This document shows positions 1-64,000 of a DNA stretch of 64,000 nt, piece after piece. The position numbers and the translations under genes are program-made. Within the stretch, counting starts at the first letter, position 1. Every line of letters starts with the position of its first letter. This DNA comes from Sphingomonas hankyongi (lineage in GTDB: Bacteria > Pseudomonadota > Alphaproteobacteria > Sphingomonadales > Sphingomonadaceae). The stretch spans positions 248,001-312,000 of the forward strand of contig NZ_JAMGBE010000003.1 of NCBI RefSeq assembly GCF_023516575.1, in the 5' to 3' direction. The notes under the pieces are model-generated. The model ran no database searches, had not been told where the DNA came from, and saw only the letters and a program-made list of their open reading frames with translations.

Positions 1-942
1 ACAGCCGAAGACGCCATCGACGCACTCGCCCAAGTCCGGGTGGACGTCGTCCTGCTCGATCTCGAAATGCCCGGGGCAGGTGGGCTCAAATCGCTTCCCC
101 GGATCATCCGCGCCGCTGCCGGCGCCAAAGTGATGATCGTTTCGTCGCTCGCGGAGGAGGGGGCGGAGGAAACGGTGGCCGCACTTGCCATGGGCGCGGC
201 GGACACGCTTCCGAAACCTGGCACGGGTCGGTTCAACGGGCGCTTTTCCGAAATTCTCCTGAGTAAGCTCAAGGCTCTGGGTTACGCTGCAGCTCCCGAG
301 CCTACCCGCCGGGCCAGTGTGGATTTGAACCAACCGCTCCGGCCGATGCCGGCGGATCCGATCGACGTGCTTGCAATCGGCGCTTCGACCGGCGGGATCC
401 ATGCGCTCGGAGTGCTGTTCCAGGCCCTTCCAAAGCGGATTGGCGTGCCCATCCTCGTTACGCAGCACCTGCCGGTGCCGTTCATGAGCGTCTTCGCTCG
501 GCAACTCGGAATCGCGGCGCATCGTGAAGCTATCGTTGCCGAAGATGGGATGAAGCTTTTGCCGGATCGTATCCTGCTCGCTCCCGGCGACGCGCACCTC
601 ACCGTCGACTTCTCGGATTCGCCGACGGTGAAGCTTACGAAGACCCCTGTCGCGAGTGGATGCTTGCCGTCGCTCGACCCGATGTTCGGTTCGGTTGCGG
701 CAGCATTCGGGCGAGGAGCTTTGGGCGTCGTTCTCACCGGCATGGGAAGGGATGGCGCAGAGGGCGCTTCGCGGCTCGCCGCGGGCGGCGGGTCGATTCT
801 CGTCCAGGATGAGGCGAGTAGTGCGGTTTGGGGCATGCCCCGCGCGGTTCTCGAAGCCGGGCTCGCATGCGGCGTCCTGCCGCCGGATAAGATGGCGCGC
901 CGGATCGCCTCGCGTACGGAGGATCAGTCGGGGTGCAAATAA
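1..942 (+). CDS. cheB: Chemotaxis protein-glutamate methylesterase CheB, 5'-truncated by window edge
   Basis: The frame is open from base 1, so the true start lies outside the window; 313 residues are visible. The N-terminal part is the end of a receiver domain with the phospho-acceptor in VVLLDLEMPG. After a linker comes the methylesterase domain, with the catalytic Ser in GASTGG (codon 385-387), His in TQHLP and Asp in GMGRDGAEG. In the CheB family the receiver masks the esterase until CheA phosphorylates it; the enzyme then removes methyl groups from chemoreceptor glutamates. The stop overlaps the start of cheR by 10 bases, so the two opposing receptor-modifying enzymes are translationally coupled. 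Family identification is firm; only the first residues are missing. Confidence 0.95.
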   Translation, partial: TAEDAIDALAQVRVDVVLLDLEMPGAGGLKSLPRIIRAAAGAKVMIVSSLAEEGAEETVAALAMGAADTLPKPGTGRFNGRFSEILLSKLKALGYAAAPEPTRRASVDLNQPLRPMPADPIDVLAIGASTGGIHALGVLFQALPKRIGVPILVTQHLPVPFMSVFARQLGIAAHREAIVAEDGMKLLPDRILLAPGDAHLTVDFSDSPTVKLTKTPVASGCLPSLDPMFGSVAAAFGRGALGVVLTGMGRDGAEGASRLAAGGGSILVQDEASSAVWGMPRAVLEAGLACGVLPPDKMARRIASRTEDQSGCK

Positions 943-1805
943 GCGATAGTTCCAGCCGTATCCTCGCTGGTCTTTTGGAGGCGCGTACCGGACAGCAGCT
1001 CACGATGAGCCGGCGTTGGCGCATCGAAACGGCGCTTTCGTCGCTTCTGAGAGAGCGCGGGATCGCAACGCTCGACGAGCTGATCACGATCCTCGTCATG
1101 GGGAAGGAACCAGGCCTATCTCAGCAGGTCGTCGAAGCCCTGCTCAACAACGAGACTTATTTCTTCCGCGACCGGGCGCCCTTCGACGTCCTTTCCCGCC
1201 ACGCATTGCCCGAACTGGCGCAGCGACGGCAAAAGACCAAGCGCCTGCGGATATGGTCCGCCGGCTGCTCGACTGGGCAGGAGGTCTACTCCCTCGCGAT
1301 GCTGTTCGCCGAAGCGCCCGAGCAGTGGCACGGGTGGACGATCGATATTCTCGGCACCGATGTTTCGACGCATTGTATCGATCGCGCGCGCGCCGGCATT
1401 TACAGCCAGTTCGAAGTGCAGAGGGGCCTTGGCATAAACCAGACGATCCGCTGGTTTGAGGAATGCGCGGACGGTTGGCGAGGCGTCGAGGATCTGCGCC
1501 GGCCGGTCCGGTTCCAGATCCACAACTTGCTCGAGCCGCCCCCGCACCCGGGGGGCTTCGACATCGTGCTGTGTCGCAACGTGCTTCTCTACCTAAGCCC
1601 CGACAAGAAGACGCTGGCCTTCGAGCGCCTAGCGTCCGCCATGGCGGAAGACGGGTGGCTCATGCTCGGAGCGGGTGAGACGGTGATCGGCCAGACCAGC
1701 AAGCTCGGAACCGATATCAACGCGCGCGGGCTCTATCGTCTCGTTGGTGACGGCAGCAGGATCGAAAAGCGCGTGGGCGATCGAAGAAGCACTTCGGGGG
1801 CTTGA
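933..1805 (+). CDS. cheR: Chemotaxis protein methyltransferase CheR
   Basis: This 290-aa protein has the two-part CheR layout: a small helical N-terminal domain (about residues 1-75) and a SAM-dependent methyltransferase domain. The SAM-binding loop reads SAGCSTGQE and the late family motif CRNVLLYL is present near residue 215. It transfers methyl groups from SAM to glutamates of chemoreceptors, opposing CheB. The start is GTG at 933, with GGAGG about ten bases upstream inside the end of cheB. The overlap with cheB marks one operon. The length is normal for the family, and no C-terminal TPR extension is present. Confidence 0.95.
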   Translation: MQISDSSSRILAGLLEARTGQQLTMSRRWRIETALSSLLRERGIATLDELITILVMGKEPGLSQQVVEALLNNETYFFRDRAPFDVLSRHALPELAQRRQKTKRLRIWSAGCSTGQEVYSLAMLFAEAPEQWHGWTIDILGTDVSTHCIDRARAGIYSQFEVQRGLGINQTIRWFEECADGWRGVEDLRRPVRFQIHNLLEPPPHPGGFDIVLCRNVLLYLSPDKKTLAFERLASAMAEDGWLMLGAGETVIGQTSKLGTDINARGLYRLVGDGSRIEKRVGDRRSTSGA

Positions 1806-1821
1806 CCGCGGCACTGTTGCT

Positions 1822-2520
1822 GTGCGCCATTATGGCGTGCTGGACGTGATCGATCGAGCCTCGCCGAATTTCGACGAGCGGCAGCTGCCCGTTTCGATGA
1901 TCGTGCTCCATTATACCGGAATGCCGGACTGCGAGGGAGCGCTTTGCCGCCTGACTTCCCCGGAAGCCAAGGTTTCCGCGCATTATTGCGTCGATGAAGA
2001 CGGGACCATTTACCGCCTCGTCGATGAGTCGAAGCGCGCATGGCACGCTGGCAAATCGCGCTGGCGCGGCATCACCGACGTAAATTCGGCGAGCGTGGGG
2101 ATCGAGATCGTCAATCCCGGCCATGAATTCGGCTACCGTCCGTTCCCAGACGAGCAGGTTGCTGCGCTTATTCCTCTGGTTGCCGATATCAAGGAACGGC
2201 ACGGCATCGGCCGCGGCAATGTCGTCGGCCATTCCGACGTCGCGCCAGGCCGCAAGGAAGACCCTGGCGAGCTGTTCCCTTGGTCTGCCCTCGCGAAAAG
2301 ACGTCTCGCGCTTCCCAGTCCGACGCGGGACTTGATTGATCCTTTCTGGACCGACGCTGGCTTCCTGCTCGCTCTCGAGCGGTTCGGCTATGACGTTACC
2401 GACGAGCAAAAGGCGGTGATTGCTTTCCAGCGACGGTTTCGGCCTGACCTCATCGACGGCATCATCGACGGGGAATGCCGCGCGAAGCTGCTGTCGCTAC
2501 TCCTCCCTCGCCCTCAATAG
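1822..2520 (+). CDS. AmpD-like N-acetylmuramoyl-L-alanine amidase with peptidoglycan-binding tail
   Basis: The product is a zinc amidase of the Amidase_2 family, cutting the bond between N-acetylmuramic acid and L-alanine in peptidoglycan fragments. Zinc-site signatures are visible: His in VLHYTGMP, AWHAGKS in the middle, and GHSDVAPGRKEDPG towards the end. The last 60 or so residues (FGYDVTDEQKAVIAFQRRF) resemble a peptidoglycan-binding helix bundle. No signal peptide is evident, which suggests cytosolic recycling of anhydro-muropeptides. That would fit the AmgK/MurU salvage genes elsewhere in the window. The start is uncertain: the frame is open well into cheR, and GTG at 1822, 1837 or 1846 are the candidates downstream of the cheR stop, none with a strong ribosome-binding site. 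Confidence 0.85.
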   Translation: MRHYGVLDVIDRASPNFDERQLPVSMIVLHYTGMPDCEGALCRLTSPEAKVSAHYCVDEDGTIYRLVDESKRAWHAGKSRWRGITDVNSASVGIEIVNPGHEFGYRPFPDEQVAALIPLVADIKERHGIGRGNVVGHSDVAPGRKEDPGELFPWSALAKRRLALPSPTRDLIDPFWTDAGFLLALERFGYDVTDEQKAVIAFQRRFRPDLIDGIIDGECRAKLLSLLLPRPQ

Positions 2521-2797
2521 GGATCGCTCGCCTAGGTCCGCCGGCGAGCTTTTTCCGCGCCCTTCCACGCGGCATCTCGCGCGCGCTGCAATGCGCCAGC
2601 CTTTGCTCAGCGCCTTGCGCGGGGAGCATCGCGATGGCGCGTTCCAATGTTAACGCGAGACGCTCGAAGTCGACGGCGATCTGATTCAAGAGGTCATGAG
2701 AGGCCGGGCCCATCCAGCTCACCTTAACGACTATGGCGTTCGGCGAACTCACGTGGATCAGGTTTGAGCCGGGTGAGCGACAGCCGCTATCGCTCAA
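2462..2797 (-). CDS. Doubtful small ORF, no recognised family
   Basis: An open frame of up to 111 codons starts at a TTG that overlaps the end of the upstream minus-strand ORF (2787-2966). It runs 59 bases into the 3' end of the amidase gene on the other strand. The middle (SWMGPASHDLLNQIAVDFERLALTLERAI) looks like an amphipathic helix. The last 50 residues are Arg/Ala-rich, which is typical of spurious reading of GC-rich DNA. No function can be assigned. It is listed because 2521-3111 otherwise holds no gene; I give it low odds of being expressed. Confidence 0.2.
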   Translation of the reverse strand: MSDSGCRSPGSNLIHVSSPNAIVVKVSWMGPASHDLLNQIAVDFERLALTLERAIAMLPAQGAEQRLAHCSAREMPRGRARKKLAGGPRRAIPIEGEGGVATAASRGIPRR

Positions 2798-2966
2798 ACA
2801 CTACGCCGGCGAGGCTGCCTTCGACATCGGTAACCGTTGCCTTCAGCTCCGCGACCAACGTCGGCTCGCATCCAGCATATTCCAGAGCCCGCAAGTCCGA
2901 CTTGAGTGAAATGAGCAAGCGTGCCGTCTCTACGCGAAACTGCTGAAGTTCAACCGGGTCCGGCAT
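2787..2966 (-). CDS. Possible 59-aa helical protein
   Basis: ATG at 2966 is preceded by CGGAAG at a usable distance of eight bases. The product (MPDPVELQQFRVETARLLISLKSDLRALEYAG...) has the even hydrophobic and charged spacing of a real helical protein and lacks the Arg/Pro excess of shadow frames. The frame remains open upstream to 3041, so a longer form is possible. It resembles no family I can name. It could be a small partner of the neighbouring chemotaxis or receiver genes, but only location suggests this. Confidence 0.35.
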   Translation of the reverse strand: MPDPVELQQFRVETARLLISLKSDLRALEYAGCEPTLVAELKATVTDVEGSLAGVVFER

Positions 2967-3111
2967 CGAGGCTGCTTCCGAGATATCGCGAGATCTGTTT
3001 ACGCCAGACGCCAGCGGGATGTTGCCGACTGTCGGATACACTTGTTCCTGCAGTTCGGACTAGCCGAGAGGCGGCACGAACTTTCGAGTTCGCGACATCC
3101 GGTGCGGCAGG

Positions 3112-3528
3112 CTAGGCGGCTCCGCCGACAGTGGCGGATCGTGCATTGCCCAACAACCGGCGGATATAGCTGATCACGCCTTGCGGGTCATACGGCTTAG
3201 AAAGCTGCGGTCCTTCCTCGCAAAGCTCGGCGGCCTTGTGCGCCGCAGTTTCTATGTTGCCTGCAAGGGCAATTTGTACTGCGGGGCGCTCGCGCAAGGC
3301 CCAGGCACGGAATTCGAAGGCGTTCAGCGACCCCGGCGCTTCCGCGTCACAGATGGCGGCGTCCACCGCCAGGGACACTTCGTTCAAGACCGTTCTTGCC
3401 TCGTCGGTCGTGGAGGCCTCGATCACGATGTACCCGCAATTGCGCAGGTAGTCCGCGATGGCGTGCCTGACCAGCACGTCACCATCGATGACTAAGACGC
3501 ACTCGGATTGCTGCGTTTGGTTTGCCAT
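3112..3528 (-). CDS. Single-domain response regulator, degenerate receiver
   Basis: This 138-aa protein is a lone receiver fold. The acidic pocket reads VIDGDV, where the intact neighbour reads AEDDV, so one of the two metal-binding acidic residues is glycine. The Asp corresponding to the phosphorylation site is kept (AICDAEAPG), the conserved Lys is kept (SKPYD), but the Ser/Thr switch position is Ala (IALAG). From the family one expects poor or absent Mg2+-dependent phosphorylation. There is no output domain. The start at 3528 follows a purine-rich GGGGGCGGA and overlaps the preceding receiver gene by 37 bases. A role as a phosphorylation-independent adaptor is inference. Confidence 0.8.
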   Translation of the reverse strand: MANQTQQSECVLVIDGDVLVRHAIADYLRNCGYIVIEASTTDEARTVLNEVSLAVDAAICDAEAPGSLNAFEFRAWALRERPAVQIALAGNIETAAHKAAELCEEGPQLSKPYDPQGVISYIRRLLGNARSATVGGAA

Positions 3529-3920
3529 TCCGCCCCCACTAGGTGTTCGACCAGCTCGAGAAGTTCTGACTGCTGGTAAGGCTTTGCGATAAATGCGTCG
3601 CCAACATGCTTGGTTTTAGGGTCGAGGTGCGACGAGATAAGGACGATCGGCAAGTTGGGTCGCAGCTTCTTTATCGCGTAGGTCAGGGCCACCCCATCCA
3701 GCTCGCCCGGCATTCGCACGTCGCTGAGGACGATATCGAGCGGGTGCCCAGTCGCAATCAGGGCGAGCGCCTCCGAAGCATCGACTGCCTCGAGCACGAC
3801 GTAACCGGCTTCACGCAAAGTCTCCGCCGTCGTGAATCTCACGAGGACGTCGTCCTCGGCGAGGAGGATGATCGGGATGTGGCCGTCGCCCGGCCCGGCA
3901 ATCACCTCGGCACTGGTCAT
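3492..3920 (-). CDS. Single-domain response regulator (CpdR-like receiver)
   Basis: This 142-aa stand-alone receiver has an intact active site: acidic pair in LLAEDD, phospho-acceptor Asp in VLSDVRMPG, Ser switch in VLISSH and Lys in IAKPY. No DNA-binding or enzymatic output domain follows, so it would act by protein contact or as a phosphate sink. The ATG at 3920 has AAGGGACG upstream. It is the first gene of a two-gene minus-strand unit with the degenerate receiver. Such short receivers are common in alphaproteobacteria (CpdR and DivK are the known examples), but I cannot say which pathway this one serves. Confidence 0.85.
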   Translation of the reverse strand: MTSAEVIAGPGDGHIPIILLAEDDVLVRFTTAETLREAGYVVLEAVDASEALALIATGHPLDIVLSDVRMPGELDGVALTYAIKKLRPNLPIVLISSHLDPKTKHVGDAFIAKPYQQSELLELVEHLVGAEWQTKRSNPSAS

Positions 3921-4121
3921 ACAAACGTCCCTTCGAACGCTGACTTAGGGCCATTGTCGCAACTCGGCCTCACAAGCAAGGAGGCAGGCGTGACCAGCAG
4001 GCTGCGGACCGCCCGATGAGCCTGTCACTAACACGACATTCCGGCGCACCTGGTGATGCAGGTTAGAGAATGCGGACGAGACCGACTCGAAAGTGCAGCG
4101 GCTTTATCTTATATGGCGCGC

Positions 4122-4516
4122 GCCAGAGGGCCGGGCGGCCGCGGGAGAGCTTGCTCTCACGAGGAAAGTCCGGGCTCCACGGAACTGCGGTGCCGGGTAA
4201 CGCCCGGCGGTGCGCCACTAGCTCAGGCGACGGCGTATCAGGGACAGTGCCACAGAAAGGACACCGCCCGCCTTCGGACGGGTAAGGTCGAAAGGGTGCG
4301 GCAAGAGCGCACCGCGGACCTGGCAACAGGTTCGGCACGGTAAACCCCACCGGGTGCAAGACCGAATAGGGGCGCCGCATGAGCCTAGGTTCCGGCTCGG
4401 CGCCCGGGTTGGTTGCTTGAGGGGCGGGGCAACCCGTCTCCTAGAGGAATGGCCGCACATTCGCCGACGGCTGCAGCCAAGGCGGAGGACAGAACCCGGC
4501 TTACAGGCCCTCTGGC
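4122..4516 (+). ncRNA. rnpB: RNase P RNA (class A)
   Basis: The catalytic RNA of ribonuclease P, which trims 5' leaders from pre-tRNAs. The hallmark GAGGAAAGTCCGGGCTCCAC lies at about 4160-4179, and the 3' hallmark ACAGAACCCGGCTTA just before 4506. The ends are set by the P1 helix: GCCAGAGGGCC (4122-4132) pairs perfectly with GGCCCTCTGGC (4506-4516). The interior contains the expected GGTAACGCCCGG-like segment and AGACCGAATAGG-like segment. About 395 nt, normal for alphaproteobacteria. An AT-rich TTTATCTTATAT at 4102-4113 may contain the -10 element. Confidence 0.96.
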
Positions 4517-4524
4517 AATTCCGT

Positions 4525-4544
4525 ACCCCTGCGCAGTCAGGGGT
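4525..4544 (+). terminator. Possible weak terminator behind RNase P RNA
   Basis: ACCCCTG (4525-4531) and CAGGGGT (4538-4544) form a 7-bp hairpin with a six-base loop eight bases after the P1 helix. Only a few Ts follow, so intrinsic termination would be inefficient. Confidence 0.4.
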
Positions 4545-4607
4545 CTAGACTTCTTGGCCGACGCTCCTGCCTTCGCAGAAGCGCTTTCTGCCCTTATCGG
4601 AGCATTG

Positions 4608-5147
4608 ATGGCGAAGCAGAAGAGATCGGATGACTGGGGATTCCCGCGCTGGCGGTCCTATGGCGACAAGGGCCGGGCTGCGGCGAAGCTTCGCCTGTGC
4701 GACCGCGAGGGCTGCAACGAGATCGGGGACCGGCCCGCTCCGAAGTCTCCACACAGCCGCGACCGTTGGTACTTCTGCGAGACTCATGCAGCCGAGTACA
4801 ACAAGAACTGGAATTACTTTGCCGGCCTCAGCCCGGAGGAGGCTGCGCGCCGAGCAGCCGAAGAGGAGCTCGGAAACTCAGGCTTCCGTCAGTCAGCGCA
4901 GTGGAAGTGGGCGGGGCCGGGCGACGGCAGCCGCAGCCGGGATGAGATGCGCGCACTCGATGCACTGGAGCTTAGCAGCGATGCCGATTTCAAGGCGGTG
5001 AAGGCGGCGCATCGGCGGCTCGTGAAGGAAACGCATCCCGACGCCAATCCCGGCGACGAGGCAGCCGCGAAGCGCTTCAAGCAGGTGCAGGCGGCGTATG
5101 ACGTCCTTCGCAAGGCGGAAGAAAGAAAGAACGGCAAAGCGGCTTAG
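4608..5147 (+). CDS. J-domain protein with N-terminal Cys/His cluster
   Basis: This 179-aa protein ends in a J domain (about residues 120-175): ALDALELSSDADFKAVKAAHRRLVKETHPDANPGD carries the HPD triplet that stimulates Hsp70 (DnaK) ATPase activity. The N-terminal half has LCDREGC and, about 25 residues on, FCETHAAEYN, a Cys-x4-Cys/Cys-x2-His arrangement that could bind zinc. There is no G/F-rich region or DnaJ-type zinc finger, so it is a class C co-chaperone. I chose ATG 4608 because the longer open frame runs back into the RNase P RNA gene. It follows rnpB with only about 90 bases between. Confidence 0.85.
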   Translation: MAKQKRSDDWGFPRWRSYGDKGRAAAKLRLCDREGCNEIGDRPAPKSPHSRDRWYFCETHAAEYNKNWNYFAGLSPEEAARRAAEEELGNSGFRQSAQWKWAGPGDGSRSRDEMRALDALELSSDADFKAVKAAHRRLVKETHPDANPGDEAAAKRFKQVQAAYDVLRKAEERKNGKAA

Positions 5148-5154
5148 TTGGCGC

Positions 5155-5358
5155 TCATGCACAATCGCAGCCGCAGGCATCGATGATTTCCTGAAGGCGC
5201 GACAGGTTCGCCTTCATGCGGGCAATCTGTTCCCTGGTCGCGTCGGAGCCGAGAGCCTGGAATTTCAGTCGGCCCGCCTCCATCAGCGCGATGTCCTCCC
5301 TGACGACGGCCGCATTTTGCCGGCATAATTCGACAACTCTCTCCGCCGTCATGGGCAC
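5155..5358 (-). CDS. Small conserved-looking helical protein, unknown function
   Basis: This 67-aa protein is predicted to be almost entirely helical: an amphipathic stretch (AERVVELCRQNAAVVREDIALMEAGR), a second helix (REQIARMKANLSRLQEIID) and a Cys-rich end, CGCDCA. The GTG start at 5358 is favoured over ATG 5352 because GGGAG sits at the better distance. It converges with the J-domain gene, eight bases apart. The terminal Cys-x-Cys could bind metal, but this is inference. I do not recognise the family. Confidence 0.55.
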   Translation of the reverse strand: MPMTAERVVELCRQNAAVVREDIALMEAGRLKFQALGSDATREQIARMKANLSRLQEIIDACGCDCA

Positions 5359-5429
5359 CAGAATCTCCCGCTTAAAGCAGTACTATCGCGTATGACGGAG
5401 TCAGCCCAATTGCGCCTTGGCTTTGCCGG

Positions 5430-5846
5430 TCAGGTCGCCGCGGCGTAGCGCTCCGCAGTTTCCCTCACGAGCGCGATCATGTTCGGAACGCCCTGAGTCC
5501 GGTTGGCACTGAGATGCTTGCGTAGCTCGAAGGGTGCGAGGGCTTCCGTGACATCGATTCCGGCGACCTCCGCAGCCGGTTTGTCCTGGACAGCGGAAAG
5601 GACCAGCGCGACGATGCCCTTGGTGATCGCGGCATTGCTGTCGGCGAGGAAATGCAGGCGCCCATCCTCGACAGTCGGATAGACCCAGACGGACGCTGAA
5701 CATCCGCGAACCTTCGTCGCGTCGGTCTTGAGGGCGTCCGGCATCGGCTCGAGCTGCCGTCCGAGGTCGATTAGCAGCCGGTAACGGTCCTCGCCATCCA
5801 ACAGCTCGAACTCATCGAAAACGTCTTCGATCGGCGGCAATGTCAC
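5430..5846 (-). CDS. sufE: Cysteine desulfuration protein SufE
   Basis: SufE accepts persulfide sulfur from the cysteine desulfurase SufS and passes it to the SufBCD scaffold during Fe-S cluster assembly in the cytosol. The 138-aa length is typical. The acceptor cysteine is Cys49 in KVRGCSASVW, the family's most conserved segment, and the preceding LIDLGRQLEPMP matches the family N-terminal part. The start is GTG at 5846. It stands alone: no other suf gene is near, although the sulfur donor SufS must be encoded elsewhere. Confidence 0.93.
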   Translation of the reverse strand: MTLPPIEDVFDEFELLDGEDRYRLLIDLGRQLEPMPDALKTDATKVRGCSASVWVYPTVEDGRLHFLADSNAAITKGIVALVLSAVQDKPAAEVAGIDVTEALAPFELRKHLSANRTQGVPNMIALVRETAERYAAAT

Positions 5847-5881
5847 GCGAGCGAGATAGGCACGCGGGACGTTAGAGTCAC

Positions 5882-6124
5882 CTACCGGTCGTCGCGCAGT
5901 TCCTCGATCTGCTTCGCGAGGCTGTTCTCTTTCTCGACCGTAATGCGCTCGAGAACCTTGATGCGCTCCTTGAGCTCGCCGACCTCCTGGCGCAGCCTGA
6001 GGGTCTCGGCCCTCTCTTCCGGGCTCTGCTCAAGGCTGTGATGGCGATGAGAGTATTTGGCGCGCAGAACTGAGGCGATCATCACCGCGACGACGATGAC
6101 GGCGACCATCTCAAAAGGGTTCAT
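5882..6124 (-). CDS. Small membrane-anchored coiled-coil protein of the Psp operon (third accessory gene)
   Basis: This 80-aa protein has one N-terminal membrane segment (MVAVIVVAVMIASVL, about residues 6-20), a His-rich junction (KYSHRHHS), and a charged coiled coil to the end. The last residues, ENSLAKQIEELR, match the ends of PspC and the two neighbouring small proteins. The layout resembles PspB, a short inner-membrane anchor with a cytosolic helix. Its ATG overlaps the stop of the preceding gene by four bases, and it is the last gene of the psp transcript. No function is known to me; a subunit or modulator of the PspBC complex is the inference. Confidence 0.75.
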   Translation of the reverse strand: MNPFEMVAVIVVAVMIASVLRAKYSHRHHSLEQSPEERAETLRLRQEVGELKERIKVLERITVEKENSLAKQIEELRDDR

Positions 6125-6405
6125 TGGGAAAGCTCTCCACTATCGATGCGCTTCGTTTCGCGCAGTGCCTCTATCTGTGCGGCAGTCTGGACGCCACCAT
6201 CGGTCACAATCTGCTCGAGGACACGGACGCGCTGCTCCAGCGCCGCGTTGCTGGCGGCATATTGAGCGGCCTTTTCGGCGGCCAGGCTGGTTTCGGCCTC
6301 GAGCTGCTTTTCGCGGAAGGCGAAGAAGCGCCGCGCCATATAGGCCAGGAACAGGGTGGGAGTGAGGACGACGATCAGCAGTCCGATGAGCTCTCCGATA
6401 GCCAT
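6121..6405 (-). CDS. Small membrane-anchored coiled-coil protein of the Psp operon (second accessory gene)
   Basis: This 94-aa protein has an N-terminal membrane helix (GELIGLLIVVLTPTLFLAYM, residues 4-23) followed by an Arg-rich boundary and a long Ala/Glu/Gln coiled coil. The end, RVRVLEQIVTDGG...AAQIEALRETKR, is a diverged form of the segment shared with PspC and its neighbours. It joins the previous gene by a TGATG overlap and the next by ATGA, so all three accessory genes are co-translated. It resembles PspB in size and topology but lacks obvious direct similarity elsewhere. Function unknown. Confidence 0.75.
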   Translation of the reverse strand: MAIGELIGLLIVVLTPTLFLAYMARRFFAFREKQLEAETSLAAEKAAQYAASNAALEQRVRVLEQIVTDGGVQTAAQIEALRETKRIDSGELSQ

Positions 6406-6734
6406 CAGGCGTGCCCACCCTTGTCGATCGCCAGAGCCTCGATTTCCTTCGCGAGTGCGGTGGGCTGATCGGTGACAATGCGCTCGACGTTCTGGAGCCG
6501 GTCCTTGAGGGAGCCGATCTCGGCGCGCAGCTGAGCGTTCTCATTGGTCAGCAGCTTTATCCGCTCTGTCGTTTCGCGATCGGTCTTCGGATGCAGCGGC
6601 GTGCCCCACGATGTTTCGAGGGGGTAGCCATTCTTGATTCTAAGCCAGGTGGTGAAGACCCAGCCGCCCACCGCAATAGCCGTGATCATCGCGATGTACG
6701 GCAGGGCTTCCAGCATTATTCCGAGCTTTTCCAC
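6405..6734 (-). CDS. Small membrane-anchored coiled-coil protein of the Psp operon (first accessory gene)
   Basis: This 109-aa protein starts at GTG 6734, chosen because AAGGGGG stands five bases before it. A membrane helix (about residues 10-29, ALPYIAMITAIAVGGWVFTTW) is followed by a polar linker (GYPLETSWGTPLHPKTDRE) and a coiled coil, ending NVERIVTDQPTALAKEIEAL. The ending aligns with the PspC end, TTENRSLAREIEQLR. It lies 24 bases after pspC in the same direction. I read it as a third PspB-like membrane protein of the operon; no named family comes to mind. Confidence 0.75.
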   Translation of the reverse strand: MEKLGIMLEALPYIAMITAIAVGGWVFTTWLRIKNGYPLETSWGTPLHPKTDRETTERIKLLTNENAQLRAEIGSLKDRLQNVERIVTDQPTALAKEIEALAIDKGGHA

Positions 6735-6758
6735 TTTTACCCCCTTGTTTGCGTGCGA

Positions 6759-7205
6759 TTAACGCAGCTGCTCGATCTCGCGCGCGAGTGAGCGGTTTTC
6801 GGTCGTCACATAGCTTTCGACATCGGCCAGCCGGCGGTCGATCTCGCGCAGGCGGGAGCGGATGTCCCGTGCGGTCCGCGCCGGCGACGCTCGCACGCCC
6901 TGCCAGAACTGCCGCTCCTCGGGCCCAGCGAGGTCGAGCGAATGCGGTTTCTTGGGAGTCATCACACCCGCAATGAAGTAGAAGGGCAGGACCGATCCGC
7001 CGCTCATGAAGACTGCGGCAAGGAAGCAGACCCGCACCAGCGTTGCGTCGAAGCCCGTATAATCGGCGATACCGGCGCAAACGCCCATGACCTTGCCGTG
7101 GCGCGTGTCGCGGTAGAAGCGGGTCCTGCTCGCTGGCTGCTCCGACAGATAGTCGCGGCCGCGATCGTAACGCTGCTCCGGAACCGGATAGCGGTCGTCA
7201 GCCAT
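6759..7205 (-). CDS. pspC: Phage shock protein C (PspC)
   Basis: PspC is an inner-membrane sensor and effector of the Psp envelope-stress response, acting with PspB to draw PspA away from PspF. This 148-aa protein has a polar N-terminal tail, the PspC signature (HGKVMGVCAGIADYTGFDATLVRVCFL), a membrane segment (AAVFMSGGSVLPFYFIAGVM) and a C-terminal coiled coil ending VESYVTTENRSLAREIEQLR. I chose ATG 7205, where MADDRYP begins; the frame stays open 12 codons upstream inside pspB. The start overlaps the pspB stop by eight bases. The end resembles those of the three downstream small proteins. Confidence 0.93.
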   Translation of the reverse strand: MADDRYPVPEQRYDRGRDYLSEQPASRTRFYRDTRHGKVMGVCAGIADYTGFDATLVRVCFLAAVFMSGGSVLPFYFIAGVMTPKKPHSLDLAGPEERQFWQGVRASPARTARDIRSRLREIDRRLADVESYVTTENRSLAREIEQLR

Positions 7206-7476
7206 CGAGTTCACCATCGGCAAGCAAGCGCTGGTTCTCACGTCCCGGCACGCATTGCTGGCGCCAGTTCGGGTTTTCGGCGGTCATGATCCGTTCGATC
7301 GTGCAGAGCCGGTCGTCGAGGCGGCGAGCGGCGTCGTGGAGGTCGTCCAGCAATTTCTCATCACCCGAGGTGAGGGTGGCGGCCGTCTTCCACTTCGTGA
7401 TGTAGTGAAAGATCAGCCAGGGCAGCCCAATGAACAAGATGGGCACTACGGTCAGCGGAATCAGCACATCTTCCAT
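7198..7476 (-). CDS. pspB: Phage shock protein B (PspB)
   Basis: This 92-aa protein matches PspB: a membrane helix (LTVVPILFIGLPWLIFHYI, residues 8-26) followed by a cytosolic helix rich in Leu, Asp and Arg (LLDDLHDAARRLDDRLCTIERIMTAENPNWRQQ). PspB couples membrane stress sensing by PspC to PspA in enterobacteria. It begins six bases after the pspA stop and overlaps pspC. The tail past the coiled coil (CVPGRENQRLLADGELDG) lengthens it slightly beyond the usual 75 or so residues. Its ERIMTAEN segment resembles the shared ending seen in PspC. Confidence 0.9.
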   Translation of the reverse strand: MEDVLIPLTVVPILFIGLPWLIFHYITKWKTAATLTSGDEKLLDDLHDAARRLDDRLCTIERIMTAENPNWRQQCVPGRENQRLLADGELDG

Positions 7477-7482
7477 GATCGA

Positions 7483-8151
7483 TTACTTCCCCTTGGCCTT
7501 CATCGCGGCCTTCATTGCTTCCAGCTCGGCGTCGACCGCTTCGGCGGCCTTCAGCTCCGCGATTTCCTCTTCGAGGCTCTTGGGACCGGTCATCCCGAGC
7601 GCGTCCGCGCGCCCTTCGGCGAAATCGGCGCGGCGTTCCAGCAATTCGAAGCGCGAGAAGGCATCTTCGGTGCGGCTGCCGTTCATGATCTCGCGCGCCT
7701 TCGCACGCGTGACGGCGCTTTCAAACCGGGCCGAGATGGCGTTCTGGCGGGCGCGGGCCTCACGCAGCTTGTTCTGCAGCTTGGCGATGTCGCCTTCATA
7801 GCCCTTCAGCGTGTCGTCGATGACCTTGATCTCTTCGCGCAGGCCTTCGCCCATGTCTGAGGCCTTCTGGCGCTCGATGAGGGCGGCCTTGGCGAGGTCC
7901 TCGCGGTCCTTGCTGAGCGCAAGCTCGGCTTTCTCCGTCCAGCTCTTCTGAAGCTCGTCGAGGCGCGTCAGCGCGCGGCGCATTTCCTTGCCGTCCGCGA
8001 TGCAGCGAGCGGCCGAGGCGCGTACCTCCACCAGGGTCTCCTCCATCTCGAGGATGACCATGCGGATCATTTTCGCCGGATCTTCCGAGCGGTCGAGCAG
8101 CTCGGTGATGTTGGCCGCGAAAATGTCCCGCGATCGCGAGAAAATTCCCAT
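7483..8151 (-). CDS. pspA: Phage shock protein A (PspA)
   Basis: PspA is the membrane-binding ESCRT-III-like effector of the Psp response and, at rest, the inhibitor of PspF. The 222-aa product begins MGIFSRSRDIFAANITELLDRSEDPAKMIRMVILEMEETL, the amphipathic and first helices of the family, and continues as a nearly unbroken coiled coil ending in a Lys/Ala-rich helix. It is the first gene of a six-gene minus-strand operon that starts at a sigma-54 promoter 49-64 bases upstream of its ATG. Length and composition are normal. Confidence 0.96.
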   Translation of the reverse strand: MGIFSRSRDIFAANITELLDRSEDPAKMIRMVILEMEETLVEVRASAARCIADGKEMRRALTRLDELQKSWTEKAELALSKDREDLAKAALIERQKASDMGEGLREEIKVIDDTLKGYEGDIAKLQNKLREARARQNAISARFESAVTRAKAREIMNGSRTEDAFSRFELLERRADFAEGRADALGMTGPKSLEEEIAELKAAEAVDAELEAMKAAMKAKGK

Positions 8152-8199
8152 TCAGCACTCCATAAATCGAAATCAGGGCCCTAAACCTGCTTCTTTCCA

Positions 8200-8215
8200 T
8201 ACAAGTGTCGTGCCA
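8200..8215 (-). promoter_or_regulatory. Sigma-54 promoter of the psp operon
   Basis: Read on the minus strand the site is TGGCACGACACTTGTA. The -24 element TGGCACG is perfect, and the -12 element TTGTA differs from TTGCA/T at one base. Spacing between the two GG/GC cores is canonical. Transcription would start near 8189, about 38 bases before pspA. The divergent neighbour encodes the sigma-54 activator PspF, which makes functional assignment strong. Confidence 0.9.
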
Positions 8216-8318
8216 AAATGGGCAAAACGTAGCGGAACAGCGAAAAGACCGGTTTTCCGCCGAAAGATCGTCCGAAAATCCTTGCCAAATGGTGGGATTC
8301 AGCACCAACAGTCGGTCA

Positions 8319-9374
8319 ATGGAGCGGGCCGAACAATTCATCGGGCAGAGCCTGGCCTTTCTCGACGCGGTCGAGCGAGCGAGCCGAGCAGCGCCGCTCA
8401 ACCGTCCGGTGCTCGTGATCGGCGAACGCGGTACAGGCAAGGAGCTCATCGCCGAGCGTCTGCACCATCTGTCCTCGCGCTGGGCCGGCCCGCTCATTGT
8501 TATGAATTGCGCCGCGCTTCCGGAAAATCTCATCGAGGCCGAATTGTTCGGGCATGAAGCGGGCAGCTTCACGGGTGCCGCCAAGACGCGCCATGGGCGC
8601 TTCGAGGAGGCCGATGGGGGGACGCTCTTCCTCGACGAGCTCGGCACCCTGTCGATGCCTGCGCAGGACCGCCTGCTCCGGGCCGTCGAATATGGCGAGA
8701 TCACGCGCATCGGTGCCTCGAAGCCCATCTCCGTCGATGTCAGGATCGTCGCTGCAACCAACGAGAACCTGCCGCTCCAGGTGGACAGGGGCAAGTTCCG
8801 CGCGGACCTGCTCGACCGGCTCTCCTTCGAGGTGATCACCCTGCCGCCTTTGCGCTCACGCGAAGGGGACGTGCCATTGCTTGCCGAGCATTTCGGTCGG
8901 CGCATGTCGGTCGAGCTCGACTGGCCGAACTGGCCCGGTTTCAGCTCGCGAGCGGCGGCAGAGCTGCAGGCCTATCCGTGGCCCGGGAATGTTCGCGAAT
9001 TGCGTAACGTCGTCGAACGCGCCGTTTATCGACATGAAGACCCAGAGCGGCCGGTGGATTTGATCGTGTTCAACCCATTTCATTCGCCGTGGGCTCCGTC
9101 GTCCGCACCGGCGGCTTCCGCGGCCACGGCAGCCCAAAGCGCTCTAGAAGGCGTTGATCAGCCGGAAGCGTCGGCAACACCCGCCGTGCAACTGCAGGTT
9201 GCCGAGACCGATGATTTTCGTGGAGCCGTGGCCGCTTATGAGCGCTCGCTTCTCGAGGACGCTCTGCGGCGCAATCGCTTCAATCAGCGCGCGACGGCTT
9301 CGTCGCTTGGTCTCAGCTACGATCAGCTGCGCCACGCTCTCAAGCGCCACAAGCTGCTGGACGTCGCCGCCTGA
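8319..9374 (+). CDS. pspF: Psp operon sigma-54 activator PspF
   Basis: This 351-aa bacterial enhancer-binding protein lacks an N-terminal receiver, as PspF does. The AAA+ domain shows Walker A GERGTGKE (residues 35-42), the sigma-54 contact loop GSFTGA (82-87; the common form is GAFTGA), and Walker B GGTLFLDE (100-107). Arginine and sensor regions follow (LRSREGDVPLLAEHF, YPWPGNVRELRNVVERA). A long Ala/Ser/Pro linker leads to a Fis-type helix-turn-helix (RFNQRATASSLGLSYDQLRHALKRH). ATG 8319 was chosen because PspF homologues start near this helix; in-frame upstream starts exist at 8205 and 8289. It diverges from pspA. Confidence 0.93.
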   Translation: MERAEQFIGQSLAFLDAVERASRAAPLNRPVLVIGERGTGKELIAERLHHLSSRWAGPLIVMNCAALPENLIEAELFGHEAGSFTGAAKTRHGRFEEADGGTLFLDELGTLSMPAQDRLLRAVEYGEITRIGASKPISVDVRIVAATNENLPLQVDRGKFRADLLDRLSFEVITLPPLRSREGDVPLLAEHFGRRMSVELDWPNWPGFSSRAAAELQAYPWPGNVRELRNVVERAVYRHEDPERPVDLIVFNPFHSPWAPSSAPAASAATAAQSALEGVDQPEASATPAVQLQVAETDDFRGAVAAYERSLLEDALRRNRFNQRATASSLGLSYDQLRHALKRHKLLDVAA

Positions 9375-9453
9375 GTTTCGTCGCTTAGTCGAATCGCGAA
9401 TGAAACGGTTTAACGCGAGAAGTACACGGGGCTCCTAATCAGGAGACCTCGGT

Positions 9454-10026
9454 ATGAAATACATACTCCTCGGCACTGCGGCGTTCGCTTTGATGGGCAT
9501 GTCGCCGGCACCGGCGCCGACCGGCGCACTGGTATCTTCGCTTGGCGGCAGCTCGGCTGAGTCCTGCTATAATGCAGCGGTTGAGCGCGATGCGTCGTCG
9601 ACTTCCCTGTCGGAATGCAACGCCGCGATTGGGGCGGAGGCGATCCCCTTTGCGGATCTCGTCGCGACCTACGTGAACCGCGGCGTTCTCCAGCTGATCC
9701 GCGCCGATTATTCGGCAGCCGAAGCCGACTTCAATCGCGCCATGTCCATGCAGGCTACCCAGCCCGAGGCGTGGCTCAACAAGGGCATCGCGCGCTACCA
9801 ACAGGGCGACTTCAAGGCTGCCCGCGAAATGTTCAGTCGTGCTCTTGAGCTCAAAACGCATTATGCTGCGCTGGCTTATTTCGGACGCGGCCTTGCTAAC
9901 GAAGACAGCGGGGATGTTCGGGGCGCCTACGCCGACCTGCGCAAGGCCGCGGAACTGTCGCCCAGTTGGTCTGCTCCTCAGGAGCAGCTCGTACGGTTCA
10001 AGGTCGTTCGACGGCCGAACAGCTAA
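9454..10026 (+). CDS. Secreted TPR-repeat protein
   Basis: This 190-aa protein has a short signal peptide (MKYILLGTAAFALMGMSPAPA). Two or three tetratricopeptide repeats run from about residue 65 to 165: FADLVATYVNRGVLQLIRADYSAAEADFNRAM, then PEAWLNKGIARYQQGDFKAAREMFSRAL, then AALAYFGRGLANEDSGDVRGAYADLRKAAEL. TPRs mediate protein contact, so a periplasmic scaffold role is likely, but no partner is visible. The ATG follows AGGAG. It ends 17 bases before a strong terminator. Confidence 0.82.
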   Translation: MKYILLGTAAFALMGMSPAPAPTGALVSSLGGSSAESCYNAAVERDASSTSLSECNAAIGAEAIPFADLVATYVNRGVLQLIRADYSAAEADFNRAMSMQATQPEAWLNKGIARYQQGDFKAAREMFSRALELKTHYAALAYFGRGLANEDSGDVRGAYADLRKAAELSPSWSAPQEQLVRFKVVRRPNS

Positions 10027-10043
10027 GTCGTTCGACCTTGCAC

Positions 10044-10079
10044 AGAAGAGCCACGCGGCGCCCCCCGCGTGGCTCTTCT
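10044..10079. terminator. Strong bidirectional terminator
   Basis: A perfect 15-bp stem, AGAAGAGCCACGCGG (10044-10058) with its complement at 10065-10079, closed by a six-base loop. T-rich ends lie on both sides (CTTCTTGT on the plus strand, and the mirrored arm). It sits between two convergent genes and can serve both. Confidence 0.9.
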
Positions 10080-10087
10080 TGTGTCCG

Positions 10088-10669
10088 CTAATGCTGGTTC
10101 GTCATCGCCAGCAGCATGGGAATCGAGAGCAAGGTGTTGACCCGTGAGAAGATCATCGCGGTGCGCGCCGACTTGGCTTTCGACGCATCGTCCGCTTCGA
10201 CGATCCCAAGCGCTCTTTTCTGGTTCGGCCAGATGACGAACCAGACGTTGAACGCCATGATCAGCGCGAGCCACATGCCGATCCCGATCAGCCGGTTCGA
10301 CGGATCGTTGAGAAGCAGGGCTTTCTCTTCGCCGTAAAGATACGCCAGGATTAGGCCGCTCAGGACGGTGAAGGCCGCTCCCCAACGGAAGTAGAACAAG
10401 GCTTTCGGAGCGATATACTTGGAAACGCCCGGCTTCAGTTCGGCCGGCACGGTTGGCATCGTCGGAATCTGCACGAAGTTGAAATAGTAGAGCAGCCCGA
10501 TCCAGGTGATTCCGAAGAAGACGTGCAGCCACTGGAAGACTCCCAGCCACAGGTCGCTCGCACCCACGCTATTCCCGTAACCGCTATCCGGAAAAACGGC
10601 GATCAGGATTGCGAGGGCGAGGCCCGCAACCAGAACCGCCCCAAGATTCTCGAAGAATTTGCCCATCAT
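10088..10669 (-). CDS. Membrane protein of the urate-oxidase N-terminal (DUF989) family
   Basis: This 193-aa protein has four or five membrane helices: VLVAGLALAILIAVF, FQWLHVFFGITWIGLLYYFNFVQIP, FRWGAAFTVLSGLILAYLY, LIGIGMWLALIMAFNVWFVIWPNQK and INTLLSIPMLLAM-like at the end. The block HVFFGITWIGLLYYFNFVQ and the later FNVWFVIWPNQ are typical of the membrane domain found at the N-terminus of PuuD-type urate hydroxylases. Here it lacks a cytochrome c part, so urate oxidation cannot be claimed. It converges on the TPR gene through a shared terminator. Physiological role unknown. Confidence 0.75.
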   Translation of the reverse strand: MMGKFFENLGAVLVAGLALAILIAVFPDSGYGNSVGASDLWLGVFQWLHVFFGITWIGLLYYFNFVQIPTMPTVPAELKPGVSKYIAPKALFYFRWGAAFTVLSGLILAYLYGEEKALLLNDPSNRLIGIGMWLALIMAFNVWFVIWPNQKRALGIVEADDASKAKSARTAMIFSRVNTLLSIPMLLAMTNQH

Positions 10670-10826
10670 GTCCCCCTTCGCCGCAAGGCGCGGCTAGCTC
10701 GTCGTTTGTAGGGTTGAAATCTGCGCGGCCGCAAGCATCTGAGTTGGACGACATACGGGGCGGGGAGCGCATCCGGGATTGCGCCGTTGGAGCGGTGCCA
10801 TCCCCCGATCCAGGAGTTGACCTCAA

Positions 10827-11480
10827 ATGCCTTTCCAGCTGCCAGACCTGCCGTACGACAAAGCCGCATTGGCCCCCCACATCTCAGCGGAGACGCTGGA
10901 GTTCCATTGGGGCAAACACCATCGTGCTTATGTCAATAAAACCAACGAGTTGATCGGCCAGGAGTCGGATCTCAGCGGAGCGACGCTCGCCCAAGTTGTC
11001 CGGGAAGCCCGCAGATCGGGCCATGCCAAATTGTTCAACAATAGCGCGCAACTGTGGAACCACAGCTTCTTCTGGCAATGCCTTTCGCCGGAACGCCAGC
11101 AGCCCTCAGGCAAGCTCGCGCACCTGATCGACGATGGCTTCGGCAATGCGGAAACGATGCTGAAACAGCTTCAGGAAGAAGCGGTAAATCACTTCTCCAA
11201 CGGCTGGGCGTGGCTCGTACTCGACCGAGGAAGCTTGAGGATCACTTCGCTGCACGACGCGGACACGCCATTGGTCCACGATGGAATGGTGCCATTGTTC
11301 ACGCTCGATGTCTGGGAACACGCTTATTACATCGACTATCGCAACGAGCGTCCGAAGTTCGCGAGTGCGGTCCTGTCGAATATCGTCAACTGGGACTTCG
11401 TCGCGCAGAATCTCGACGGTCACGGCGAGCAGCGGGCGGATCAGGAGAGGACGGGCTCGCTGACCTCCGAGCACGCCTAG
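10827..11480 (+). CDS. sodB: Superoxide dismutase (Fe/Mn family)
   Basis: It converts superoxide to oxygen and hydrogen peroxide. The metal ligands are visible: His27 (FHWGKHHRAYV), His79 (WNHSFFW), and Asp and His in LDVWEHAYYIDY. The active-site pattern FNNSAQLWNHSFFW is closer to iron-type than manganese-type enzymes, but sequence alone does not settle the metal. The 217-aa product is slightly longer than usual because of a charged tail after NWDFVAQNL. The ATG has CAGGAGT upstream. No signal peptide is present, so it is cytosolic. Its stop overlaps the convergent AraC gene by four bases. Confidence 0.95.
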   Translation: MPFQLPDLPYDKAALAPHISAETLEFHWGKHHRAYVNKTNELIGQESDLSGATLAQVVREARRSGHAKLFNNSAQLWNHSFFWQCLSPERQQPSGKLAHLIDDGFGNAETMLKQLQEEAVNHFSNGWAWLVLDRGSLRITSLHDADTPLVHDGMVPLFTLDVWEHAYYIDYRNERPKFASAVLSNIVNWDFVAQNLDGHGEQRADQERTGSLTSEHA

Positions 11481-12280
11481 GCTGCGACGTGGCGGGCTCC
11501 GCTCCGCTGCAGTAGCCTTCTTTCCTCTCGGATCTGGTGCGGCGTGCGGCCGATGTACGCCTTCATCGCGCGGTTGAGATGGCTCTGGTCGCAGAAGCCG
11601 GCATCCAGCGCGATTTCCACGATTCCGAGATCTGTTTTGCGAAGCTGCCCGACGGCTCGCTCCAGCATCCTGCGCCGCATCGTTTCGCGAACGCCTTCTC
11701 CCGCGACGTTTCGGTAGGCGCGCGCGAACCATTCCGCGTGGAGGTCGAGCTCCTGCGCAACGGCCTTCGTTGGCAGCTCCGCTTCGAGGGCCAGATATCG
11801 CGCTTTCTCGAACCACCGCGGCTTGGGGTGCCGACGATGTTCGATCGCTCCCGCTACGATGCTCGCGGTCGCACGCCGCAAGTCCGTCTCGCAGGCCTGA
11901 GGATCGGACCACAAGGACACCAGGGCACGCGCCCTCGTGGTTGCAGGCCCCGACTGCCAGCAACAGGACCGGTCGAGAGGACGATCGAGGCCAAGCCAGC
12001 TCGGATCGAACTCGATCGAAAAGGTCTCCATGCCCGTCGAATGGATGCAGTTGGCATGACAGCGGCCAGCGGGATGAAGGATTACTGCCGGGCCATCGAC
12101 GTCGAATGCGCCCTCGTCGCCCATGTCCTGATAGCCGCCCAGCCGAGGGATCGTGATGAGGGGCCAGTCGTGGCGATGCTCCTCGATCCGCTGGTGCGGT
12201 TCGTGAACGACCCGGATGGAGCGCGCTCCCGAGCAGGACCGGACCGGCAATTCGAGCCCATGAAAACGGTGGGCAGGCAT
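11477..12280 (-). CDS. AraC-family transcriptional regulator
   Basis: The C-terminal 100 or so residues hold two helix-turn-helix units; the second carries the family signature IALDAGFCDQSHLNRAMKAYIGRTPHQIREERR. The N-terminal part (RIEEHRHDWPLITIPRLGGYQD...) is a cupin-like sensing domain with HRHDW. The frame is open to 12424, but ATG 12280 avoids overlap with the divergent gene and begins MPAHRFHGLELPV; GGAG lies 12 bases upstream, so the start is moderately supported. It may regulate the divergent HExxH gene 85 bases away. The ligand is unknown. Confidence 0.85.
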   Translation of the reverse strand: MPAHRFHGLELPVRSCSGARSIRVVHEPHQRIEEHRHDWPLITIPRLGGYQDMGDEGAFDVDGPAVILHPAGRCHANCIHSTGMETFSIEFDPSWLGLDRPLDRSCCWQSGPATTRARALVSLWSDPQACETDLRRATASIVAGAIEHRRHPKPRWFEKARYLALEAELPTKAVAQELDLHAEWFARAYRNVAGEGVRETMRRRMLERAVGQLRKTDLGIVEIALDAGFCDQSHLNRAMKAYIGRTPHQIREERRLLQRSGARHVAA

Positions 12281-12365
12281 CGCAGAAGGTACTCCTACGA
12301 AACGTCCAAGATAGCCCCCGGCATCGATGTTACGGTCGCGGTTCAACCACGTAAAGGAGAAGCGG

Positions 12366-14207
12366 GTGAAGCTGTTGTCTGGCGCTTTGGCCATCGCCCT
12401 GGCGGCGCCCGCCGGAGCCATCACGCTCGGCGAAGCGCAGTCGCTCTACGATCGCAACCAAGTCGCGGATGCCGAAAAGGCGTTTGCATCGATCGCGGCG
12501 GATGGAGCTGCGGACGCCGACGACCGCAGTTCTGCCGAGCGCCAGCTGGCTCGCATTGCTTGGCTCATCGACGGAAAATCGGACCTCGCGCTTCGCCACC
12601 TGGAGGCGGCCCGCGGCATCGGAGCGAAGCCCTGCGACACGGGTGCAATGATCGCCCGCGTGCTCGACGAAGCAGGGCGCGAGCATCAAGCGTTGGATCG
12701 TGGGCCCGAATTACTGGCCTCTTGCAACGAGGATAGGGGCCGAGACGAAATTCGCACTCACCTGATCCACGCGCATCTCGATCTTGCGGCCCGGAACGGT
12801 CCTGACCGAACACGCTTGCTTCGTGAGGCTGCTGCTGAAGGCGACAACATTGTCGACCGGGCGGATGTGGAGGGCGCCCGTATCCGGCTGCAGGCGGCGA
12901 TCCTCACTGCTGACGCCGAAGCAGCCCTTCGCGCATGGAGGGACTTCTTCTGGCTGGAGGAGGATGTTGACGCCCCGCAAGCCTTGCTGGCCGAGGCCGC
13001 CGCGGCACGGTTTCGGAAAGGGCTGGCCCTGAACGCGTCAACCGCAGATCGATTGCAGCTTGCCGAGCTGCTGATGCGCGCCGGCTTCGCCGAGGAATCC
13101 GAGCGATATGCGGCGGCATTCGGCCTGCCGGGGGGTGGCGCTTCGAACGACCCGGTCTGGCGCAAGCTTCAGAGCTATTGGGACGCCCGGCGCAAGTTGG
13201 AGGCGGAAGTCTTGCGCATGAACCGCGCGCTCGCTCGTGGGGCGAATAAGGACAGCCTGTCACTCGATGAGCCCGCAAAGGCGGCCATGGGAGCACTGAT
13301 GGCCGCGACCGGCGAAGCAGGCGATCCGCGTGTCGTCCTCCTGAAACATTATGGGATTGTCGGTAGTGTCGGGAAGACGAGCGGTTATCCGAGCATCCAC
13401 ATGGGCCACGTGATCGAAGACCATGCGGATCGGGTCACCCAATATGGCAAGTCGGCCGACATCCACTTCCAGGCGATAGACAATATGGTCGCGAACGGCT
13501 TCGAATCCTGGCTGTGGGACGGTTCGGCGATGGTTGGTGGTTGGACCGGAGACGGTGTCATCGTCCACGTTCGGCCAGGCTATGTCGGCTCACCGATGCG
13601 CGCTTTCCGCCTGACGTACGACAGTCCGGAGCGCCGGGAGTTGCTCGCGCGGCAGGCCAAGCGATCGACCGAGGACATCGCCAAGTTGAAGGGGCGCCCG
13701 GTCGCCACGCTGGAAGGCCTGAACGATCGCCTGCAACTTCAGGTCGTCGACCAAATCTGGGCTGGTGCGCGGAGCCGGGCGACAAGCGAAGCTGACGTCA
13801 AACGGCTGTTCCTGGCTGAATATTCCAAGGCAAACCTCAACCAATCGATCCGCGTGCACGAAGGGCGTCATGCGATCGACAATACATTGGGCATGGGAGA
13901 CAACGTTGATCAGGCGGTGCTTGAATATGACGCCAAGCTGTCTGAGCTCGCTTTGACCGCTTATCCCCGAATGGCCCTTCGCAACCTCAATCGCAGCCTT
14001 GAAGGAGATGGACCGCACGACCGGGCGGGTGCTCGCATCTTCGCCGACTTCGCCAAATGGATGAACGCGCACAAGGATGAGATCGTGGGCTTTGACCCGC
14101 AGGTCGCTGCGCTGGCGCAGCTCGACAAGCTGACGGACGGGCAAATTCGCGAAATCGCGCGCGGGCTCGATCCCCTGGCTAGGACTTCAGGCGGTAACCC
14201 GTCCTGA
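12366..14207 (+). CDS. Secreted protein with HExxH motif, putative metallopeptidase
   Basis: This 613-aa protein starts at GTG 12366, preceded by AAAGGAG six bases away. It has a signal peptide (KLLSGALAIALAAPAGA). The first half is helical and repeat-like, resembling degenerate TPR/Sel1 units (LGEAQSLYDRNQVADAEKAFASIAADG...). The second half contains HEGRH at residues 498-502 followed by EYDAKLSE (E520 and E527), spaced as in gluzincin zinc peptidases. A unique GYPSIHMGHVIEDH segment lies near 345. I cannot place it in a named family. The gene overlaps the convergent ABC permease gene by 29 bases and diverges from an AraC regulator that may control it. Confidence 0.7.
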   Translation: MKLLSGALAIALAAPAGAITLGEAQSLYDRNQVADAEKAFASIAADGAADADDRSSAERQLARIAWLIDGKSDLALRHLEAARGIGAKPCDTGAMIARVLDEAGREHQALDRGPELLASCNEDRGRDEIRTHLIHAHLDLAARNGPDRTRLLREAAAEGDNIVDRADVEGARIRLQAAILTADAEAALRAWRDFFWLEEDVDAPQALLAEAAAARFRKGLALNASTADRLQLAELLMRAGFAEESERYAAAFGLPGGGASNDPVWRKLQSYWDARRKLEAEVLRMNRALARGANKDSLSLDEPAKAAMGALMAATGEAGDPRVVLLKHYGIVGSVGKTSGYPSIHMGHVIEDHADRVTQYGKSADIHFQAIDNMVANGFESWLWDGSAMVGGWTGDGVIVHVRPGYVGSPMRAFRLTYDSPERRELLARQAKRSTEDIAKLKGRPVATLEGLNDRLQLQVVDQIWAGARSRATSEADVKRLFLAEYSKANLNQSIRVHEGRHAIDNTLGMGDNVDQAVLEYDAKLSELALTAYPRMALRNLNRSLEGDGPHDRAGARIFADFAKWMNAHKDEIVGFDPQVAALAQLDKLTDGQIREIARGLDPLARTSGGNPS

Positions 14208-14940
14208 AGATCCACCAGATCACGCCAAGGCAGGCCAGGAAGAATGCAAAAGTCGCCGCGAGCGCGGTTCCGAACGCGACGTCGGCGGTCCCGAAGAAGG
14301 TCCAGCGGAAACCGTTGATCAGGTAGACGACCGGATTGAAGAGCGTGATCGAACGCCACGGCTCCTTCAGCATATCGATCGAATAAAAGGCGCCGCCGAG
14401 GAAGGTCAGCGGCGTGATGATGAGCAGGGGAATGACCTGCAGCTGCTCGAAACCCTTCGCCCAGATTCCGACGATGAAGCCGAAGAGGCAGAAGGTCGCG
14501 GCGACCAGAACCAGGTACAGAAGCATCAGCAGCGGATGCTCGACGTGAACATCAACGAACAAATGCGCCGTCACGAAGATGACGAGCGCAACGCTCATCG
14601 CCTTGCTCGCTGCCGCTCCGACATAGCCCAGCACGGTCTCGATCGCCGAAAGAGGAGCTGAAAGGATCTCGTAGATCGTTCCTGTGAAGCGGGGCATGTG
14701 AATACCGAAGCTGGCGTTGAAGATGCTCTCAGTGAAGAGCGACAGCATCATCAGGCCGGGGACGATGAAAGCTCCGTAGTCGATCCCGTTTATCTCGCTC
14801 ATGCGGCTGCCGATCGCTGAGCCGAACACGATGAAATAAAGCGAGGTCGTGATCACGGGCACCGCGAGCCCGGTCCACAGCGTCCGCGCGAAGCGATGCA
14901 TCTCGAACTTGTAGATCGCCCAGATGCCGCGCCAGTTCAT
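14179..14940 (-). CDS. ABC-2 type transporter permease
   Basis: This 253-aa inner-membrane protein has six hydrophobic segments in the ABC-2/NodJ arrangement, starting [25 protein letters not shown]. The conserved region near the end reads [48 protein letters not shown], typical of exporters for polysaccharide, lipid or drug substrates. The substrate cannot be read from the sequence. Its ATG overlaps the stop of the ATPase gene (ATGA), so the two form the transporter. It is the last gene of the dapF operon. Confidence 0.93.
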
Positions 14941-15875
14941 GCGGCTGCCTTGCTGTGGTGGATCAGCCCGACGAAGATATCTTCCAGGCTCGATTGGTGC
15001 GTGTCGAGATCCTTGAAGGCGATGCCAGCATCCCTCATCGCCGTCAGCAGGGACGGGATGCCCGTTCGTTCTGCCTTGGCGTCGAATTCATAGGTAAGCG
15101 TCGATCCGTCCTCGCTCAGGCGCGGATTCCATTCGGCTAGCGTGGGCGGGATTGCGGCAAGCGGCTCGGCGAGCTGGAGATGGAGCACCTTTCGGCCGAG
15201 CTTCTTCATCAGCTCGGTTTTCTCTTCGACCAGAATGAGCTCGCCCTTGTTGATGACCCCCACGCGATCGGCCATCTCCTCGGCTTCTTCGATATAATGG
15301 GTGGTCAGGATGATCGTGGTGCCGTGCTCGCGCAGCCGGCGGACCATGTTCCACATGTCGCGCCGAAGCTCGACGTCCACACCCGCCGTTGGCTCGTCGA
15401 GGAACAGGATGTCGGGATCGTGGGCGAGCGCCTTCGCGATCATCACGCGGCGCTTCATTCCGCCCGATAATTCCTTCAGGATCGTCTTGCGCTTGTCCCA
15501 AAGCGACAGCTCGCGAAGGATTTCCTCGATCCGCTTGGGGTCTGGCCGTCGGCCGAACAACTCGCGGCTGAAACTGACCGTACTGATCAATGGCTCGAAC
15601 ACGTCCATCGTCAGCTCTTGGGGGACAAGGCCGATGCGGGTGCGCGCCTCGCGGAAGTGGCGTTGCCAGTTCTTGCCGTCGATCAGTACTTCGCCGCCGC
15701 TGGGCGTGACGATGCCGCAGATGATGCTGATCAGCGTCGTCTTGCCGGCCCCGTTCGGGCCGAGAAGCGCAAAGATCTCTCCGCGTTTGATGTCCAGATC
15801 GACGCTCTTCAGCGCATCGGTGCCGCTCGCATATTGCTTGCGCAGCCCGCGTATCGAAAGGATCGACTCGCTCAT
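14937..15875 (-). CDS. ABC transporter ATP-binding protein (ABC-2 exporter partner)
   Basis: The 312-aa ATPase shows Walker [10 protein letters not shown] (about residues 39-47), the Q-loop in [10 protein letters not shown], signature LSGGMKRR, Walker [14 protein letters not shown] and switch His in [11 protein letters not shown]. The 90-residue C-terminal extension ([15 protein letters not shown]...) is the kind found in drug and polysaccharide exporters. It energises the adjacent permease. It begins directly after the yciB stop with no gap, continuing a chain of near-overlapping genes. Confidence 0.95.
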
Positions 15876-16502
15876 TTATTCGATCGGTCCGGGCTCGACC
15901 GGCTCGGCGTCCTCGCGCATCAGGCCGTGACGCATCAGCATCGGAATATTGGCTGCGGCGAAGAGGAAGGTGAGGGGCAGCGCCCCCCAAAGCTTGAAGC
16001 CGATCCAGAAGTTCGTCGAGCTGTTGCGCCAGACGAACTCATTGAGGACGGCCATGAAGGCGAAAAAGACGGCCCAGTTGCGCGTGAGCTTGTTCCAGCC
16101 CGGCTGGTCGAGGCCGGGATAGGTTCCACCGAGCACTTTCTGGAGCAAAGGCTTGTCGGCGATGAGACCGAACCCAAGCAGCCCGGCGACGAGCGCGTAA
16201 TAGACGGTTGGCTTCATCTTGATGAAGGTTTCGTCGTGCAGCCAGATCGTAAGGCCGCCGAGGAGCACGACCATCACCCCTGAGAACAAGAGCAATGGCG
16301 AGATTCGACGGTAGCGGATCGCGGAGAAGAGCATCGCCGCGATCATCGCGACCATGAAAGCCCCTGTGGCGACGAAGATCTTGAGCGCGCCCGGGACGGG
16401 GGCGAAGAAATTGACGAGGAAGAAGACCAGGAGCGGGCCGAGGTCGATCAGGAGGCGCGCGCCGCCCTCGGGCTCTCGCTGATTGCCGGGAACGCTGCTC
16501 AT
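15876..16502 (-). CDS. yciB: Inner-membrane septation protein A (YciB/IspZ)
   Basis: This 208-aa protein has about six membrane helices, with the family hallmarks LLIDLGPLLVFFLVNF near the start, NFFAPVPGALKIFVATGAFM, and KPLLQKVLGGTYPGLDQPGWNKLTRNWAVFFAFMAVLNEFVWR. In Escherichia coli, YciB interacts with elongation and division proteins and affects envelope integrity. The start overlaps the ftsY stop by four bases. Identification is secure; the biochemical activity of the family is not known. Confidence 0.94.
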   Translation of the reverse strand: MSSVPGNQREPEGGARLLIDLGPLLVFFLVNFFAPVPGALKIFVATGAFMVAMIAAMLFSAIRYRRISPLLLFSGVMVVLLGGLTIWLHDETFIKMKPTVYYALVAGLLGFGLIADKPLLQKVLGGTYPGLDQPGWNKLTRNWAVFFAFMAVLNEFVWRNSSTNFWIGFKLWGALPLTFLFAAANIPMLMRHGLMREDAEPVEPGPIE

Positions 16503-17416
16503 TCCGGCGGCAGTCCGGCGATGGCTCTCGCCACCGCGCGCGGATCGAAGGGTCGGAGGTCGTCCGCCTTCTCACCCACGCCGATGGCATGGATGGGGAG
16601 CCCGAATTTCTCGGCTGCTGCCACGAGCACCCCGCCGCGAGCCGTACCGTCTAGCTTGGTCATGATCAGCCCGGTCACGTTGGCGGTCTCGCGGAACACC
16701 TCGACCTGCGCAAGGGCGTTTTGGCCCGTAGTCGCATCGAGCACGAGCACTACATCGTGCGGCGCTTCGGGGTTGAGGCGGCCGAGCACGCGGCGGATCT
16801 TCGCAAGCTCTTCCATCAGGTGCGTCTTGTTCTGGAGACGGCCGGCAGTGTCGACGATCAGCACGTCGATTCCCTGGGCAGTCGCCTGCTTTACGCCGTC
16901 GAACACGATCCCGGCGGCGTCGCCGCCTTCCTTGCCGGACAGGACGGGCGCGCCGATCCGGTCGCCCCAGATCTGCAATTGCTCGATCGCCGCCGCGCGG
17001 AAGGTGTCACCCGCGGCAAACAGGACCCCATAGTCCTGCTCCTTGAGCAAACGGCCGAGCTTGCCGATGGTGGTCGTCTTTCCGGAGCCGTTCACACCGA
17101 TCACGAGGATTACGTGAGGGCGCGGGAAACCCCAGATTTCCAATGGCTTGGCAACTGGAGTTAGGATCTTCTCGATTTCGTCTGCAAGGATCGAGCGCAG
17201 CCCACGCTCATCCAGCTGCTCGAACTTCTGCCTGGAGATGGCTTCGCGGATGCGATGCGAGGCTTCAGGACCGAGGTCGGACGCGATCAGCGCTTCCTCG
17301 ATGTCGTCCAGCGTCGCGGTGTCGAGCGCGGCTTTGCTGGTGAGCCCCGTGAGATTGTCCGCAACCCGCTCGGCGGTTTTCTGAAAGCCGCCGCGCAGGC
17401 GATCGAGCCAGCTCAT
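16499..17416 (-). CDS. ftsY: Signal recognition particle receptor FtsY
   Basis: This 305-aa protein carries the NG domain of SRP GTPases: a helical N domain (residues 1-90), then G1 GVNGSGKTTTIGKL, the insertion-box DTFRAAAIEQL, G3 DTAGRLQNKTHLMEEL, G4 TKLDGTARGG and the closing GVGEKADDLRPFDP. It docks ribosome-SRP complexes at the inner membrane and pairs with Ffh, encoded at 19994-21484. The acidic A domain of enterobacterial FtsY is absent, normal for alphaproteobacteria. ATG 17416 begins MSWLDRLRGGFQKT; a longer frame upstream lies inside mtaB and is rejected. Confidence 0.97.
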   Translation of the reverse strand: MSWLDRLRGGFQKTAERVADNLTGLTSKAALDTATLDDIEEALIASDLGPEASHRIREAISRQKFEQLDERGLRSILADEIEKILTPVAKPLEIWGFPRPHVILVIGVNGSGKTTTIGKLGRLLKEQDYGVLFAAGDTFRAAAIEQLQIWGDRIGAPVLSGKEGGDAAGIVFDGVKQATAQGIDVLIVDTAGRLQNKTHLMEELAKIRRVLGRLNPEAPHDVVLVLDATTGQNALAQVEVFRETANVTGLIMTKLDGTARGGVLVAAAEKFGLPIHAIGVGEKADDLRPFDPRAVARAIAGLPPE

Positions 17417-18573
17417 GCGCGCACCGCGGTGAGTTGCCGATCGGCGAAGGCGACGATGCGAACTTCGGCGGTTTCTCCACGAGCGCCATCGGGCAGCACG
17501 ATCGGCGCGAAGCTGTCGCTGTGTCCCTTTCCGTTGTTTTCGATCAGCGCGCGCTGGGTGGTCCCCACCAAGCTTCGGAGCCAACGGTCGCGCCGCTCGG
17601 ACGCTTTCTCACGAAGCCTGGCAGCGCGCGATTTGACCAGCTCACGGGGGAGCTGCGGCATGCGCGCCGCCGGCGTGTCGGGACGCGGCGAGAAAGGAAA
17701 CACATGAGCGGCGACGATGTCGCAATCATCTAGTAATCTTAATGAGTTCAACGCCATTTCTTCAGACTCTGTAGGAAACCCAGCGATCAGATCCGCGCCA
17801 ATTGTTGCATCCGGCCGTGCGCGCTTGATCCGTTCGACTGCGCGCACTGCGTCGGCACGGCTGTGGCGGCGCTTCATGCGCTTGAGAACCAGGTCGTCCC
17901 CGGCCTGCAGCGACAGGTGGAAATGCGGCATCAGCCTGCCTTCGCCAGCGATCAATTCGAACAGCGCCGCGTCTATCTCGATGCTGTCCAGCGATGAGAG
18001 CCGCAAACGCCCAAGGCGAGGCTCGGCAACGAGAAGCCGCTGGCACAGACTACCCAGCCCGCCTTCATAGTCGGTGATGTCGACCCCGGTGAGCACGATC
18101 TCTTTCGCGCCTCGGTCGAGTTCCCGGACGACCGCGTCGCGAATTGCCTCGAACGGCAGCGAGCGGCTCGGCCCACGCGCCCGCCAGATCGAACAGAAAG
18201 TGCAGCGGTGATCGCAACCAGTCTGCACCGCCACGAAACTGCGAACGTGCCCAAGAAAGCCGGCTGGCGCCATGACGTCATTTGCAGCCAAGGCATTGAG
18301 CTTGCCTGAATTTCCGACAACACGCGAAACTTCCGGCATCGCTTCGAACGATCTTGCGTCGAGCTCGGCCGCGCAGCCGGTCACCAGAATTTTCTTCGAA
18401 GGCGCCTTGCGATGGGCGTGGCGGATGGCCTGCCGGGTCTGGCGCACCGCCTCGTTCGTCACCGCACAGCTGTTGACGACGATCCAATCCTCGCCCGGCG
18501 GGGCGGTCCGCGCGATCGTTTCGCTTTCCGCGAAGTTGAGACGGCAGCCGAGAGTGATCGTCTCAAGGCTCAT
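17413..18573 (-). CDS. mtaB: tRNA (t6A37) methylthiotransferase MtaB
   Basis: This radical-SAM enzyme adds a methylthio group to t6A at position 37 of ANN-decoding tRNAs. The 386-aa protein has the MTTase N-terminal cluster site (Cys in TLGCRLN, VNSCAVT and VTGCAAE), the radical-SAM triad Cys-x3-Cys-x2-Cys in TGCDHRCTFCS and the GVDITDYEG segment. A shortened TRAM-like tail follows (VGTTQRALIENNGKGH). Start ATG 18573 (MSLETITLGCRLNFAE) overlaps the dapF stop by ATGA. MiaB is excluded by the N-terminal pattern and by the t6A-type GCRLN signature. Confidence 0.93.
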   Translation of the reverse strand: MSLETITLGCRLNFAESETIARTAPPGEDWIVVNSCAVTNEAVRQTRQAIRHAHRKAPSKKILVTGCAAELDARSFEAMPEVSRVVGNSGKLNALAANDVMAPAGFLGHVRSFVAVQTGCDHRCTFCSIWRARGPSRSLPFEAIRDAVVRELDRGAKEIVLTGVDITDYEGGLGSLCQRLLVAEPRLGRLRLSSLDSIEIDAALFELIAGEGRLMPHFHLSLQAGDDLVLKRMKRRHSRADAVRAVERIKRARPDATIGADLIAGFPTESEEMALNSLRLLDDCDIVAAHVFPFSPRPDTPAARMPQLPRELVKSRAARLREKASERRDRWLRSLVGTTQRALIENNGKGHSDSFAPIVLPDGARGETAEVRIVAFADRQLTAVRA

Positions 18574-19370
18574 GCAAGGGTTCCGAGGTCGAGATAGCCT
18601 TCGAACACATGCGTTGCGGAGCCGCGCATGCGGATCGGCTGTCCGGGCTCCCATGCGATCGTCAGGCTGCCGCCGGCCATATCCACCTGTACGGGTGAGA
18701 CGGCACGCTTCGTGGCGATCGCCGCCACTGCCGTAGCGCAGGCGCCGGTGCCGCAGGCGAGCGTTTCACCGGCCCCCCGTTCGAATGTCCGCAGCTCCAG
18801 GCGATCACGGCTATTGGTGGCGACATTGACATTGATCCGCTCCGGAAAGGCAGGATCGTTCTCGATGTCCGGCCCGATTTCCTGCAGCGGCACCTGCCGC
18901 GCGTCCGGGACGAAGAAGACCAGGTGCGGATTACCCACATTCAAGGCAAAGGGCTGCTCCAGCCCGTCCCAGGCCATTGGCAGCGCGGCCGTGTCCATCG
19001 CGTATGCGAGCGGAATGTCTTCCCAGCCGAAGCGCGGCTCGCCGAGCGTGACTTCCACCTCGGCGCCCAGATCCTCGCCCTTCAGCATCCCGCCGTCGCT
19101 GTCGATGCTGCTGGCTCCGGTCAGCTGCACGACGCATCGGGTTGCATTGCCGCAGCTTTCGACCTCTCCGCCGTCCTGGTTCCAGATTCGCATCTTGAGG
19201 TCGGCGGTCTCGCCGGGCTCAAGCACGATCAGCTGGTCGCAACCGACGCCGGTGCGGCGATCCGCGATCGCCCGCGCAAGGTGCGGCGTGACCTCGAACG
19301 GCTCTTCGCGAGCGTCGATGATCACGAAATCATTGCCCAACCCATGCATCTTGTGGAAGTGCCGCCGCAT
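18570..19370 (-). CDS. dapF: Diaminopimelate epimerase DapF
   Basis: DapF interconverts LL- and meso-diaminopimelate for lysine and peptidoglycan synthesis; it works in the cytosol without cofactor. The 266-aa product starts MRRHFHKMHGLGNDFVIIDAR at ATG 19370. The catalytic cysteines are in ESCGNATRCV and in LACGTGACATAVA. The first gene of the minus-strand operon, it diverges from a small plus-strand gene 51 bases away. asd, at 28144, supplies the same pathway. No oddities are seen. Confidence 0.97.
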   Translation of the reverse strand: MRRHFHKMHGLGNDFVIIDAREEPFEVTPHLARAIADRRTGVGCDQLIVLEPGETADLKMRIWNQDGGEVESCGNATRCVVQLTGASSIDSDGGMLKGEDLGAEVEVTLGEPRFGWEDIPLAYAMDTAALPMAWDGLEQPFALNVGNPHLVFFVPDARQVPLQEIGPDIENDPAFPERINVNVATNSRDRLELRTFERGAGETLACGTGACATAVAAIATKRAVSPVQVDMAGGSLTIAWEPGQPIRMRGSATHVFEGYLDLGTLA

Positions 19371-19421
19371 CGGCCGCGACTTAGGGAGGGGCCGGGGCCG
19401 AGTCCACCGCAAGAGGGCGCC

Positions 19422-19853
19422 ATGCAGAGAGCTGCCAACGACGTCATGCAATCGATCATCTTTTCGGCGGTGCTGGATGCGCTTGCCGCGCTGAAGGCCG
19501 GGTCCGGGGGATTGCCCAACCAATTGCTCCGCGACGTTCAGTCGATCCACCCGAACGTGACGTTCGCCGATCTGCCCAAAGCGCTGCAGGACGCGATCGC
19601 GAAAAGCACGCGCGGCGCATTCACGCAGCTGCTGAAGGAAGGCTATGCCGTCGGGCCGCGACAGCAGATGCAGCAGACGCGACCGATGGACCGGGTGCCG
19701 GAAAGGGATCGGCGCATTCCGAACGATCGCCGCACGGTGCGGCGCGGTCCCGGTCGCCGCGGCCCCGCCGAGAACGAAGGACCGGGGAAGGGGCCCCGAG
19801 GACCGGGCGGCCCGTCGCGTCCGCGCAAGCCCAAGGGCAAGCCAAAGTTCTAG
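19422..19853 (+). CDS. Small protein with helical N-terminus and basic Gly/Pro/Arg tail
   Basis: This 143-aa protein has a helical N-terminal half (MQRAANDVMQSIIFSAVLDALAALKAGSGG... to about residue 75) and a tail rich in Arg, Pro, Gly and Lys (residues 80-143). The tail is probably unstructured and could bind nucleic acid. ATG 19422 was chosen because upstream in-frame sequence belongs to dapF on the other strand. Conservation cannot be judged here. It lies between dapF and ffh and could be the first gene of the ffh transcript, which begins 140 bases later. Confidence 0.65.
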   Translation: MQRAANDVMQSIIFSAVLDALAALKAGSGGLPNQLLRDVQSIHPNVTFADLPKALQDAIAKSTRGAFTQLLKEGYAVGPRQQMQQTRPMDRVPERDRRIPNDRRTVRRGPGRRGPAENEGPGKGPRGPGGPSRPRKPKGKPKF

Positions 19854-19993
19854 CGGTTGAAGTTTGCCGCCTCTGCGGCTAAGTGCCCCCGCGTCCTAAG
19901 GACAGACATAAATGTGAGCGCCCACGGGTGCACGCTGGCCGACGAGGTTTCGTCCGCCGGCGTATTTTGCGTTTGAGGTCAGGAGAAGCACTT

Positions 19994-21484
19994 TTGTTCG
20001 ACACGTTGAGCGATCGGCTCGGCAGCGTATTTGACCGACTCCGCGGGCGCGGCGCGCTCACGGAGGCCGATGTGCGCTCGGCCATGCGGGAAGTCCGTGT
20101 CGCCTTGCTAGAGGCGGACGTCGCGCTCCCGGTTGCCCGCGATTTTGTCGACCAGGTCACCGAGAAAGCCGTCGGGCAGGAGGCCCTGCGCTCGGTCACG
20201 CCGGGACAGATGGTCGTCAAATATGTCCATGATGCCCTCGTCGAGACGCTCGGCGCCGACACCGCGGAGCTCGACCTCGGCGTAACTCCGCCGGCAGTCA
20301 TCATGATGGTCGGGCTTCAGGGGTCGGGTAAGACGACCACGACGGCCAAGCTGGCGAAGCGCCTCACCGAGCGTGAGCGCAAGAAGGTGCTGATGGCGTC
20401 GCTCGACGTTGCTCGCCCGGCCGCTCAGGAACAGCTCGCGGTGCTCGGGCGCCAGGCGAATGTCGATACGCTCGCGATCGTGCCTGGCCAGCAGCCGGTG
20501 GAGATTGCCAAGCGCGCGATCCAGTCCGCCAAGCTTCAGGCTTACGATGTCGTCCTGCTCGATACTGCTGGGCGCCTGCACGTCGACGACCAGCTGATGG
20601 CCGAGATGAAGGCCGTCGCGGGCGCATCGAATCCGGCCGAGACCTTGCTCGTTGTCGACAGCCTGACCGGCCAGGACGCCGTGAACGTCGCGAAGGGCTT
20701 CGCGGGCGAAGTCGATCTTACCGGCGTGATCCTGACGCGAATGGACGGCGATGCGCGTGGCGGCGCCGCACTCAGCATGCGGGCGGTGACCGGCAAGCCG
20801 ATCAAGTTTGCCGGCGTGGGCGAGGGGATCGACGCGCTCGAGGCCTTTCATCCGCAGCGTGTCGCGGGTCGCATCCTCGGCATGGGCGACGTCGTCAGCC
20901 TCGTCGAAAAGGCGGCTGAGACGATCCAGGTCGAGGAGGCCGAGAAGCTTGCGGCCAAGATGGCCAAGGGCAAGTTCGACCTTGACGATCTGTGGGCCCA
21001 GCTTCGGCAGATGCAGCGCATGGGGGGCCTTGGCGCGCTCGCGAACATGATGCCCGGAATGAAGGGCATGAAGGGCGCCATGGACAAGGCGGCCGACAGC
21101 AAGGCGCTTGTCCACATGGAGGCCATGCTCTCGTCGATGACGGCGAAGGAGCGATCCAAGCCCGAAGTGATCAATGCGAAGCGCAAGATCCGCATCGCCA
21201 AGGGCAGCGGTACTACGGTTCAGGAGATCAACAAGCTCCTGAAGATGCATATGGAAATGGCGAACGCCATGAAGCGGCTCAAGAAGATGGGCGGCCTCGG
21301 AAAGCTCGCCGCGATGTTCAACAAGGGTGGCCTAGAGGGCGCGCTCGGTGGACTTGCCCCCCCGGGCGCGCTCCCGCCTGGTGGGCTCGGTCTCGGTGGA
21401 AATGCCGGGGCCGGCCTGCCCGGTCTGGGCGGCGCATCGCCGTTCAACCTGCCTCCCGGCTTCGACAAGTTTTCAAAGAAATAA
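19994..21484 (+). CDS. ffh: Signal recognition particle protein Ffh
   Basis: This 496-aa GTPase binds signal peptides of nascent membrane proteins together with 4.5S RNA and delivers them to FtsY. G1 is LQGSGKTTTTAKL, G3 DTAGRLHVDDQLMAEM, G4 TRMDGDARGG. The M domain (after about residue 300) is methionine-rich (MQRMGGLGALANMMPGMKGMKGAMD) and ends in a Gly/Pro/Leu-rich tail. The start is TTG at 19994 (LFDTLSDRLG), after AGGAGA; the frame continues further upstream but without homology. It leads the rpsP-rimM cluster. Confidence 0.97.
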   Translation: MFDTLSDRLGSVFDRLRGRGALTEADVRSAMREVRVALLEADVALPVARDFVDQVTEKAVGQEALRSVTPGQMVVKYVHDALVETLGADTAELDLGVTPPAVIMMVGLQGSGKTTTTAKLAKRLTERERKKVLMASLDVARPAAQEQLAVLGRQANVDTLAIVPGQQPVEIAKRAIQSAKLQAYDVVLLDTAGRLHVDDQLMAEMKAVAGASNPAETLLVVDSLTGQDAVNVAKGFAGEVDLTGVILTRMDGDARGGAALSMRAVTGKPIKFAGVGEGIDALEAFHPQRVAGRILGMGDVVSLVEKAAETIQVEEAEKLAAKMAKGKFDLDDLWAQLRQMQRMGGLGALANMMPGMKGMKGAMDKAADSKALVHMEAMLSSMTAKERSKPEVINAKRKIRIAKGSGTTVQEINKLLKMHMEMANAMKRLKKMGGLGKLAAMFNKGGLEGALGGLAPPGALPPGGLGLGGNAGAGLPGLGGASPFNLPPGFDKFSKK

Positions 21485-21509
21485 CGCAATACACTGAAAG
21501 GAATACTAA

Positions 21510-22271
21510 ATGGCAGTTGCAATTCGTCTGGCCCGGGGTGGGTCCAAGAAGCGTCCTTATTATCGCATCGTCGTTGCGGACAGCCGTAATGCTCGCGACG
21601 GCCGCTTCATCGAGAAGGTCGGCACTTACAATCCGCTGCTGGCGAAGGATTCGCCGGAGCGCGTGAAGCTCGACACGGATCGCATCTCGCATTGGCTGGG
21701 CGTCGGCGCGCAGCCTTCGGATCGTGTCCTGCGCTTCCTGGATGCCGCGGGCATCAAGGAGCGTCCGGCGCGCAACAACCCGCAGAAGGCCGAGCCGGGC
21801 GAAAAGGCCAAGGAGCGCGTCGAGGAGCGTGCGAAGCGCGCTGCGGATGCGGAAGCGGCCGCTGCCGAGGCTGCCGCCGCGCCAGCGGAGGAGCCCGTGG
21901 CCGAGGAAGCTGTGACCGAGACCGAGGAAGTGGCTGCAGAGCAGGCTCCGGCCGAGACGGCCGATGTGCCGGCGGAAGAGCCGGTGGCTGAAGAGGCCGC
22001 TGCCGAAGCCAGCGCCAGCGAAGAAGCTCCGGCTGAGGACGCTGCCGTTGAGGAAACTCCCGCCGAGGAAGCTCCCGCTGAGGAAGCTGCTGCCGAGGAA
22101 ACCTCCGCTGAGGAGGCCGCTGCCGAGGCGAGCGCTGGCGAAGCACCTGCCGAGGGCGCCGATGACGTCACTCCTCCCACTGAGGATTCGCCTCAGGCCG
22201 AGGAAGCAACCGCCGAAGGCGAATCCACGGAAGAGCCCGCCGAAGGCGCGGCCGAAGAAACCAAGGCCTAA
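21510..22271 (+). CDS. rpsP: 30S ribosomal protein S16 with long Ala/Glu-rich C-terminal tail
   Basis: Residues 1-85 are a normal S16 ([44 protein letters not shown]...), a late-assembling protein of the small subunit. The protein then continues to 253 aa, about three times the usual length. The tail, from about residue 88, is almost only Ala, Glu, Pro, Val, Thr, with imperfect repeats such as PAEEA and AAEE. The tail is in frame and ends with the only stop, so it is not a sequencing artefact on its face. Such extensions occur in some alphaproteobacteria. It is acidic and presumably disordered. ffh lies 25 bases upstream, rimM 2 bases downstream. Confidence 0.96.
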
Positions 22272-22273
22272 GC

Positions 22274-22768
22274 ATGAGCAATGGCGGCGAGCGTAGGATC
22301 GCGCTCGCCGCGATTGCCGGCGCGCATGGCGTCAAAGGCGAGCTACGTCTGAAGCTGTTCGCCGACACCGTCGAAAGCCTGCGGCGCCACGAAAAACTGT
22401 ATGTGGGAGGCGCCGAACGGCGCCTCCTTTCGGTTCGCGATGGTGGCAAAACCGCCGTCGCACGGTTCGATGGCGTATCCGACCGCGGAACTGCCGAAGC
22501 CTTGCGCGGGTCGCTGGTCGAAGTCGATCGCGATGCCTTGCCGCCCTTGGAAGAAGGCGAATATTATCACGCCGACCTGATCGGCCTGCGCGTTGTCGAC
22601 CGCGAAGGACAGCCGGTCGGCGCCGTCGTGGCGGTCGAAGATTACGGCGCCGGAGACCTGCTCGAGATCGAGCTTGACGGCGGCAAGCGTTCCCTGATCC
22701 CGTTCCGGGATGGGATTGCCGATCTCGCGCGCGGCGAGATCGTCGTCGACGCGGCTTTCCTGGCCTAA
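22274..22768 (+). CDS. rimM: Ribosome maturation factor RimM
   Basis: RimM helps assemble the 30S head and binds S19. The 164-aa protein has the N-terminal RimM domain (RIALAAIAGAHGVKGELRLKLFADTVESL) and a C-terminal PRC-barrel (HADLIGLRVVDREGQPVGAVVAVEDYGAGDLLEIEL). It starts two bases after rpsP, so translation is coupled, and the order rpsP-rimM is standard. Its stop overlaps a convergent minus-strand oxidoreductase by four bases, which breaks the usual continuation into trmD. Confidence 0.96.
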   Translation: MSNGGERRIALAAIAGAHGVKGELRLKLFADTVESLRRHEKLYVGGAERRLLSVRDGGKTAVARFDGVSDRGTAEALRGSLVEVDRDALPPLEEGEYYHADLIGLRVVDREGQPVGAVVAVEDYGAGDLLEIELDGGKRSLIPFRDGIADLARGEIVVDAAFLA

Positions 22769-23727
22769 CTCCCCTCTCCGGCTTCCTCCATCTCGGACGT
22801 CGGTTCCCGCCAGCGCGGCTCGTCCTTGCAAAGGTCGTTGCGGATCGTGGTGGCGGCAACGCCGCCTTCGCCCATTGCGTGACTGATCTGATCGAGCCCG
22901 TGGACCACGTCACCGGCTGCATAAAGGCCTGGCACGCTGGTGCGCTGGTGGCTGTCGCAGAGGAAGCAGCCGTCCTCGGCAAGCTTCGCGCCCACCATCT
23001 CGCCCAATTGCGTGTGGGTATCGGACCCGAGCGCCGGATAGACGCTGTCGAAGGTGTGGTGACCTTCCGCGGTGTCGACGACGATGAACTGGTGGGAGAT
23101 CGCCACCGCCTGCGCCGGTCCGTCGATGCAATCGATCCCGGCCTCCTTGAGCCGGTCCTGGTCTTCCTGCTTGAGGCTGAGCGCCTTGTCCGGCGCAATG
23201 AGGGTGACGTCGGCAGTGTAGCTGCGGATGAACACCGCCTCGGCGACGCCATGACTGTCGCTTCCGATCACGCCGACTTTCTTGTCGGTGACCTCATAAC
23301 CGTCGCAGATCGGGCAGTAGCGGATGAGGCCCTTCGCGAGCGCGTCATCGTGCAGATCCTCGTCCATGGGCGGGCGGCGATTGCTGACGCCCGTAGCGAG
23401 CAGCACGGACCGCGCCCGTCGCGAGCCGGATCCCCAGACGACGCAGAACAGGCCGCTTTCCTCGTCCCGTTCGAGCCTGGTGACATATTCGGTCTGGATC
23501 TTCGCGCCATATTTGCAGGCCTGGTCTCGCATCCGCTGCAGCAGCTCGTCGCCACTGACGCCGTCGGGGAAGCCGGCGTGATTGCGAGTGCAGGGAATCC
23601 ATGACGCGCGGCTCTTTCCCCCGTCGACGACGAGGATGTCGAGGTGGAAGCGCGCGAGATAGATTGCGGCGGTCAGGCCCGCCGGCCCGCCGCCGACGAT
23701 CAGGCAATCGAGTATTGGGTCATCCAT
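22765..23727 (-). CDS. Thioredoxin-reductase-like flavoprotein with altered NADPH site
   Basis: This 320-aa protein has a strong FAD-binding N-terminus ([19 protein letters not shown]), a redox CPICDG disulfide as in low-molecular-weight thioredoxin reductase, and the late FAD motif [16 protein letters not shown]. The second dinucleotide site, normally GGGNTA, reads GSDSHGV, and the usual HRR-type NADPH phosphate binders are absent. The electron donor may therefore not be NADPH. ATG 23727 is used; the longer frame begins with TTG 23733. It lies antisense between rimM and trmD, diverging from trmD by about 37 bases. Confidence 0.87.
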
Positions 23728-23764
23728 GCGCAACCCAATGGATTGTGATAGCGGCGGTTCCGCA

Positions 23765-24487
23765 ATGATCTTCCGCGCCTCCGTATTGACGCTTTACCCG
23801 GACATCTTTCCGGGCCCTCTGGGGACGAGCCTCGCCGGCCGCGCGCTGGAGGAAGGGACCTGGTCGCTGGAAACAAAGAATATCCGCGACTTTGCCACCG
23901 ACAAGCACCGCAGCGTCGACGATACTCCGGCGGGCGGCGGGGCGGGAATGGTGCTGAAGCCTGACGTGCTCGCCGCCGCTCTCGACAGCGTGGCGGACCA
24001 TCGCCCGATGCTCGCCTTGACGCCGCGAGGAACGCCCCTGACGCAGGAGCGCGTGCGCGGCCTTGCGGCCGGCGAGGGCGTCGTTCTGCTGTGCGGACGC
24101 TTCGAGGGTTTCGACGAGCGCATCTTCGAAGCACGAGCCGTAGAACCCGTCTCGGTGGGAGACTATGTGCTCTCCGGCGGTGAGCTTGGGGCGATGGTCA
24201 TCCTCGACGCTTGCGTAAGGCTTCTCCCCGGGGTAATGGGCGCGGCCTCCAGCGGAGAGGAGGAGAGCTTCGAGCAGGGTCTCCTGGAATATCCGCACTA
24301 TACCCGACCAGTGACATGGGAAGGGCGCACGATCCCCGAAGTGCTGCGGTCGGGGGATCATGCGAAGATCGCGGCGTGGCGACACGAACGCGCGGTCGAA
24401 GATACACGGCTAAGGCGGCCGGACCTGATCGAGCGCCACGGGGGCGCATCGCAGGCACCGCCCTCTGGCGCGCAGCGGAAAAAGTAA
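23765..24487 (+). CDS. trmD: tRNA (guanine-N1)-methyltransferase TrmD
   Basis: TrmD methylates G37 of tRNAs with a SPOUT-fold knot using SAM. The 240-aa product starts [17 protein letters not shown] at ATG 23765 and contains the knot sequences [35 protein letters not shown], and the ending DLIERHGG. In-frame upstream ATG 23726 would overlap the start of the minus-strand flavoprotein and lacks homology. rplS follows after 14 bases. Because the rimM-trmD gap is occupied by an opposing gene, trmD needs its own promoter in roughly 40 bases or within the flavoprotein's 5' end. Confidence 0.96.
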
Positions 24488-24501
24488 AGGCCTGTAGAGC
24501 A

Positions 24502-24900
24502 ATGAACCTGATCGAGACCCTCGAGCGCGAAGCCATTGACGCGCTGACCAAGGACAAGCCCGTTCCCGAATTCCGCCCCGGCGATACGCTTCGCGTGGGC
24601 GTGAAGGTGATCGAGGGCGACCGCACCCGCGTGCAGGCGTTCGAGGGCGTGTGCATCGCCCGCGCCAACAAGGGCGTCGGATCGAGCTTCACCGTCCGCA
24701 AGATTTCGTTCGGCGAGGGCGTCGAGCGCGTCTTCCCGCTCTATTCCCCGATCATCGACAAGATCGAGGTCGTGCGCCGCGGCGACGTGCGGAGGGCCAA
24801 GCTCTATTACCTGCGTGGCCGCACCGGCAAGGCCGCCCGTATCGCCGAGCGCCGCGACGTCCGCCGCGACGTTCCGGCCGAGAACGCTTCCGAAGCCTGA
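24502..24900 (+). CDS. rplS: 50S ribosomal protein L19
   Basis: This 132-aa protein of the large subunit sits near the 30S interface. It has the typical N-terminal helix ([17 protein letters not shown]), the core [31 protein letters not shown] and the SH3-like ending [24 protein letters not shown]. The last 17 residues ([16 protein letters not shown]) go slightly past the family core. The ATG is 14 bases after trmD, in the standard order trmD-rplS. A weak inverted repeat follows the stop, and a convergent gene begins its 3' end 16 bases on. Confidence 0.97.
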
Positions 24901-24916
24901 GCTTCAGGGCTCTCGC

Positions 24917-25753
24917 TCAATCCTGACGACGGTTGCGGGCCGGGATCGCATCCCGGTCCACCAGCCGCGTGTACAAATGCCAGGTCGAATAGCCGAGCCA
25001 CGGAAGCACCAGCGCGAGCCCTACGAACAGCGGGATCGAGCCGAGCACCAGCAGTGCGCCGACGATCAATCCCCAGCGGATCATCACGCCCATGTTCGAA
25101 TGGGCGGCGCGCCATGACGCCGACACGGCTTCGCTCGCGGTCATGTCGCAGTCGACCAGCATCGGCAGCGAGGCGACGCTGATTGCCAGCACCAGCCAGC
25201 CGAACAGTGCGCCGACGGCTATGCCGGATGCGATCAGCGCCCAGCCCCTCGACGTCATGAAGATGTCGCGGAGGAAGTCGCCGATGGTCGGGTGGGCGAG
25301 CCAGGTGAAGCCCTCCCAGCCGAAGAAGGCGACGTAGAGCGCGCCTGCAGCGAGCAGCCACAAGGCGAAGATCGCCAGCAGAAGGCCGAAGACGATCCCG
25401 ATATCGTCGGCGGATGGGCGCTTGCGGACGTCGAGGAAGTGGCCCCAGTTGGCGTGCTGACCGTTCTCGCGGCGGCGCGCGAGCTCGTAAAAGCCTATCG
25501 CAGCCACCGGTCCCAGGAGCCCGACGCCGGCGACCACCGGCAGGAAGAAAGGCAGGAGCGGCGCGCTGGTTGTCATCACGGCCGCGGCGACGCCGATGAG
25601 CGGGTAGATGAGGCCTACGAAGATGAGATCGCCGCGCATCTCGAGGAAATCGTCAAGCCCCTGACGAAGCGCGATGCGCAAGTCTTCGTCCGTGATCCTG
25701 CGAACCGTTATGCCGGCCGCACGGGCATTATCGCTGGTGTGAACAGTCGCCAT
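24917..25753 (-). CDS. DUF2189 multi-pass membrane protein
   Basis: This 278-aa protein has six predicted helices, among them FVGLIYPLIGVAAAVMTT, LPFFLPVVAGVGLLGPVAAIGFYEL, IVFGLLLAIFALWLLAAGALYVAFFG and SGIAVGALFGWLVLAISVASLPMLVD. The N-terminal ITDEDLRIALRQGLDDFLEMRGD and the central LLGPVAAIGFYELARRRE are characteristic of DUF2189 proteins, whose role is unknown. ATG 25753 was chosen at MATVHTSDN, since upstream residues are low-complexity. It lies 77 bases downstream of the M28 peptidase on the same strand and converges on rplS. Confidence 0.87.
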   Translation of the reverse strand: MATVHTSDNARAAGITVRRITDEDLRIALRQGLDDFLEMRGDLIFVGLIYPLIGVAAAVMTTSAPLLPFFLPVVAGVGLLGPVAAIGFYELARRRENGQHANWGHFLDVRKRPSADDIGIVFGLLLAIFALWLLAAGALYVAFFGWEGFTWLAHPTIGDFLRDIFMTSRGWALIASGIAVGALFGWLVLAISVASLPMLVDCDMTASEAVSASWRAAHSNMGVMIRWGLIVGALLVLGSIPLFVGLALVLPWLGYSTWHLYTRLVDRDAIPARNRRQD

Positions 25754-25830
25754 GACACCTCCTATTCGGTGCCGTCCGGCATCACCCGCCGGGCGCCTCG
25801 GCATGCTTTACCAGAAATGGCGTGAGTCGG

Positions 25831-28032
25831 TCAGAATTTCACGCGATCGAGGGAAATCGTCGAGTCCGGCGCATATTGAGGATGCGCATTTACGGGGCGC
25901 GCGTTCACCAGCGTGCGGCCTTGCGGCGGCAGTCCGAAGCGCGTCGCTATGACCTCCGCCTCTATGGGCTGGCGATCCGCAAGCAGGGCCTCGACCACGA
26001 AGCCCTCGCAGGTGCGACCCGAGCAGCGCACGACCGCTTTGTCCGGTTCACCCTTAGTGGGAATGCGCTCCAGCTGGCCGGGACGTCCGAGCGCGACCAA
26101 CATGGTCCTCTCGTCAAAGCGGATAGCCACTGCGTTGGCTCCGCCAGGCGACACCGCGATGCGGACGCGGCGACCCTGGCCCTCGTTCCTGCCGTCGATC
26201 AGCCGCGCCTGGGGAAGCGGCACGTCAAGGTCTGGAGCGTCCGCGATCCAGCGCGTGCGCCCGTTGTACGGGAGGATGCCCCGGCTCCATTTGCCCGGAA
26301 ATCCGGCGGGCAGTGGAGCCTGCTTGGTCGCCACCGCCCATTTCGCTTCTCGGCGATCGAGATCGCGGAAATAATCGATCGTGAAGGCCGCCGGCCGCTC
26401 GCTGCTCGAGCGGGGGAGGGCCAGGGCCATCACGCAAAGCGCCAGCATGCCGACGAGCGATGCGGCGACGGTGGGACGGAGACGCTGGGGATCGGTCTCG
26501 ACGAGAGCAGGCAGCGCCGAGAGCGCCGCAAGGGGCGCGACCGCCCAGAGTGGGCCGTCGATGAGAAGCATCTCGATCTGGGCGAGCAATTGCGCGAACA
26601 TGACGAACTGCACGGCAATTGCGACCGTGTTCAGGACGGTCCCCGCTGCCCTGGATCGGTGCGCGGCGGCGATGCCCAGTAAGGCAATGGCCGGAGCAAA
26701 AAGAAAAAAGATCATGGCTCCTGGAACGACGATGCTTGTGACCGCACCCAGCAAGAGAATGAGCAGCCAGACGGCAGGCCGGGCCTGTGCGAGATCGATC
26801 CCTCTACCCCAGCGCGCCCAGGTGGCGGTCATCGCCGCGAGCAGGGCTGCATAAATGCCGAGGTAGGTGGCCAGGGGATAGGCTCGCCAGAAGTCGCCTG
26901 CGCGCATCGAGGTTAGCGCAAAGCCGAGCAGCCCTGCCGCAACGGTTCCGCTCAATGCCATGGCAACAGCGACGATCAGCGGCCTGCGATATGCGCGCTG
27001 GTGCCACGCAACGAATGCGGACACCAGCAGCAACAGCCCGACCGCAGTTGCCGCTACGGCGATCGGAACCCGGATGAACCAGCGTCCCGCAATGTCTGTG
27101 AATACAGCCCGGTCGGCGTGAACCGCCGCGGGCTCAGGAATGCCTGCCAGAGCGCGGGTGGCGCCGAGCACTTCACTACCCATGTGCGCGACGCTTCGGC
27201 GGTCGAGCGAAGCTACCGTATCGCCTGGCGTATGATAGCGTGTCTCATTGCCGATGATCGCGTAGTTGAGAATGGTCCAGCCGGCGGGCTTTAACTCGAC
27301 AACGTCGGTGTAATTGGGGATCAGCTTCGCAAAATCGGTACTGAGGGAATTGGCAAAGGGACGCGTCGAAGCACTCGCATAGGCCGAAATAGCCGGTCCG
27401 TTCGGCTCGCTAGTCTCGAACATCGTCGCAGGCCCGGTCACACCACGCGCTTCGACGTTGATCAGCGAATTGACCTGCCTTGCCAGCGGGTCGCCGCTCA
27501 TGAAGGCGGACGACCCATTGAGGCCGAACTCTTCGCCCTCGTTGAACAGGAAAGTTACCGGACGAGGCGGCGGCGAACTCTGCAAGACGGCAGCGACTTC
27601 CAGCAATGTCGCTACCCCGATCCCGTCGTCGGCCGCTCCGGGCCCCGTCGGAGTGCTATCGTAATGCGCGTCGAGCAACACATGCCTGCCTGGCCGCTCT
27701 GCTCCGACGGTCGCGACGACGTTCCGAACTCGCGAGCAGCTGACGACGCGCGATCCGGGAAGCGCGCTGCAATCGACTGCGTCGCGGACCAGTGGCTGCA
27801 GTCCGACGCCCCGCAGCTCGGCGATGAGCCGGTCGCGCACCGCATCCCCCGCATCGCTGTCCACGGGATGCGGGCGCTGATCGCCGAGGATCCGCTGCAG
27901 CCGCGCGACAGCTCGGTCCACATCGAACTCGCCCGCGTTGGGAAGAGCGGGGGGCGCAATGAGAGCCCCCTTCACGGCGAAGCCGGCCAAGAGGAGCCCG
28001 ACCACCAGCAAACCCCGCCACCAACCGCCCAT
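25831..28032 (-). CDS. M28-family zinc peptidase with multi-pass membrane domain
   Basis: The 733-aa protein starts MGGWWRGLLVVGLLLAGFAVKG, a signal anchor. The catalytic domain (about residues 40-310) keeps M28 ligands: LLDAHYDSTPTGPGAADDGIGVATL (His, Asp), FLFNEGEEFGLNG (Glu pair), NVEARGVTG and RYHTPGDT (His). It is followed by eight or nine membrane helices (330-560) and a C-terminal domain with no recognised fold. Active site and tail are likely periplasmic. M28 enzymes are usually aminopeptidases. An upstream in-frame extension to 28578 overlaps asd and is rejected. It diverges from asd over 111 bases. Confidence 0.9.
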   Translation of the reverse strand: MGGWWRGLLVVGLLLAGFAVKGALIAPPALPNAGEFDVDRAVARLQRILGDQRPHPVDSDAGDAVRDRLIAELRGVGLQPLVRDAVDCSALPGSRVVSCSRVRNVVATVGAERPGRHVLLDAHYDSTPTGPGAADDGIGVATLLEVAAVLQSSPPPRPVTFLFNEGEEFGLNGSSAFMSGDPLARQVNSLINVEARGVTGPATMFETSEPNGPAISAYASASTRPFANSLSTDFAKLIPNYTDVVELKPAGWTILNYAIIGNETRYHTPGDTVASLDRRSVAHMGSEVLGATRALAGIPEPAAVHADRAVFTDIAGRWFIRVPIAVAATAVGLLLLVSAFVAWHQRAYRRPLIVAVAMALSGTVAAGLLGFALTSMRAGDFWRAYPLATYLGIYAALLAAMTATWARWGRGIDLAQARPAVWLLILLLGAVTSIVVPGAMIFFLFAPAIALLGIAAAHRSRAAGTVLNTVAIAVQFVMFAQLLAQIEMLLIDGPLWAVAPLAALSALPALVETDPQRLRPTVAASLVGMLALCVMALALPRSSSERPAAFTIDYFRDLDRREAKWAVATKQAPLPAGFPGKWSRGILPYNGRTRWIADAPDLDVPLPQARLIDGRNEGQGRRVRIAVSPGGANAVAIRFDERTMLVALGRPGQLERIPTKGEPDKAVVRCSGRTCEGFVVEALLADRQPIEAEVIATRFGLPPQGRTLVNARPVNAHPQYAPDSTISLDRVKF

Positions 28033-28143
28033 GTCGGCTCCCCCTCTGCAGACGCATACTGCCAGCTTCGTTCGCGTTGACAATTCGCCGGTCCAAGCCC
28101 ACTTCGCCGCCACTCCAGCGAGATAGAGAAGGCAGGCAGGTAC

Positions 28144-29172
28144 ATGGGCTACCGGGTCGCGGTTGTCGGAGCCACCGGCAACGTCGGTCGCGAAATCTTG
28201 AACATCCTGGCCGAGCGGCAATTCCCGCTCGACGAGCTGGCTGCCGTCGCATCCGCTCGTTCGACCGGGGACGTCATTGATTTCGGCGACAGCGGCGAAG
28301 AGCTCCGCGTAAAGAATCTCGAGCATTTCGACTTCGCCGGATGGGACATGGCCCTGTTCGCCGCGGGCTCGAGCGTTTCGAAGGAATTCGTGCCCAAGGC
28401 AGCTGCGGCCGGCTGCACCGTGATCGACAACAGCTCGCTCTATCGCATGGACCCGGACGTTCCCTTGATCGTGCCGGAGGTCAATTCGCAGGCGCTGGCC
28501 GGCTACACAAAGAAGAACATCATCGCGAACCCCAACTGCTCCACTGCCCAGCTCGTGGTCGCATTGAAGCCGCTGCACGACGCGGCGAAGATCAAGCGCG
28601 TGGTCGTCGCGACCTATCAGTCGGTTTCAGGCACCGGGAAATCCGGGATGGACGAGCTCTTCGAGCAATCGCGCAACATCTTCGTCGGCGACCCCAACGA
28701 GCCGAAGGTCTATCCCAAGCAGATTGCCTTCAACGTCATCCCGCATGCCGGGGACTTCCTCGACGACGGATCGACGACCGAGGAGTGGAAGATGGTCGTC
28801 GAGACCAAGAAGATCCTCGACCCAACGATCAAGCTCACAGCGACGTGCGTGCGCGTACCGGTGTTCGTCAGCCATAGCGAGGCGGTGAACATCGAGTTCG
28901 AGAATGAGATTTCGGCGGACGAAGCGCGCAACATCCTGCGCGAGGCGCCGGGCGTCATGGTCGTCGATAAGCGCGAAGCCGGGGGATATGTGACGCCGGT
29001 CGAAGCGGTTGGCGAGTATGCGACCTACGTCAGCCGCATCCGCGAAGACCCGACGGTCGAGAACGGCCTCTCCCTATGGGTGGTGAGCGACAACCTTCGC
29101 AAGGGCGCGGCTCTCAACGCGGTCCAGATCGCCGAGCTGCTAGGCCGAAAGCACCTGAAGAAGGCCGCCTGA
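28144..29172 (+). CDS. asd: Aspartate-semialdehyde dehydrogenase
   Basis: It reduces aspartyl phosphate to aspartate semialdehyde with NADPH, the branch point to lysine/diaminopimelate, threonine and methionine. The 342-aa protein has the nucleotide loop VAVVGATGNVGRE, catalytic Cys in NPNCSTAQLV and substrate segments NVIPHAGDF and RVPVFVSHSEAVNIE. No gene of the same pathway is adjacent, but dapF is in the window. ATG 28144 is preceded by an AGGCAGG-like site. It diverges from the M28 peptidase and runs into a convergent hydroxylase three bases past the stop. Confidence 0.97.
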   Translation: MGYRVAVVGATGNVGREILNILAERQFPLDELAAVASARSTGDVIDFGDSGEELRVKNLEHFDFAGWDMALFAAGSSVSKEFVPKAAAAGCTVIDNSSLYRMDPDVPLIVPEVNSQALAGYTKKNIIANPNCSTAQLVVALKPLHDAAKIKRVVVATYQSVSGTGKSGMDELFEQSRNIFVGDPNEPKVYPKQIAFNVIPHAGDFLDDGSTTEEWKMVVETKKILDPTIKLTATCVRVPVFVSHSEAVNIEFENEISADEARNILREAPGVMVVDKREAGGYVTPVEAVGEYATYVSRIREDPTVENGLSLWVVSDNLRKGAALNAVQIAELLGRKHLKKAA

Positions 29173-29175
29173 GCC

Positions 29176-29838
29176 TCAGGGATTGTCGGCCCAATGGCGC
29201 AGTAGCTGGTTCTGGATCAGCTGCATCATCGTGAAATTCTCGGGCTGCATATTCAGCCCTTCCAGCGCCGCCACTTCGTTGAGATTGTAGAGCAGGTTGC
29301 GCCGGAACGGGTCCTGGATCCGGCTTTGGATGAACGTGATGGCGACCAGCCTTTCGCCCTTCGTGACAGGTTCGACCTCATGGAGCGTGTCTGACGGGTA
29401 GACGATCGCCTCACCCGGCTTCAGCTTGAAGTTGAGGTCGGCGTCGCCGAGCCGAATGTGAAGCGCGCCTCCCTCATAGCTCTCGGGCTCGTTGAGAAAG
29501 ATCGTGCAGCTGATGTCCGAGCGCAGGCCGCCGGTGGGCAATTGCATGAAGGCCGCGTCGGTGTGCAGCCCATATTTCATGCCCGGCTTGTAGCGGGTGA
29601 TCAACGGAGGGGCGATCTTCACCGGAAAGGCGAAATTCAGCATTTCCTCACTGCGAATGAGCGCAGCGTGCAGCAATTGCGCGCTGCGCTGGTACGTCGC
29701 CTGGTCGTGGAGCTGCTCGTTCTGCTTCGCCGTGTTGTGCGGGTTGGAAAAGCGTCCATCGACGAAGGGGGCCGAGGCCGCGATGTTACGGCATTCCTCG
29801 ACCTCCTGCGGGGTCAGGATCGGCAGGACTTTATACAT
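29176..29838 (-). CDS. Fe(II)/2-oxoglutarate dioxygenase of the PiuC (PKHD hydroxylase) family
   Basis: This 220-aa enzyme matches PiuC/YbiX: MYKVLPILTPQEVEECRNIAASAPFVDGRFSN at the start, with Fe ligands in YGLHTDAAFM (HxD) and LHEVEPV (His), and 2-oxoglutarate Arg in KGERLVAITFIQS. The GDADLNFKLKPGEAIVYPSDTLHEV block is conserved. In other bacteria such enzymes often sit beside TonB-dependent siderophore receptors; none is next to this one. Its start touches the stop of the sulfotransferase-like gene with no gap, so they are an operon. The substrate is unknown. Confidence 0.9.
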   Translation of the reverse strand: MYKVLPILTPQEVEECRNIAASAPFVDGRFSNPHNTAKQNEQLHDQATYQRSAQLLHAALIRSEEMLNFAFPVKIAPPLITRYKPGMKYGLHTDAAFMQLPTGGLRSDISCTIFLNEPESYEGGALHIRLGDADLNFKLKPGEAIVYPSDTLHEVEPVTKGERLVAITFIQSRIQDPFRRNLLYNLNEVAALEGLNMQPENFTMMQLIQNQLLRHWADNP

Positions 29839-30861
29839 TCAGGCCTCTGACGTGGATCGTTGGAGCGCGCGCGCGAGCAGCGGCGACTCCTGCGCTGCAT
29901 CCTCCAGCATGGCAAGGGCATCGCTTATGTCTCGGGCACGTTCCTGCGCGGCTTCGGCTATGACTTCGCGGCGAAGCGCGGGCGTGTAGCCATGTTCGAC
30001 CGCCTTTGAGTAGCGGCGGGTGAGCGGCCCTGTGGCGATGCCGTCGATTTCCTCCGCCGAGGCATCAAATCCGAAGAATTGGCTCGACGTTTCGAGCGCC
30101 CCCCGCAGATCTTCGAGCGCTCGGTCGAAATCCATCCAGCGAACCTGATCGGCCTTTAGCACCTCCGCCGCAGCCTCGAGCGAGCTCATCTCGCACGCCC
30201 AGGCCGCCGCCGCCTGGTGCGCTTGAGTGGGGAGATCGGCAGGCAAGCCGAAGATGCGGCCGGCCGACCGTTTTTCACGGCTCGAAGCGTAGGCCGCGAG
30301 CTCCTGCAGAGATGCCGGTCCTGCGAGGATGGAAGCGATGTACTGAGGTGCGGTGGCGTACATGAAGATCGCTCGCCTCGTTTCCCCCATCAGCTCCGTC
30401 GCGATCTCGCTGACGAAGCTCGTCGCTTTCACCAGGGCGAGCTGGCCCGAACGAAAGGTTCGAGAGAAGAGGGCAGGAGCCGCCTTGCTGAATTCCCCAC
30501 GATGCTCCGAGGGCAGCACCGCGACGTCGCGGAGGAATCGCGGCTCACGCACCGAAAGCACGCCGGTCAATTCTCCGAGAAGCCGTGCAATCAGCGTCGA
30601 GCCGACATGCCCGATGTGAAAGATCCAGCGCGCGTCGGTTCTGCCGATCCGCGGAACCGAATCCGCGATCCTTACCCACGGAACAACCCGGAAGTCCCGC
30701 GGCGCCTGGAGCATGCGATCGTCGAGAAAGCTGGCCGTGCGATAGGCTTCTTCGTCCATGGCGATGAGCCGGACACCCTGGGAAGCCGGATCGAGCGCCT
30801 GAACGAGCCAGCGCGCGTCGCGAGCGATCTCCTCCGTGCTGGGTGGCGGCAAGCTGGACAT
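29839..30861 (-). CDS. Sulfotransferase-like P-loop protein
   Basis: This 340-aa protein has a P-loop-like start of the sulfotransferase fold after an N-terminal region: WIFHIGHVGSTLIARLLGELTGVLSVREPRFLRDV resembles the PAPS-binding 5'-phosphosulfate loop and the following acidic Glu-Pro segment. AIFMYATAPQYIASILAG and the later DFDRALEDLRGALETSSQFFGF fit the 3'-phosphate-binding region loosely. Activity is not proven: the key Lys/Arg of the loop is not obvious, as the loop reads GHVGST. It is translationally joined to the dioxygenase gene. ATG 30861 starts MSSLPPPSTEEIARDAR; a longer frame lacks support. Confidence 0.75.
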   Translation of the reverse strand: MSSLPPPSTEEIARDARWLVQALDPASQGVRLIAMDEEAYRTASFLDDRMLQAPRDFRVVPWVRIADSVPRIGRTDARWIFHIGHVGSTLIARLLGELTGVLSVREPRFLRDVAVLPSEHRGEFSKAAPALFSRTFRSGQLALVKATSFVSEIATELMGETRRAIFMYATAPQYIASILAGPASLQELAAYASSREKRSAGRIFGLPADLPTQAHQAAAAWACEMSSLEAAAEVLKADQVRWMDFDRALEDLRGALETSSQFFGFDASAEEIDGIATGPLTRRYSKAVEHGYTPALRREVIAEAAQERARDISDALAMLEDAAQESPLLARALQRSTSEA

Positions 30862-30908
30862 GCGACCCCTTAGCCTTGCAGTAGGCCGCGAACCAAGGAG
30901 GGACGACG

Positions 30909-31355
30909 ATGAGCGATCAGATGGCGGGCGGGTGCGCTTGCGGGCGGGTGCGCTACACGGTCGCGGTCCACGACGACGATGCCTATCTCTGCCACTGCCG
31001 CATGTGCCAGCGATCGACGGGTTCGGTCTCAATCGCTTCCAAGAATGTGAAGCAGGCGGAGCTGTGCTGGGACGGGGAGCCGGACTGGTACGACAGCTCT
31101 CCGATCGCGGTCCGGCCCTATTGTCGTGAATGCGGGACGTCCTTCGGTTTCAAGTTCAAGGATGGCAGCGAGAACATCGACCTGACCGTCGCGTCGTTCG
31201 ACGATCCGTCACGTTTCGAGCCGAAACATCATTTCGGCGCGGAGAGCATGCACAGACAGTGGCTCAACACCGAAGGCCTCAAGGAGATACGCACGGACGA
31301 ATATAAGAAGCTCGTCGACAAATGGGTCGAGGCGACTGGCGAATTCCCGGGATGA
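30909..31355 (+). CDS. GFA-family (CENP-V/Gfa) zinc-binding protein
   Basis: This 148-aa protein has the Cys pattern of the GFA family: GGCACGRVRY, CHCRMCQRSTGS and PYCRECGTSFGF, which bind two zinc ions in the glutathione-dependent formaldehyde-activating fold. Many members are not proven to act on formaldehyde, so no substrate is claimed. The ATG at 30909 has AAGGAGGGAC upstream. The stop overlaps the following hydrolase gene by ATGA, so the pair is co-translated. It diverges from the sulfotransferase-like gene. Confidence 0.9.
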   Translation: MSDQMAGGCACGRVRYTVAVHDDDAYLCHCRMCQRSTGSVSIASKNVKQAELCWDGEPDWYDSSPIAVRPYCRECGTSFGFKFKDGSENIDLTVASFDDPSRFEPKHHFGAESMHRQWLNTEGLKEIRTDEYKKLVDKWVEATGEFPG

Positions 31356-32110
31356 GCGAAGCCGTGCTTCATCGCTGGACTGCGTCCGACGGAGTCGAGC
31401 TGGCTTACCATGAAATGGGCGAGGGCAGGCCAGTGATCCTGCTCCATGGCCTGTTCTCCGACGCGAATATGAACTGGATCAAGTTCGGCCATGCCGCGCG
31501 CATCTCGGGCGAGGGATTTCGAGTCATCATGCCCGACCATCGCGCTCATGGGCAGAGCGGCAAGCCGCACGGCGCCGAGCATTATCCCAAAGGGATCCTG
31601 GCGCGAGACCTGCGCGAGCTGGTGGCCCATCTCGGGCTGACGGAATTCGACCTCGGCGGCTTTTCGCTTGGCGCGCGGACCACGGTCGAAGCCGTGGGCG
31701 AGGGGCTCCGTCCGCGTCGCGCGATCCTCGGCGGAGCCGGGCTAGAAGGCCTCCGGAACTGGAAGCGGCGCAAGACCTTCTTCCTCGAGACCATCGCGCT
31801 GTTCGACAAGGTCCAGCGTGGCGATCCGCACTGGCTGTCGATCCAGTTCATGAAAAGCCAGAAGGTCGATCGGGTCGCCGCCGGCAATTTACTGGAAACG
31901 TTCGAGGATGCCTTCATGCAATGGCTGGATGCATTCACGATGCCGACGCTCGTCGTTTGCGGTAGCGAGGATCACGACAACGGTTCGGCCGAGGAGCTCG
32001 CGAATGTCCTCCCTAACGCTGAGTTTCGCGAAGTGCCCGGGACGCACATGAGCTCCGTGACCAAGCCGCAGTTCGGCGAAGCGATCGCCAGTTTCCTGAG
32101 CGCCGCTTGA
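31352..32110 (+). CDS. Alpha/beta hydrolase
   Basis: This 252-aa protein shows the alpha/beta hydrolase fold: oxyanion segment VILLHGLFSDANMNW, nucleophile elbow GGFSLGARTT (Ser), acid Asp in VVCGSEDHDNG and catalytic His in VPGTHMSSV. A cap domain fills residues 140-195. Substrate is unknown; esterase, lipase or haloperoxidase-like roles are all possible. ATG 31352 overlaps the GFA stop (ATGA), suggesting they work on the same pathway. Confidence 0.92.
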   Translation: MSEAVLHRWTASDGVELAYHEMGEGRPVILLHGLFSDANMNWIKFGHAARISGEGFRVIMPDHRAHGQSGKPHGAEHYPKGILARDLRELVAHLGLTEFDLGGFSLGARTTVEAVGEGLRPRRAILGGAGLEGLRNWKRRKTFFLETIALFDKVQRGDPHWLSIQFMKSQKVDRVAAGNLLETFEDAFMQWLDAFTMPTLVVCGSEDHDNGSAEELANVLPNAEFREVPGTHMSSVTKPQFGEAIASFLSAA

Positions 32111-32163
32111 CGCAGCGCCATTCGCTGTTCAGTCGGCATCGGCTCGTTCCTGGGGAGAGGAAG

Positions 32164-34026
32164 ATGATCAGACTCGTCGCGTCCGTTTCGCTTGGTGCAA
32201 TTGCCTTGGCCGCCTGCGCGGCTGCGGCGCCTCCGCCCCCATCGGTTGCAGCCGATGCCGGTCCTGCAGCAGCAGCACCGGCGGTCACGCGGACCCCAGA
32301 AGGAGCGCGGGAATTCATCGCGGACGTTGAGAAGGACCTTGGCGACTTCAACCTCATCGCCGGCCGCGCAGCCTGGGTGAACGCGACTTACATCAACGAC
32401 GATACCGATGCGCTGAACGCCTATTTCGGGACGATCGGGACCGAGAAGGGCGTCAAATATGCGACCGAGGCGGCGCAATGGCTGCAGGTCCCCGGCCTCG
32501 ATTCCGACACGACGCGCAAGCTGAACCTGCTTCGCGGCGCGCTGGTCCTCGCAGCGCCAACCACGCCCGGAGCGGCCGCGGAACTCAACGACATCACGAC
32601 GCGGCTTCAGTCGAGCTACGGCAAGGGGCGCGCCACCCACAACGGCAAGTCGATCACGGGCGACGACGCGGAGGCCCTGATGGGCTCGTTGCGCGATCCC
32701 AAGCAGACCGCCGAGATCTGGCAGAGCTGGCACGAGACGACCGGCCGCCCGATGCGGCAGGATTACCAGCACATGGTCGAGATCGCGAACGCCGGCGCGA
32801 AGGAGCTCGGCTATGCCGACACCGGCGCCATGTGGCGGTCCCAGTACGACATGACGCCGGAGCAATTCTCGGCGATGTACGAGCGCCTGCTGAACGAGCT
32901 GAAGCCGCTGTACACGCAGCTTCATTGCTACACGCGGGCCAAGCTCAATCAGAAATACGGCAATTCGGTCCAGCCGGCTTCGGGCCCGATCCGCGCGGAC
33001 CTGCTCGGGAATATGTGGGCGCAGGAATGGGGCAACATCTACGATGTCGTCGCCCCGAAAGGCGCGGGCGACGTCGGCTACGACCTCACCGACCTGCTCG
33101 TCGCGCACAAGTACACGCCCGAGCAGATGGTGAAGACCGGCGAGCGCTTTTACACCTCGCTCGGCTTCGCACCGCTTCCGGAGACCTTCTGGCAGAGGTC
33201 CCAGATCACGCGCCCGCGCGACCGCGAGGTGATCTGCCATGCATCGGCATGGGACGTGGATGCCAAGGACGACCTGCGCATCAAGATGTGCACCAAGGTC
33301 AATGCCGACGACTTCGTCACCATCCACCACGAGCTCGGCCACAATTTCTACCAGCGCGACTATAAGGATCAGTCGTTCCTCTATCAGAATGGCGCGAACG
33401 ACGGCTTCCACGAAGCGATCGGGGACTTCATCGCGCTTTCGGTCACGCCGGAATATCTCGTCCAGATCGGCCTGCTCGACCGCAGCAAGGTGCCGAGCGC
33501 CGACAAGGACGTCGGCCTGCTGCTTCGCCAGGCAATGGACAAGGTCGCCTTCATGCCCTTCGGCTATGTCGTCGACAAATGGCGGTATGGCGTGTTCGAC
33601 GGCTCGATCTCGGCGACGGGCTATGAAGCGGGCTGGACCAATCTGCGCCAGCAATATCAGGGCATCGTTCCGCCGGTCGCGCGCTCCGAGGCGGATTTCG
33701 ATCCGGGCGCGAAGTTCCACATCCCCGGCAACACGCCTTATGCCCGCTACCTTCTGGCGCGAGTGCTGCAGTTCCAGTTCTACAAGGCCGCCTGCGACAT
33801 GTCGGGGTGGCAGGGCCCGCTCCACCGCTGCAGCTTCTACGGCAACAAGCAGGTCGGGCAGCGCCTCGATGCAATGCTGAAGATTGGCGCTTCGCGGCCG
33901 TGGCCGGATGCGCTCGAGGCATTCACCGGTACGCGCGAGATTTCGGGCAAGCCGATGCTGGAATATTTCGCGCCGCTGCAGGCGTGGCTCGAGGAGCAGA
34001 ACCGCGGGCGCCAGTGCGGCTGGTGA
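32164..34026 (+). CDS. M2-family peptidyl-dipeptidase (ACE-like), lipoprotein
   Basis: This 620-aa protein is a bacterial relative of angiotensin-converting enzyme, which removes C-terminal dipeptides. The N-terminus MIRLVASVSLGAIALAACAA has a lipobox-like LAAC, so it is likely a lipoprotein in the periplasm. The zinc site is HELGH (residues 389-393) with the third ligand Glu417 in HEAIGD, exactly 24 residues later. Substrate motifs AWDVDAKDDLRIKMC and YGVFDG are also present. ATG 32164 follows GAGAGGAAG. A terminator follows at 34033. Confidence 0.95.
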   Translation: MIRLVASVSLGAIALAACAAAAPPPPSVAADAGPAAAAPAVTRTPEGAREFIADVEKDLGDFNLIAGRAAWVNATYINDDTDALNAYFGTIGTEKGVKYATEAAQWLQVPGLDSDTTRKLNLLRGALVLAAPTTPGAAAELNDITTRLQSSYGKGRATHNGKSITGDDAEALMGSLRDPKQTAEIWQSWHETTGRPMRQDYQHMVEIANAGAKELGYADTGAMWRSQYDMTPEQFSAMYERLLNELKPLYTQLHCYTRAKLNQKYGNSVQPASGPIRADLLGNMWAQEWGNIYDVVAPKGAGDVGYDLTDLLVAHKYTPEQMVKTGERFYTSLGFAPLPETFWQRSQITRPRDREVICHASAWDVDAKDDLRIKMCTKVNADDFVTIHHELGHNFYQRDYKDQSFLYQNGANDGFHEAIGDFIALSVTPEYLVQIGLLDRSKVPSADKDVGLLLRQAMDKVAFMPFGYVVDKWRYGVFDGSISATGYEAGWTNLRQQYQGIVPPVARSEADFDPGAKFHIPGNTPYARYLLARVLQFQFYKAACDMSGWQGPLHRCSFYGNKQVGQRLDAMLKIGASRPWPDALEAFTGTREISGKPMLEYFAPLQAWLEEQNRGRQCGW

Positions 34027-34032
34027 CGAAAA

Positions 34033-34057
34033 AAGGGGCGCCGGAAGGGCGCCCCTT
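34033..34057 (+). terminator. Intrinsic terminator after the M2 peptidase gene
   Basis: AAGGGGCGCC (34033-34042) pairs with GGCGCCCCTT (34048-34057) around a GGAAG loop. TTGTTCGTTT follows, adequate for intrinsic termination. Confidence 0.88.
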
Positions 34058-34079
34058 GTTCGTTTGACGGCCTGATTGC

Positions 34080-34514
34080 TTAGCTGATCGGCTGCTGCTT
34101 GGCCCGACCGCGGCCGCTGGCGCTGCCGGTCGATCCGCCGGTTTCCTTGAGCGTCAACGCTTCCTCGGCGAATTGCTGCTGCGTCTTGCCACGCGATGAG
34201 CGGCCGCTCTTGGCCGACACCAGTGCGTCGGTGCCGGTATCGCTATCCTCAAACGAGAACGCACCGCCCTCGCCCGAGCGCATGTTCTCCGCCCAGTCGG
34301 TAATCTGCTCGCTGAGATTGCTGAGCTGGTCGCTGATCTGGTTGCGGCGCGACCACAGGAATACGCCTGCGCCAACTGCCGCCGCGGCGCCGAGGGCCGC
34401 AGTCATCGGACGCTCGCGCGCCATGTCGACCATGCCGCTGCTGTACTGATTGCGGCCTTCGGGATTGTTGTTACGGCCGCGATTGCCGCCGCGGCTTCCT
34501 TGGTTACGAGCCAT
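34080..34514 (-). CDS. Small protein with one membrane segment, unknown function
   Basis: This 144-aa protein has a Gly/Arg/Asn-rich N-terminus (MARNQGSRGGNRGRNNN), a hydrophobic helix (MTAALGAAAAVGAGVFLWSRR, about residues 37-56) and a polar tail with helical and Ser/Gly-rich parts. The layout resembles YtxH-like or ElaB/YqjD-type membrane-tethered proteins, where a C-terminal or central helix tethers the protein to the inner membrane; direct homology is not evident. An ATG at 34514 is preceded by GGAGGAAA. It converges on the M2 gene. Confidence 0.6.
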   Translation of the reverse strand: MARNQGSRGGNRGRNNNPEGRNQYSSGMVDMARERPMTAALGAAAAVGAGVFLWSRRNQISDQLSNLSEQITDWAENMRSGEGGAFSFEDSDTGTDALVSAKSGRSSRGKTQQQFAEEALTLKETGGSTGSASGRGRAKQQPIS

Positions 34515-34630
34515 CGTTTTTCCTCCATTGGTTGTTACGCTCTCAATCTGATTAAACGATTGAGCGCGTTCGCCGTTTCGCCGCGCTGCGGCGACTCAGC
34601 GGTGAGGAGTGCCGATGGAGCGGCGGGTCG

Positions 34631-35119
34631 TCAGGCGGTCTGCAGCTGGTCGAGCATATATTCCGCGCTCGACGCTCGATACTCGCCGGGAGCCTCGACA
34701 TTCAGCTGCTCGACGACGCCGTCATTGACGATCATCGAGTAGCGTTGCGAGCGCTGACCCATGCCGAACTTGGCGCCGTCCATGGTGAGGCCCGTGGCTT
34801 CAGCGAAGTCGCCATTGCCGTCGGCAAGCATGGTGATGTCCTCGGAGCCATCGCGCGAACCCCAGGCCGACATGACGAACGGGTCGTTGACGGAAATGCA
34901 TGCGATCTCGTCGATCCCGGCGTCCCGCAGGTCTTGAGCCTTTTCGACGTAGGAGGGCAGGTGACGCGCCGAGCAGGTTGGCGTGAAGGCCCCCGGAACT
35001 GCGAACAGCGCGACCCGCTTCCCGCCGAAGAATTCGCTGCTGCTGGTCTGCTGCGGTCCTTCCGCTCCGGCAATCGCCAGCGGAACGTCGGGAAGGCGGT
35101 CACCTACCTGGATGGTCAT
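34631..35119 (-). CDS. Atypical peroxiredoxin (Prx5/AhpC-TSA-like)
   Basis: This 162-aa peroxide-reducing enzyme matches the Prx5 group: MTIQVGDRLPDVPL..., peroxidatic Cys in AVPGAFTPTCSARHLPSY (PxxxTxxC motif) and the ending RYSMIVNDGVVEQLNVE. Only one other Cys (ACISVND) is present, so it is probably 1-Cys or uses external thiols such as glutathione or glutaredoxin. ATG 35119 was chosen over an upstream in-frame start (MRGDKK) because it matches family N-termini. No other gene of the same unit is adjacent. Confidence 0.94.
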   Translation of the reverse strand: MTIQVGDRLPDVPLAIAGAEGPQQTSSSEFFGGKRVALFAVPGAFTPTCSARHLPSYVEKAQDLRDAGIDEIACISVNDPFVMSAWGSRDGSEDITMLADGNGDFAEATGLTMDGAKFGMGQRSQRYSMIVNDGVVEQLNVEAPGEYRASSAEYMLDQLQTA

Positions 35120-35218
35120 CTTCTTGTCTCCTCGCATCTGCGTCGAAGCGGCAGATAAGGCCGCCCACGGCAGCGCTCAAGGCTTGCCCACATCGGGGCT
35201 GCGGCCCATTGTTGGGCC

Positions 35219-35794
35219 GTGGCAGACGAACCGACCTTCCTGTCCGGCAAGTTGCTTCTAGCGATGCCGGGAATGGCCGATCCCCGCTTCGAGCGGGCCG
35301 TGATCGCCTTATGCGTCCATGACGAGAACGGTGCGATCGGGATCGGCATCGGTCACAAACGGGCGGGAATCAGCTTTAGAGGATTGCTCAAGCAATTGGA
35401 CATCGACCCCGGCCAGGCCCCGGACAATGCTGTGCACCACGGCGGACCGGTCGAGCCGGGGCGAGGCTTCATACTGCATTCCACGGACTGGGGCGGCCAG
35501 GACACGCTGCATGTCACGGGTCCCCGCGGAGAGATTTTCGCGATGACCGGAACGATCGACGTCCTGAAAGCGATCGCGGAGGGGCGGGGGCCGTCAAACT
35601 GGATCGCCTCGCTTGGCTATGCCGGCTGGGGCGAAGGGCAGCTGGATGAGGAAATGACGCGGCACGGCTGGTTCGCCGCGCAAGGAACGCCGCAGATCCT
35701 TTTCGACACGCCGACCGACGAACGATGGGCTGCCGCATTCAAGGCGGAAGGGATCGACACACGCCTTCTCGCAAGCGAGACAGGCGCCGCCTGA
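35219..35794 (+). CDS. YqgE/AlgH family protein
   Basis: This 191-aa protein is a clear YqgE: FLSGKLLLAMPGMADPRFERAVIALCVHDENGAIGIGI, the GGPV.PGRGFILHSTDW region and SLGYAGWGEGQLDEEM. The family's role is unknown; in pseudomonads AlgH affects alginate and virulence regulation. It starts at GTG 35219. The plus-strand ahcY gene follows 108 bases later behind a palindromic operator, and a divergent peroxiredoxin gene lies upstream. Confidence 0.93.
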   Translation: MADEPTFLSGKLLLAMPGMADPRFERAVIALCVHDENGAIGIGIGHKRAGISFRGLLKQLDIDPGQAPDNAVHHGGPVEPGRGFILHSTDWGGQDTLHVTGPRGEIFAMTGTIDVLKAIAEGRGPSNWIASLGYAGWGEGQLDEEMTRHGWFAAQGTPQILFDTPTDERWAAAFKAEGIDTRLLASETGAA

Positions 35795-35799
35795 CCATC

Positions 35800-35819
35800 A
35801 TATAAAGATTTCTTTATAT
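35800..35819. promoter_or_regulatory. Perfect palindrome, likely ArsR-family (SahR/SamR-type) operator for ahcY
   Basis: ATATAAAGA (35800-35808) and TCTTTATAT (35811-35819) are exact complements around TT. The site begins six bases after the yqgE stop and lies 84 bases upstream of the ahcY start. Palindromes of this AT-rich type upstream of ahcY are described for SAH-responsive ArsR-family regulators of methionine metabolism in proteobacteria. The regulator gene is not in the window, so the assignment is inference from position and memory of the motif. Confidence 0.7.
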
Positions 35820-35902
35820 TTGCCTTTGCGGCGGCGCCCGTCTAACGGCTCCGCCGACGGCGCTCCGTACAGCGCATCCTCAATCACTTGGAGATTTTCG
35901 AC

Positions 35903-37315
35903 GTGGCTACGCAGGCTGAAACACGTTTCAACGACTATGTCGTGAAGGACCTCGGCCTGGCCGATTTCGGGCGCAAGGAGATCGAGATCGCCGAGACCGA
36001 GATGCCGGGGCTGATGGCTCTCCGCGAAGAGTATGGCGCTTCCCAGCCGCTCAAGGGCGCGCGCATCACCGGTTCGCTTCATATGACGATCCAGACCGCG
36101 GTGCTCATCGAGACCCTAATCCATCTGGGTGCGGAAATCCGCTGGGCCAGCTGCAACATCTTTTCGACGCAGGACCATGCCGCCGCCGCGATCGCTGCCC
36201 GCAACATTCCGGTTTTCGCGGTGAAAGGTGAAACGCTCGAGGAATATTGGGCCTACGTTACGCGTATTTTCGACTGGGGCCACGACGAGACCTGTAACAT
36301 GATCCTGGACGATGGCGGGGACGCGACGATGTTCGCGCTCTGGGGTTACCGCGTCGAGAAAGGCGAAGAACTGTTCACTCCGTCAAATGAGGAAGAGGAA
36401 ATCTTCGTTGCGACGCTGAAGAAGTTCCTGGCGGAGCGCCCCGGTTACCTGACCAAGACGGTCGAAACCATCAAGGGCGTTTCGGAAGAGACGACGACGG
36501 GCGTTCACCGTCTTTATGAGCTGGCCAAGACCGGCAAGCTTCCGTTCCCGGCGATCAACGTCAACGACAGCGTCACCAAGTCCAAGTTCGACAACCTTTA
36601 CGGCTGCAAGGAATCTTTGGTCGACGCCATTCGCCGCGCGACCGACGTCATGCTTGCGGGAAAGGTGGCCTGCGTGGCCGGGTTCGGCGACGTCGGCAAG
36701 GGCTCGGCCGCTTCGCTCCGTAACGGCGGCGCCCGCGTGATCGTGACCGAAGTAGATCCGATCTGCGCGCTTCAGGCCGCGATGGAAGGTTACGAGGTGG
36801 TGACGATGGAAGAGGCTGCTCCGCGCGCGGACATCTTTGTCACCGCGACCGGCAACATGGACGTGATCACGCTCGACCACATGCGGGCGATGAAGGACAT
36901 GGCGATCGTTTCGAACATCGGCCACTTCGACAGCGAGATCCAGATCGGTGCGCTCGCCAATATGAAGTGGACGGAGATCAAGCCGCAGGTCGACGAAGTC
37001 GAGTTTCCCGACGGAAAGCGCATCATCGTCCTTTCGAAGGGCCGTCTCGTGAATCTCGGCAACGCCACCGGGCATCCGAGCTTCGTCATGTCGTCCTCGT
37101 TCACTAATCAGGTACTCGCCCAGATCGAACTGTGGACGAAGAGCGACCAGTACAAGAATGACGTCTATGTCCTCCCGAAGCACCTCGACGAAAAGGTCGC
37201 GCGGCTTCACCTCGGCAAGCTTGGCGTCCACCTGACGAAGCTGAACGACAAGCAGGCCGCCTATATCGGCGTATCGCCCGAAGGGCCGTTCAAGCCCGAC
37301 CATTATCGTTACTAA
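35903..37315 (+). CDS. ahcY: Adenosylhomocysteinase (SAH hydrolase)
   Basis: AhcY splits S-adenosylhomocysteine into adenosine and homocysteine, removing the product inhibitor of all SAM-dependent methylation. The 470-aa product has [19 protein letters not shown], the NAD-binding [22 protein letters not shown] and the invariant ending KPDHYRY. The start is taken at GTG 35903 because TTGGAG lies nine bases upstream; an in-frame TTG at 35888 has no such site. An inverted-repeat operator and a possible structured leader lie upstream. divL follows after 64 bases. Confidence 0.96.
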
Positions 37316-37379
37316 GCTCGGATTCTTCCGCCGCTAGAATAGCTTCCTTTTAGCTCCCCAGTCGCCCTATGAACTGGGC

Positions 37380-39743
37380 ATGGGGAGCATGGGATCGGCG
37401 GGGGTTGTGTGGGCAGTCGTTGCGCTCAGCCTTTTGTGGCTTGCGCTCGCCTTCACGCTCGCCGTTCGCGCGGCCAAGCGGTTGCAACTCGCTGAACAGG
37501 TCCTGGGGACAGCGCGAAGCACAAAGTCCCTTCTTGAGCGCACGCCCGCACGGCCCCTTCTGGTGAGACCTGACGATCGGGTTGAGGCCGATGAGCGTTT
37601 GATGCGCGACCTCGGCCTCAAGTCGCCGCCTGAGCGGCTTTCCGATCTTTGCGGCAACGATAGCGGGCTTGTCGCTGACGATCTTGCGCTGCTCGCCGAA
37701 GAGATACAGGCCGCGCGGGTTTCGGCGGGAGAAATCTCCTGCAAGGTGCGCGCGAATGGGTCGCCGCGGGTGTTCGAAGTCCGGGGAGCGCCTGCGCCCG
37801 AGCCGGAACCGGTCGGCAGCCTGCTTCTGTGGTTTTTCGATACAAGTGTCAGCGAAGAGGACCGGGCGCGCATTGCGTTGCGGCTGCGGCAGACCGAAGG
37901 GGCGCTCAATTCGCTCACACAGCTGATTGAGGCCGCTCCATTTCCCATGTGGTACCGTGGGCCGGACCTGAAGCTGGGACTGGTCAACAGCGCTTTCGTC
38001 CACGCCGTCGAAGGGGAAGATGCTGCAAGCGTGATCGCAAATGGTCTCGAACTCATCGATGCCGGCGGAGAGGAAAGCGCGGTCGCCGCGGCTCGCAAGG
38101 CTCTGGAAGGCGAGCGCATCAGCTCGCGGATGCAACCCGCCATCATTCGCGGTGAGCGGCGGATGCTCCGCGTCGTCAATGTGCCGCTCTCGACGGGCGC
38201 GGTCGCGGGGTTTGCGATCGACGTGCAGGATCTCGAGGACGCGCGGACCGAATTGTTGCGCCACATGGAATCCCAGCGTGAGCTGGCGGACCGGATGACG
38301 GCGGGCACGGCGCAGTTCGACGCGGAAAGAAACCTGAGTTTCTTCAACCGGCCGTTCGCCGTGATGGCCCAACTCGATCCCGAGTGGCTCGGTGAGAATC
38401 CGGAATTCGATCGCATCCTCGAGCGCATGCGCGACAACCAGCGCCTGCCTGAGGCGCGCGACTTTCCCGTGTGGAAGTCGGAGCGGCGTGGATGGTTCAC
38501 GAGCCCTGAAGAGGTCATCGAGGAGGAGTGGATGCTTCCCGGCGGCGACCATATTCGCGTCGTCGCCCAGCCGCTGCCGGATGGCGGTCTCCGGCTCATC
38601 CTGGAGGATAGGACTGAGCAGCTCCGTCTCGCGTCCGCCCGCGATACCCTGTTGCGGGTTCGCTCGGCGACCTTCGACAACCTCTTCGAGGCCATCAGCG
38701 TATTCGCGAGCGACGGTCGGCTGTACCTCTGGAATCGACGTTTCCGCGAGGATTGGGATCTCGACGAGGAATGGCTTGCCGAGCACCCGCGCGTGGACGA
38801 GCTCGTTCCCGCCATGGCCCGTAAGCTCGTCAACCCGACTGCCGCCGCGCAAATCCGGGAGATGGTGCGGCAGACGACGAATGAGCGACAGTCGGCAAAC
38901 GGCCGGGTCTCGATGACCGATGGCAGGCATTTCCAGTTTGCCGCGGTGCCGCTCCCGGACGGGAATGCGCTCTTCACGATGGTCGACGTGACGGATTCGA
39001 CCCGCATCGAGTCGGCGCTTCGGGAACGAGCCGCTGCGCTCGAGGAAGCGGATCGCGTGAAGACCGACTTCGTCGCGAACATGAGTTACGAGCTCCGCAC
39101 GCCTCTGACGTCGATCGGCGGCTTCGCGGAGATGCTTGAGGCCGGCTACGCAGGCAAGCTGACCGCGAAGGCCTCCGACTATGTTGCGGCCATCATGGAA
39201 GCCGTTGGCCGCCTTTCGAAGCTCGTCGACGACGTGCTCGACCTGACGACGGCAGATGGCCGCCCGGTGGCCCTGGAGCGTGAGCGCGTCGACATCGGCG
39301 GCCTCTGCCGGGCTGCCGCAGATGTCGCACGAGCGCGGGCCGACGAGAAGTCGCAGCGCCTCGATATCGAGATTTCCCCCGCCGCCGGATTCGTGATCGG
39401 CGACGTCCGACGACTGCGGGAGTCGGTCGAGCACGTCCTGCAAAATGCCATCGCCTACACTGACCGAAAGGGTCGCATCCGGCTTGAGGCGGATGGCGAT
39501 GAGGACAAGGCCGTCGTTCGGATCAGCGACAATGGCTCGGGCATCGCCGCCAAGGATTTACCACGCGTATTCAATCGGTTCGACCGCGTTGTTGAGGAGA
39601 ATGTTCGGGGTGAGGCGGCGCTCGGCCTGGGGTTGCCGCTGACCCGCCAATTCATTGAGGCACACGGCGGGACGGTCGAGCTCGAATCCAAGAAGGGGAA
39701 GGGGACCACCGTCACACTGACTGTGCCGCGCGGGCTTCAATGA
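37380..39743 (+). CDS. divL: DivL-like sensor kinase with Tyr at the phospho-site position
   Basis: This 787-aa protein has an N-terminal membrane helix (about residues 8-28), a coiled/PAS-rich region and a C-terminal kinase part. Two or three PAS-like domains lie near 190-290, 320-410 and 430-540. The dimerisation helix reads FVANMSYELRTPLTSI: Tyr570 stands where kinases have His. The ATP domain is intact (HVLQNAIAYT, DNGSGI, FNRFDR, GLGLPL). Caulobacter DivL shows the same substitution, a single N-terminal helix and similar length, and controls CckA through DivK. ahcY upstream and tsaE downstream (four-base overlap) fit the location of this gene in alphaproteobacteria. Confidence 0.85.
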   Translation: MGSMGSAGVVWAVVALSLLWLALAFTLAVRAAKRLQLAEQVLGTARSTKSLLERTPARPLLVRPDDRVEADERLMRDLGLKSPPERLSDLCGNDSGLVADDLALLAEEIQAARVSAGEISCKVRANGSPRVFEVRGAPAPEPEPVGSLLLWFFDTSVSEEDRARIALRLRQTEGALNSLTQLIEAAPFPMWYRGPDLKLGLVNSAFVHAVEGEDAASVIANGLELIDAGGEESAVAAARKALEGERISSRMQPAIIRGERRMLRVVNVPLSTGAVAGFAIDVQDLEDARTELLRHMESQRELADRMTAGTAQFDAERNLSFFNRPFAVMAQLDPEWLGENPEFDRILERMRDNQRLPEARDFPVWKSERRGWFTSPEEVIEEEWMLPGGDHIRVVAQPLPDGGLRLILEDRTEQLRLASARDTLLRVRSATFDNLFEAISVFASDGRLYLWNRRFREDWDLDEEWLAEHPRVDELVPAMARKLVNPTAAAQIREMVRQTTNERQSANGRVSMTDGRHFQFAAVPLPDGNALFTMVDVTDSTRIESALRERAAALEEADRVKTDFVANMSYELRTPLTSIGGFAEMLEAGYAGKLTAKASDYVAAIMEAVGRLSKLVDDVLDLTTADGRPVALERERVDIGGLCRAAADVARARADEKSQRLDIEISPAAGFVIGDVRRLRESVEHVLQNAIAYTDRKGRIRLEADGDEDKAVVRISDNGSGIAAKDLPRVFNRFDRVVEENVRGEAALGLGLPLTRQFIEAHGGTVELESKKGKGTTVTLTVPRGLQ

Positions 39744-40174
39744 ACCTCGAGGACGAGGCTGCGACCGCAGCTGCCGGCGCGCGACTCGCAACGGTGGCCC
39801 GGCCTGGCGACGTGATCACGCTTTCAGGCCCCCTTGGAGTCGGCAAGACGGCGTTTGCTCGCGGTTTCATCGGGGCACTTCGACATGAGGGGGAAGTGCC
39901 AAGCCCGAGCTTCTCGATCGTGCAGCCGTACGAGCAGCTGGAACCGCCCGTTTGGCATGTCGACCTGTATCGGCTTGAGGACGAATCCGAGCTGGACGAG
40001 CTTGGCCTGGATTCCGTCGCTGACGCGGTGCTTCTGGTCGAATGGCCTGATCGGGCGGGCGAGAATGCATGGCCCGATGCGCTCGCTCTGGCGTTGGACT
40101 TCGGCGAGAAAGGCTACAGAATCTTGACAGCGAAGGTGCCCCCGTCATGGGAGGGCCGATGGCCGTTTCCATGA
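39740..40174 (+). CDS. tsaE: tRNA t6A biosynthesis ATPase TsaE
   Basis: TsaE is the ATPase that acts with TsaB/TsaD to form threonylcarbamoyladenosine at tRNA position 37. The 144-aa protein has Walker A GPLGVGKTAF, the family segments VPSPSFSIVQPYE and HVDLYRLEDESELDELGLD, and the Trp-containing LVEWPDRAG. Its ATG overlaps the divL stop by four bases and its end overlaps amgK by 16, so it is translated within a tight polycistronic unit. MtaB, which modifies the same t6A nucleotide, is encoded elsewhere in the window. Confidence 0.95.
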   Translation: MNLEDEAATAAAGARLATVARPGDVITLSGPLGVGKTAFARGFIGALRHEGEVPSPSFSIVQPYEQLEPPVWHVDLYRLEDESELDELGLDSVADAVLLVEWPDRAGENAWPDALALALDFGEKGYRILTAKVPPSWEGRWPFP

Positions 40175-41157
40175 GTCCCCCCGCGCATGCGCATGATTTC
40201 CTTGCCGGTTGTGGCTGGCAGGGTGCCGAGATCCTTCCGCTTGCGGGGGATGCGTCTTTCCGTCGTTACTTCCGAGTAGTGCGCGGCGATGACACTGCGG
40301 TGCTGATGGATGCGCCCCCGCCGCACGAGGATCCGCGGCCATTCGTCGCGGTGGCCGAATGGCTTGCGTCGGTGGGTTTGAGCGCTCCGCAGATTCTCGC
40401 TCGCGACTTGGAAAAGGGCATGCTCCTGCTCGCCGACTTCGGTGACTGGAGGCTGAGGGAGTTCCTCGACGACGATCCCCGTCGGGAGAAGGACCTCTAC
40501 GCACTTGCCACGGATGTCCTGGTCCATCTGCACCAGCACCCGCCCATGCCCGGATTGAAGGTTCACAGCCTCGAGCAATGGCTGGAGGAGCTGAAGCTTT
40601 TCACCGACTGGTACTGCCCCGCGGTCGGATTGGAGGTGGATGCGCAGGCTTACCAGGCCGCATGGCAAGGCGCCCTGAAACCGGTCGCCGAGGACGGCCT
40701 TAGCCCCGTAACGGTACTGCGCGACTATCATGCCGAGAATGTCATGCTGGTCGAAGGGCGCGCGGGCGTCGAGCATTTCGGCCTTCTGGACTTCCAGGAC
40801 GCCCTGGCCGGCCATCCGGCTTACGATCTTGCGTCGGTTCTCGAGGACGCCCGTCGGGACGTTCCGGAAGAGATCGAGGACGCCATGATTGCCCGCTACG
40901 TAGCCGCGACTGGGCAGGATCAGCGCTTCGAGCAGGCCTATTGGGCGCTCGCCGCACAGCGCAATACGCGCATCCTCGGCGTTTTCACGCGCCTGTGGAA
41001 GCGGGACAACAAGCCGCATTACCGTCGTTTCCAGCCGCGCATGTGGGGTCTTCTCGAGCGCGACCTTGCGCAGCCTAACCTGGAGCCGGTCAAGGCGTGG
41101 TTCGACGAGCACCTGCCGCTCGAGTTTCGGCGCGAGCCCTGGAGTGAGGCGGCATGA
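40159..41157 (+). CDS. amgK: N-acetylmuramate/N-acetylglucosamine kinase AmgK (aminoglycoside-phosphotransferase fold)
   Basis: AmgK phosphorylates the anomeric hydroxyl of MurNAc and GlcNAc recovered from the wall, the first step of a shortcut to UDP-MurNAc. The 332-aa protein has the kinase-like N-lobe (GDASFRRYFRVV), catalytic loop LRDYHAENVM and metal-binding LLDFQDALAGHPAYDL. ATG 40159 was chosen: GGGAGG lies four bases upstream, and it overlaps tsaE. murU follows with an ATGA overlap, the same pair as in pseudomonads. The pathway makes synthesis partly independent of MurA, the fosfomycin target. Confidence 0.93.
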   Translation: MAVSMSPPAHAHDFLAGCGWQGAEILPLAGDASFRRYFRVVRGDDTAVLMDAPPPHEDPRPFVAVAEWLASVGLSAPQILARDLEKGMLLLADFGDWRLREFLDDDPRREKDLYALATDVLVHLHQHPPMPGLKVHSLEQWLEELKLFTDWYCPAVGLEVDAQAYQAAWQGALKPVAEDGLSPVTVLRDYHAENVMLVEGRAGVEHFGLLDFQDALAGHPAYDLASVLEDARRDVPEEIEDAMIARYVAATGQDQRFEQAYWALAAQRNTRILGVFTRLWKRDNKPHYRRFQPRMWGLLERDLAQPNLEPVKAWFDEHLPLEFRREPWSEAA

Positions 41158-41915
41158 GCCAGGCCCGCAAGGCATTGAGGCTTCGCGCGGAAGTCCCTGC
41201 GCGGGTACCGAATACAGCGATGATCATGGCCGCAGGACTGGGCAAGAGGATGCGCCCGCTGACGGCCACGAAGCCGAAGCCGCTGATCGAAGTCGCGGGG
41301 AAGGCGCTGCTCGACCATGTGCTCGAGCGGCTGCGGATCGCTGGCGTCCAAAGGGTCGTCGTCAATGTCCACTACCTCGCGGACGCGCTCGAGGCGCATC
41401 TCTCGAGCCGGGCAAGCGGCCTCGAGATCGTCATTTCGGACGAACGGTCGCTTTTGCTCGAAACCGGGGGCGGGCTCGTCAAGGCCGCGCCGCTGATCGA
41501 CAGCGATCCGTTCCTCGCGATCAATAGCGACAATCTATGGATCGATGGCCCTGCCGACACCCTGAAGCTGCTCGCCTCGCAATGGGACGATGAGAGGATG
41601 GACGCGCTCCTTCTGCTGGTGCCGCTCGCGCGCGCCGAGAATCATCATGGGATTGGCGATTTCCATATGGACCGCACGGGCCGCGTGAGGCGACGCGCGA
41701 AGAGCCATGTCGCGCCGTTCGTCTTCACTGGCGTTCAGATGGTGTCGAAGCGCCTGCTGCGCGATGCGCCGGATGGGCCGTTCTCGACGAACATCCTCTG
41801 GAATCGCGCCATCGATGAGGGGCGCTGCTTCGGGGCCGTTCACCAGGGCCTGTGGTTCGACGTCGGGACTCCGACGTCTATCCCTCTGACGGAAGCTGCG
41901 CTGCAGGATGCCTGA
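41154..41915 (+). CDS. murU: N-acetylmuramate alpha-1-phosphate uridylyltransferase MurU
   Basis: MurU converts MurNAc-1-phosphate and UTP to UDP-MurNAc. The 253-aa protein shows the sugar nucleotidyltransferase signature AAGLGKRMRPLTATKPKPLIEV and the Asp-containing INSDNLWID. After an N-terminal 18 residues the core begins at MIMAAGLGKR; the annotated ATG is supported by its overlap with amgK. It resembles mannose-1-phosphate guanylyltransferases too, but the AmgK neighbour decides for MurU. addB overlaps its end by eight bases. Confidence 0.92.
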   Translation: MSQARKALRLRAEVPARVPNTAMIMAAGLGKRMRPLTATKPKPLIEVAGKALLDHVLERLRIAGVQRVVVNVHYLADALEAHLSSRASGLEIVISDERSLLLETGGGLVKAAPLIDSDPFLAINSDNLWIDGPADTLKLLASQWDDERMDALLLLVPLARAENHHGIGDFHMDRTGRVRRRAKSHVAPFVFTGVQMVSKRLLRDAPDGPFSTNILWNRAIDEGRCFGAVHQGLWFDVGTPTSIPLTEAALQDA

Positions 41916-44784
41916 CCGGGCCGCGGAGCGACCCGCCGTCTATTCGATTCCGGGCCATCGTTCGTTCGCCGATTCACTTGCGGCAGGCCTTCTGCAGCGC
42001 TTCGGAGCGGAGCCGCTCGGGCTGGCGCGGGGCCGGATACTCTTGCCGAACAACCGCGCCGTGCGCGCAGTCACCGACGCGTTCGTGCGGGTCAGCGGGA
42101 CCGGATTGTTGCTGCCGCGACTGATTCCGATAGGCGATCCGCAGCTGGACGAGAGAATTGGCGGTGCGCTGGAGGTCATCGACGATGAGCCGATCCCAGC
42201 CGCGATCGACCCGCTCGAACGACTGCTGACGCTCATCGGCCTGGTGCGGCTTGGCGACGAGAGCACTGCGGAGGCAGCGCGCCTTTCGGGAGAGGTCGGT
42301 CGAACGCTCGATGCATTGCAGATCGAGGACATCGATCCGCCCCAGCTGCGAACCGCCGTCGCGGAGACCGACGATCTTGCGAACCACTGGGAGAAATCGC
42401 TCTCAAGGCTACAGAAAGTCATAGAAAAATGGCCTGTCGTCTTGGCGCAGCGTGGCAGGATCGATCTCACCGAGAGGCGAAACCGCCTGCTACGCCGGCT
42501 TGCCGATCGCTGGCGCGATAGCCCGCCCGAAGGATTCACCGTCGCTGCCGGCATCACCACGGCTGCGCCGGCGGTGGCCGCCTTGATGGCACGCGTAGCG
42601 TATATGCCTGGCGGAATGGTCGTGCTTCCCGCCCTGAGCCTGGCGGATGTCATGCCGGACGAGGAATGGGATGTGCTCGGGTCGGAACAGACGCACCCGC
42701 AATTCCACCTGAAGCTGATGCTCGACCGGATGGGCGTGGCACGGGGCGAGGTCGAGCCGTGGCGCAACGCGGGTCGTTCGGCCTCATCGGCGAAGCGCGG
42801 GCGCGCCGTCGCCAATGCGATGACCGCACCGGATTTCTCCCACAAATGGGAGCACCTGCCCGCCCCTGAGCGGCGGCTGACCGGAATCCGCCTTGCGGAA
42901 TTACCCGATCCCGCCTCCGAAGCGCAGGCCATCGCCCTGGCCTTGCGCGAGGCGCTCGAAACCCCAGGCAGGACGGCTGCGCTCGTGACTCCCGACCGGC
43001 ATCTCGCGAGGCGTGTGTCAGCGCTGCTCGCGCGATGGGACATCGCGGCAGACGACAGTGCCGGCACGCCGCTGTCCGAGACGCCCGCAGGGACGCTGCT
43101 TCTGGGCATTGCCAGCGCAGCGGCCGAGGAACTGGCGCCTGTCCCATTGATGTCCCTGGCCAAGCATCCACTCGTCGGCGGAGAGGGTGAGGAGCGGGTT
43201 CGTTGGCTCGACGTCGTGCGCGCCCTCGATCGCGCATTGAGAGGGCCGCGGCCTGCGCCGGGACTGGCGGGGCTGGACGCGCATTTCGGGGAGAAGAAGG
43301 TCACGGGCCGCTGGGAGCCGGTGCGCCGCAAGATACAGCTTTTGCAGGATCTGATTACCGGTCCCGTCTCCCTCGCCGACTTCGCGACCCATTTGGTCGA
43401 AGCGGTCGAGAGCCTTGCTTCTGACAGGGCGTGGCGTGGTCCGGCGGGTCGCGCTGCCGCGGAGTTGCTTGGCGGCTTGCAGGCTTCAGAAACGGCTCGC
43501 ACCCTCACGATCGAGCCAACGGACGCGCTCCCTTTATTGCGCCAGCTGCTCAGTGCTCAGTCCATTCGCCCGCCCTATGGCGGGCATCCCCGCATCTCTA
43601 TCTGGGGCTTGCTCGAAGCACGGCTGCAGCACGCGGACCTCATCGTGCTCGGGGGCCTTAACGAGGGTGTCTGGCCGGCCTTGCCATCGCCGGATCCCTG
43701 GTTGCCCCCCAAGGTGCGATCGGCGCTCGGCATGCCGGGGCTCGAATTCCGCATCGGCCTGTCCGCTCACGACTTCGCCAGTGCGCTTGGAGCTCCCCAG
43801 GTGTTGATTACCCGGGCTCGTCGAGACGGACGCTCGCCAACCGTCGCCTCGCGCTTCCTCCTTCGCCTGCAGGCAATGACCGGGGGTCTGGCGCACGACG
43901 TGCGGCTTGAGCGAATGACAGCGGTGCTCGACGATCCGGGGATGCCGCGACCTGTCAGCCGTCCCGCCCCGCAGCCGCCTGTCGAACAGCGTCCGGATCG
44001 AATTTCCATCACCTCGGTAGATCGGCTCAACGCGGACCCTTTCGCCTTCTACGCGCAGGCAATCCTCAAATTGCGCGCGCTGGATCCGGTCGACGACGAC
44101 CATACGGCGCGATGGAAGGGCACGGCCGTTCACCAGGTCTTCGAAGACTGGCTTCAAGAAGACGATTGCGATCCCGCTAAGCTTCGAGGCCGTGCCGAGC
44201 AGCTGCTTGCGGGCGAGGCGATCCACCCGATGCTGAGAGCGTTATGGGCTCCGCGTCTCCTCGAAGCGATCGACTGGATGGCCGAACTCGAGCGAGCCAA
44301 TCGAAAAGCGGGAAGGCGGCCTCTTGCGGCGGAGATCTCGGGCGAGGCCAGCCTAGCTGGCATCACCGTGCACGGACGTGCCGACCGGATCGATCGGCTC
44401 GCGGACGGCGGCATAGCGATCATCGATTACAAGACCGGCGCTCCGCCGCGACAAAAGGCCGTGGATGCCGGGTTTGCCCTGCAGCTCGGCTTGCTGGGAC
44501 TGATTGCTCGCGCCGGCGGGTTCGAGGGCGTGAGCGGTGAACCCGAAGCATTCGAATATTGGTCGCTTACCCGGCACAAGGGCCGTTTCGGCAAGCTAAT
44601 GCGGGCTGACGAGAAGACTGGCGCTGACGAATTCTTGGCGCGGAGCTATTTTGCCTTCGCCCGCGCGGCGCAGAGATGGCTTACGGGCACCGAGCCGTTC
44701 ACGGCAAAGCTGAACCCGGCCTATGCGCCCTATGGCGACTATGACCAGCTCATGCGGCTGGAGGAATGGTACGGCCGCGGATGA
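41908..44784 (+). CDS. addB: AddB subunit of the AddAB double-strand-break repair helicase-nuclease
   Basis: AddB processes double-strand ends with AddA and recognises the Chi-like sequence. The 958-aa protein has an inactivated helicase-like middle (SLSLADVMPDEEWDVLG...) and a C-terminal PD-(D/E)xK nuclease with AIIDYKTGAP. The expected Cys residues of an Fe-S cluster are not evident in the C-terminal region, as in other alphaproteobacterial AddBs. The start overlaps murU. A 47-aa minus-strand gene lies between its end and addA. Confidence 0.93.
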   Translation: MPDRAAERPAVYSIPGHRSFADSLAAGLLQRFGAEPLGLARGRILLPNNRAVRAVTDAFVRVSGTGLLLPRLIPIGDPQLDERIGGALEVIDDEPIPAAIDPLERLLTLIGLVRLGDESTAEAARLSGEVGRTLDALQIEDIDPPQLRTAVAETDDLANHWEKSLSRLQKVIEKWPVVLAQRGRIDLTERRNRLLRRLADRWRDSPPEGFTVAAGITTAAPAVAALMARVAYMPGGMVVLPALSLADVMPDEEWDVLGSEQTHPQFHLKLMLDRMGVARGEVEPWRNAGRSASSAKRGRAVANAMTAPDFSHKWEHLPAPERRLTGIRLAELPDPASEAQAIALALREALETPGRTAALVTPDRHLARRVSALLARWDIAADDSAGTPLSETPAGTLLLGIASAAAEELAPVPLMSLAKHPLVGGEGEERVRWLDVVRALDRALRGPRPAPGLAGLDAHFGEKKVTGRWEPVRRKIQLLQDLITGPVSLADFATHLVEAVESLASDRAWRGPAGRAAAELLGGLQASETARTLTIEPTDALPLLRQLLSAQSIRPPYGGHPRISIWGLLEARLQHADLIVLGGLNEGVWPALPSPDPWLPPKVRSALGMPGLEFRIGLSAHDFASALGAPQVLITRARRDGRSPTVASRFLLRLQAMTGGLAHDVRLERMTAVLDDPGMPRPVSRPAPQPPVEQRPDRISITSVDRLNADPFAFYAQAILKLRALDPVDDDHTARWKGTAVHQVFEDWLQEDDCDPAKLRGRAEQLLAGEAIHPMLRALWAPRLLEAIDWMAELERANRKAGRRPLAAEISGEASLAGITVHGRADRIDRLADGGIAIIDYKTGAPPRQKAVDAGFALQLGLLGLIARAGGFEGVSGEPEAFEYWSLTRHKGRFGKLMRADEKTGADEFLARSYFAFARAAQRWLTGTEPFTAKLNPAYAPYGDYDQLMRLEEWYGRG

Positions 44785-44792
44785 GGAGCAGC

Positions 44793-44936
44793 TTAGCGCT
44801 TCGGCTTTTTCTTGACCTTGGACGCGTAAAGCAGGGCTGCGACGATCGCCGCCGAGCCGATGCCGACCGCGACGCCTGCCTTCACCAGTTTCTGGCGGCG
44901 TTCCTCACTCGCTTTTTCGGATTCGTCATTGGTCAT
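44793..44936 (-). CDS. 47-aa single-pass membrane microprotein, antisense between addB and addA
   Basis: An ATG at 44936 opens a complete 47-codon frame ending at TAA 44793. The product begins MTNDESEKASEERRQK (charged helix), continues with a 19-residue hydrophobic segment (VAVGIGSAAIVAALLY) and ends KVKKKPKR, a positively charged tail that would orient it. It uses the usual codons of the neighbourhood, and no plus-strand reading frame of this length competes. No family is recognised. It lies opposite to every gene around it and occupies nearly the entire addB-addA gap. Confidence 0.65.
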   Translation of the reverse strand: MTNDESEKASEERRQKLVKAGVAVGIGSAAIVAALLYASKVKKKPKR

Positions 44937-44977
44937 GCCTCGGTCTGTATGGTGAACGGCGAAGATTGGGAAGCGGC

Positions 44978-47900
44978 GTGACCGCGCGTTTCAGGCCACT
45001 TCCGGAACTCGATCCCACACAGGCGAGCGCTGCCGATCCGGGGGCGCATGCGGCGCTTTCGGCATCCGCCGGGACAGGAAAAACTCAAGTCCTGACGGCG
45101 CGGGTCTTACGACTGCTTTTGCAGGGCGCGCGCCCGGAATCGATCCTGTGCCTGACGTTCACAAAGGCAGCTGCGGCGGAAATGGCGAACCGCGTGGGGG
45201 CACGCCTGGCAAGCTGGGTCCGGCTGAAAGACAGCGAGCTGGGCACGGATCTGCTCCACGTGCGCGAATGCAACGATCCGGCCACACGGCAACGCGCTCG
45301 CCAATTGTTCGCCAAAGTGCTGGATTGCCCCGGCGGGCTCAAGATCCAGACGATCCACAGCTTCGCTCAGTCCTTGCTTGCTGCATTTCCGATGGAAGCC
45401 GGGATCATACCTGGCTTCCAGCCGATCGAGGGGCGCGCGGAGCAGGAACTCGTGCGCCGCACGCTTGCAGACCTTTTGACCGATGCAGAAGCGAGCGGCG
45501 ACGCGCAATTGATCAAGGATGTTCAGTGCCTGAGCCGCCGTCTCGGCGAGACCGGCGCAGTTGAGTATCTGCAAGTCTGTGCCAGGCGCTCCGATGCGCT
45601 TGGCTCCATTGGACCGCGAGATGCGATCGAGCCGACTGTGCGGCGGATGATGGACCTGCCCGAAGGATCCCCGGAAGAATATATCGCGGCCAATTGCGGC
45701 GATGAGGGCTTCGACTGCGAGCTCCTGCGGGCAGTTGCGGACGCCAATCGCAGATGGGGCGCGCAAACCGGAATCGCGCACGCTGAGGCTATCGAAGAGT
45801 GGCTCGGGCTCACCCCCATCGAGCGGGCGGCGCAACTCCAGAAGCTCCGCAAGGTCGTTCTAACCGAAAAGCAGACGCTTCGGGTTTCAGCGGGCCAGAC
45901 CAAGGCCGAACCGCACTATGAATCCCACGCCGGGCGCTTGGCCAATCTGATCGGAGAGCTGCTGCGTATCCAGAACGGTGCACGCATCGCCGCCGACATG
46001 GCGGCGGGGCTGCGCGCAGGTCAGGCCTTCGCAGCCGCTTACACGCGTGCAAAGCGCACCGCCGGCGTCGCGGATTTCAACGACCTGATTGATTGGACCC
46101 GACGACTGCTCGCTACGCCAGGGATGGGCGACTGGGTCCGCTACAAGCTCGACAGGCAGATCGATCATGTGCTGATCGACGAGGCCCAGGACACCAACGC
46201 CGACCAATGGGAAATCGTTCGTCACCTCGTCGATGAATTTTTCACCGGTGCGAGCGAAAGCGAGGCTCGGTGGCGCACTCTTTTCACCGTGGGGGACTTC
46301 AAGCAGGCGATCTACGGCTTCCAGGGAACCGATCCCTCCGAATTCGACCGCGCGCGTCGTGACTTCCGGGCAAAGTCCAATGCATTGCGCGATGCCGAGG
46401 ACTTGTTTGACGTAGCTGCGCAGCGGGCGCTTGAATTTCGCGACCTGTCGATCGCCGCCAGTTTCAGGTCGGCGCAGCCCGTCCTCGATACCGTCGATGC
46501 AGTGATCGATGAGCTGGGTTACGCATCGCTGGGGTTGCCGGACCAGCCCCCGGCGCATCGCGCGTTCCATTCCGCCCGGCCAGGGCAGGTTGAGCTCTGG
46601 AAGCCCTTCGCTTTTGACGAGATCGAGGACGATGAGGAGGAGGGCGAAGAGCGTTGGGTAGATGTGCGCGACCGCATGTACGCCGGCCAGCTTGCGCAGC
46701 GGATCCGAGACCTTGTCGAGGAGGCTCCGGCGCTCGCTTCCACGGGACGCCAGCTGAGCCCAGGCGACATCCTAGTCCTCGTAAGAAGCCGGGGCGAATT
46801 GGCCTCGCTGCTGGTCGCGCGCCTGTTCTCGGCGGGTGTGCCCGTTGCCGGCCTCGACCGGCTGCATCTGCATGAGCCGCTTGCGGTCCAGGATTTGCTC
46901 GCCGCCGTTCGTTTTGCGGTCCAGCCGTCCGACGATCTTAGCCTTGCCTGCCTTCTCGTCTCTCCACTCTTTGGCTGGGACCAGGACCAGCTCCGCGAGC
47001 TCGCTTATGGTCGTGATGGCAGTCTTTGGTCTGAGCTGCGCGACCGTGCGGCAGAGGGCCTATTGTTCGAGCGGGCGCGCGCGCAGCTGTCCGAGCTGCT
47101 CCGGATCGCCGACTTCGTCACGCCTTCGCGTTTCCTCGAGACGATACTGACCGGCCCACTTCAGGGCAGGCGTAAGCTTTACTCCCGCCTTGGAATGGCG
47201 TCGCGCGATCCGATCGATGAGCTGATGAACAGCGCGCTCGAGTTCGAGCGCAACGAGACTTCGTCGCTAGACGGGTTCCTGTCCTGGTTCTCGCGGGGGG
47301 AAGTGGACATGCAGCGCGACCCTGGGATGCCGGCCAACGAAGTGCGCGTCATGACGGTGCATGGCGCCAAGGGCCTGGAGGCTCCTGTCGTCATTCTCGC
47401 CGATGCCACCGCCGATCCCGCCCGTCTGGGCCGGACTCCGCTGAGCGTGGATTTTCCTTTCCCGGAGGTCGGCACGCTCCCGTTCGTCCGCCCTAAGAAG
47501 GATGAGCGAATTTCGCCCTTCGCCGAGTTGATCGCGCTGCAGGAACAGCGGGACCTCGAAGAGCATTGGAGGCTCCTTTACGTCGCAATGACACGGGCTG
47601 CGGACAGGCTTATCGTTGCCGGTGTTGCTCCGACGAAGGACCTCCCTGCGAACTGCTGGCATCGCGCCGTCGAGCGAGGTCTAACCTCTCTTGGAGCGAC
47701 CGAGAACGAAGGGGGCGGACTAGTCCATGGCGGCGGTGTGGCGTCCATACCTCGGTCGCGTCCGACCAAGCCGCAACTGCCTTCGATCTTCATTCCTTCC
47801 TGGGCTGTTCAGGCGGCGCCCAAGGAGGCGCGTCCACCGCAGCCGCTTGCACCCTCTGCTGTGGCTGTCGACGATGAAGCGGCGCTTCCTCCAAGCGATG

Positions 47901-48379
47901 CGATGCGCGCGGCGGCACGTAGAGGCGTGCTGATCCACCAACTGCTGGAGCGTTTGCCGGCCGTAGCCGCGGACGAGCGTCGTGCGGCCGCATTGCGGTG
48001 GCTCGAGCGTAGCGGCGGGGTCACCGATCCCGGCGAGCGGGACGAACTCACACAGCTGGTCTGCCGGCTTGTTGCCGACCCGCGCTTTTCGGCACTTTTC
48101 GGTCCTCAGTCGTTAGGCGAGGCACCCCTTGCGGCAACACTGCCGGACGGGCGTGTGATTGCGGGCACCGTCGACCGATTGCTGGTGAGCGATGACGAAG
48201 TCCAGGTGATCGACTTCAAGACGGGCAGGGTACCGACAAACGAAGAGCAGATTCCGGCCTCTCACCGTGCCCAGATGAGCGCCTATGTCGAAGCGCTCAG
48301 AATAATCTTCCCCGGTCGGCTAGTCCGCGCGACCTTGCTTTATACGGCCGGCCCGCAGCTGTTTGAACTTGCGGCTTGA
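44978..48379 (+). CDS. addA: AddA subunit of the AddAB helicase-nuclease
   Basis: AddA is the UvrD-type motor of the AddAB complex and a second nuclease. The 1133-aa product has Walker [16 protein letters not shown], helicase motifs [45 protein letters not shown], and a later [19 protein letters not shown] and [13 protein letters not shown]. The C-terminal nuclease site is [14 protein letters not shown] 44978 is preferred over TTG 44966, since it has a GGGAAG-like site and gives a family-like N-terminus. trxA follows after 59 bases. Confidence 0.95.
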
Positions 48380-48438
48380 GAGGCGCAAGTCGAGACACCA
48401 TATGCTTGTTAACGTTCTACGCGAGGAGATTCGCCGCC

Positions 48439-48759
48439 ATGGCTACCAAGACTGTCACCGACCAGAGTTTCGCAAGCGACGTCTTGGGGGCGGACGGGCC
48501 GGTGCTGGTAGATTTTTGGGCGGAATGGTGCGGTCCTTGCCGTATGATCGCGCCGGCGCTCGAGGAAATTTCGAACGAGCTCGGCGACAAGGTCACCGTC
48601 GCTAAGCTGAACATCGACGAGAATCCCGACACCCCTGGCCGTTACGGCGTTCGCGGCATTCCGACGATGTTGCTGTTCAAGGGCGGCCAGCCGATCGCCC
48701 AAAAGGTCGGGGCCGCTCCACGGAGCCAGATCCAGCAGTGGATTGAGGGTAACATCTAA
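48439..48759 (+). CDS. trxA: Thioredoxin 1
   Basis: Cytosolic protein-disulfide reductant, 106 aa, with the CGPC active site in [19 protein letters not shown] and the cis-Pro loop [16 protein letters not shown] 48439 follows GAGGAGA; the open frame extends upstream to 48376 without homology. It sits at the end of the addAB unit, 59 bases after addA. The flavoprotein at 22765 could be related functionally, since thioredoxin needs a reductase, but its odd NADPH site makes that unsafe. Confidence 0.97.
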
Positions 48760-48793
48760 GCGCCGCCGACGAGGGAGCTGTCATCGGGAGGTT

Positions 48794-48830
48794 CGGTTCC
48801 GGCGAGCCCGCGTGTGTCGGGCCGGAACCG
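48794..48830 (+). terminator. Hairpin after trxA
   Basis: CGGTTCCGGC (48794-48803) pairs with GCCGGAACCG (48821-48830), with CCCG/CGGG able to extend inside the loop. A T-tract is nearly absent (CACGTTTCC), so it may be a processing or protective hairpin rather than an efficient terminator. The rest of 48760-48987 shows no gene. Confidence 0.55.
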
Positions 48831-48987
48831 CACGTTTCCGCACATGCACCCTCCGGTAAGTCCCATCTTCGTCTCCGCTTCAATTGACTACGGCAGGGCC
48901 GCTCCTTACATCGCCGCCGACAGTTTCCCAGCGTCGGCGAGAGGACTTCCGCCCCTTCTTGAACGCGCGGGCTTTTAAGGGATTTCC

Positions 48988-51726
48988 ATGTTCGCCGGAT
49001 TGGCAAAGAGCATCTTCGGATCGGCCAACGACCGCTATGTGCGCGGTCTCGGCAAATATGTTGACGCCGTAAACAACCTCGAATCGTCGGTCATGGCGCT
49101 CAGCGATGACGATCTCCGCGGTCAGACCGAACTATTCCGCCAGCGCCTCGCCAATGGCGAGAAGCTCGACAGCATATTGCCGGAGGCATTCGCGACGGTC
49201 CGGGAGGCCGCGAAGCGGACCCTCGGCCAGCGTCACTACGACGTGCAGCTGATCGGCGGCATCGCCCTTCATCGGGGCGAGATCGCGGAAATGAAGACGG
49301 GCGAGGGCAAAACGCTCGTCGCGACGCTCGCGGTTTACCTCAACGCCCTCGAAGGGAAGGGCGTCCACGTCGTCACCGTCAACGACTATCTCGCGCGCCG
49401 CGACGCCGACTGGATGGGCCAGATCTACCGTTTCCTGGGAATGACTGTGGGCGTGATCGTTCCGAACCTGTCAGACCAGGAGCGGCGCGACGCCTATAAT
49501 TCGGACATCACCTACGCGACGAACAACGAGCTCGGGTTCGATTACCTGCGCGACAACATGAAATATTCGCGCGATCAGATGGTGCAGCGCCCCTTCAATT
49601 TCGCGATCGTGGACGAGGTCGACTCCATCCTCATCGATGAGGCGCGGACGCCGCTGATCATTTCAGGTCCTACCGACGACAAGTCCGACCTCTACATTGC
49701 CGTCGACGAGCTCGTGAAGACGCTCACCGAAGCCGATTACGAGAAGGACGAGAAGCAGAAGTCGGTGGTCCTTACCGAGGAAGGCACCGAAAAGGCCGAG
49801 CGGCTGCTGGAGACGCGCGGCCTGATCGAGGGGCGCAACCTCTACGACATCGCCAACACGCAGGTCGTTCACCACTTGAACCAGTCGCTGAAGGCGAATG
49901 TGATGTTCAAGCGGGACATCGACTACATCGTGAAGGACGGCAAGGTCGTCATCATCGATGAGTTCACCGGCCGCATGATGGACGGTCGGCGCTGGTCTGA
50001 CGGCCTCCACCAGGCCGTCGAGGCCAAGGAAGGCGTGGACATCGAGCCCGAGAACCAGACGCTCGCTTCGATCACCTTCCAGAACTACTTCCGAATGTAT
50101 CCCAAGCTGTCGGGCATGACCGGCACGGCGATGACCGAGGCGCCTGAATTCTTCGACATCTACAAGATGAACGTCGTGTCGATCCCGACCAACGTCTCCG
50201 TCCAGCGCGTCGATGAGGACGACGAGTTCTACAAGAACATCAACGACAAGTTCGCGGCCATCGCCAAGGAGATCAAGGAGCGGCAGGAGAAGGGCCAGCC
50301 GGTCCTGGTCGGCACGGTCTCCATCGAAAAATCCGAGATGCTGTCGGAATTTCTGCAGCGCGAAGGCATCAAGCATTCGGTGCTCAATGCTCGCTTCCAC
50401 GAGCAGGAAGCGCACATCGTCGCCCAGGCGGGCCGCATGGGCGCGGTCACGATCGCCACCAACATGGCTGGCCGCGGCACCGACATCCAGCTCGGCGGCA
50501 ACCTCGAATTCCGGATGCAGGACGAATCGCCGGACCTGATCGAGGGAACGCCGGAATTCGACGCACGGGCTGAGAAGGTTCGCACCGAAATCGCCGAGGA
50601 AAAGCAGAGGGTGCTCGACAACGGGGGCTTGTTCGTCCTCGGGACCGAGCGGCACGAGAGTCGCCGCATCGACAACCAGTTGCGCGGCCGCTCCGGTCGT
50701 CAGGGCGATCCGGGCCTTTCGCGCTTCTATCTGAGCCTCGATGACGACCTGCTGCGCATCTTCGGCCCGCAGACCATGTTCGCGCGGCTGATGAACAAGA
50801 ATCTCGAGGACGGCGAAGCGATCGTCAGCCCGTGGATCTCGAAGGCGATCGAGACGGCCCAGAAGAAGGTCGAGGCGCGCAATTACGACATCCGTAAGCA
50901 GGTCGTCGAATTCGATGACGTCATGAATGACCAGCGAAAGGTCATCTACGAGCAGCGCGCCGACATCATGGATGCCGAAAGCGTCACCGACGTCATCGAC
51001 AACATGCGTGCGGAGACGGTCGCGGCGATCGTCACGGTGCATTGCCCGCCGGGCACTTATCCCGAACAATGGGATGTCGAGGGCCTGAAGGACAGCCTCG
51101 ACGCCGTGTTCGGGCTCCAGCCGCCTGTCGACGAATGGCTGCAGGAAGAAGCCGTCGAGCCGGAAATGGTCGCCGAGCGCGTCCAGCAACTCGCCGACGA
51201 GAGCATGTCAGCCAAGCTCGAGAGCATCGAAGCCGAGAATTGGCGGAACGTCGAGAAGCAAATCCTAATCCAGACGCTCGACCATCACTGGAAGGAGCAT
51301 CTCGCGACCCTCGACGCGCTGCGCCAGGTCATCCACCTGCGCAGCTACGCGCAGAAAAAGCCCATCGATGAATATAAGCAGGAGGCCTTCCTGCTGTTCG
51401 AACGGCTGCTGGTCTCGATCCGCGAGGAGGTCACGCGCCTTCTGATGCGCGCCCAGGTGCAGGTCGATGCTCCGCCGATGCCGGTGCTTCCCGACTTCAT
51501 TACCCAGCACCTCGATCCCTTCTCCGGCGACGACGATACCGCCGATGTCGATGCGAGCACGGGCGCGATCCTATCCAACCTCCCGCCGCTGTCGAACATT
51601 CCGCAGCCCTCGCTGCCTCAACGCGAGGCGGAAGGCGGGGTGGTCGAGGCGCCGGTGAGCCGCAACGCGCCTTGTCCGTGCGGGTCGGGCAAGAAGTACA
51701 AGCATTGCCACGGGCAGATCGCGTAA
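48988..51726 (+). CDS. secA: Preprotein translocase ATPase SecA
   Basis: SecA drives export of unfolded preproteins through SecYEG at the inner membrane. The 912-aa protein carries Walker [10 protein letters not shown], Walker [18 protein letters not shown], the later helicase motifs ([35 protein letters not shown]), and a C-terminal zinc SEC-C site [14 protein letters not shown] for SecB and ribosome contact. A start at ATG 48988 gives [12 protein letters not shown], as in relatives. putA begins five bases after its stop. The leader (48831-48987) has no visible riboregulator. Confidence 0.98.
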
Positions 51727-51731
51727 CCCCG

Positions 51732-54700
51732 GTGGCGAAAGCCGCGCGGATTGATCGAGGCGCGCTCAGGCGCGCCTATCGCCCAGACGAAGAAACCGTC
51801 GTTCGCGAGCGGCTCGATCAGGCGAGGCTCGATCCATCGCTTGCCGGCGAGGCGACAGCAACGGCGCGCGCCCTGGTCAAAGGCATGCGCGCCCACAAGC
51901 CTTCGGGTGTCGACGCATTCCTGCAGGCCTATGACCTTGGCTCGGAAGAGGGCATCGCAATGATGTGCCTCGCCGAGGCGCTTCTTCGCATTCCGGACGC
52001 TCACACTGCTGACGAGCTTATCGCAGACAAGCTCTCGGGGCCCGACTGGTCGGACAAGCTGGGCCGCTCCGAGTCCGCTTTTGTCAATGCGGCGACCTTC
52101 TCGCTGCTGCTCACAGGCAAGGTGATCGAGGGAGCACAGGACCGGAGCGATAACTGGCGCGCGGCCCTGGGTCGCGCAGTCGGGCGGCTTGGTGAGCCGG
52201 TCGTGAGGACGGCTGTCCGAGAGGCAATGAAGATCCTCGGGCGGAATTTCGTATTCGGCCGCGACATCGACGAAGCGCTCAAGCGCGCCGAACCTGAGCG
52301 TAAGCAGGGCCTGAGCCACAGCTTCGACATGCTGGGCGAAGCCGCAAAGACCTTCGCGGACGCCGAGCGCTATGCGGAAGCGTATCGGTCGGCGTTGAAG
52401 CGCATCTCCAAGGAAGCGAAGGCTGGGTTCAGGAGCTCGCCGGGCATTTCGGTCAAGCTGACCGCGCTTCATCCCCGCTTTGAGTGGAGCCATCAGGAAG
52501 CGGCCGTCGCGGCGGTTGTGCCGATCGTCCGGGAGCTGGCGATGTTGGCGTCCAAGGCAGATGTGCATTTCACGATCGATGCCGAAGAAGCCGATCGGCT
52601 CGAGCTTCAGATGGATGTGTTCGAGGCGCTCCTCGCCGACGGCGAGCTATTCTCCAATGGCTGGGGCGGCTTTGGGATGGCGCTCCAGGCCTACCAGAAG
52701 CGCGCGGCGCCGCTTTGCGATTGGGTGATCGAAGCAGCGAGGGCGCATCGCCGCAAGCTGATGGTCCGCCTAGTAAAGGGCGCCTATTGGGACACTGAGA
52801 TCAAACTGGCTCAGGTCGGCGGTCTGGCCGATTATCCGGTGTTCACGCGCAAGGTGGCCACCGATGTCTCCTATATCGCCTGCGCCAAGAAGCTGCTGGC
52901 CGCGACCGACGTGATTTATCCGGCCTTCGCCACCCATAATGCCAATACGATCGGGCAGGTGAAGGCACTCGCGCATGGCAAGGCGTTCGAGTTTCAGCGC
53001 CTCCACGGCATGGGCGAAGAGCTTTACGAGGAGCTGAGCAAGCTCGAGCGAGGCATTGGCGACAAGCCGACGCCCGTACGCATTTACGCACCGGTGGGAA
53101 GCCACAAGGAGCTGCTCGCCTATCTCGTGCGACGCCTGCTTGAGAATGGCGCCAACTCCAGCTTCGTGAACCGGATTGCCGACGAGCAAGTCTCGGTTGA
53201 GGAACTGACCAAGGACGCGGTGGCCGAGCTTGGTGCGCTTCACCCCAAGCGTAATCCGAAGATCGTCCTGCCGACCGAGCTATTCGGCGCTCAACGCCGC
53301 AACAGCGCTGGCGTCGACCTTAGTGACCCCTTGGTCCGCGAGCCGCTGTTGGAGCGACTTGAGGCGCTAAATACGCGCACATGGACCGCGAAGCCCGGGA
53401 TCGGGAAGGGCGAGGGTAGGGCAATCGTATCGCCCCATGACCATAGGATTACCGTCGGAACGACCTTCGAGGCGACTGCCGACGAGGTCGATCGGATGGT
53501 TCGTGCCGGGCATGCTGCTCAGGTCGAATGGGATTCGCTCGGCGGCGAAAGGCGCGCGCAGCTGTTGGAAAGGGCCGCCGACCTCTACGAAGAGCATGCG
53601 GAAGAGTTCTTCTCCCTTTGCACTCGCGAAGCCGGCAAGACTTTGATCGACGGCGTGCTCGAAGTGCGCGAAGCCGTCGATTTCCTGCGCTTCTACGCGT
53701 CCGAAGCGCGACGCCAGTTCACAAAACCTCTTCCCCTGCCTGGGCCCACCGGGGAGCAGAACGAGCTGCGGTTGCACGGCCGCGGCGTGATCGGCGCCAT
53801 TTCACCCTGGAATTTCCCGCTCGCCATCTTCACCGGCCTGGTTTCGGCGCCGCTCGCTGCGGGCAATGCGGTGATCGCAAAGCCTGCCGGGCAAACACCG
53901 CTGATCGGCGCGCTCGCGATCGAGCTGATGCACAAGGCGGGGATTCCCAGGGACATCGTCCAGCTCGCACCCGGCTCCGGGCGGGTCGTGGGCGGAACGC
54001 TGACCGCGCACCCGCTTTTGGCCGGGGTCGTGTTCACGGGATCGACGGAGACTGCGCGGACGATCAACCGCACGTTGGCCGAACGCGACGGGCCGATCAT
54101 TCCGTTCGTGGCAGAAACAGGCGGCCAGAATGCGATGATCGTCGATAGCTCGGCACTGCCTGAGCAGGTGACTCGCGACGTCATCTCCTCGGCTTTCCAG
54201 AGCGCCGGCCAACGCTGCTCGGCCTTGCGCGTGTTGTTCGTTCAGGAAGAGGTCGCCGACGGGATGATCGAGATGATCTCCGGCGCCATGGAAGCATTGA
54301 CGGTAGGCGACCCGAGCGACCTTGCGACCGACGTGGGCCCGGTTATCGACGAGGCTGCGAAGAAGGTTCTCGATGACCACCTCAAGTGGCTCGACAAGAA
54401 CGCGAAGAAAATTTGCCGGTTGAAGGCACCGAAGGAGGCGGCGAACGGCTGTTTCGTCGCCCCGGCCTTCTATGAAATCAAGTCGCTGAGCCAGCTTAAC
54501 CAGGAGAATTTCGGCGCGATCCTCCACGTCGTCCGATTTGCCGGCGACGAGCTCGACAAGGTCGTCGAGCAGATCAACGCGACCGGTTTCGGCCTGACGC
54601 TCGGCCTGCAGAGCCGCATCGACACGGTTCGTGACTATGTCGAGGAACATGCGCGCGTCGGCAATTTCTACGTCAACCGAAACCAGATCGGTGCAGTGGT

Positions 54701-54857
54701 CGAAAGCCAGCCCTTCGGCGGCGAAGGCCTGTCCGGCACGGGCCCGAAGGCGGGCGGCCCCCATTATGTCGCCCGGTTCGCAACCGAGCGCGTGACCTGC
54801 ATCGATACCACTGCCGCCGGGGGCAATGCCAGCCTGATGGCTGCCCTCGAAGGCTAG
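51732..54857 (+). CDS. putA: Bifunctional proline dehydrogenase / glutamate-semialdehyde dehydrogenase PutA
   Basis: PutA oxidises proline to P5C with FAD and passes it to an aldehyde dehydrogenase domain that makes glutamate with NAD. The 1041-aa protein has the PRODH barrel (VKLTALHPRFEWSHQEAAV, MVRLVKGAYWDTEIKLAQ) and an ALDH domain with NFPLAIFTGLVSAPLAAGNAVIAKP, Glu in VAETGGQNAM and Cys in SAGQRCSALRV. No N-terminal ribbon-helix-helix is visible, so it does not regulate its own gene. GTG 51732 was chosen; the frame extends upstream into secA. It follows secA by five bases. Confidence 0.95.
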   Translation: MAKAARIDRGALRRAYRPDEETVVRERLDQARLDPSLAGEATATARALVKGMRAHKPSGVDAFLQAYDLGSEEGIAMMCLAEALLRIPDAHTADELIADKLSGPDWSDKLGRSESAFVNAATFSLLLTGKVIEGAQDRSDNWRAALGRAVGRLGEPVVRTAVREAMKILGRNFVFGRDIDEALKRAEPERKQGLSHSFDMLGEAAKTFADAERYAEAYRSALKRISKEAKAGFRSSPGISVKLTALHPRFEWSHQEAAVAAVVPIVRELAMLASKADVHFTIDAEEADRLELQMDVFEALLADGELFSNGWGGFGMALQAYQKRAAPLCDWVIEAARAHRRKLMVRLVKGAYWDTEIKLAQVGGLADYPVFTRKVATDVSYIACAKKLLAATDVIYPAFATHNANTIGQVKALAHGKAFEFQRLHGMGEELYEELSKLERGIGDKPTPVRIYAPVGSHKELLAYLVRRLLENGANSSFVNRIADEQVSVEELTKDAVAELGALHPKRNPKIVLPTELFGAQRRNSAGVDLSDPLVREPLLERLEALNTRTWTAKPGIGKGEGRAIVSPHDHRITVGTTFEATADEVDRMVRAGHAAQVEWDSLGGERRAQLLERAADLYEEHAEEFFSLCTREAGKTLIDGVLEVREAVDFLRFYASEARRQFTKPLPLPGPTGEQNELRLHGRGVIGAISPWNFPLAIFTGLVSAPLAAGNAVIAKPAGQTPLIGALAIELMHKAGIPRDIVQLAPGSGRVVGGTLTAHPLLAGVVFTGSTETARTINRTLAERDGPIIPFVAETGGQNAMIVDSSALPEQVTRDVISSAFQSAGQRCSALRVLFVQEEVADGMIEMISGAMEALTVGDPSDLATDVGPVIDEAAKKVLDDHLKWLDKNAKKICRLKAPKEAANGCFVAPAFYEIKSLSQLNQENFGAILHVVRFAGDELDKVVEQINATGFGLTLGLQSRIDTVRDYVEEHARVGNFYVNRNQIGAVVESQPFGGEGLSGTGPKAGGPHYVARFATERVTCIDTTAAGGNASLMAALEG

Positions 54858-55040
54858 CGCCAGCGAGCTTCGTCGCGCGAAACGGCGGTTTTGCAGCACT
54901 TTTGAGGTCTTTGCAGCGACGATCCCGAACATGGTCGCAGGCTGCACGCCTTATATTACAGCTTCAGCCAATCCCTGATGGCGACGTTCAGAAAGGCCAA
55001 ATCGGCCTTCGGACGCCGGACCAAAAGAAGGGATTATCAC

Positions 55041-55355
55041 ATGCGTATCTTGCTCACTTCGCTCGTGCTGGCTTCCAGCCTTGCTGCTTCGCCTGCACTG
55101 GCCCAGCCCGGTGCCGAGGAATTCTCCGTTTCGATCGCCTACGGCGATCTCGACGTCGCCAGCGATGCCGGCGCGAACGTCCTCCTCCATCGAGTGAAGG
55201 CTCGTGCCGACCAGTTCTGCGTCGGCGCAGGTGACTCCCCGCTCCAGCAGACGCTGCAGGTGCAGACGTGCCGGGCGAAATTCATCCAGGCTGCCGAGCA
55301 GAAGATGCAGCTTGCCGATTCCGGGTCGAGCGCCGTTCGCATGGGCGGCCGCTGA
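55041..55355 (+). CDS. UrcA-family secreted protein
   Basis: This 104-aa protein has a signal peptide (MRILLTSLVLASSLAASPALAQ) and the UrcA pattern: SVSIAYGDLDVASDAGANVLLHRVKARADQFC, then CRAKFIQAAEQKM. Two cysteines in the mature part (QFCVG, QTCRAK) could form a disulfide. UrcA proteins are abundant in sphingomonads and caulobacters; their function is unknown. ATG 55041 is used because the signal peptide begins there. A terminator follows. Confidence 0.85.
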   Translation: MRILLTSLVLASSLAASPALAQPGAEEFSVSIAYGDLDVASDAGANVLLHRVKARADQFCVGAGDSPLQQTLQVQTCRAKFIQAAEQKMQLADSGSSAVRMGGR

Positions 55356-55361
55356 TGCCCC

Positions 55362-55403
55362 GATGGGAGAGCGGCAATCCTCCCCAGCCGTCGCTCTCCC
55401 ATC
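55362..55403 (+). terminator. Hairpin after the UrcA gene
   Basis: GATGGGAGAGCG (55362-55373) pairs perfectly with CGCTCTCCCATC (55392-55403) over an 18-base loop. The 12-bp stem is strong, but the trailing AATCTTGCTG has few Ts. Confidence 0.7.
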
Positions 55404-55498
55404 AATCTTGCTGCAAAAGCCGCGGTTTGTGCGACGAAAACCGCGCTATCCTTGTGAAAACAGGTTAGAAGCCGGCGCTGAACAAGCGGGTCCACTGC

Positions 55499-56590
55499 AT
55501 GAAATTTCTTTCGTTCACGCGTCCGGAGATTGCCCGGCAGGCCGCCAAGCTCACGTTAGGCATTTGGGCGTTCACCTTCGTCCTCTTTCTGATGCCAGGC
55601 CTGGTCGCGACAGGTCACGTCCCGAACTTCGTCATAGGCTTCATCCTCGCCGACATCGCGGTGGGCATCGTGCTCTCCGTGTTGCTGTACATGGCGGCCG
55701 AGCGCGTCGCCGAAGCGAGCCTTTCAACCAAGGTCGTCGTTGTATCGGCCTGCGTTTGCGCCGCGGCGTTCGTCTTCTCCTTGTTCGACTCCCTGCTTGG
55801 CGGCGAGATCATTCGCATCTTCATGTCCGCTCATCGCATCCCGAAGGATGTGGTGAACATGACCGTGTCGAACTTCATCAGCTTCTCGTGGCTCTACGGC
55901 CTGCTCGGCTCGGTCTATGTGATCCTCCAGGCCAACGCCGTGATGCGTGAGCGCGATGTGCAGCTGATGGAGGCGCGGGCTCTTGCGCAGACTGCGCAGC
56001 TCACGGCCCTGCGGCTGCAGCTGAACCCCCATTTCCTGTTCAACACGCTCAATGCGATCTCGTCGCTGATTGTGACGGGCCGCAATCGCCACGGGGAGGC
56101 TATGCTGAGCAAGCTGTGCGACTTCCTCCGCACCGCGCTGGCAGCGGACGGAACGGGGTCGACGACCCTCGGCGAAGAATTTGAGGTGCTGCAGACCTAT
56201 CTGGAGATCGAATCGATCCGCTTCGGCGATCGGCTGACCGTGGATTTCGAATGCCCTGCGGAGCTGATGGACCTGCCAGTACCGAACTTCATCCTCCAGC
56301 CGCTCGTCGAGAATGCGATCAAGCATGCGGTCGCTCCGACCAGCAAGCCGGTGATCATCCGGGTCGCCGCGCGTCGCGAGGGCAACGACATGGTCCTTAG
56401 CGTCAGCGACAATGGCGGCAGCCCCGCGAACACCGGCGGGACCGGCGTGGGGCTTGCGAACACGCGCCGCCGCCTGGAAGTCGAGTATGGCGGCAAGGCT
56501 CGACTGGAGACGATGCCGCACGATCAGGGTTTCATCGCGATCATTCGGCTGCCGATCGATGCCGACCGGTCGCTGACCCTGGTAGCCTGA
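55499..56590 (+). CDS. LytS-type sensor histidine kinase
   Basis: This 363-aa kinase has four membrane helices in the first 150 residues (IWAFTFVLFLMPGLV, VIGFILADIAVGIVLSVLLYM, VVVVSACVCAAAFVFSLF, FSWLYGLLGSVYVILQA), then a His_kinase domain with the phosphorylated His in LQLNPHFLFNTLNAISSLI. The ATPase part has PLVENAIKHAV and DNGGSPANTGGTGVGLANTRRRL. It pairs with the LytTR regulator five bases downstream. The stimulus is unknown. ATG 55499 has little upstream purine, so the exact start is tentative. Confidence 0.93.
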   Translation: MKFLSFTRPEIARQAAKLTLGIWAFTFVLFLMPGLVATGHVPNFVIGFILADIAVGIVLSVLLYMAAERVAEASLSTKVVVVSACVCAAAFVFSLFDSLLGGEIIRIFMSAHRIPKDVVNMTVSNFISFSWLYGLLGSVYVILQANAVMRERDVQLMEARALAQTAQLTALRLQLNPHFLFNTLNAISSLIVTGRNRHGEAMLSKLCDFLRTALAADGTGSTTLGEEFEVLQTYLEIESIRFGDRLTVDFECPAELMDLPVPNFILQPLVENAIKHAVAPTSKPVIIRVAARREGNDMVLSVSDNGGSPANTGGTGVGLANTRRRLEVEYGGKARLETMPHDQGFIAIIRLPIDADRSLTLVA

Positions 56591-56595
56591 CGATC

Positions 56596-57363
56596 ATGTT
56601 GCGTACCCTGCTCGTTGACGATGAGCCGCTTGCGATCGAGCGCCTCCAATTCCTCCTCTCCGACATCGCCAGTGCCGAGGTCGTCGGAACGGCGACCAAC
56701 GGCCGCGAGGCCAGCGAGCAGATAGAATCGCTGAAGCCGGATCTCGTGTTCCTCGACGTTCAGATGCCGGAGCAGAATGGCCTTCGCGTCGCTTCGACGC
56801 TGGAAGGAGAAGATCGCCCCGAGATCATCTTCGTCACTGCTTTCGAACATTATGCGGCCGACGCCTTCGAGGTGGAGGCTGCGGACTATCTGTTGAAGCC
56901 CGTCCGTTTCGACCGGTTGTGGCAGGCCGTCGAGCGGGCCAAGCGACGCAAATATCTGCGCGAGCTGGCGGCGCGGGATGGTGAGCCCGATACGACGTCG
57001 GAACCGCTGACGCAGGCCAAGTCGCCGCATGAGGACGGCATTTGGGTCCAGACGCGTTCGGGCGCGATCTTCGTCCCGACCGAGACCATCGACTGGATAG
57101 AGGCGCAGCGGGATTATGTGATGCTGCACACGGCGACGCGGAGCCACATCGTTCGAATGTCGATGCGCTCGCTGGAAGACTCGCTCGATCCGATGCAGCT
57201 GGTGCGTGTGCATCGTTCCGCCTTTGCCCGTCCCAGCAACGTGGTCGAGGTCCAGCGCATGGGCAGGTCGATCAGCGCGCTCGTCATGCGCGACGGCGCG
57301 ATTATTCCGGTCGGGCCCAGCTACGCCCACGGCGTCGCGCAGCGTCTGAAGCTAAGCGAGTAG
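56596..57363 (+). CDS. LytTR-family response regulator
   Basis: This 255-aa regulator has a receiver with DDE pair (LLVDDEPLAI), phospho-Asp in LVFLDVQMPEQNG, Thr in FVTAFEHYA and Lys in LLKPVRFDRL, then a LytTR DNA-binding domain (IDWIEAQRDYVMLHTATRSHIVRMSMRSLEDSL...VRVHRSAFARPSNVVEV). LytTR regulators bind short direct repeats with a beta-strand fold. The gene starts five bases after the kinase stop, so the pair is one transcript. No target operator could be identified in the window. Confidence 0.94.
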   Translation: MLRTLLVDDEPLAIERLQFLLSDIASAEVVGTATNGREASEQIESLKPDLVFLDVQMPEQNGLRVASTLEGEDRPEIIFVTAFEHYAADAFEVEAADYLLKPVRFDRLWQAVERAKRRKYLRELAARDGEPDTTSEPLTQAKSPHEDGIWVQTRSGAIFVPTETIDWIEAQRDYVMLHTATRSHIVRMSMRSLEDSLDPMQLVRVHRSAFARPSNVVEVQRMGRSISALVMRDGAIIPVGPSYAHGVAQRLKLSE

Positions 57364-57523
57364 GCGTCCCGCTTCGGGACATCAGGGTAAAAGGCGGGAG
57401 CAGGGCATTGACGCCCGCGTTATGGGAACCTGCGGGGTGGTCCACAGGACATGAACGCATTCCGCCGGAGCGGCTGGCCCCCCGGGCCGGCCGCTTCGTT
57501 GTTTTCGCCCATCCTTGGAAGAA

Positions 57524-57598
57524 TGGCTCCCCGGGCCTGATTCGAACAGGCGGCCGTCCGATTAACAGTCGGATGCTCTACCGCTGAGCTACCGGGGA
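57524..57598 (-). tRNA. tRNA-Asn (GTT)
   Basis: Read on the minus strand, the acceptor arm TCCCCGG (57598-57592) pairs with CCGGGGA, followed by discriminator G and encoded CCA (57524-57526). The D arm is AGCTCAGCGGTAGAGC, the anticodon arm TCCGA-CTGTTAA-TCGGA with anticodon GTT, and the T loop reads TTCGAAT. No introns or odd arms. Confidence 0.97.
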
Positions 57599-57696
57599 GC
57601 AGCCACGCAGACCGTGCTGCAGGGCAGGCGGGCTAGATAGCGCCCGGTTCCTTAAAGGCAAGTGTCCAAGCGCCCGATCGTCAAATCGCGGCGCAA

Positions 57697-58515
57697 TCAG
57701 GTCGCGAATTGCTCCATCGCGATCCGCTCGTCGAGGGCATGCTCCGGATCGAACAGGAGGGTGAGGGACCGCTCGCGGTCGAGCCCGATCTCGACTTTCG
57801 TGACGTCACGCACCTCGATCTGATCCGCGACCGCCGAAACGGGCCTATTCTCCGGCTCAAGCACCTGGAGGCAGACGGCAGTGTCGTCGGGCAGGATCGC
57901 GCCCGACCAGCGCCGTGGCCGGAACGGGCTGATCGGGGTCAGGGCAAGCATCTTGGCCTGAAGCGGAAGGATAGGCCCGCCGGCCGACAGATTGTATGCG
58001 CTCGAACCCGCGGGCGTTGCCACGAGCACGCCGTCGCAGACCAGCTCAGGGAGCGCGACGCGTCCGTCGACAAGCACTTCGATCTTGGCCGTCTGGCGGG
58101 TCTCGCGCAGTAGCGACACCTCGTTAATCGCTGCGTGAGTGAAAGTTTTGCCGCCGACCGTCGTCGCACGCATCTCGAGTGGCGCGACGCGGATCGCCTT
58201 TGCCGCGGCGATCCGCTCGGAAAGCCGGTCCAGCCGCCATTCGTTCATCAGGAAGCCGACCGTTCCGCGATTCATGCCGAACACCGGCTTTGGCAGTCCG
58301 CGCTCCAGCATGTCGTGAAGCACGTGGAGCATGAACCCGTCGCCTCCGACGGCGACGAAAATCTCCGCTTCGTCGGGCGATGCGAACTTATAGCGCTCGC
58401 GCAGCAATGCTTCCGCAGATCGCGACAGCTCCCGGTTCGAAGCCAACAAGCCGATGCCGAGCGCGCCGAGATCCTGCACCCTGTCGCCCGTGGGCGGAGA
58501 CGCGTCCGCGTTCAA
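57697..58515 (-). CDS. nadK: NAD kinase
   Basis: This 272-aa enzyme phosphorylates NAD to NADP, using ATP or polyphosphate. It has the catalytic GGDG in FVAVGGDGFMLHVLHD, the NE motif INEVSL and the conserved DGVLVATPAGSSAYNLSAGGPIL. The start is TTG 58515; AAGGA lies at a good distance upstream, which favours it over internal GTGs, though family starts vary. The gene faces away from the EAL gene. No neighbouring regulator is evident. Confidence 0.94.
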   Translation of the reverse strand: MNADASPPTGDRVQDLGALGIGLLASNRELSRSAEALLRERYKFASPDEAEIFVAVGGDGFMLHVLHDMLERGLPKPVFGMNRGTVGFLMNEWRLDRLSERIAAAKAIRVAPLEMRATTVGGKTFTHAAINEVSLLRETRQTAKIEVLVDGRVALPELVCDGVLVATPAGSSAYNLSAGGPILPLQAKMLALTPISPFRPRRWSGAILPDDTAVCLQVLEPENRPVSAVADQIEVRDVTKVEIGLDRERSLTLLFDPEHALDERIAMEQFAT

Positions 58516-58645
58516 GCCTCGTCCTTTTCACTGCCTCGGCCTCCCGCAGCATAGTGGCTTACCAAAGCAGCGTCACTGTCCCGTTTCGGGTCGTGCCCTG
58601 GGGTGCCGCTTCCGACCGAGGCGGCCGCGCGTTAGGCCGGCGCTC

Positions 58646-59479
58646 ATGTTCAAGTGGGAAAGCGTATTCTCGTGGGGGAGGCGGGCGTCGGATACCCCTT
58701 TGCCGGCGCCCGCCCTGCCGACCAACGATCCGCTGCTCGAGAGCATGATCGCGCATGAGCAGATCGACGTTCTCTACCAGCCGGTCATCGAGCCCGCCAC
58801 GGGCAGGATCACTGGCGCTGAGGCCCTGGCGCGATCGGCCATCGCGGATTCAGCGACCAGCCTGTTCTCTCGCGCAGCGGCTTCGCGCCTGGACGAGCGG
58901 CTTTCGCGCCTGGTCCAGCGCAAGGCCTTACGCCGCGCGGCAGCATGGGAAGGGCCCCTCAGCGGCTTGGGCGTTTCGATCAATCTCTTGCCGCGGGAGA
59001 TCATCCGCGACGATTACGACAGCTGGCTGCTCGAAGAGATTGCAATTGCCGGGATCGCCTCGTCGAGGGTGACGATCGAGATTACCGAGAGCGCCCTCGT
59101 CACCGATCATGAAGCTGCGTCGGAGCATCTGGCGCGCCTCCGCGACGCGGGAGTGACCGTCGCCGTCGACGACTTCGGAAGCGGCTATGCCAGCTTCTCC
59201 TACCTCACCAACCTCCCGATCGACGTCCTCAAGATCGATCGCGGACTGGTGTCGGCGATTGTCGAGCGAGAGCCTGACCGCCTCGTCGTCAGGACGTTGA
59301 TCAACCTCGCCCATGAGCTCGGACTCAAGGTGCTCGTCGAGGGCGTTGAGAGCACTCCCCAACTTGTCCTCCTTTCGGAGTGGGGATGCGACCTTTACCA
59401 GGGCTTCCTGGGTGCCGGAGCGTTGACGGAAGACGAGCTTGCCCGGTTCGTCGGCGCGGCCCACGCCGAAGCGGCATAG
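58646..59479 (+). CDS. EAL-domain cyclic-di-GMP phosphodiesterase
   Basis: This 277-aa protein is nearly a bare EAL domain with a short N-terminal tail (MFKWESVFSWGRRASDTP). Catalytic residues are present: the EAL signature EALAR, Asn in INLLP, Glu in TIEITES, DDFGSGYASFSYL, KIDRGLV, EGVE and YQG. It probably hydrolyses c-di-GMP to pGpG. No sensory domain, GGDEF domain or membrane segment is visible, so its input is a partner or cellular concentration. ATG 58646 was chosen because the longer open frame overlaps nadK. mfd converges on it, three bases apart. Confidence 0.92.
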   Translation: MFKWESVFSWGRRASDTPLPAPALPTNDPLLESMIAHEQIDVLYQPVIEPATGRITGAEALARSAIADSATSLFSRAAASRLDERLSRLVQRKALRRAAAWEGPLSGLGVSINLLPREIIRDDYDSWLLEEIAIAGIASSRVTIEITESALVTDHEAASEHLARLRDAGVTVAVDDFGSGYASFSYLTNLPIDVLKIDRGLVSAIVEREPDRLVVRTLINLAHELGLKVLVEGVESTPQLVLLSEWGCDLYQGFLGAGALTEDELARFVGAAHAEAA

Positions 59480-59481
59480 AA

Positions 59482-62400
59482 CTAGGCCGGCTCCAGCTCT
59501 TTCTTCGCGGCGGCTTCGCCCGCAGCGGCGACCCTCGCGAGTCCCCGCGAGAGCTGCAGAGCGCCGTTGAGGCGCGCATCGGCCGTCGGCCAGTCCCGCG
59601 ATACCGCCAGCTTGCTATCGGGCCGCAACCTGGCCGAACCCTTCAGGCGGTCCATGTAGCCGAGCAGGCCCTGCAAATCCGGGAAGCCGGTATCGGCGAA
59701 AGTCACCACCGCGCCCTTCGGACCCATGTCGAGCTTCGCGATCATCGCCTTGCGGCAATTCAGCTTCACTTCGACGATCTTCATAAGGTTGGCGGTTTCT
59801 TCCGGAAGCGCGCCGAACCGGTCGATCAGCTCGGCGGCGAAGGCGTCGATCGCGGGGCGGTCGTCGAGCTCGCCAAGCCGACGGTATAGCCCCATGCGCA
59901 GATCTAGGTCGGGGACATATTCCTCCGGTATCATGATCGGCGCGTCGACGCTGATCTGCGGAGTGAATTGTTCCGTTCGCGCGACCCCGCCGGCCTTCAT
60001 CTCGACGATCGCGTCCTCAAGCATCGACTGGTAGAGCTCGAAGCCGACTTCCTTGATATGTCCCGACTGCTCATCGCCGAGCAAGTTCCCTGCGCCCCTT
60101 ATGTCGAGGTCGTGGCTGGCCAGCTGGAAACCGGCGCCGAGGCTGTCGAGGTCCGCCAGCACTTGAAGACGCTTCTGGGCAGCTTCGGTGATCGAACGAT
60201 CCGCGGGCATCGTCAGATAAGCGTAAGCGCGGGTTTTCGAGCGTCCGACCCGCCCGCGAAGCTGGTAGAGCTGGGCAAGGCCGAAGCGATCGGATCGATA
60301 AACCAGGAGCGTATTGGCGCTCGGGATGTCGAGACCGCTCTCAACGATGGTGGTGGAAAGCAGCACGTCATATTTACGGTCGTAGAAGGCGCTCATTCGC
60401 TCTTCCACCTGGCTCGCGCTCATCTGTCCGTGCGCGGTGACGAACTTCACCTCGGGCACCTGGCTTCGCAGCCACTCTTCCATGTCGGCGAGATCGGCCA
60501 CGCGCGGAACGACGAAGAAGCTCTGACCGCCGCGGAAATGTTCGCGGAGGAGCGCTTCGCGCAGCACGACCGCGTCCCACGGTGTCACGTAGGTCCGCAC
60601 CGCCAGCCGATCGACCGGAGGGGTCTGGATCACGCTGAGGTCGCGCAGCCCCGACATTGCCATCTGGAGCGTGCGGGGAATTGGCGTCGCGGTCAGGGTC
60701 AACACGTGAACGTCCGCCTTAAGCGCTTTCAACCGCTCCTTGTGCGCAACTCCGAAATGTTGTTCCTCGTCGACAATAACGAGTCCCAAGCGCTTGAACT
60801 CTATGCTTTTCGCTAGCAGCGCGTGCGTGCCAATGACGATATCGACAGTGCCGTCCGCCAAGCCTTCCTTGGTCTTCCTGGCCTCCGCCGCGGGCACGAG
60901 CCGGGACAGACGGCCGATGTTGATCGGGAAGCCCTGAAGACGATCGACAAAATTGGAATAATGCTGGCGCGCAAGGAGCGTCGTCGGACAGATGAGGGCG
61001 ACCTGCCTGCCCGACATGGCCATTACAAAGGCCGCACGAAGGCCTACCTCCGTTTTTCCGAAGCCCACATCGCCGCAGACGAGCCGGTCCATCGGCTTGC
61101 CGGCCTCGAGGTCCTGAAGCACGTCCGAGATCGCGCGTTCCTGGTCGTCCGTCTCTTCATAAGGGAAGCGATCGACGAACTGGGGATAGCTGGCGTCGGG
61201 CTCGGCCACGACGCCTGCGCGTGTCGCGCGAAGCGCCGCGGTCTTGATAAGCTCGCCCGCGATCTCGCGGATGCGCTCCTTCATGCGCGCCTTGCGCCGC
61301 TGCCAGGCTTCGCCGCCAAGGCTGTCCAGCGTCGCGCCGCCCTCGCTTTCGCTGCCATAGCGCGAAAGAAGCTCGATATTCTCGACCGGCACGTAGAGCT
61401 TGTCGCCCCGCGCATATTCCAGCGCGACGCAGTCGTGCGGCACCCTGCTGACAGGGATTTGCGTCAGGCCCTCGTAGCGCCCGATGCCATGGTCGGCGTG
61501 GACGACCAGATCGCCCGGCGAGAGGGTCGCGAGTTCCTGAAGGAAAGCGTCTGCTGCCTTGCGCTTCTTGCGCCTGCGGACGAGGCGATCGCCGAGCATG
61601 TCCTGCTCGGTGAGCACTGCGACGTCCGGCGTGGTGAAGCCGTGGTCGAGCGGCAGGACGATCAGCGCCGGCTGCGTTTTCGAGCCAAGCGCTTGCTGCC
61701 AAGTGTCGACTTGCTTCTGGCCTTTGATCCCATGATCTTCGAGCAAGCCGCCGAGCCGTTCGCGAGCGCCCCGAGTGTAGCTTGCAAGGACGATCTTGCG
61801 GCCTTCCCTGCGCAGCTTGCCGATATGCTCGGCAACGGCTTCGTAGACGTTGGCTTGCTGAGTCCGTTCGGGGGCGAAATCGCGCGCCGCTTCGACGCCG
61901 AAGTCGATGATGCGCTCGGACTCGGGTTCCGGGAAAGGCGACGCCAGATGGATCGGTCGCGCTGAAACGAGCTCGGCCCACTCCTTTTCCATGATGTAGA
62001 GCGCGCTCGGTTCGAGCGGGCGATAGCTGCCGGGCTCGCCTTCCATGGCGCGCACGCGATTGTCGTAATAATCGGAGATGGCGTCGCGCCGCGCTTCCAG
62101 CGCCTTGTCCGCGGCGCTCTCGCGAACGATTAGATCGTCTTCACCAAGATGATCGAACAGGGTCTCGAGCCGCTCTTCAAGCAGTGGCAGCCAATGCTCC
62201 ATCCCGCTCATGCGGCGGCCGTCGGAAAGCGCCTGGTAGAGCGGATCCTGGGTCGATGTGGCGCCGAACTTTTCGCGATAGCGCGAACGGAAGCGCTTGA
62301 TGCTCTCCTCGTCGAGAAGCGCTTCGGACGCAGGCATCAAGGTGAATCCCTTCGCCTTGTCGGTCGAGCGCTGGTCTGCGGGGTCGAAGCGGCGAAGGCT

Positions 62401-62973
62401 GTCGATCTCGTCTCCAAAGAAGTCGAGGCGAAGCGCCATTTCCTCGCCGGCGGGAAAGAGGTCGATGAGCGACCCGCGGACTGCATATTCGCCATGCTCG
62501 GCGACGGTGTCCGCTCTCTGGTATCCTAGAGCATTGAGCTGATTGATGAGCGCCTGCCGGTCGATCCTCTCGCCTTCGGCAATGTGCCGCGTAAGCTGGC
62601 GAACCCGGAACGGTGTCAACACGCGCTGGCTCGCCGCCGCGGCAGTCGTGACGAGAAGCTGCGGCTTGTCGGACTTCATCTGTAAAGCGCTCAACGTTGC
62701 GAGCCGCTCCGCCATGACCCGCAGCGCTGGAGACGCCCGATCGTAAGGCAGCGAATCCCATGCCGGAAAGGTGAGGACCTGGATCTCCGGCGCGAATACG
62801 GGGACGGTTTCGGCGAGTGCGCGCATCGCAGTCTCGTCGGCCGCAATCACGACCGCGCGCCCACGGGCCGCACGGGCAAGATCCGCCGCCAGCCAGGGCA
62901 GGAAGCCTGCCGGCACGCCCGCGAGCGTTAGCGGATGTTCGGCGCGCAGGACGCGCTGCAGCGGCTCCTTCAT
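59482..62973 (-). CDS. mfd: Transcription-repair coupling factor Mfd
   Basis: Mfd releases stalled RNA polymerase and recruits UvrAB to lesions. The 1163-aa protein has the UvrB-homology domains at the N-terminus, the polymerase-interaction (RID) region LSPGDLVVHADHGIGRYEGL, and a RecG-like translocase with Walker A CGDVGFGKTEV, DEEQHFG and RVGRSKTRAYAYL. Its C-terminal TRCF domain follows (IEMKAGGVARTEQFTPQISVDAPIMIPEEYVPDL). ATG 62973 overlaps the sdhE stop by four bases. Length is normal. Confidence 0.97.
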   Translation of the reverse strand: MKEPLQRVLRAEHPLTLAGVPAGFLPWLAADLARAARGRAVVIAADETAMRALAETVPVFAPEIQVLTFPAWDSLPYDRASPALRVMAERLATLSALQMKSDKPQLLVTTAAAASQRVLTPFRVRQLTRHIAEGERIDRQALINQLNALGYQRADTVAEHGEYAVRGSLIDLFPAGEEMALRLDFFGDEIDSLRRFDPADQRSTDKAKGFTLMPASEALLDEESIKRFRSRYREKFGATSTQDPLYQALSDGRRMSGMEHWLPLLEERLETLFDHLGEDDLIVRESAADKALEARRDAISDYYDNRVRAMEGEPGSYRPLEPSALYIMEKEWAELVSARPIHLASPFPEPESERIIDFGVEAARDFAPERTQQANVYEAVAEHIGKLRREGRKIVLASYTRGARERLGGLLEDHGIKGQKQVDTWQQALGSKTQPALIVLPLDHGFTTPDVAVLTEQDMLGDRLVRRRKKRKAADAFLQELATLSPGDLVVHADHGIGRYEGLTQIPVSRVPHDCVALEYARGDKLYVPVENIELLSRYGSESEGGATLDSLGGEAWQRRKARMKERIREIAGELIKTAALRATRAGVVAEPDASYPQFVDRFPYEETDDQERAISDVLQDLEAGKPMDRLVCGDVGFGKTEVGLRAAFVMAMSGRQVALICPTTLLARQHYSNFVDRLQGFPINIGRLSRLVPAAEARKTKEGLADGTVDIVIGTHALLAKSIEFKRLGLVIVDEEQHFGVAHKERLKALKADVHVLTLTATPIPRTLQMAMSGLRDLSVIQTPPVDRLAVRTYVTPWDAVVLREALLREHFRGGQSFFVVPRVADLADMEEWLRSQVPEVKFVTAHGQMSASQVEERMSAFYDRKYDVLLSTTIVESGLDIPSANTLLVYRSDRFGLAQLYQLRGRVGRSKTRAYAYLTMPADRSITEAAQKRLQVLADLDSLGAGFQLASHDLDIRGAGNLLGDEQSGHIKEVGFELYQSMLEDAIVEMKAGGVARTEQFTPQISVDAPIMIPEEYVPDLDLRMGLYRRLGELDDRPAIDAFAAELIDRFGALPEETANLMKIVEVKLNCRKAMIAKLDMGPKGAVVTFADTGFPDLQGLLGYMDRLKGSARLRPDSKLAVSRDWPTADARLNGALQLSRGLARVAAAGEAAAKKELEPA

Positions 62974-63236
62974 CGCGCGATCCGGATGTAGGTCAAAGTC
63001 TTCAGCGCTTCGATCATGGGACCGGCGAAGCGCTCCGGCGGCTCGGCGGTTCCGTGCGCCCATGCCATGATGTCCACGTCCTGGCTCTCGAGCATCTCGG
63101 CGAACAGTGCGCGCTCATCGGCGTTCCACGACGCATTGTAGGCGTCGAAGAACCCACCGATCAGCATGTCGGCTTCGCGGGTGCCGCGATGATGCGCGCG
63201 CCATTGCAGGCGCTTGAGGTCCGGATCCGATGGCAT
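62970..63236 (-). CDS. sdhE: Succinate dehydrogenase assembly factor SdhE
   Basis: SdhE promotes covalent FAD attachment to the flavoprotein subunit of succinate dehydrogenase. The 88-aa protein carries the family core RLQWRAHHRGTREADMLIGGFFDAY with the RGxxE motif (RGTREAD) and the closing helix DIMAWAHG. ATG 63236 begins MPSDPDLKRL; an alternative ATG at 63245 adds three residues. It is translationally coupled to mfd and diverges from recG across about 60 bases, a standard order in alphaproteobacteria. Confidence 0.95.
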   Translation of the reverse strand: MPSDPDLKRLQWRAHHRGTREADMLIGGFFDAYNASWNADERALFAEMLESQDVDIMAWAHGTAEPPERFAGPMIEALKTLTYIRIAR

Positions 63237-63300
63237 TGGCGCCATGTAGCCACGTACCTTCATGATTGCGAGGAGCGAGCCGACGCGGCAATCCATGGCA

Positions 63301-64000
63301 ATGCGCCCCGAAATCCTCAATCCGCTGTTCGCCGAGGTCGAGGTCCTAAAGGGCGTAGGTCCGCAGGTCGCCAAGCAGCTCAAGAAGCTGGGCCTGACGC
63401 GCGTGGTTGACGTGCTGTACCATTTGCCGACAGGCTCGATAGAGCGCGTGCGAGCCCCCGCTGCCAGCGCTGCTTTGCTGGGGCGAACCGTCATCCTCGA
63501 ACTCACGCCCTATCAAGCGAGAGAGAATCGATCTGGGCGTGGGCCCACGCGAATCTTCGCGAGGGACGCCGACGGCAACACGATCAGCCTCATCTATTTC
63601 AACAATCCGGGCTGGGCGAAGCGCCAGCTCCCGATGGGCGAAATGCGCATCGTCTCAGGCAAGCTCGAAGCTTATGGCGACGAATGGCAGATCATTCATC
63701 CCGAAGTCGCGGAAGCAGGAAAGGGACCCCAGCCAGCGGTGCGGGAGCCCGTCTATCCGTTGACGGAAGGCCTGACGAACCGCCGGATGGGGGAGCTTGC
63801 TCGCGACACGCTCGAGCGCGCACCTGAACTTCCCGAGTGGATCGAGGCCAGCCAGCTCGCGCGCGACGGGTGGCGGGACTGGCGATCCGCGCTGGTGGAG
63901 GCGCACCGTGAACCGGGGACTGACGCGCGCCGGCGCCTCGCCTATGACGAAGTGTTCGCGAACCAGCTTGCATTGCTGCTGCTGCGTCAGTCGCAGCGCC
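63301..64000 (+). CDS. recG: ATP-dependent DNA helicase RecG, 3'-truncated by window edge
   Basis: The frame is open from ATG 63301 to the window end without a stop. The 233 visible codons cover the wedge domain that grips replication forks: EVEVLKGVGPQVAKQLKKLGLTRVVDVLYHLPTG, then the OB-like YQARENRSGRGPTRIFARDADGNTISLIYFNNPGWAKRQL and IIHPEVAEAGKGPQPAVREPVYPLTEGLTNRRM. RecG remodels stalled forks. Helicase motifs lie beyond the window. An in-frame ATG at 63295 would add two residues; neither has a clear ribosome-binding site at ideal distance. Confidence 0.95.
   Translation, partial: MRPEILNPLFAEVEVLKGVGPQVAKQLKKLGLTRVVDVLYHLPTGSIERVRAPAASAALLGRTVILELTPYQARENRSGRGPTRIFARDADGNTISLIYFNNPGWAKRQLPMGEMRIVSGKLEAYGDEWQIIHPEVAEAGKGPQPAVREPVYPLTEGLTNRRMGELARDTLERAPELPEWIEASQLARDGWRDWRSALVEAHREPGTDARRRLAYDEVFANQLALLLLRQSQR

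Follow-up and report, generated by a model that had tools for sequence, protein, structure and literature searches.

The window analysed here, a 64,000-nucleotide stretch of the Sphingomonas hankyongi genome (an assembly of 2.5 Mb in 8 contigs), contains a short open reading frame (ORF) that lies between addB and addA on the strand opposite to both (Table 1). The frame is complete, running on the minus strand from an ATG at 44936 to a TAA at 44793-44795, and its product is a 47-aa protein, MTNDESEKASEERRQKLVKAGVAVGIGSAAIVAALLYASKVKKKPKR. The flanking genes encode AddB and AddA of the alphaproteobacterial type, as judged from their matches to TIGR02786 and TIGR02784. The earlier note had put 42 bases between the starts of the ORF and addA, which agrees with an addA start at the GTG at 44978 and a 41-nt gap separating the start codons. 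The ORF-calling tool opens the longest addA frame at a TTG at 44966; relatives with the same spacer favour the GTG, and several relatives sharing the 41-nt spacer have an ATG at the position of the addA start. The terminator-like stem at the end of addB is not above chance (one found, with a shuffle mean of 0.7).

Table 1. Features at the addB-addA junction, in window coordinates
Feature	Position	Strand	Basis and remarks
addB	41908..44784	+	TIGR02786, 838.8 bits; stop 8 nt from the ORF stop, tail to tail
Weak terminator-like stem at the end of addB, overlapping the ORF 3' end	44785..44802	+	One found; shuffle mean 0.7
47-aa membrane microprotein gene, ATG to TAA	44793..44936	-	Open frame, genus-wide conservation, frame-specific selection
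Predicted membrane helix codons, residues 20-38 (AGVAVGIGSAAIVAALLYA)	44823..44879	-	Column conservation, AlphaFold2 helix; membrane boundaries estimated
Spacer between the divergent ORF and addA starts, 41 nt	44937..44977	.	41 nt in 22 of 57 measured loci, some genomes counted twice
Second box of the promoter-like element, CATACA (CATAGA in relatives)	44946..44951	-	16 nt after the first box, 9 nt before the ATG; recurs elsewhere
First box of the promoter-like element, CTTCCC	44968..44973	-	Sequence; conserved in relatives
addA, GTG start	44978..48379	+	TIGR02784, 1054.1 bits; start from comparison with relatives

Placement of the ORF and a promoter-like element

Matches to the addA start and to the profile of the microprotein family are each present in 60 of 61 genomes of the genus, in searches (addA start, family profile and placement) that were not conditioned on the protein motif; the profile match lies directly upstream of addA and on the opposite strand in 60 of 60 genomes, with 18-119 nt between the matches, bearing out the antisense placement described in the earlier note. 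The sole genus genome without both matches, G631, is in about 120 contigs, so that loss and an assembly gap are indistinguishable there. The stop codons of addB and the ORF are separated by 1-8 nt in 43 of 56 loci, and some relatives have longer ORF-addA spacers of 65-112 nt. The spacer measurement took loci in both orientations and covers 57 of 58, L181 being left out where the motif pattern missed the ORF that the profile finds in its genome (G586); the detailed placement listing took one orientation only and omitted 11 of 31 loci.

Among the best 80 named loci, the ORF lies between addB and addA (or part of addA) in 27, five more (L080, L081, L103, L107 and L114) have addA, addB or both nearby with intervening genes or just one of the two found, and 48 have neither gene in the flank examined. 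There are two main neighbourhoods: the addB-addA pair, and an EF-hand protein plus adenylosuccinate lyase. The latter was seen in 30 loci of Sphingobium and its relatives, where the ORF is beside the adenylosuccinate lyase gene and a gene for an opposite-strand EF-hand protein; the domain search for these two neighbours used one representative (L097, L097:5236-7262). In L079, one of the 27, a response-regulator gene and more lie between the ORF and addB. The genes found at the addB-addA junction of L107 include one for a prolyl-oligopeptidase-type hydrolase and, next to the ORF relative, a separate one for a glycine-zipper protein. With different inserts in L103, L107, L114 and L079, the junction looks like a tolerated insertion site.

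In loci of other genera, an addA start comes before the addB stop codon has ended in 25 of 27 cases, the exceptions being L051 and L058; the count is drawn from the 30 best-scoring loci of 117 matched genomes and excludes two genus loci as well as L032, for which no addB was found. This overlap supports the earlier view that the ORF interrupts an otherwise continuous addB-addA, and because of it we regard the placement as derived: the gene and its promoter would have entered an addB-addA pair that originally overlapped, and would then have been retained throughout the genus. Of the two points that the earlier note had proposed to check in relatives, conservation is borne out, and a place next to addA is confined to the genus and its near relatives, so placement carries no implied function with AddAB.

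The two-box element in the spacer (Table 1) recurs on the ORF strand in relatives. CATAGA is present on that strand in 18 of 41 distinct spacers and on the addA strand in none (shuffles: mean 0.57, maximum 4); since the spacers share descent, the 18 occurrences reflect conservation and are not independent events. Among 41 distinct addAB-type upstreams, 14 have a CATAG-type box that ends 10 nt before the ATG; in other neighbourhoods 28 of 66 upstreams have such a box ending 10-12 nt before the ATG, preceded there by CTTTTC or a similar box. Across the 61 genus genomes the exact pattern CTTYCM-N16-CATAGA has 30 matches in 29 genomes, against 2 for the reversed control pattern, and by coordinate comparison 16 of the 30 fall in the ORF-addA spacer; the second box of the window is one base off, which takes it outside the exact pattern. 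Near-identical matches recur at two other places, in three genomes each: G607, G598 and G599 at one, and G587, G633 and G598 at the other. A sigma-70 scan of 44600-45200 gave no promoter, neither strand of the spacers has a TTGACA-like box that stands out, and an EcfG-type general stress motif occurs in 0 of 100 upstreams, with 0.38 expected from shuffles. A relaxed form of the element precedes 1 of the 60 genes called in the window, making a general promoter unlikely.

We weighed whether the box serves addA, to which its distance varies less (sd 7.4 nt, versus 11.9 nt to the ORF; 35 spacers), and set this aside in favour of the ORF strand because the element also precedes the gene in the adenylosuccinate-lyase neighbourhood, where addA was not found in the flank. 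Recurrence in two unrelated neighbourhoods predicts an independent, nearly leaderless ORF transcript; the ORF is predicted to have its own promoter and a transcript leader of a few bases, and it is from this conserved promoter-like element that we infer minus-strand transcription.

An opposite-strand gene within an otherwise continuous pair is the layout that a noncontiguous operon would need. In such an operon addB and addA would still be co-transcribed through the antisense ORF, and the ORF mRNA would be both a message and an antisense RNA that tunes AddAB through polymerase collision or RNase III. The gaps at both ends of the ORF are tiny (1-8 nt between stops in most loci, often just 41 nt between starts), so that one sees no obvious sign of a separate terminator or of an addA promoter, and the terminator search at the end of addB gave none above chance; the tight spacing implies either that the addA promoter is hidden antisense to the ORF or that addA is still reached from addB. 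The inverted placement is also retained in every one of the 60 genus genomes with a match. There is a precedent in the menE-menC-MW1733-ytkD-MW1731 genes of Staphylococcus aureus, for which co-transcription with RNase III processing has been reported (PMC7154746); the likeness is that of an opposite-strand gene inside an otherwise continuous pair, whereas the S. aureus genes are unrelated to addB-ORF-addA, and both processes would here be predictions. Against this, the 65-112 nt spacers of some relatives could house a promoter belonging to addA, and larger pieces separate addB and addA in L079, L103, L107 and L114. On balance we think this reading rather unlikely, and it is compatible with our preferred explanation of an independent membrane microprotein gene.

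It is much harder to see the ORF protein as one that partners or regulates the AddAB nuclease, with its basic tail tethering AddAB to the membrane, a reading we hold to be very improbable. The place beside addA is fixed within the genus and the ORF is near addB or addA in the five further loci given above, but the 48 loci of the best 80 that lack addA and addB in the flank come from a bacterial family in which addA itself was found in 117 of 119 genomes, and the ORF gene is on the opposite strand. The different neighbours elsewhere make a role in AddAB unlikely.

The protein and its family

The membrane segment and Lys-rich tail that the earlier note had read from the window are supported by comparison among relatives. 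Near-invariant residues make up G21-x3-G25-x3-A29-x3-A33 and GSAA-x2-AALLY. The conserved G21/G25/A29/A33 face is held within the predicted helix, its G, G, A and A being present in 78, 78, 81 and 80 of 81 family members; the head is of variable length, with many charged residues and alanine, and the tail is short and basic. The charge of the C-terminal flank exceeds that of the N-terminal flank in 70 of the 81 members and equals it in 7, the N flank itself being slightly basic (mean +0.85). ORF starts in these comparisons were set by a scripted rule, and L088, for which the rule gave no ATG start, was left out of the 81-member charge and conservation analysis and of the pooled pN/pS below. 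One predicted hydrophobic helix, flanked by unequal charge, points to a single-pass membrane protein, probably of the inner membrane; judging from charge, the N terminus would be outside and the basic C terminus cytoplasmic. AlphaFold2 predicts one helix spanning residues 3-42 (mean pLDDT 75.3, pTM 0.29), a model that says little beyond helicity.

The family, which we call GSAAxxAALLY as a working name, has profile matches at E <= 1e-3 in 159 of 199 genomes of the bacterial family (74 of 96 genera), a count that takes in weaker matches without case-by-case inspection, some of them in longer frames. All but three of the matched genomes (156 of 159) have one match, G110, G153 and G154 have two, and 40 of the 199 have none. 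A single-sequence search matched 174 of the 199 genomes at E <= 1; its best match outside the genome of the window has an E of 4.4e-18, and the best independent match is 84% identical to the ORF product. The reversed-sequence control query gave a best E of 0.0197 and matched 59 of 199 genomes at E <= 1, and the breadth of the family therefore rests on the profile. The window copy has the invariant core and matches the profile with an E of 5.8e-19, being itself part of that profile. Among the best 80 loci, the closest named relatives are Sphingomonas sp. URHD0057, S. daechungensis and several Sphingomonas and Sphingomicrobium bins. A second type, whose head is MTHRPSVPPGSTAPYPAHPAPH, occurs in four loci (L124, L129, L135 and L140). 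In S. psychrophilum AR-3-1 it coexists (L129) with the common type (L120), and that second-type copy is possibly a paralogue.

A wider sample of the class, 385 genomes, gave matches at E <= 0.01 in 14. Five are from the same bacterial family; the other nine (E 0.0027-0.0096) lie inside frames of 293-1297 aa and were taken as chance, leaving no credible match outside the bacterial family in this sample. The search scored up to 15 candidates per genome and may therefore have missed distant members; within these 385 genomes, the microprotein family appears to be sphingomonad-specific.

Scans against Pfam and NCBIfam, which also covered 31 relatives, accepted no family for the window protein. Its score to Pfam DUF7548 (PF24416), 14.7 bits (E 0.03), is below the gathering cut-off of 27 bits, and it has no match to the LPXTG cell wall anchor model (TIGR01167). 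One relative, from L027, scores 17.0 bits against the TIGR01167 cut-off of 15.9 (E 0.0069), which we take as chance because the sequence has no LPXTG motif and the model is short and hydrophobic. PHROGs gave one weak match only (E 0.14), PDB sequences one match considered chance (E 0.85), PDB folds none, the plasmid collection none at E <= 0.01, PADLOC none to the ORF product, and Rfam none across 44500-45300. Searches of the literature on small proteins of Sphingomonadaceae or Sphingomonas, and on Sphingomonadales signature proteins, did not turn up the family. The signature proteins of Gupta and Mok (2007) are likewise order-limited hypothetical proteins (PMC2241609); in the part of that source available they are given as locus tags, and the microprotein family could not be matched to any of them.

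Small size and a lone hydrophobic helix are also features of a toxic membrane peptide (type I toxin-like) or a daptide-kind RiPP precursor, and 6 of 31 members give weak matches to the NCBIfam model daptide_123 (NF041808; best E 4.7e-4). However, neither the window protein nor 10 members tested match that model (E <= 1 for the window protein), the gene is nearly always single and is retained across 74 genera, PADLOC has no match, no plasmid copy was found, and no Rfam antitoxin RNA was found in 44500-45300; we consider either identity highly improbable.

Coding evidence

The pattern of substitution was examined in 41 distinct coding sequences, which were gathered via the protein motif, so that intactness is there partly by construction. 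In the annotated frame the core pN/pS is 0.174; the other two frames of the ORF strand give 2.2 and 3.2, and the three opposite-strand frames give 0.33, 2.3 and 5.9, the 0.33 belonging to the antisense frame whose codon positions mirror those of the ORF. Mean entropy at codon positions 1, 2 and 3 is 0.31, 0.19 and 1.23, the third position being far the most variable. Frame-specific pN/pS together with this codon-position entropy is, at the level of sequence comparison, the signature of a translated frame. Pooled over the alignable coding sequence of 29 loci, pN/pS is 0.47, weaker than the core value because head and tail vary.

The earlier note had proposed a real gene, one that stops or frameshifts in relatives would count against. 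A profile match in 60 of 61 genus genomes and a core pN/pS of 0.17 in its own frame confirm the former, and 58 of the 60 best matches in the genus run without an internal stop. The two that were flagged are G630 and G636; G630 (locus L179) still yields a complete 47-aa frame. That this is a chance frame held open because the DNA itself or the opposite strand is constrained, as the low value of the mirrored antisense frame might suggest, can be dismissed almost entirely and is already refuted by the comparison of sequences, since the true frame is lower still and varies most, by a wide margin, at position 3, the protein core recurs in relatives whose neighbourhoods are unrelated, and the reversed control fails to reproduce the ORF matches.

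Proposed role and significance

We conclude that the ORF is probably a genuine gene of a membrane microprotein family that is independent of AddAB. For its function we propose that the small-residue face GxxxGxxxAxxxA packs helix on helix, so that the protein would self-associate or dock on a larger membrane protein, and that the Lys/Arg tail would contact anionic lipids or an acidic surface on a partner. As a tentative assignment, the protein would serve a larger membrane protein as its small scaffold or modulator. An envelope job, rather than one in DNA repair, seems most likely: in many relatives the gene lies far from addA, for which reason we favour the envelope over recombination. This is the weakest step of the argument.

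E. coli has small single-pass membrane proteins of under about 50 aa, such as AcrZ and MgtS. The ORF product resembles these in length, in its single hydrophobic helix and in having no other domain, a likeness of architecture alone; unlike them, its family is sphingomonad-only in our sample, has a fixed GxxxGxxxAxxxA-AALLY core, and combines an Asp/Glu-rich head with a Lys/Arg tail. A GxxxG-type packing face is common to the ORF product and the glycine-zipper membrane proteins (PF05433, PF13488), although the window protein has no match to either model at E <= 1.

As a kind the protein is ordinary, a small membrane protein, but it is real and widely kept, and the libraries searched have no family for it. 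With it, a widespread bacterial family gains an unnamed membrane microprotein that is almost always single-copy. A further proposal, which we put forward as a doubtful one, is that the genus carries a noncontiguous operon throughout, in which a captured gene-plus-promoter cassette yields a near-leaderless mRNA that would be both message and antisense regulator. If this were true, expression of the membrane microprotein would set AddAB levels in opposite phase. Because related genera have addB-addA with and without the inserted antisense gene, they offer a natural comparison for antisense effects on addAB, and with the inverted site fixed within addB-addA across one genus, antisense coupling can be tested directly.
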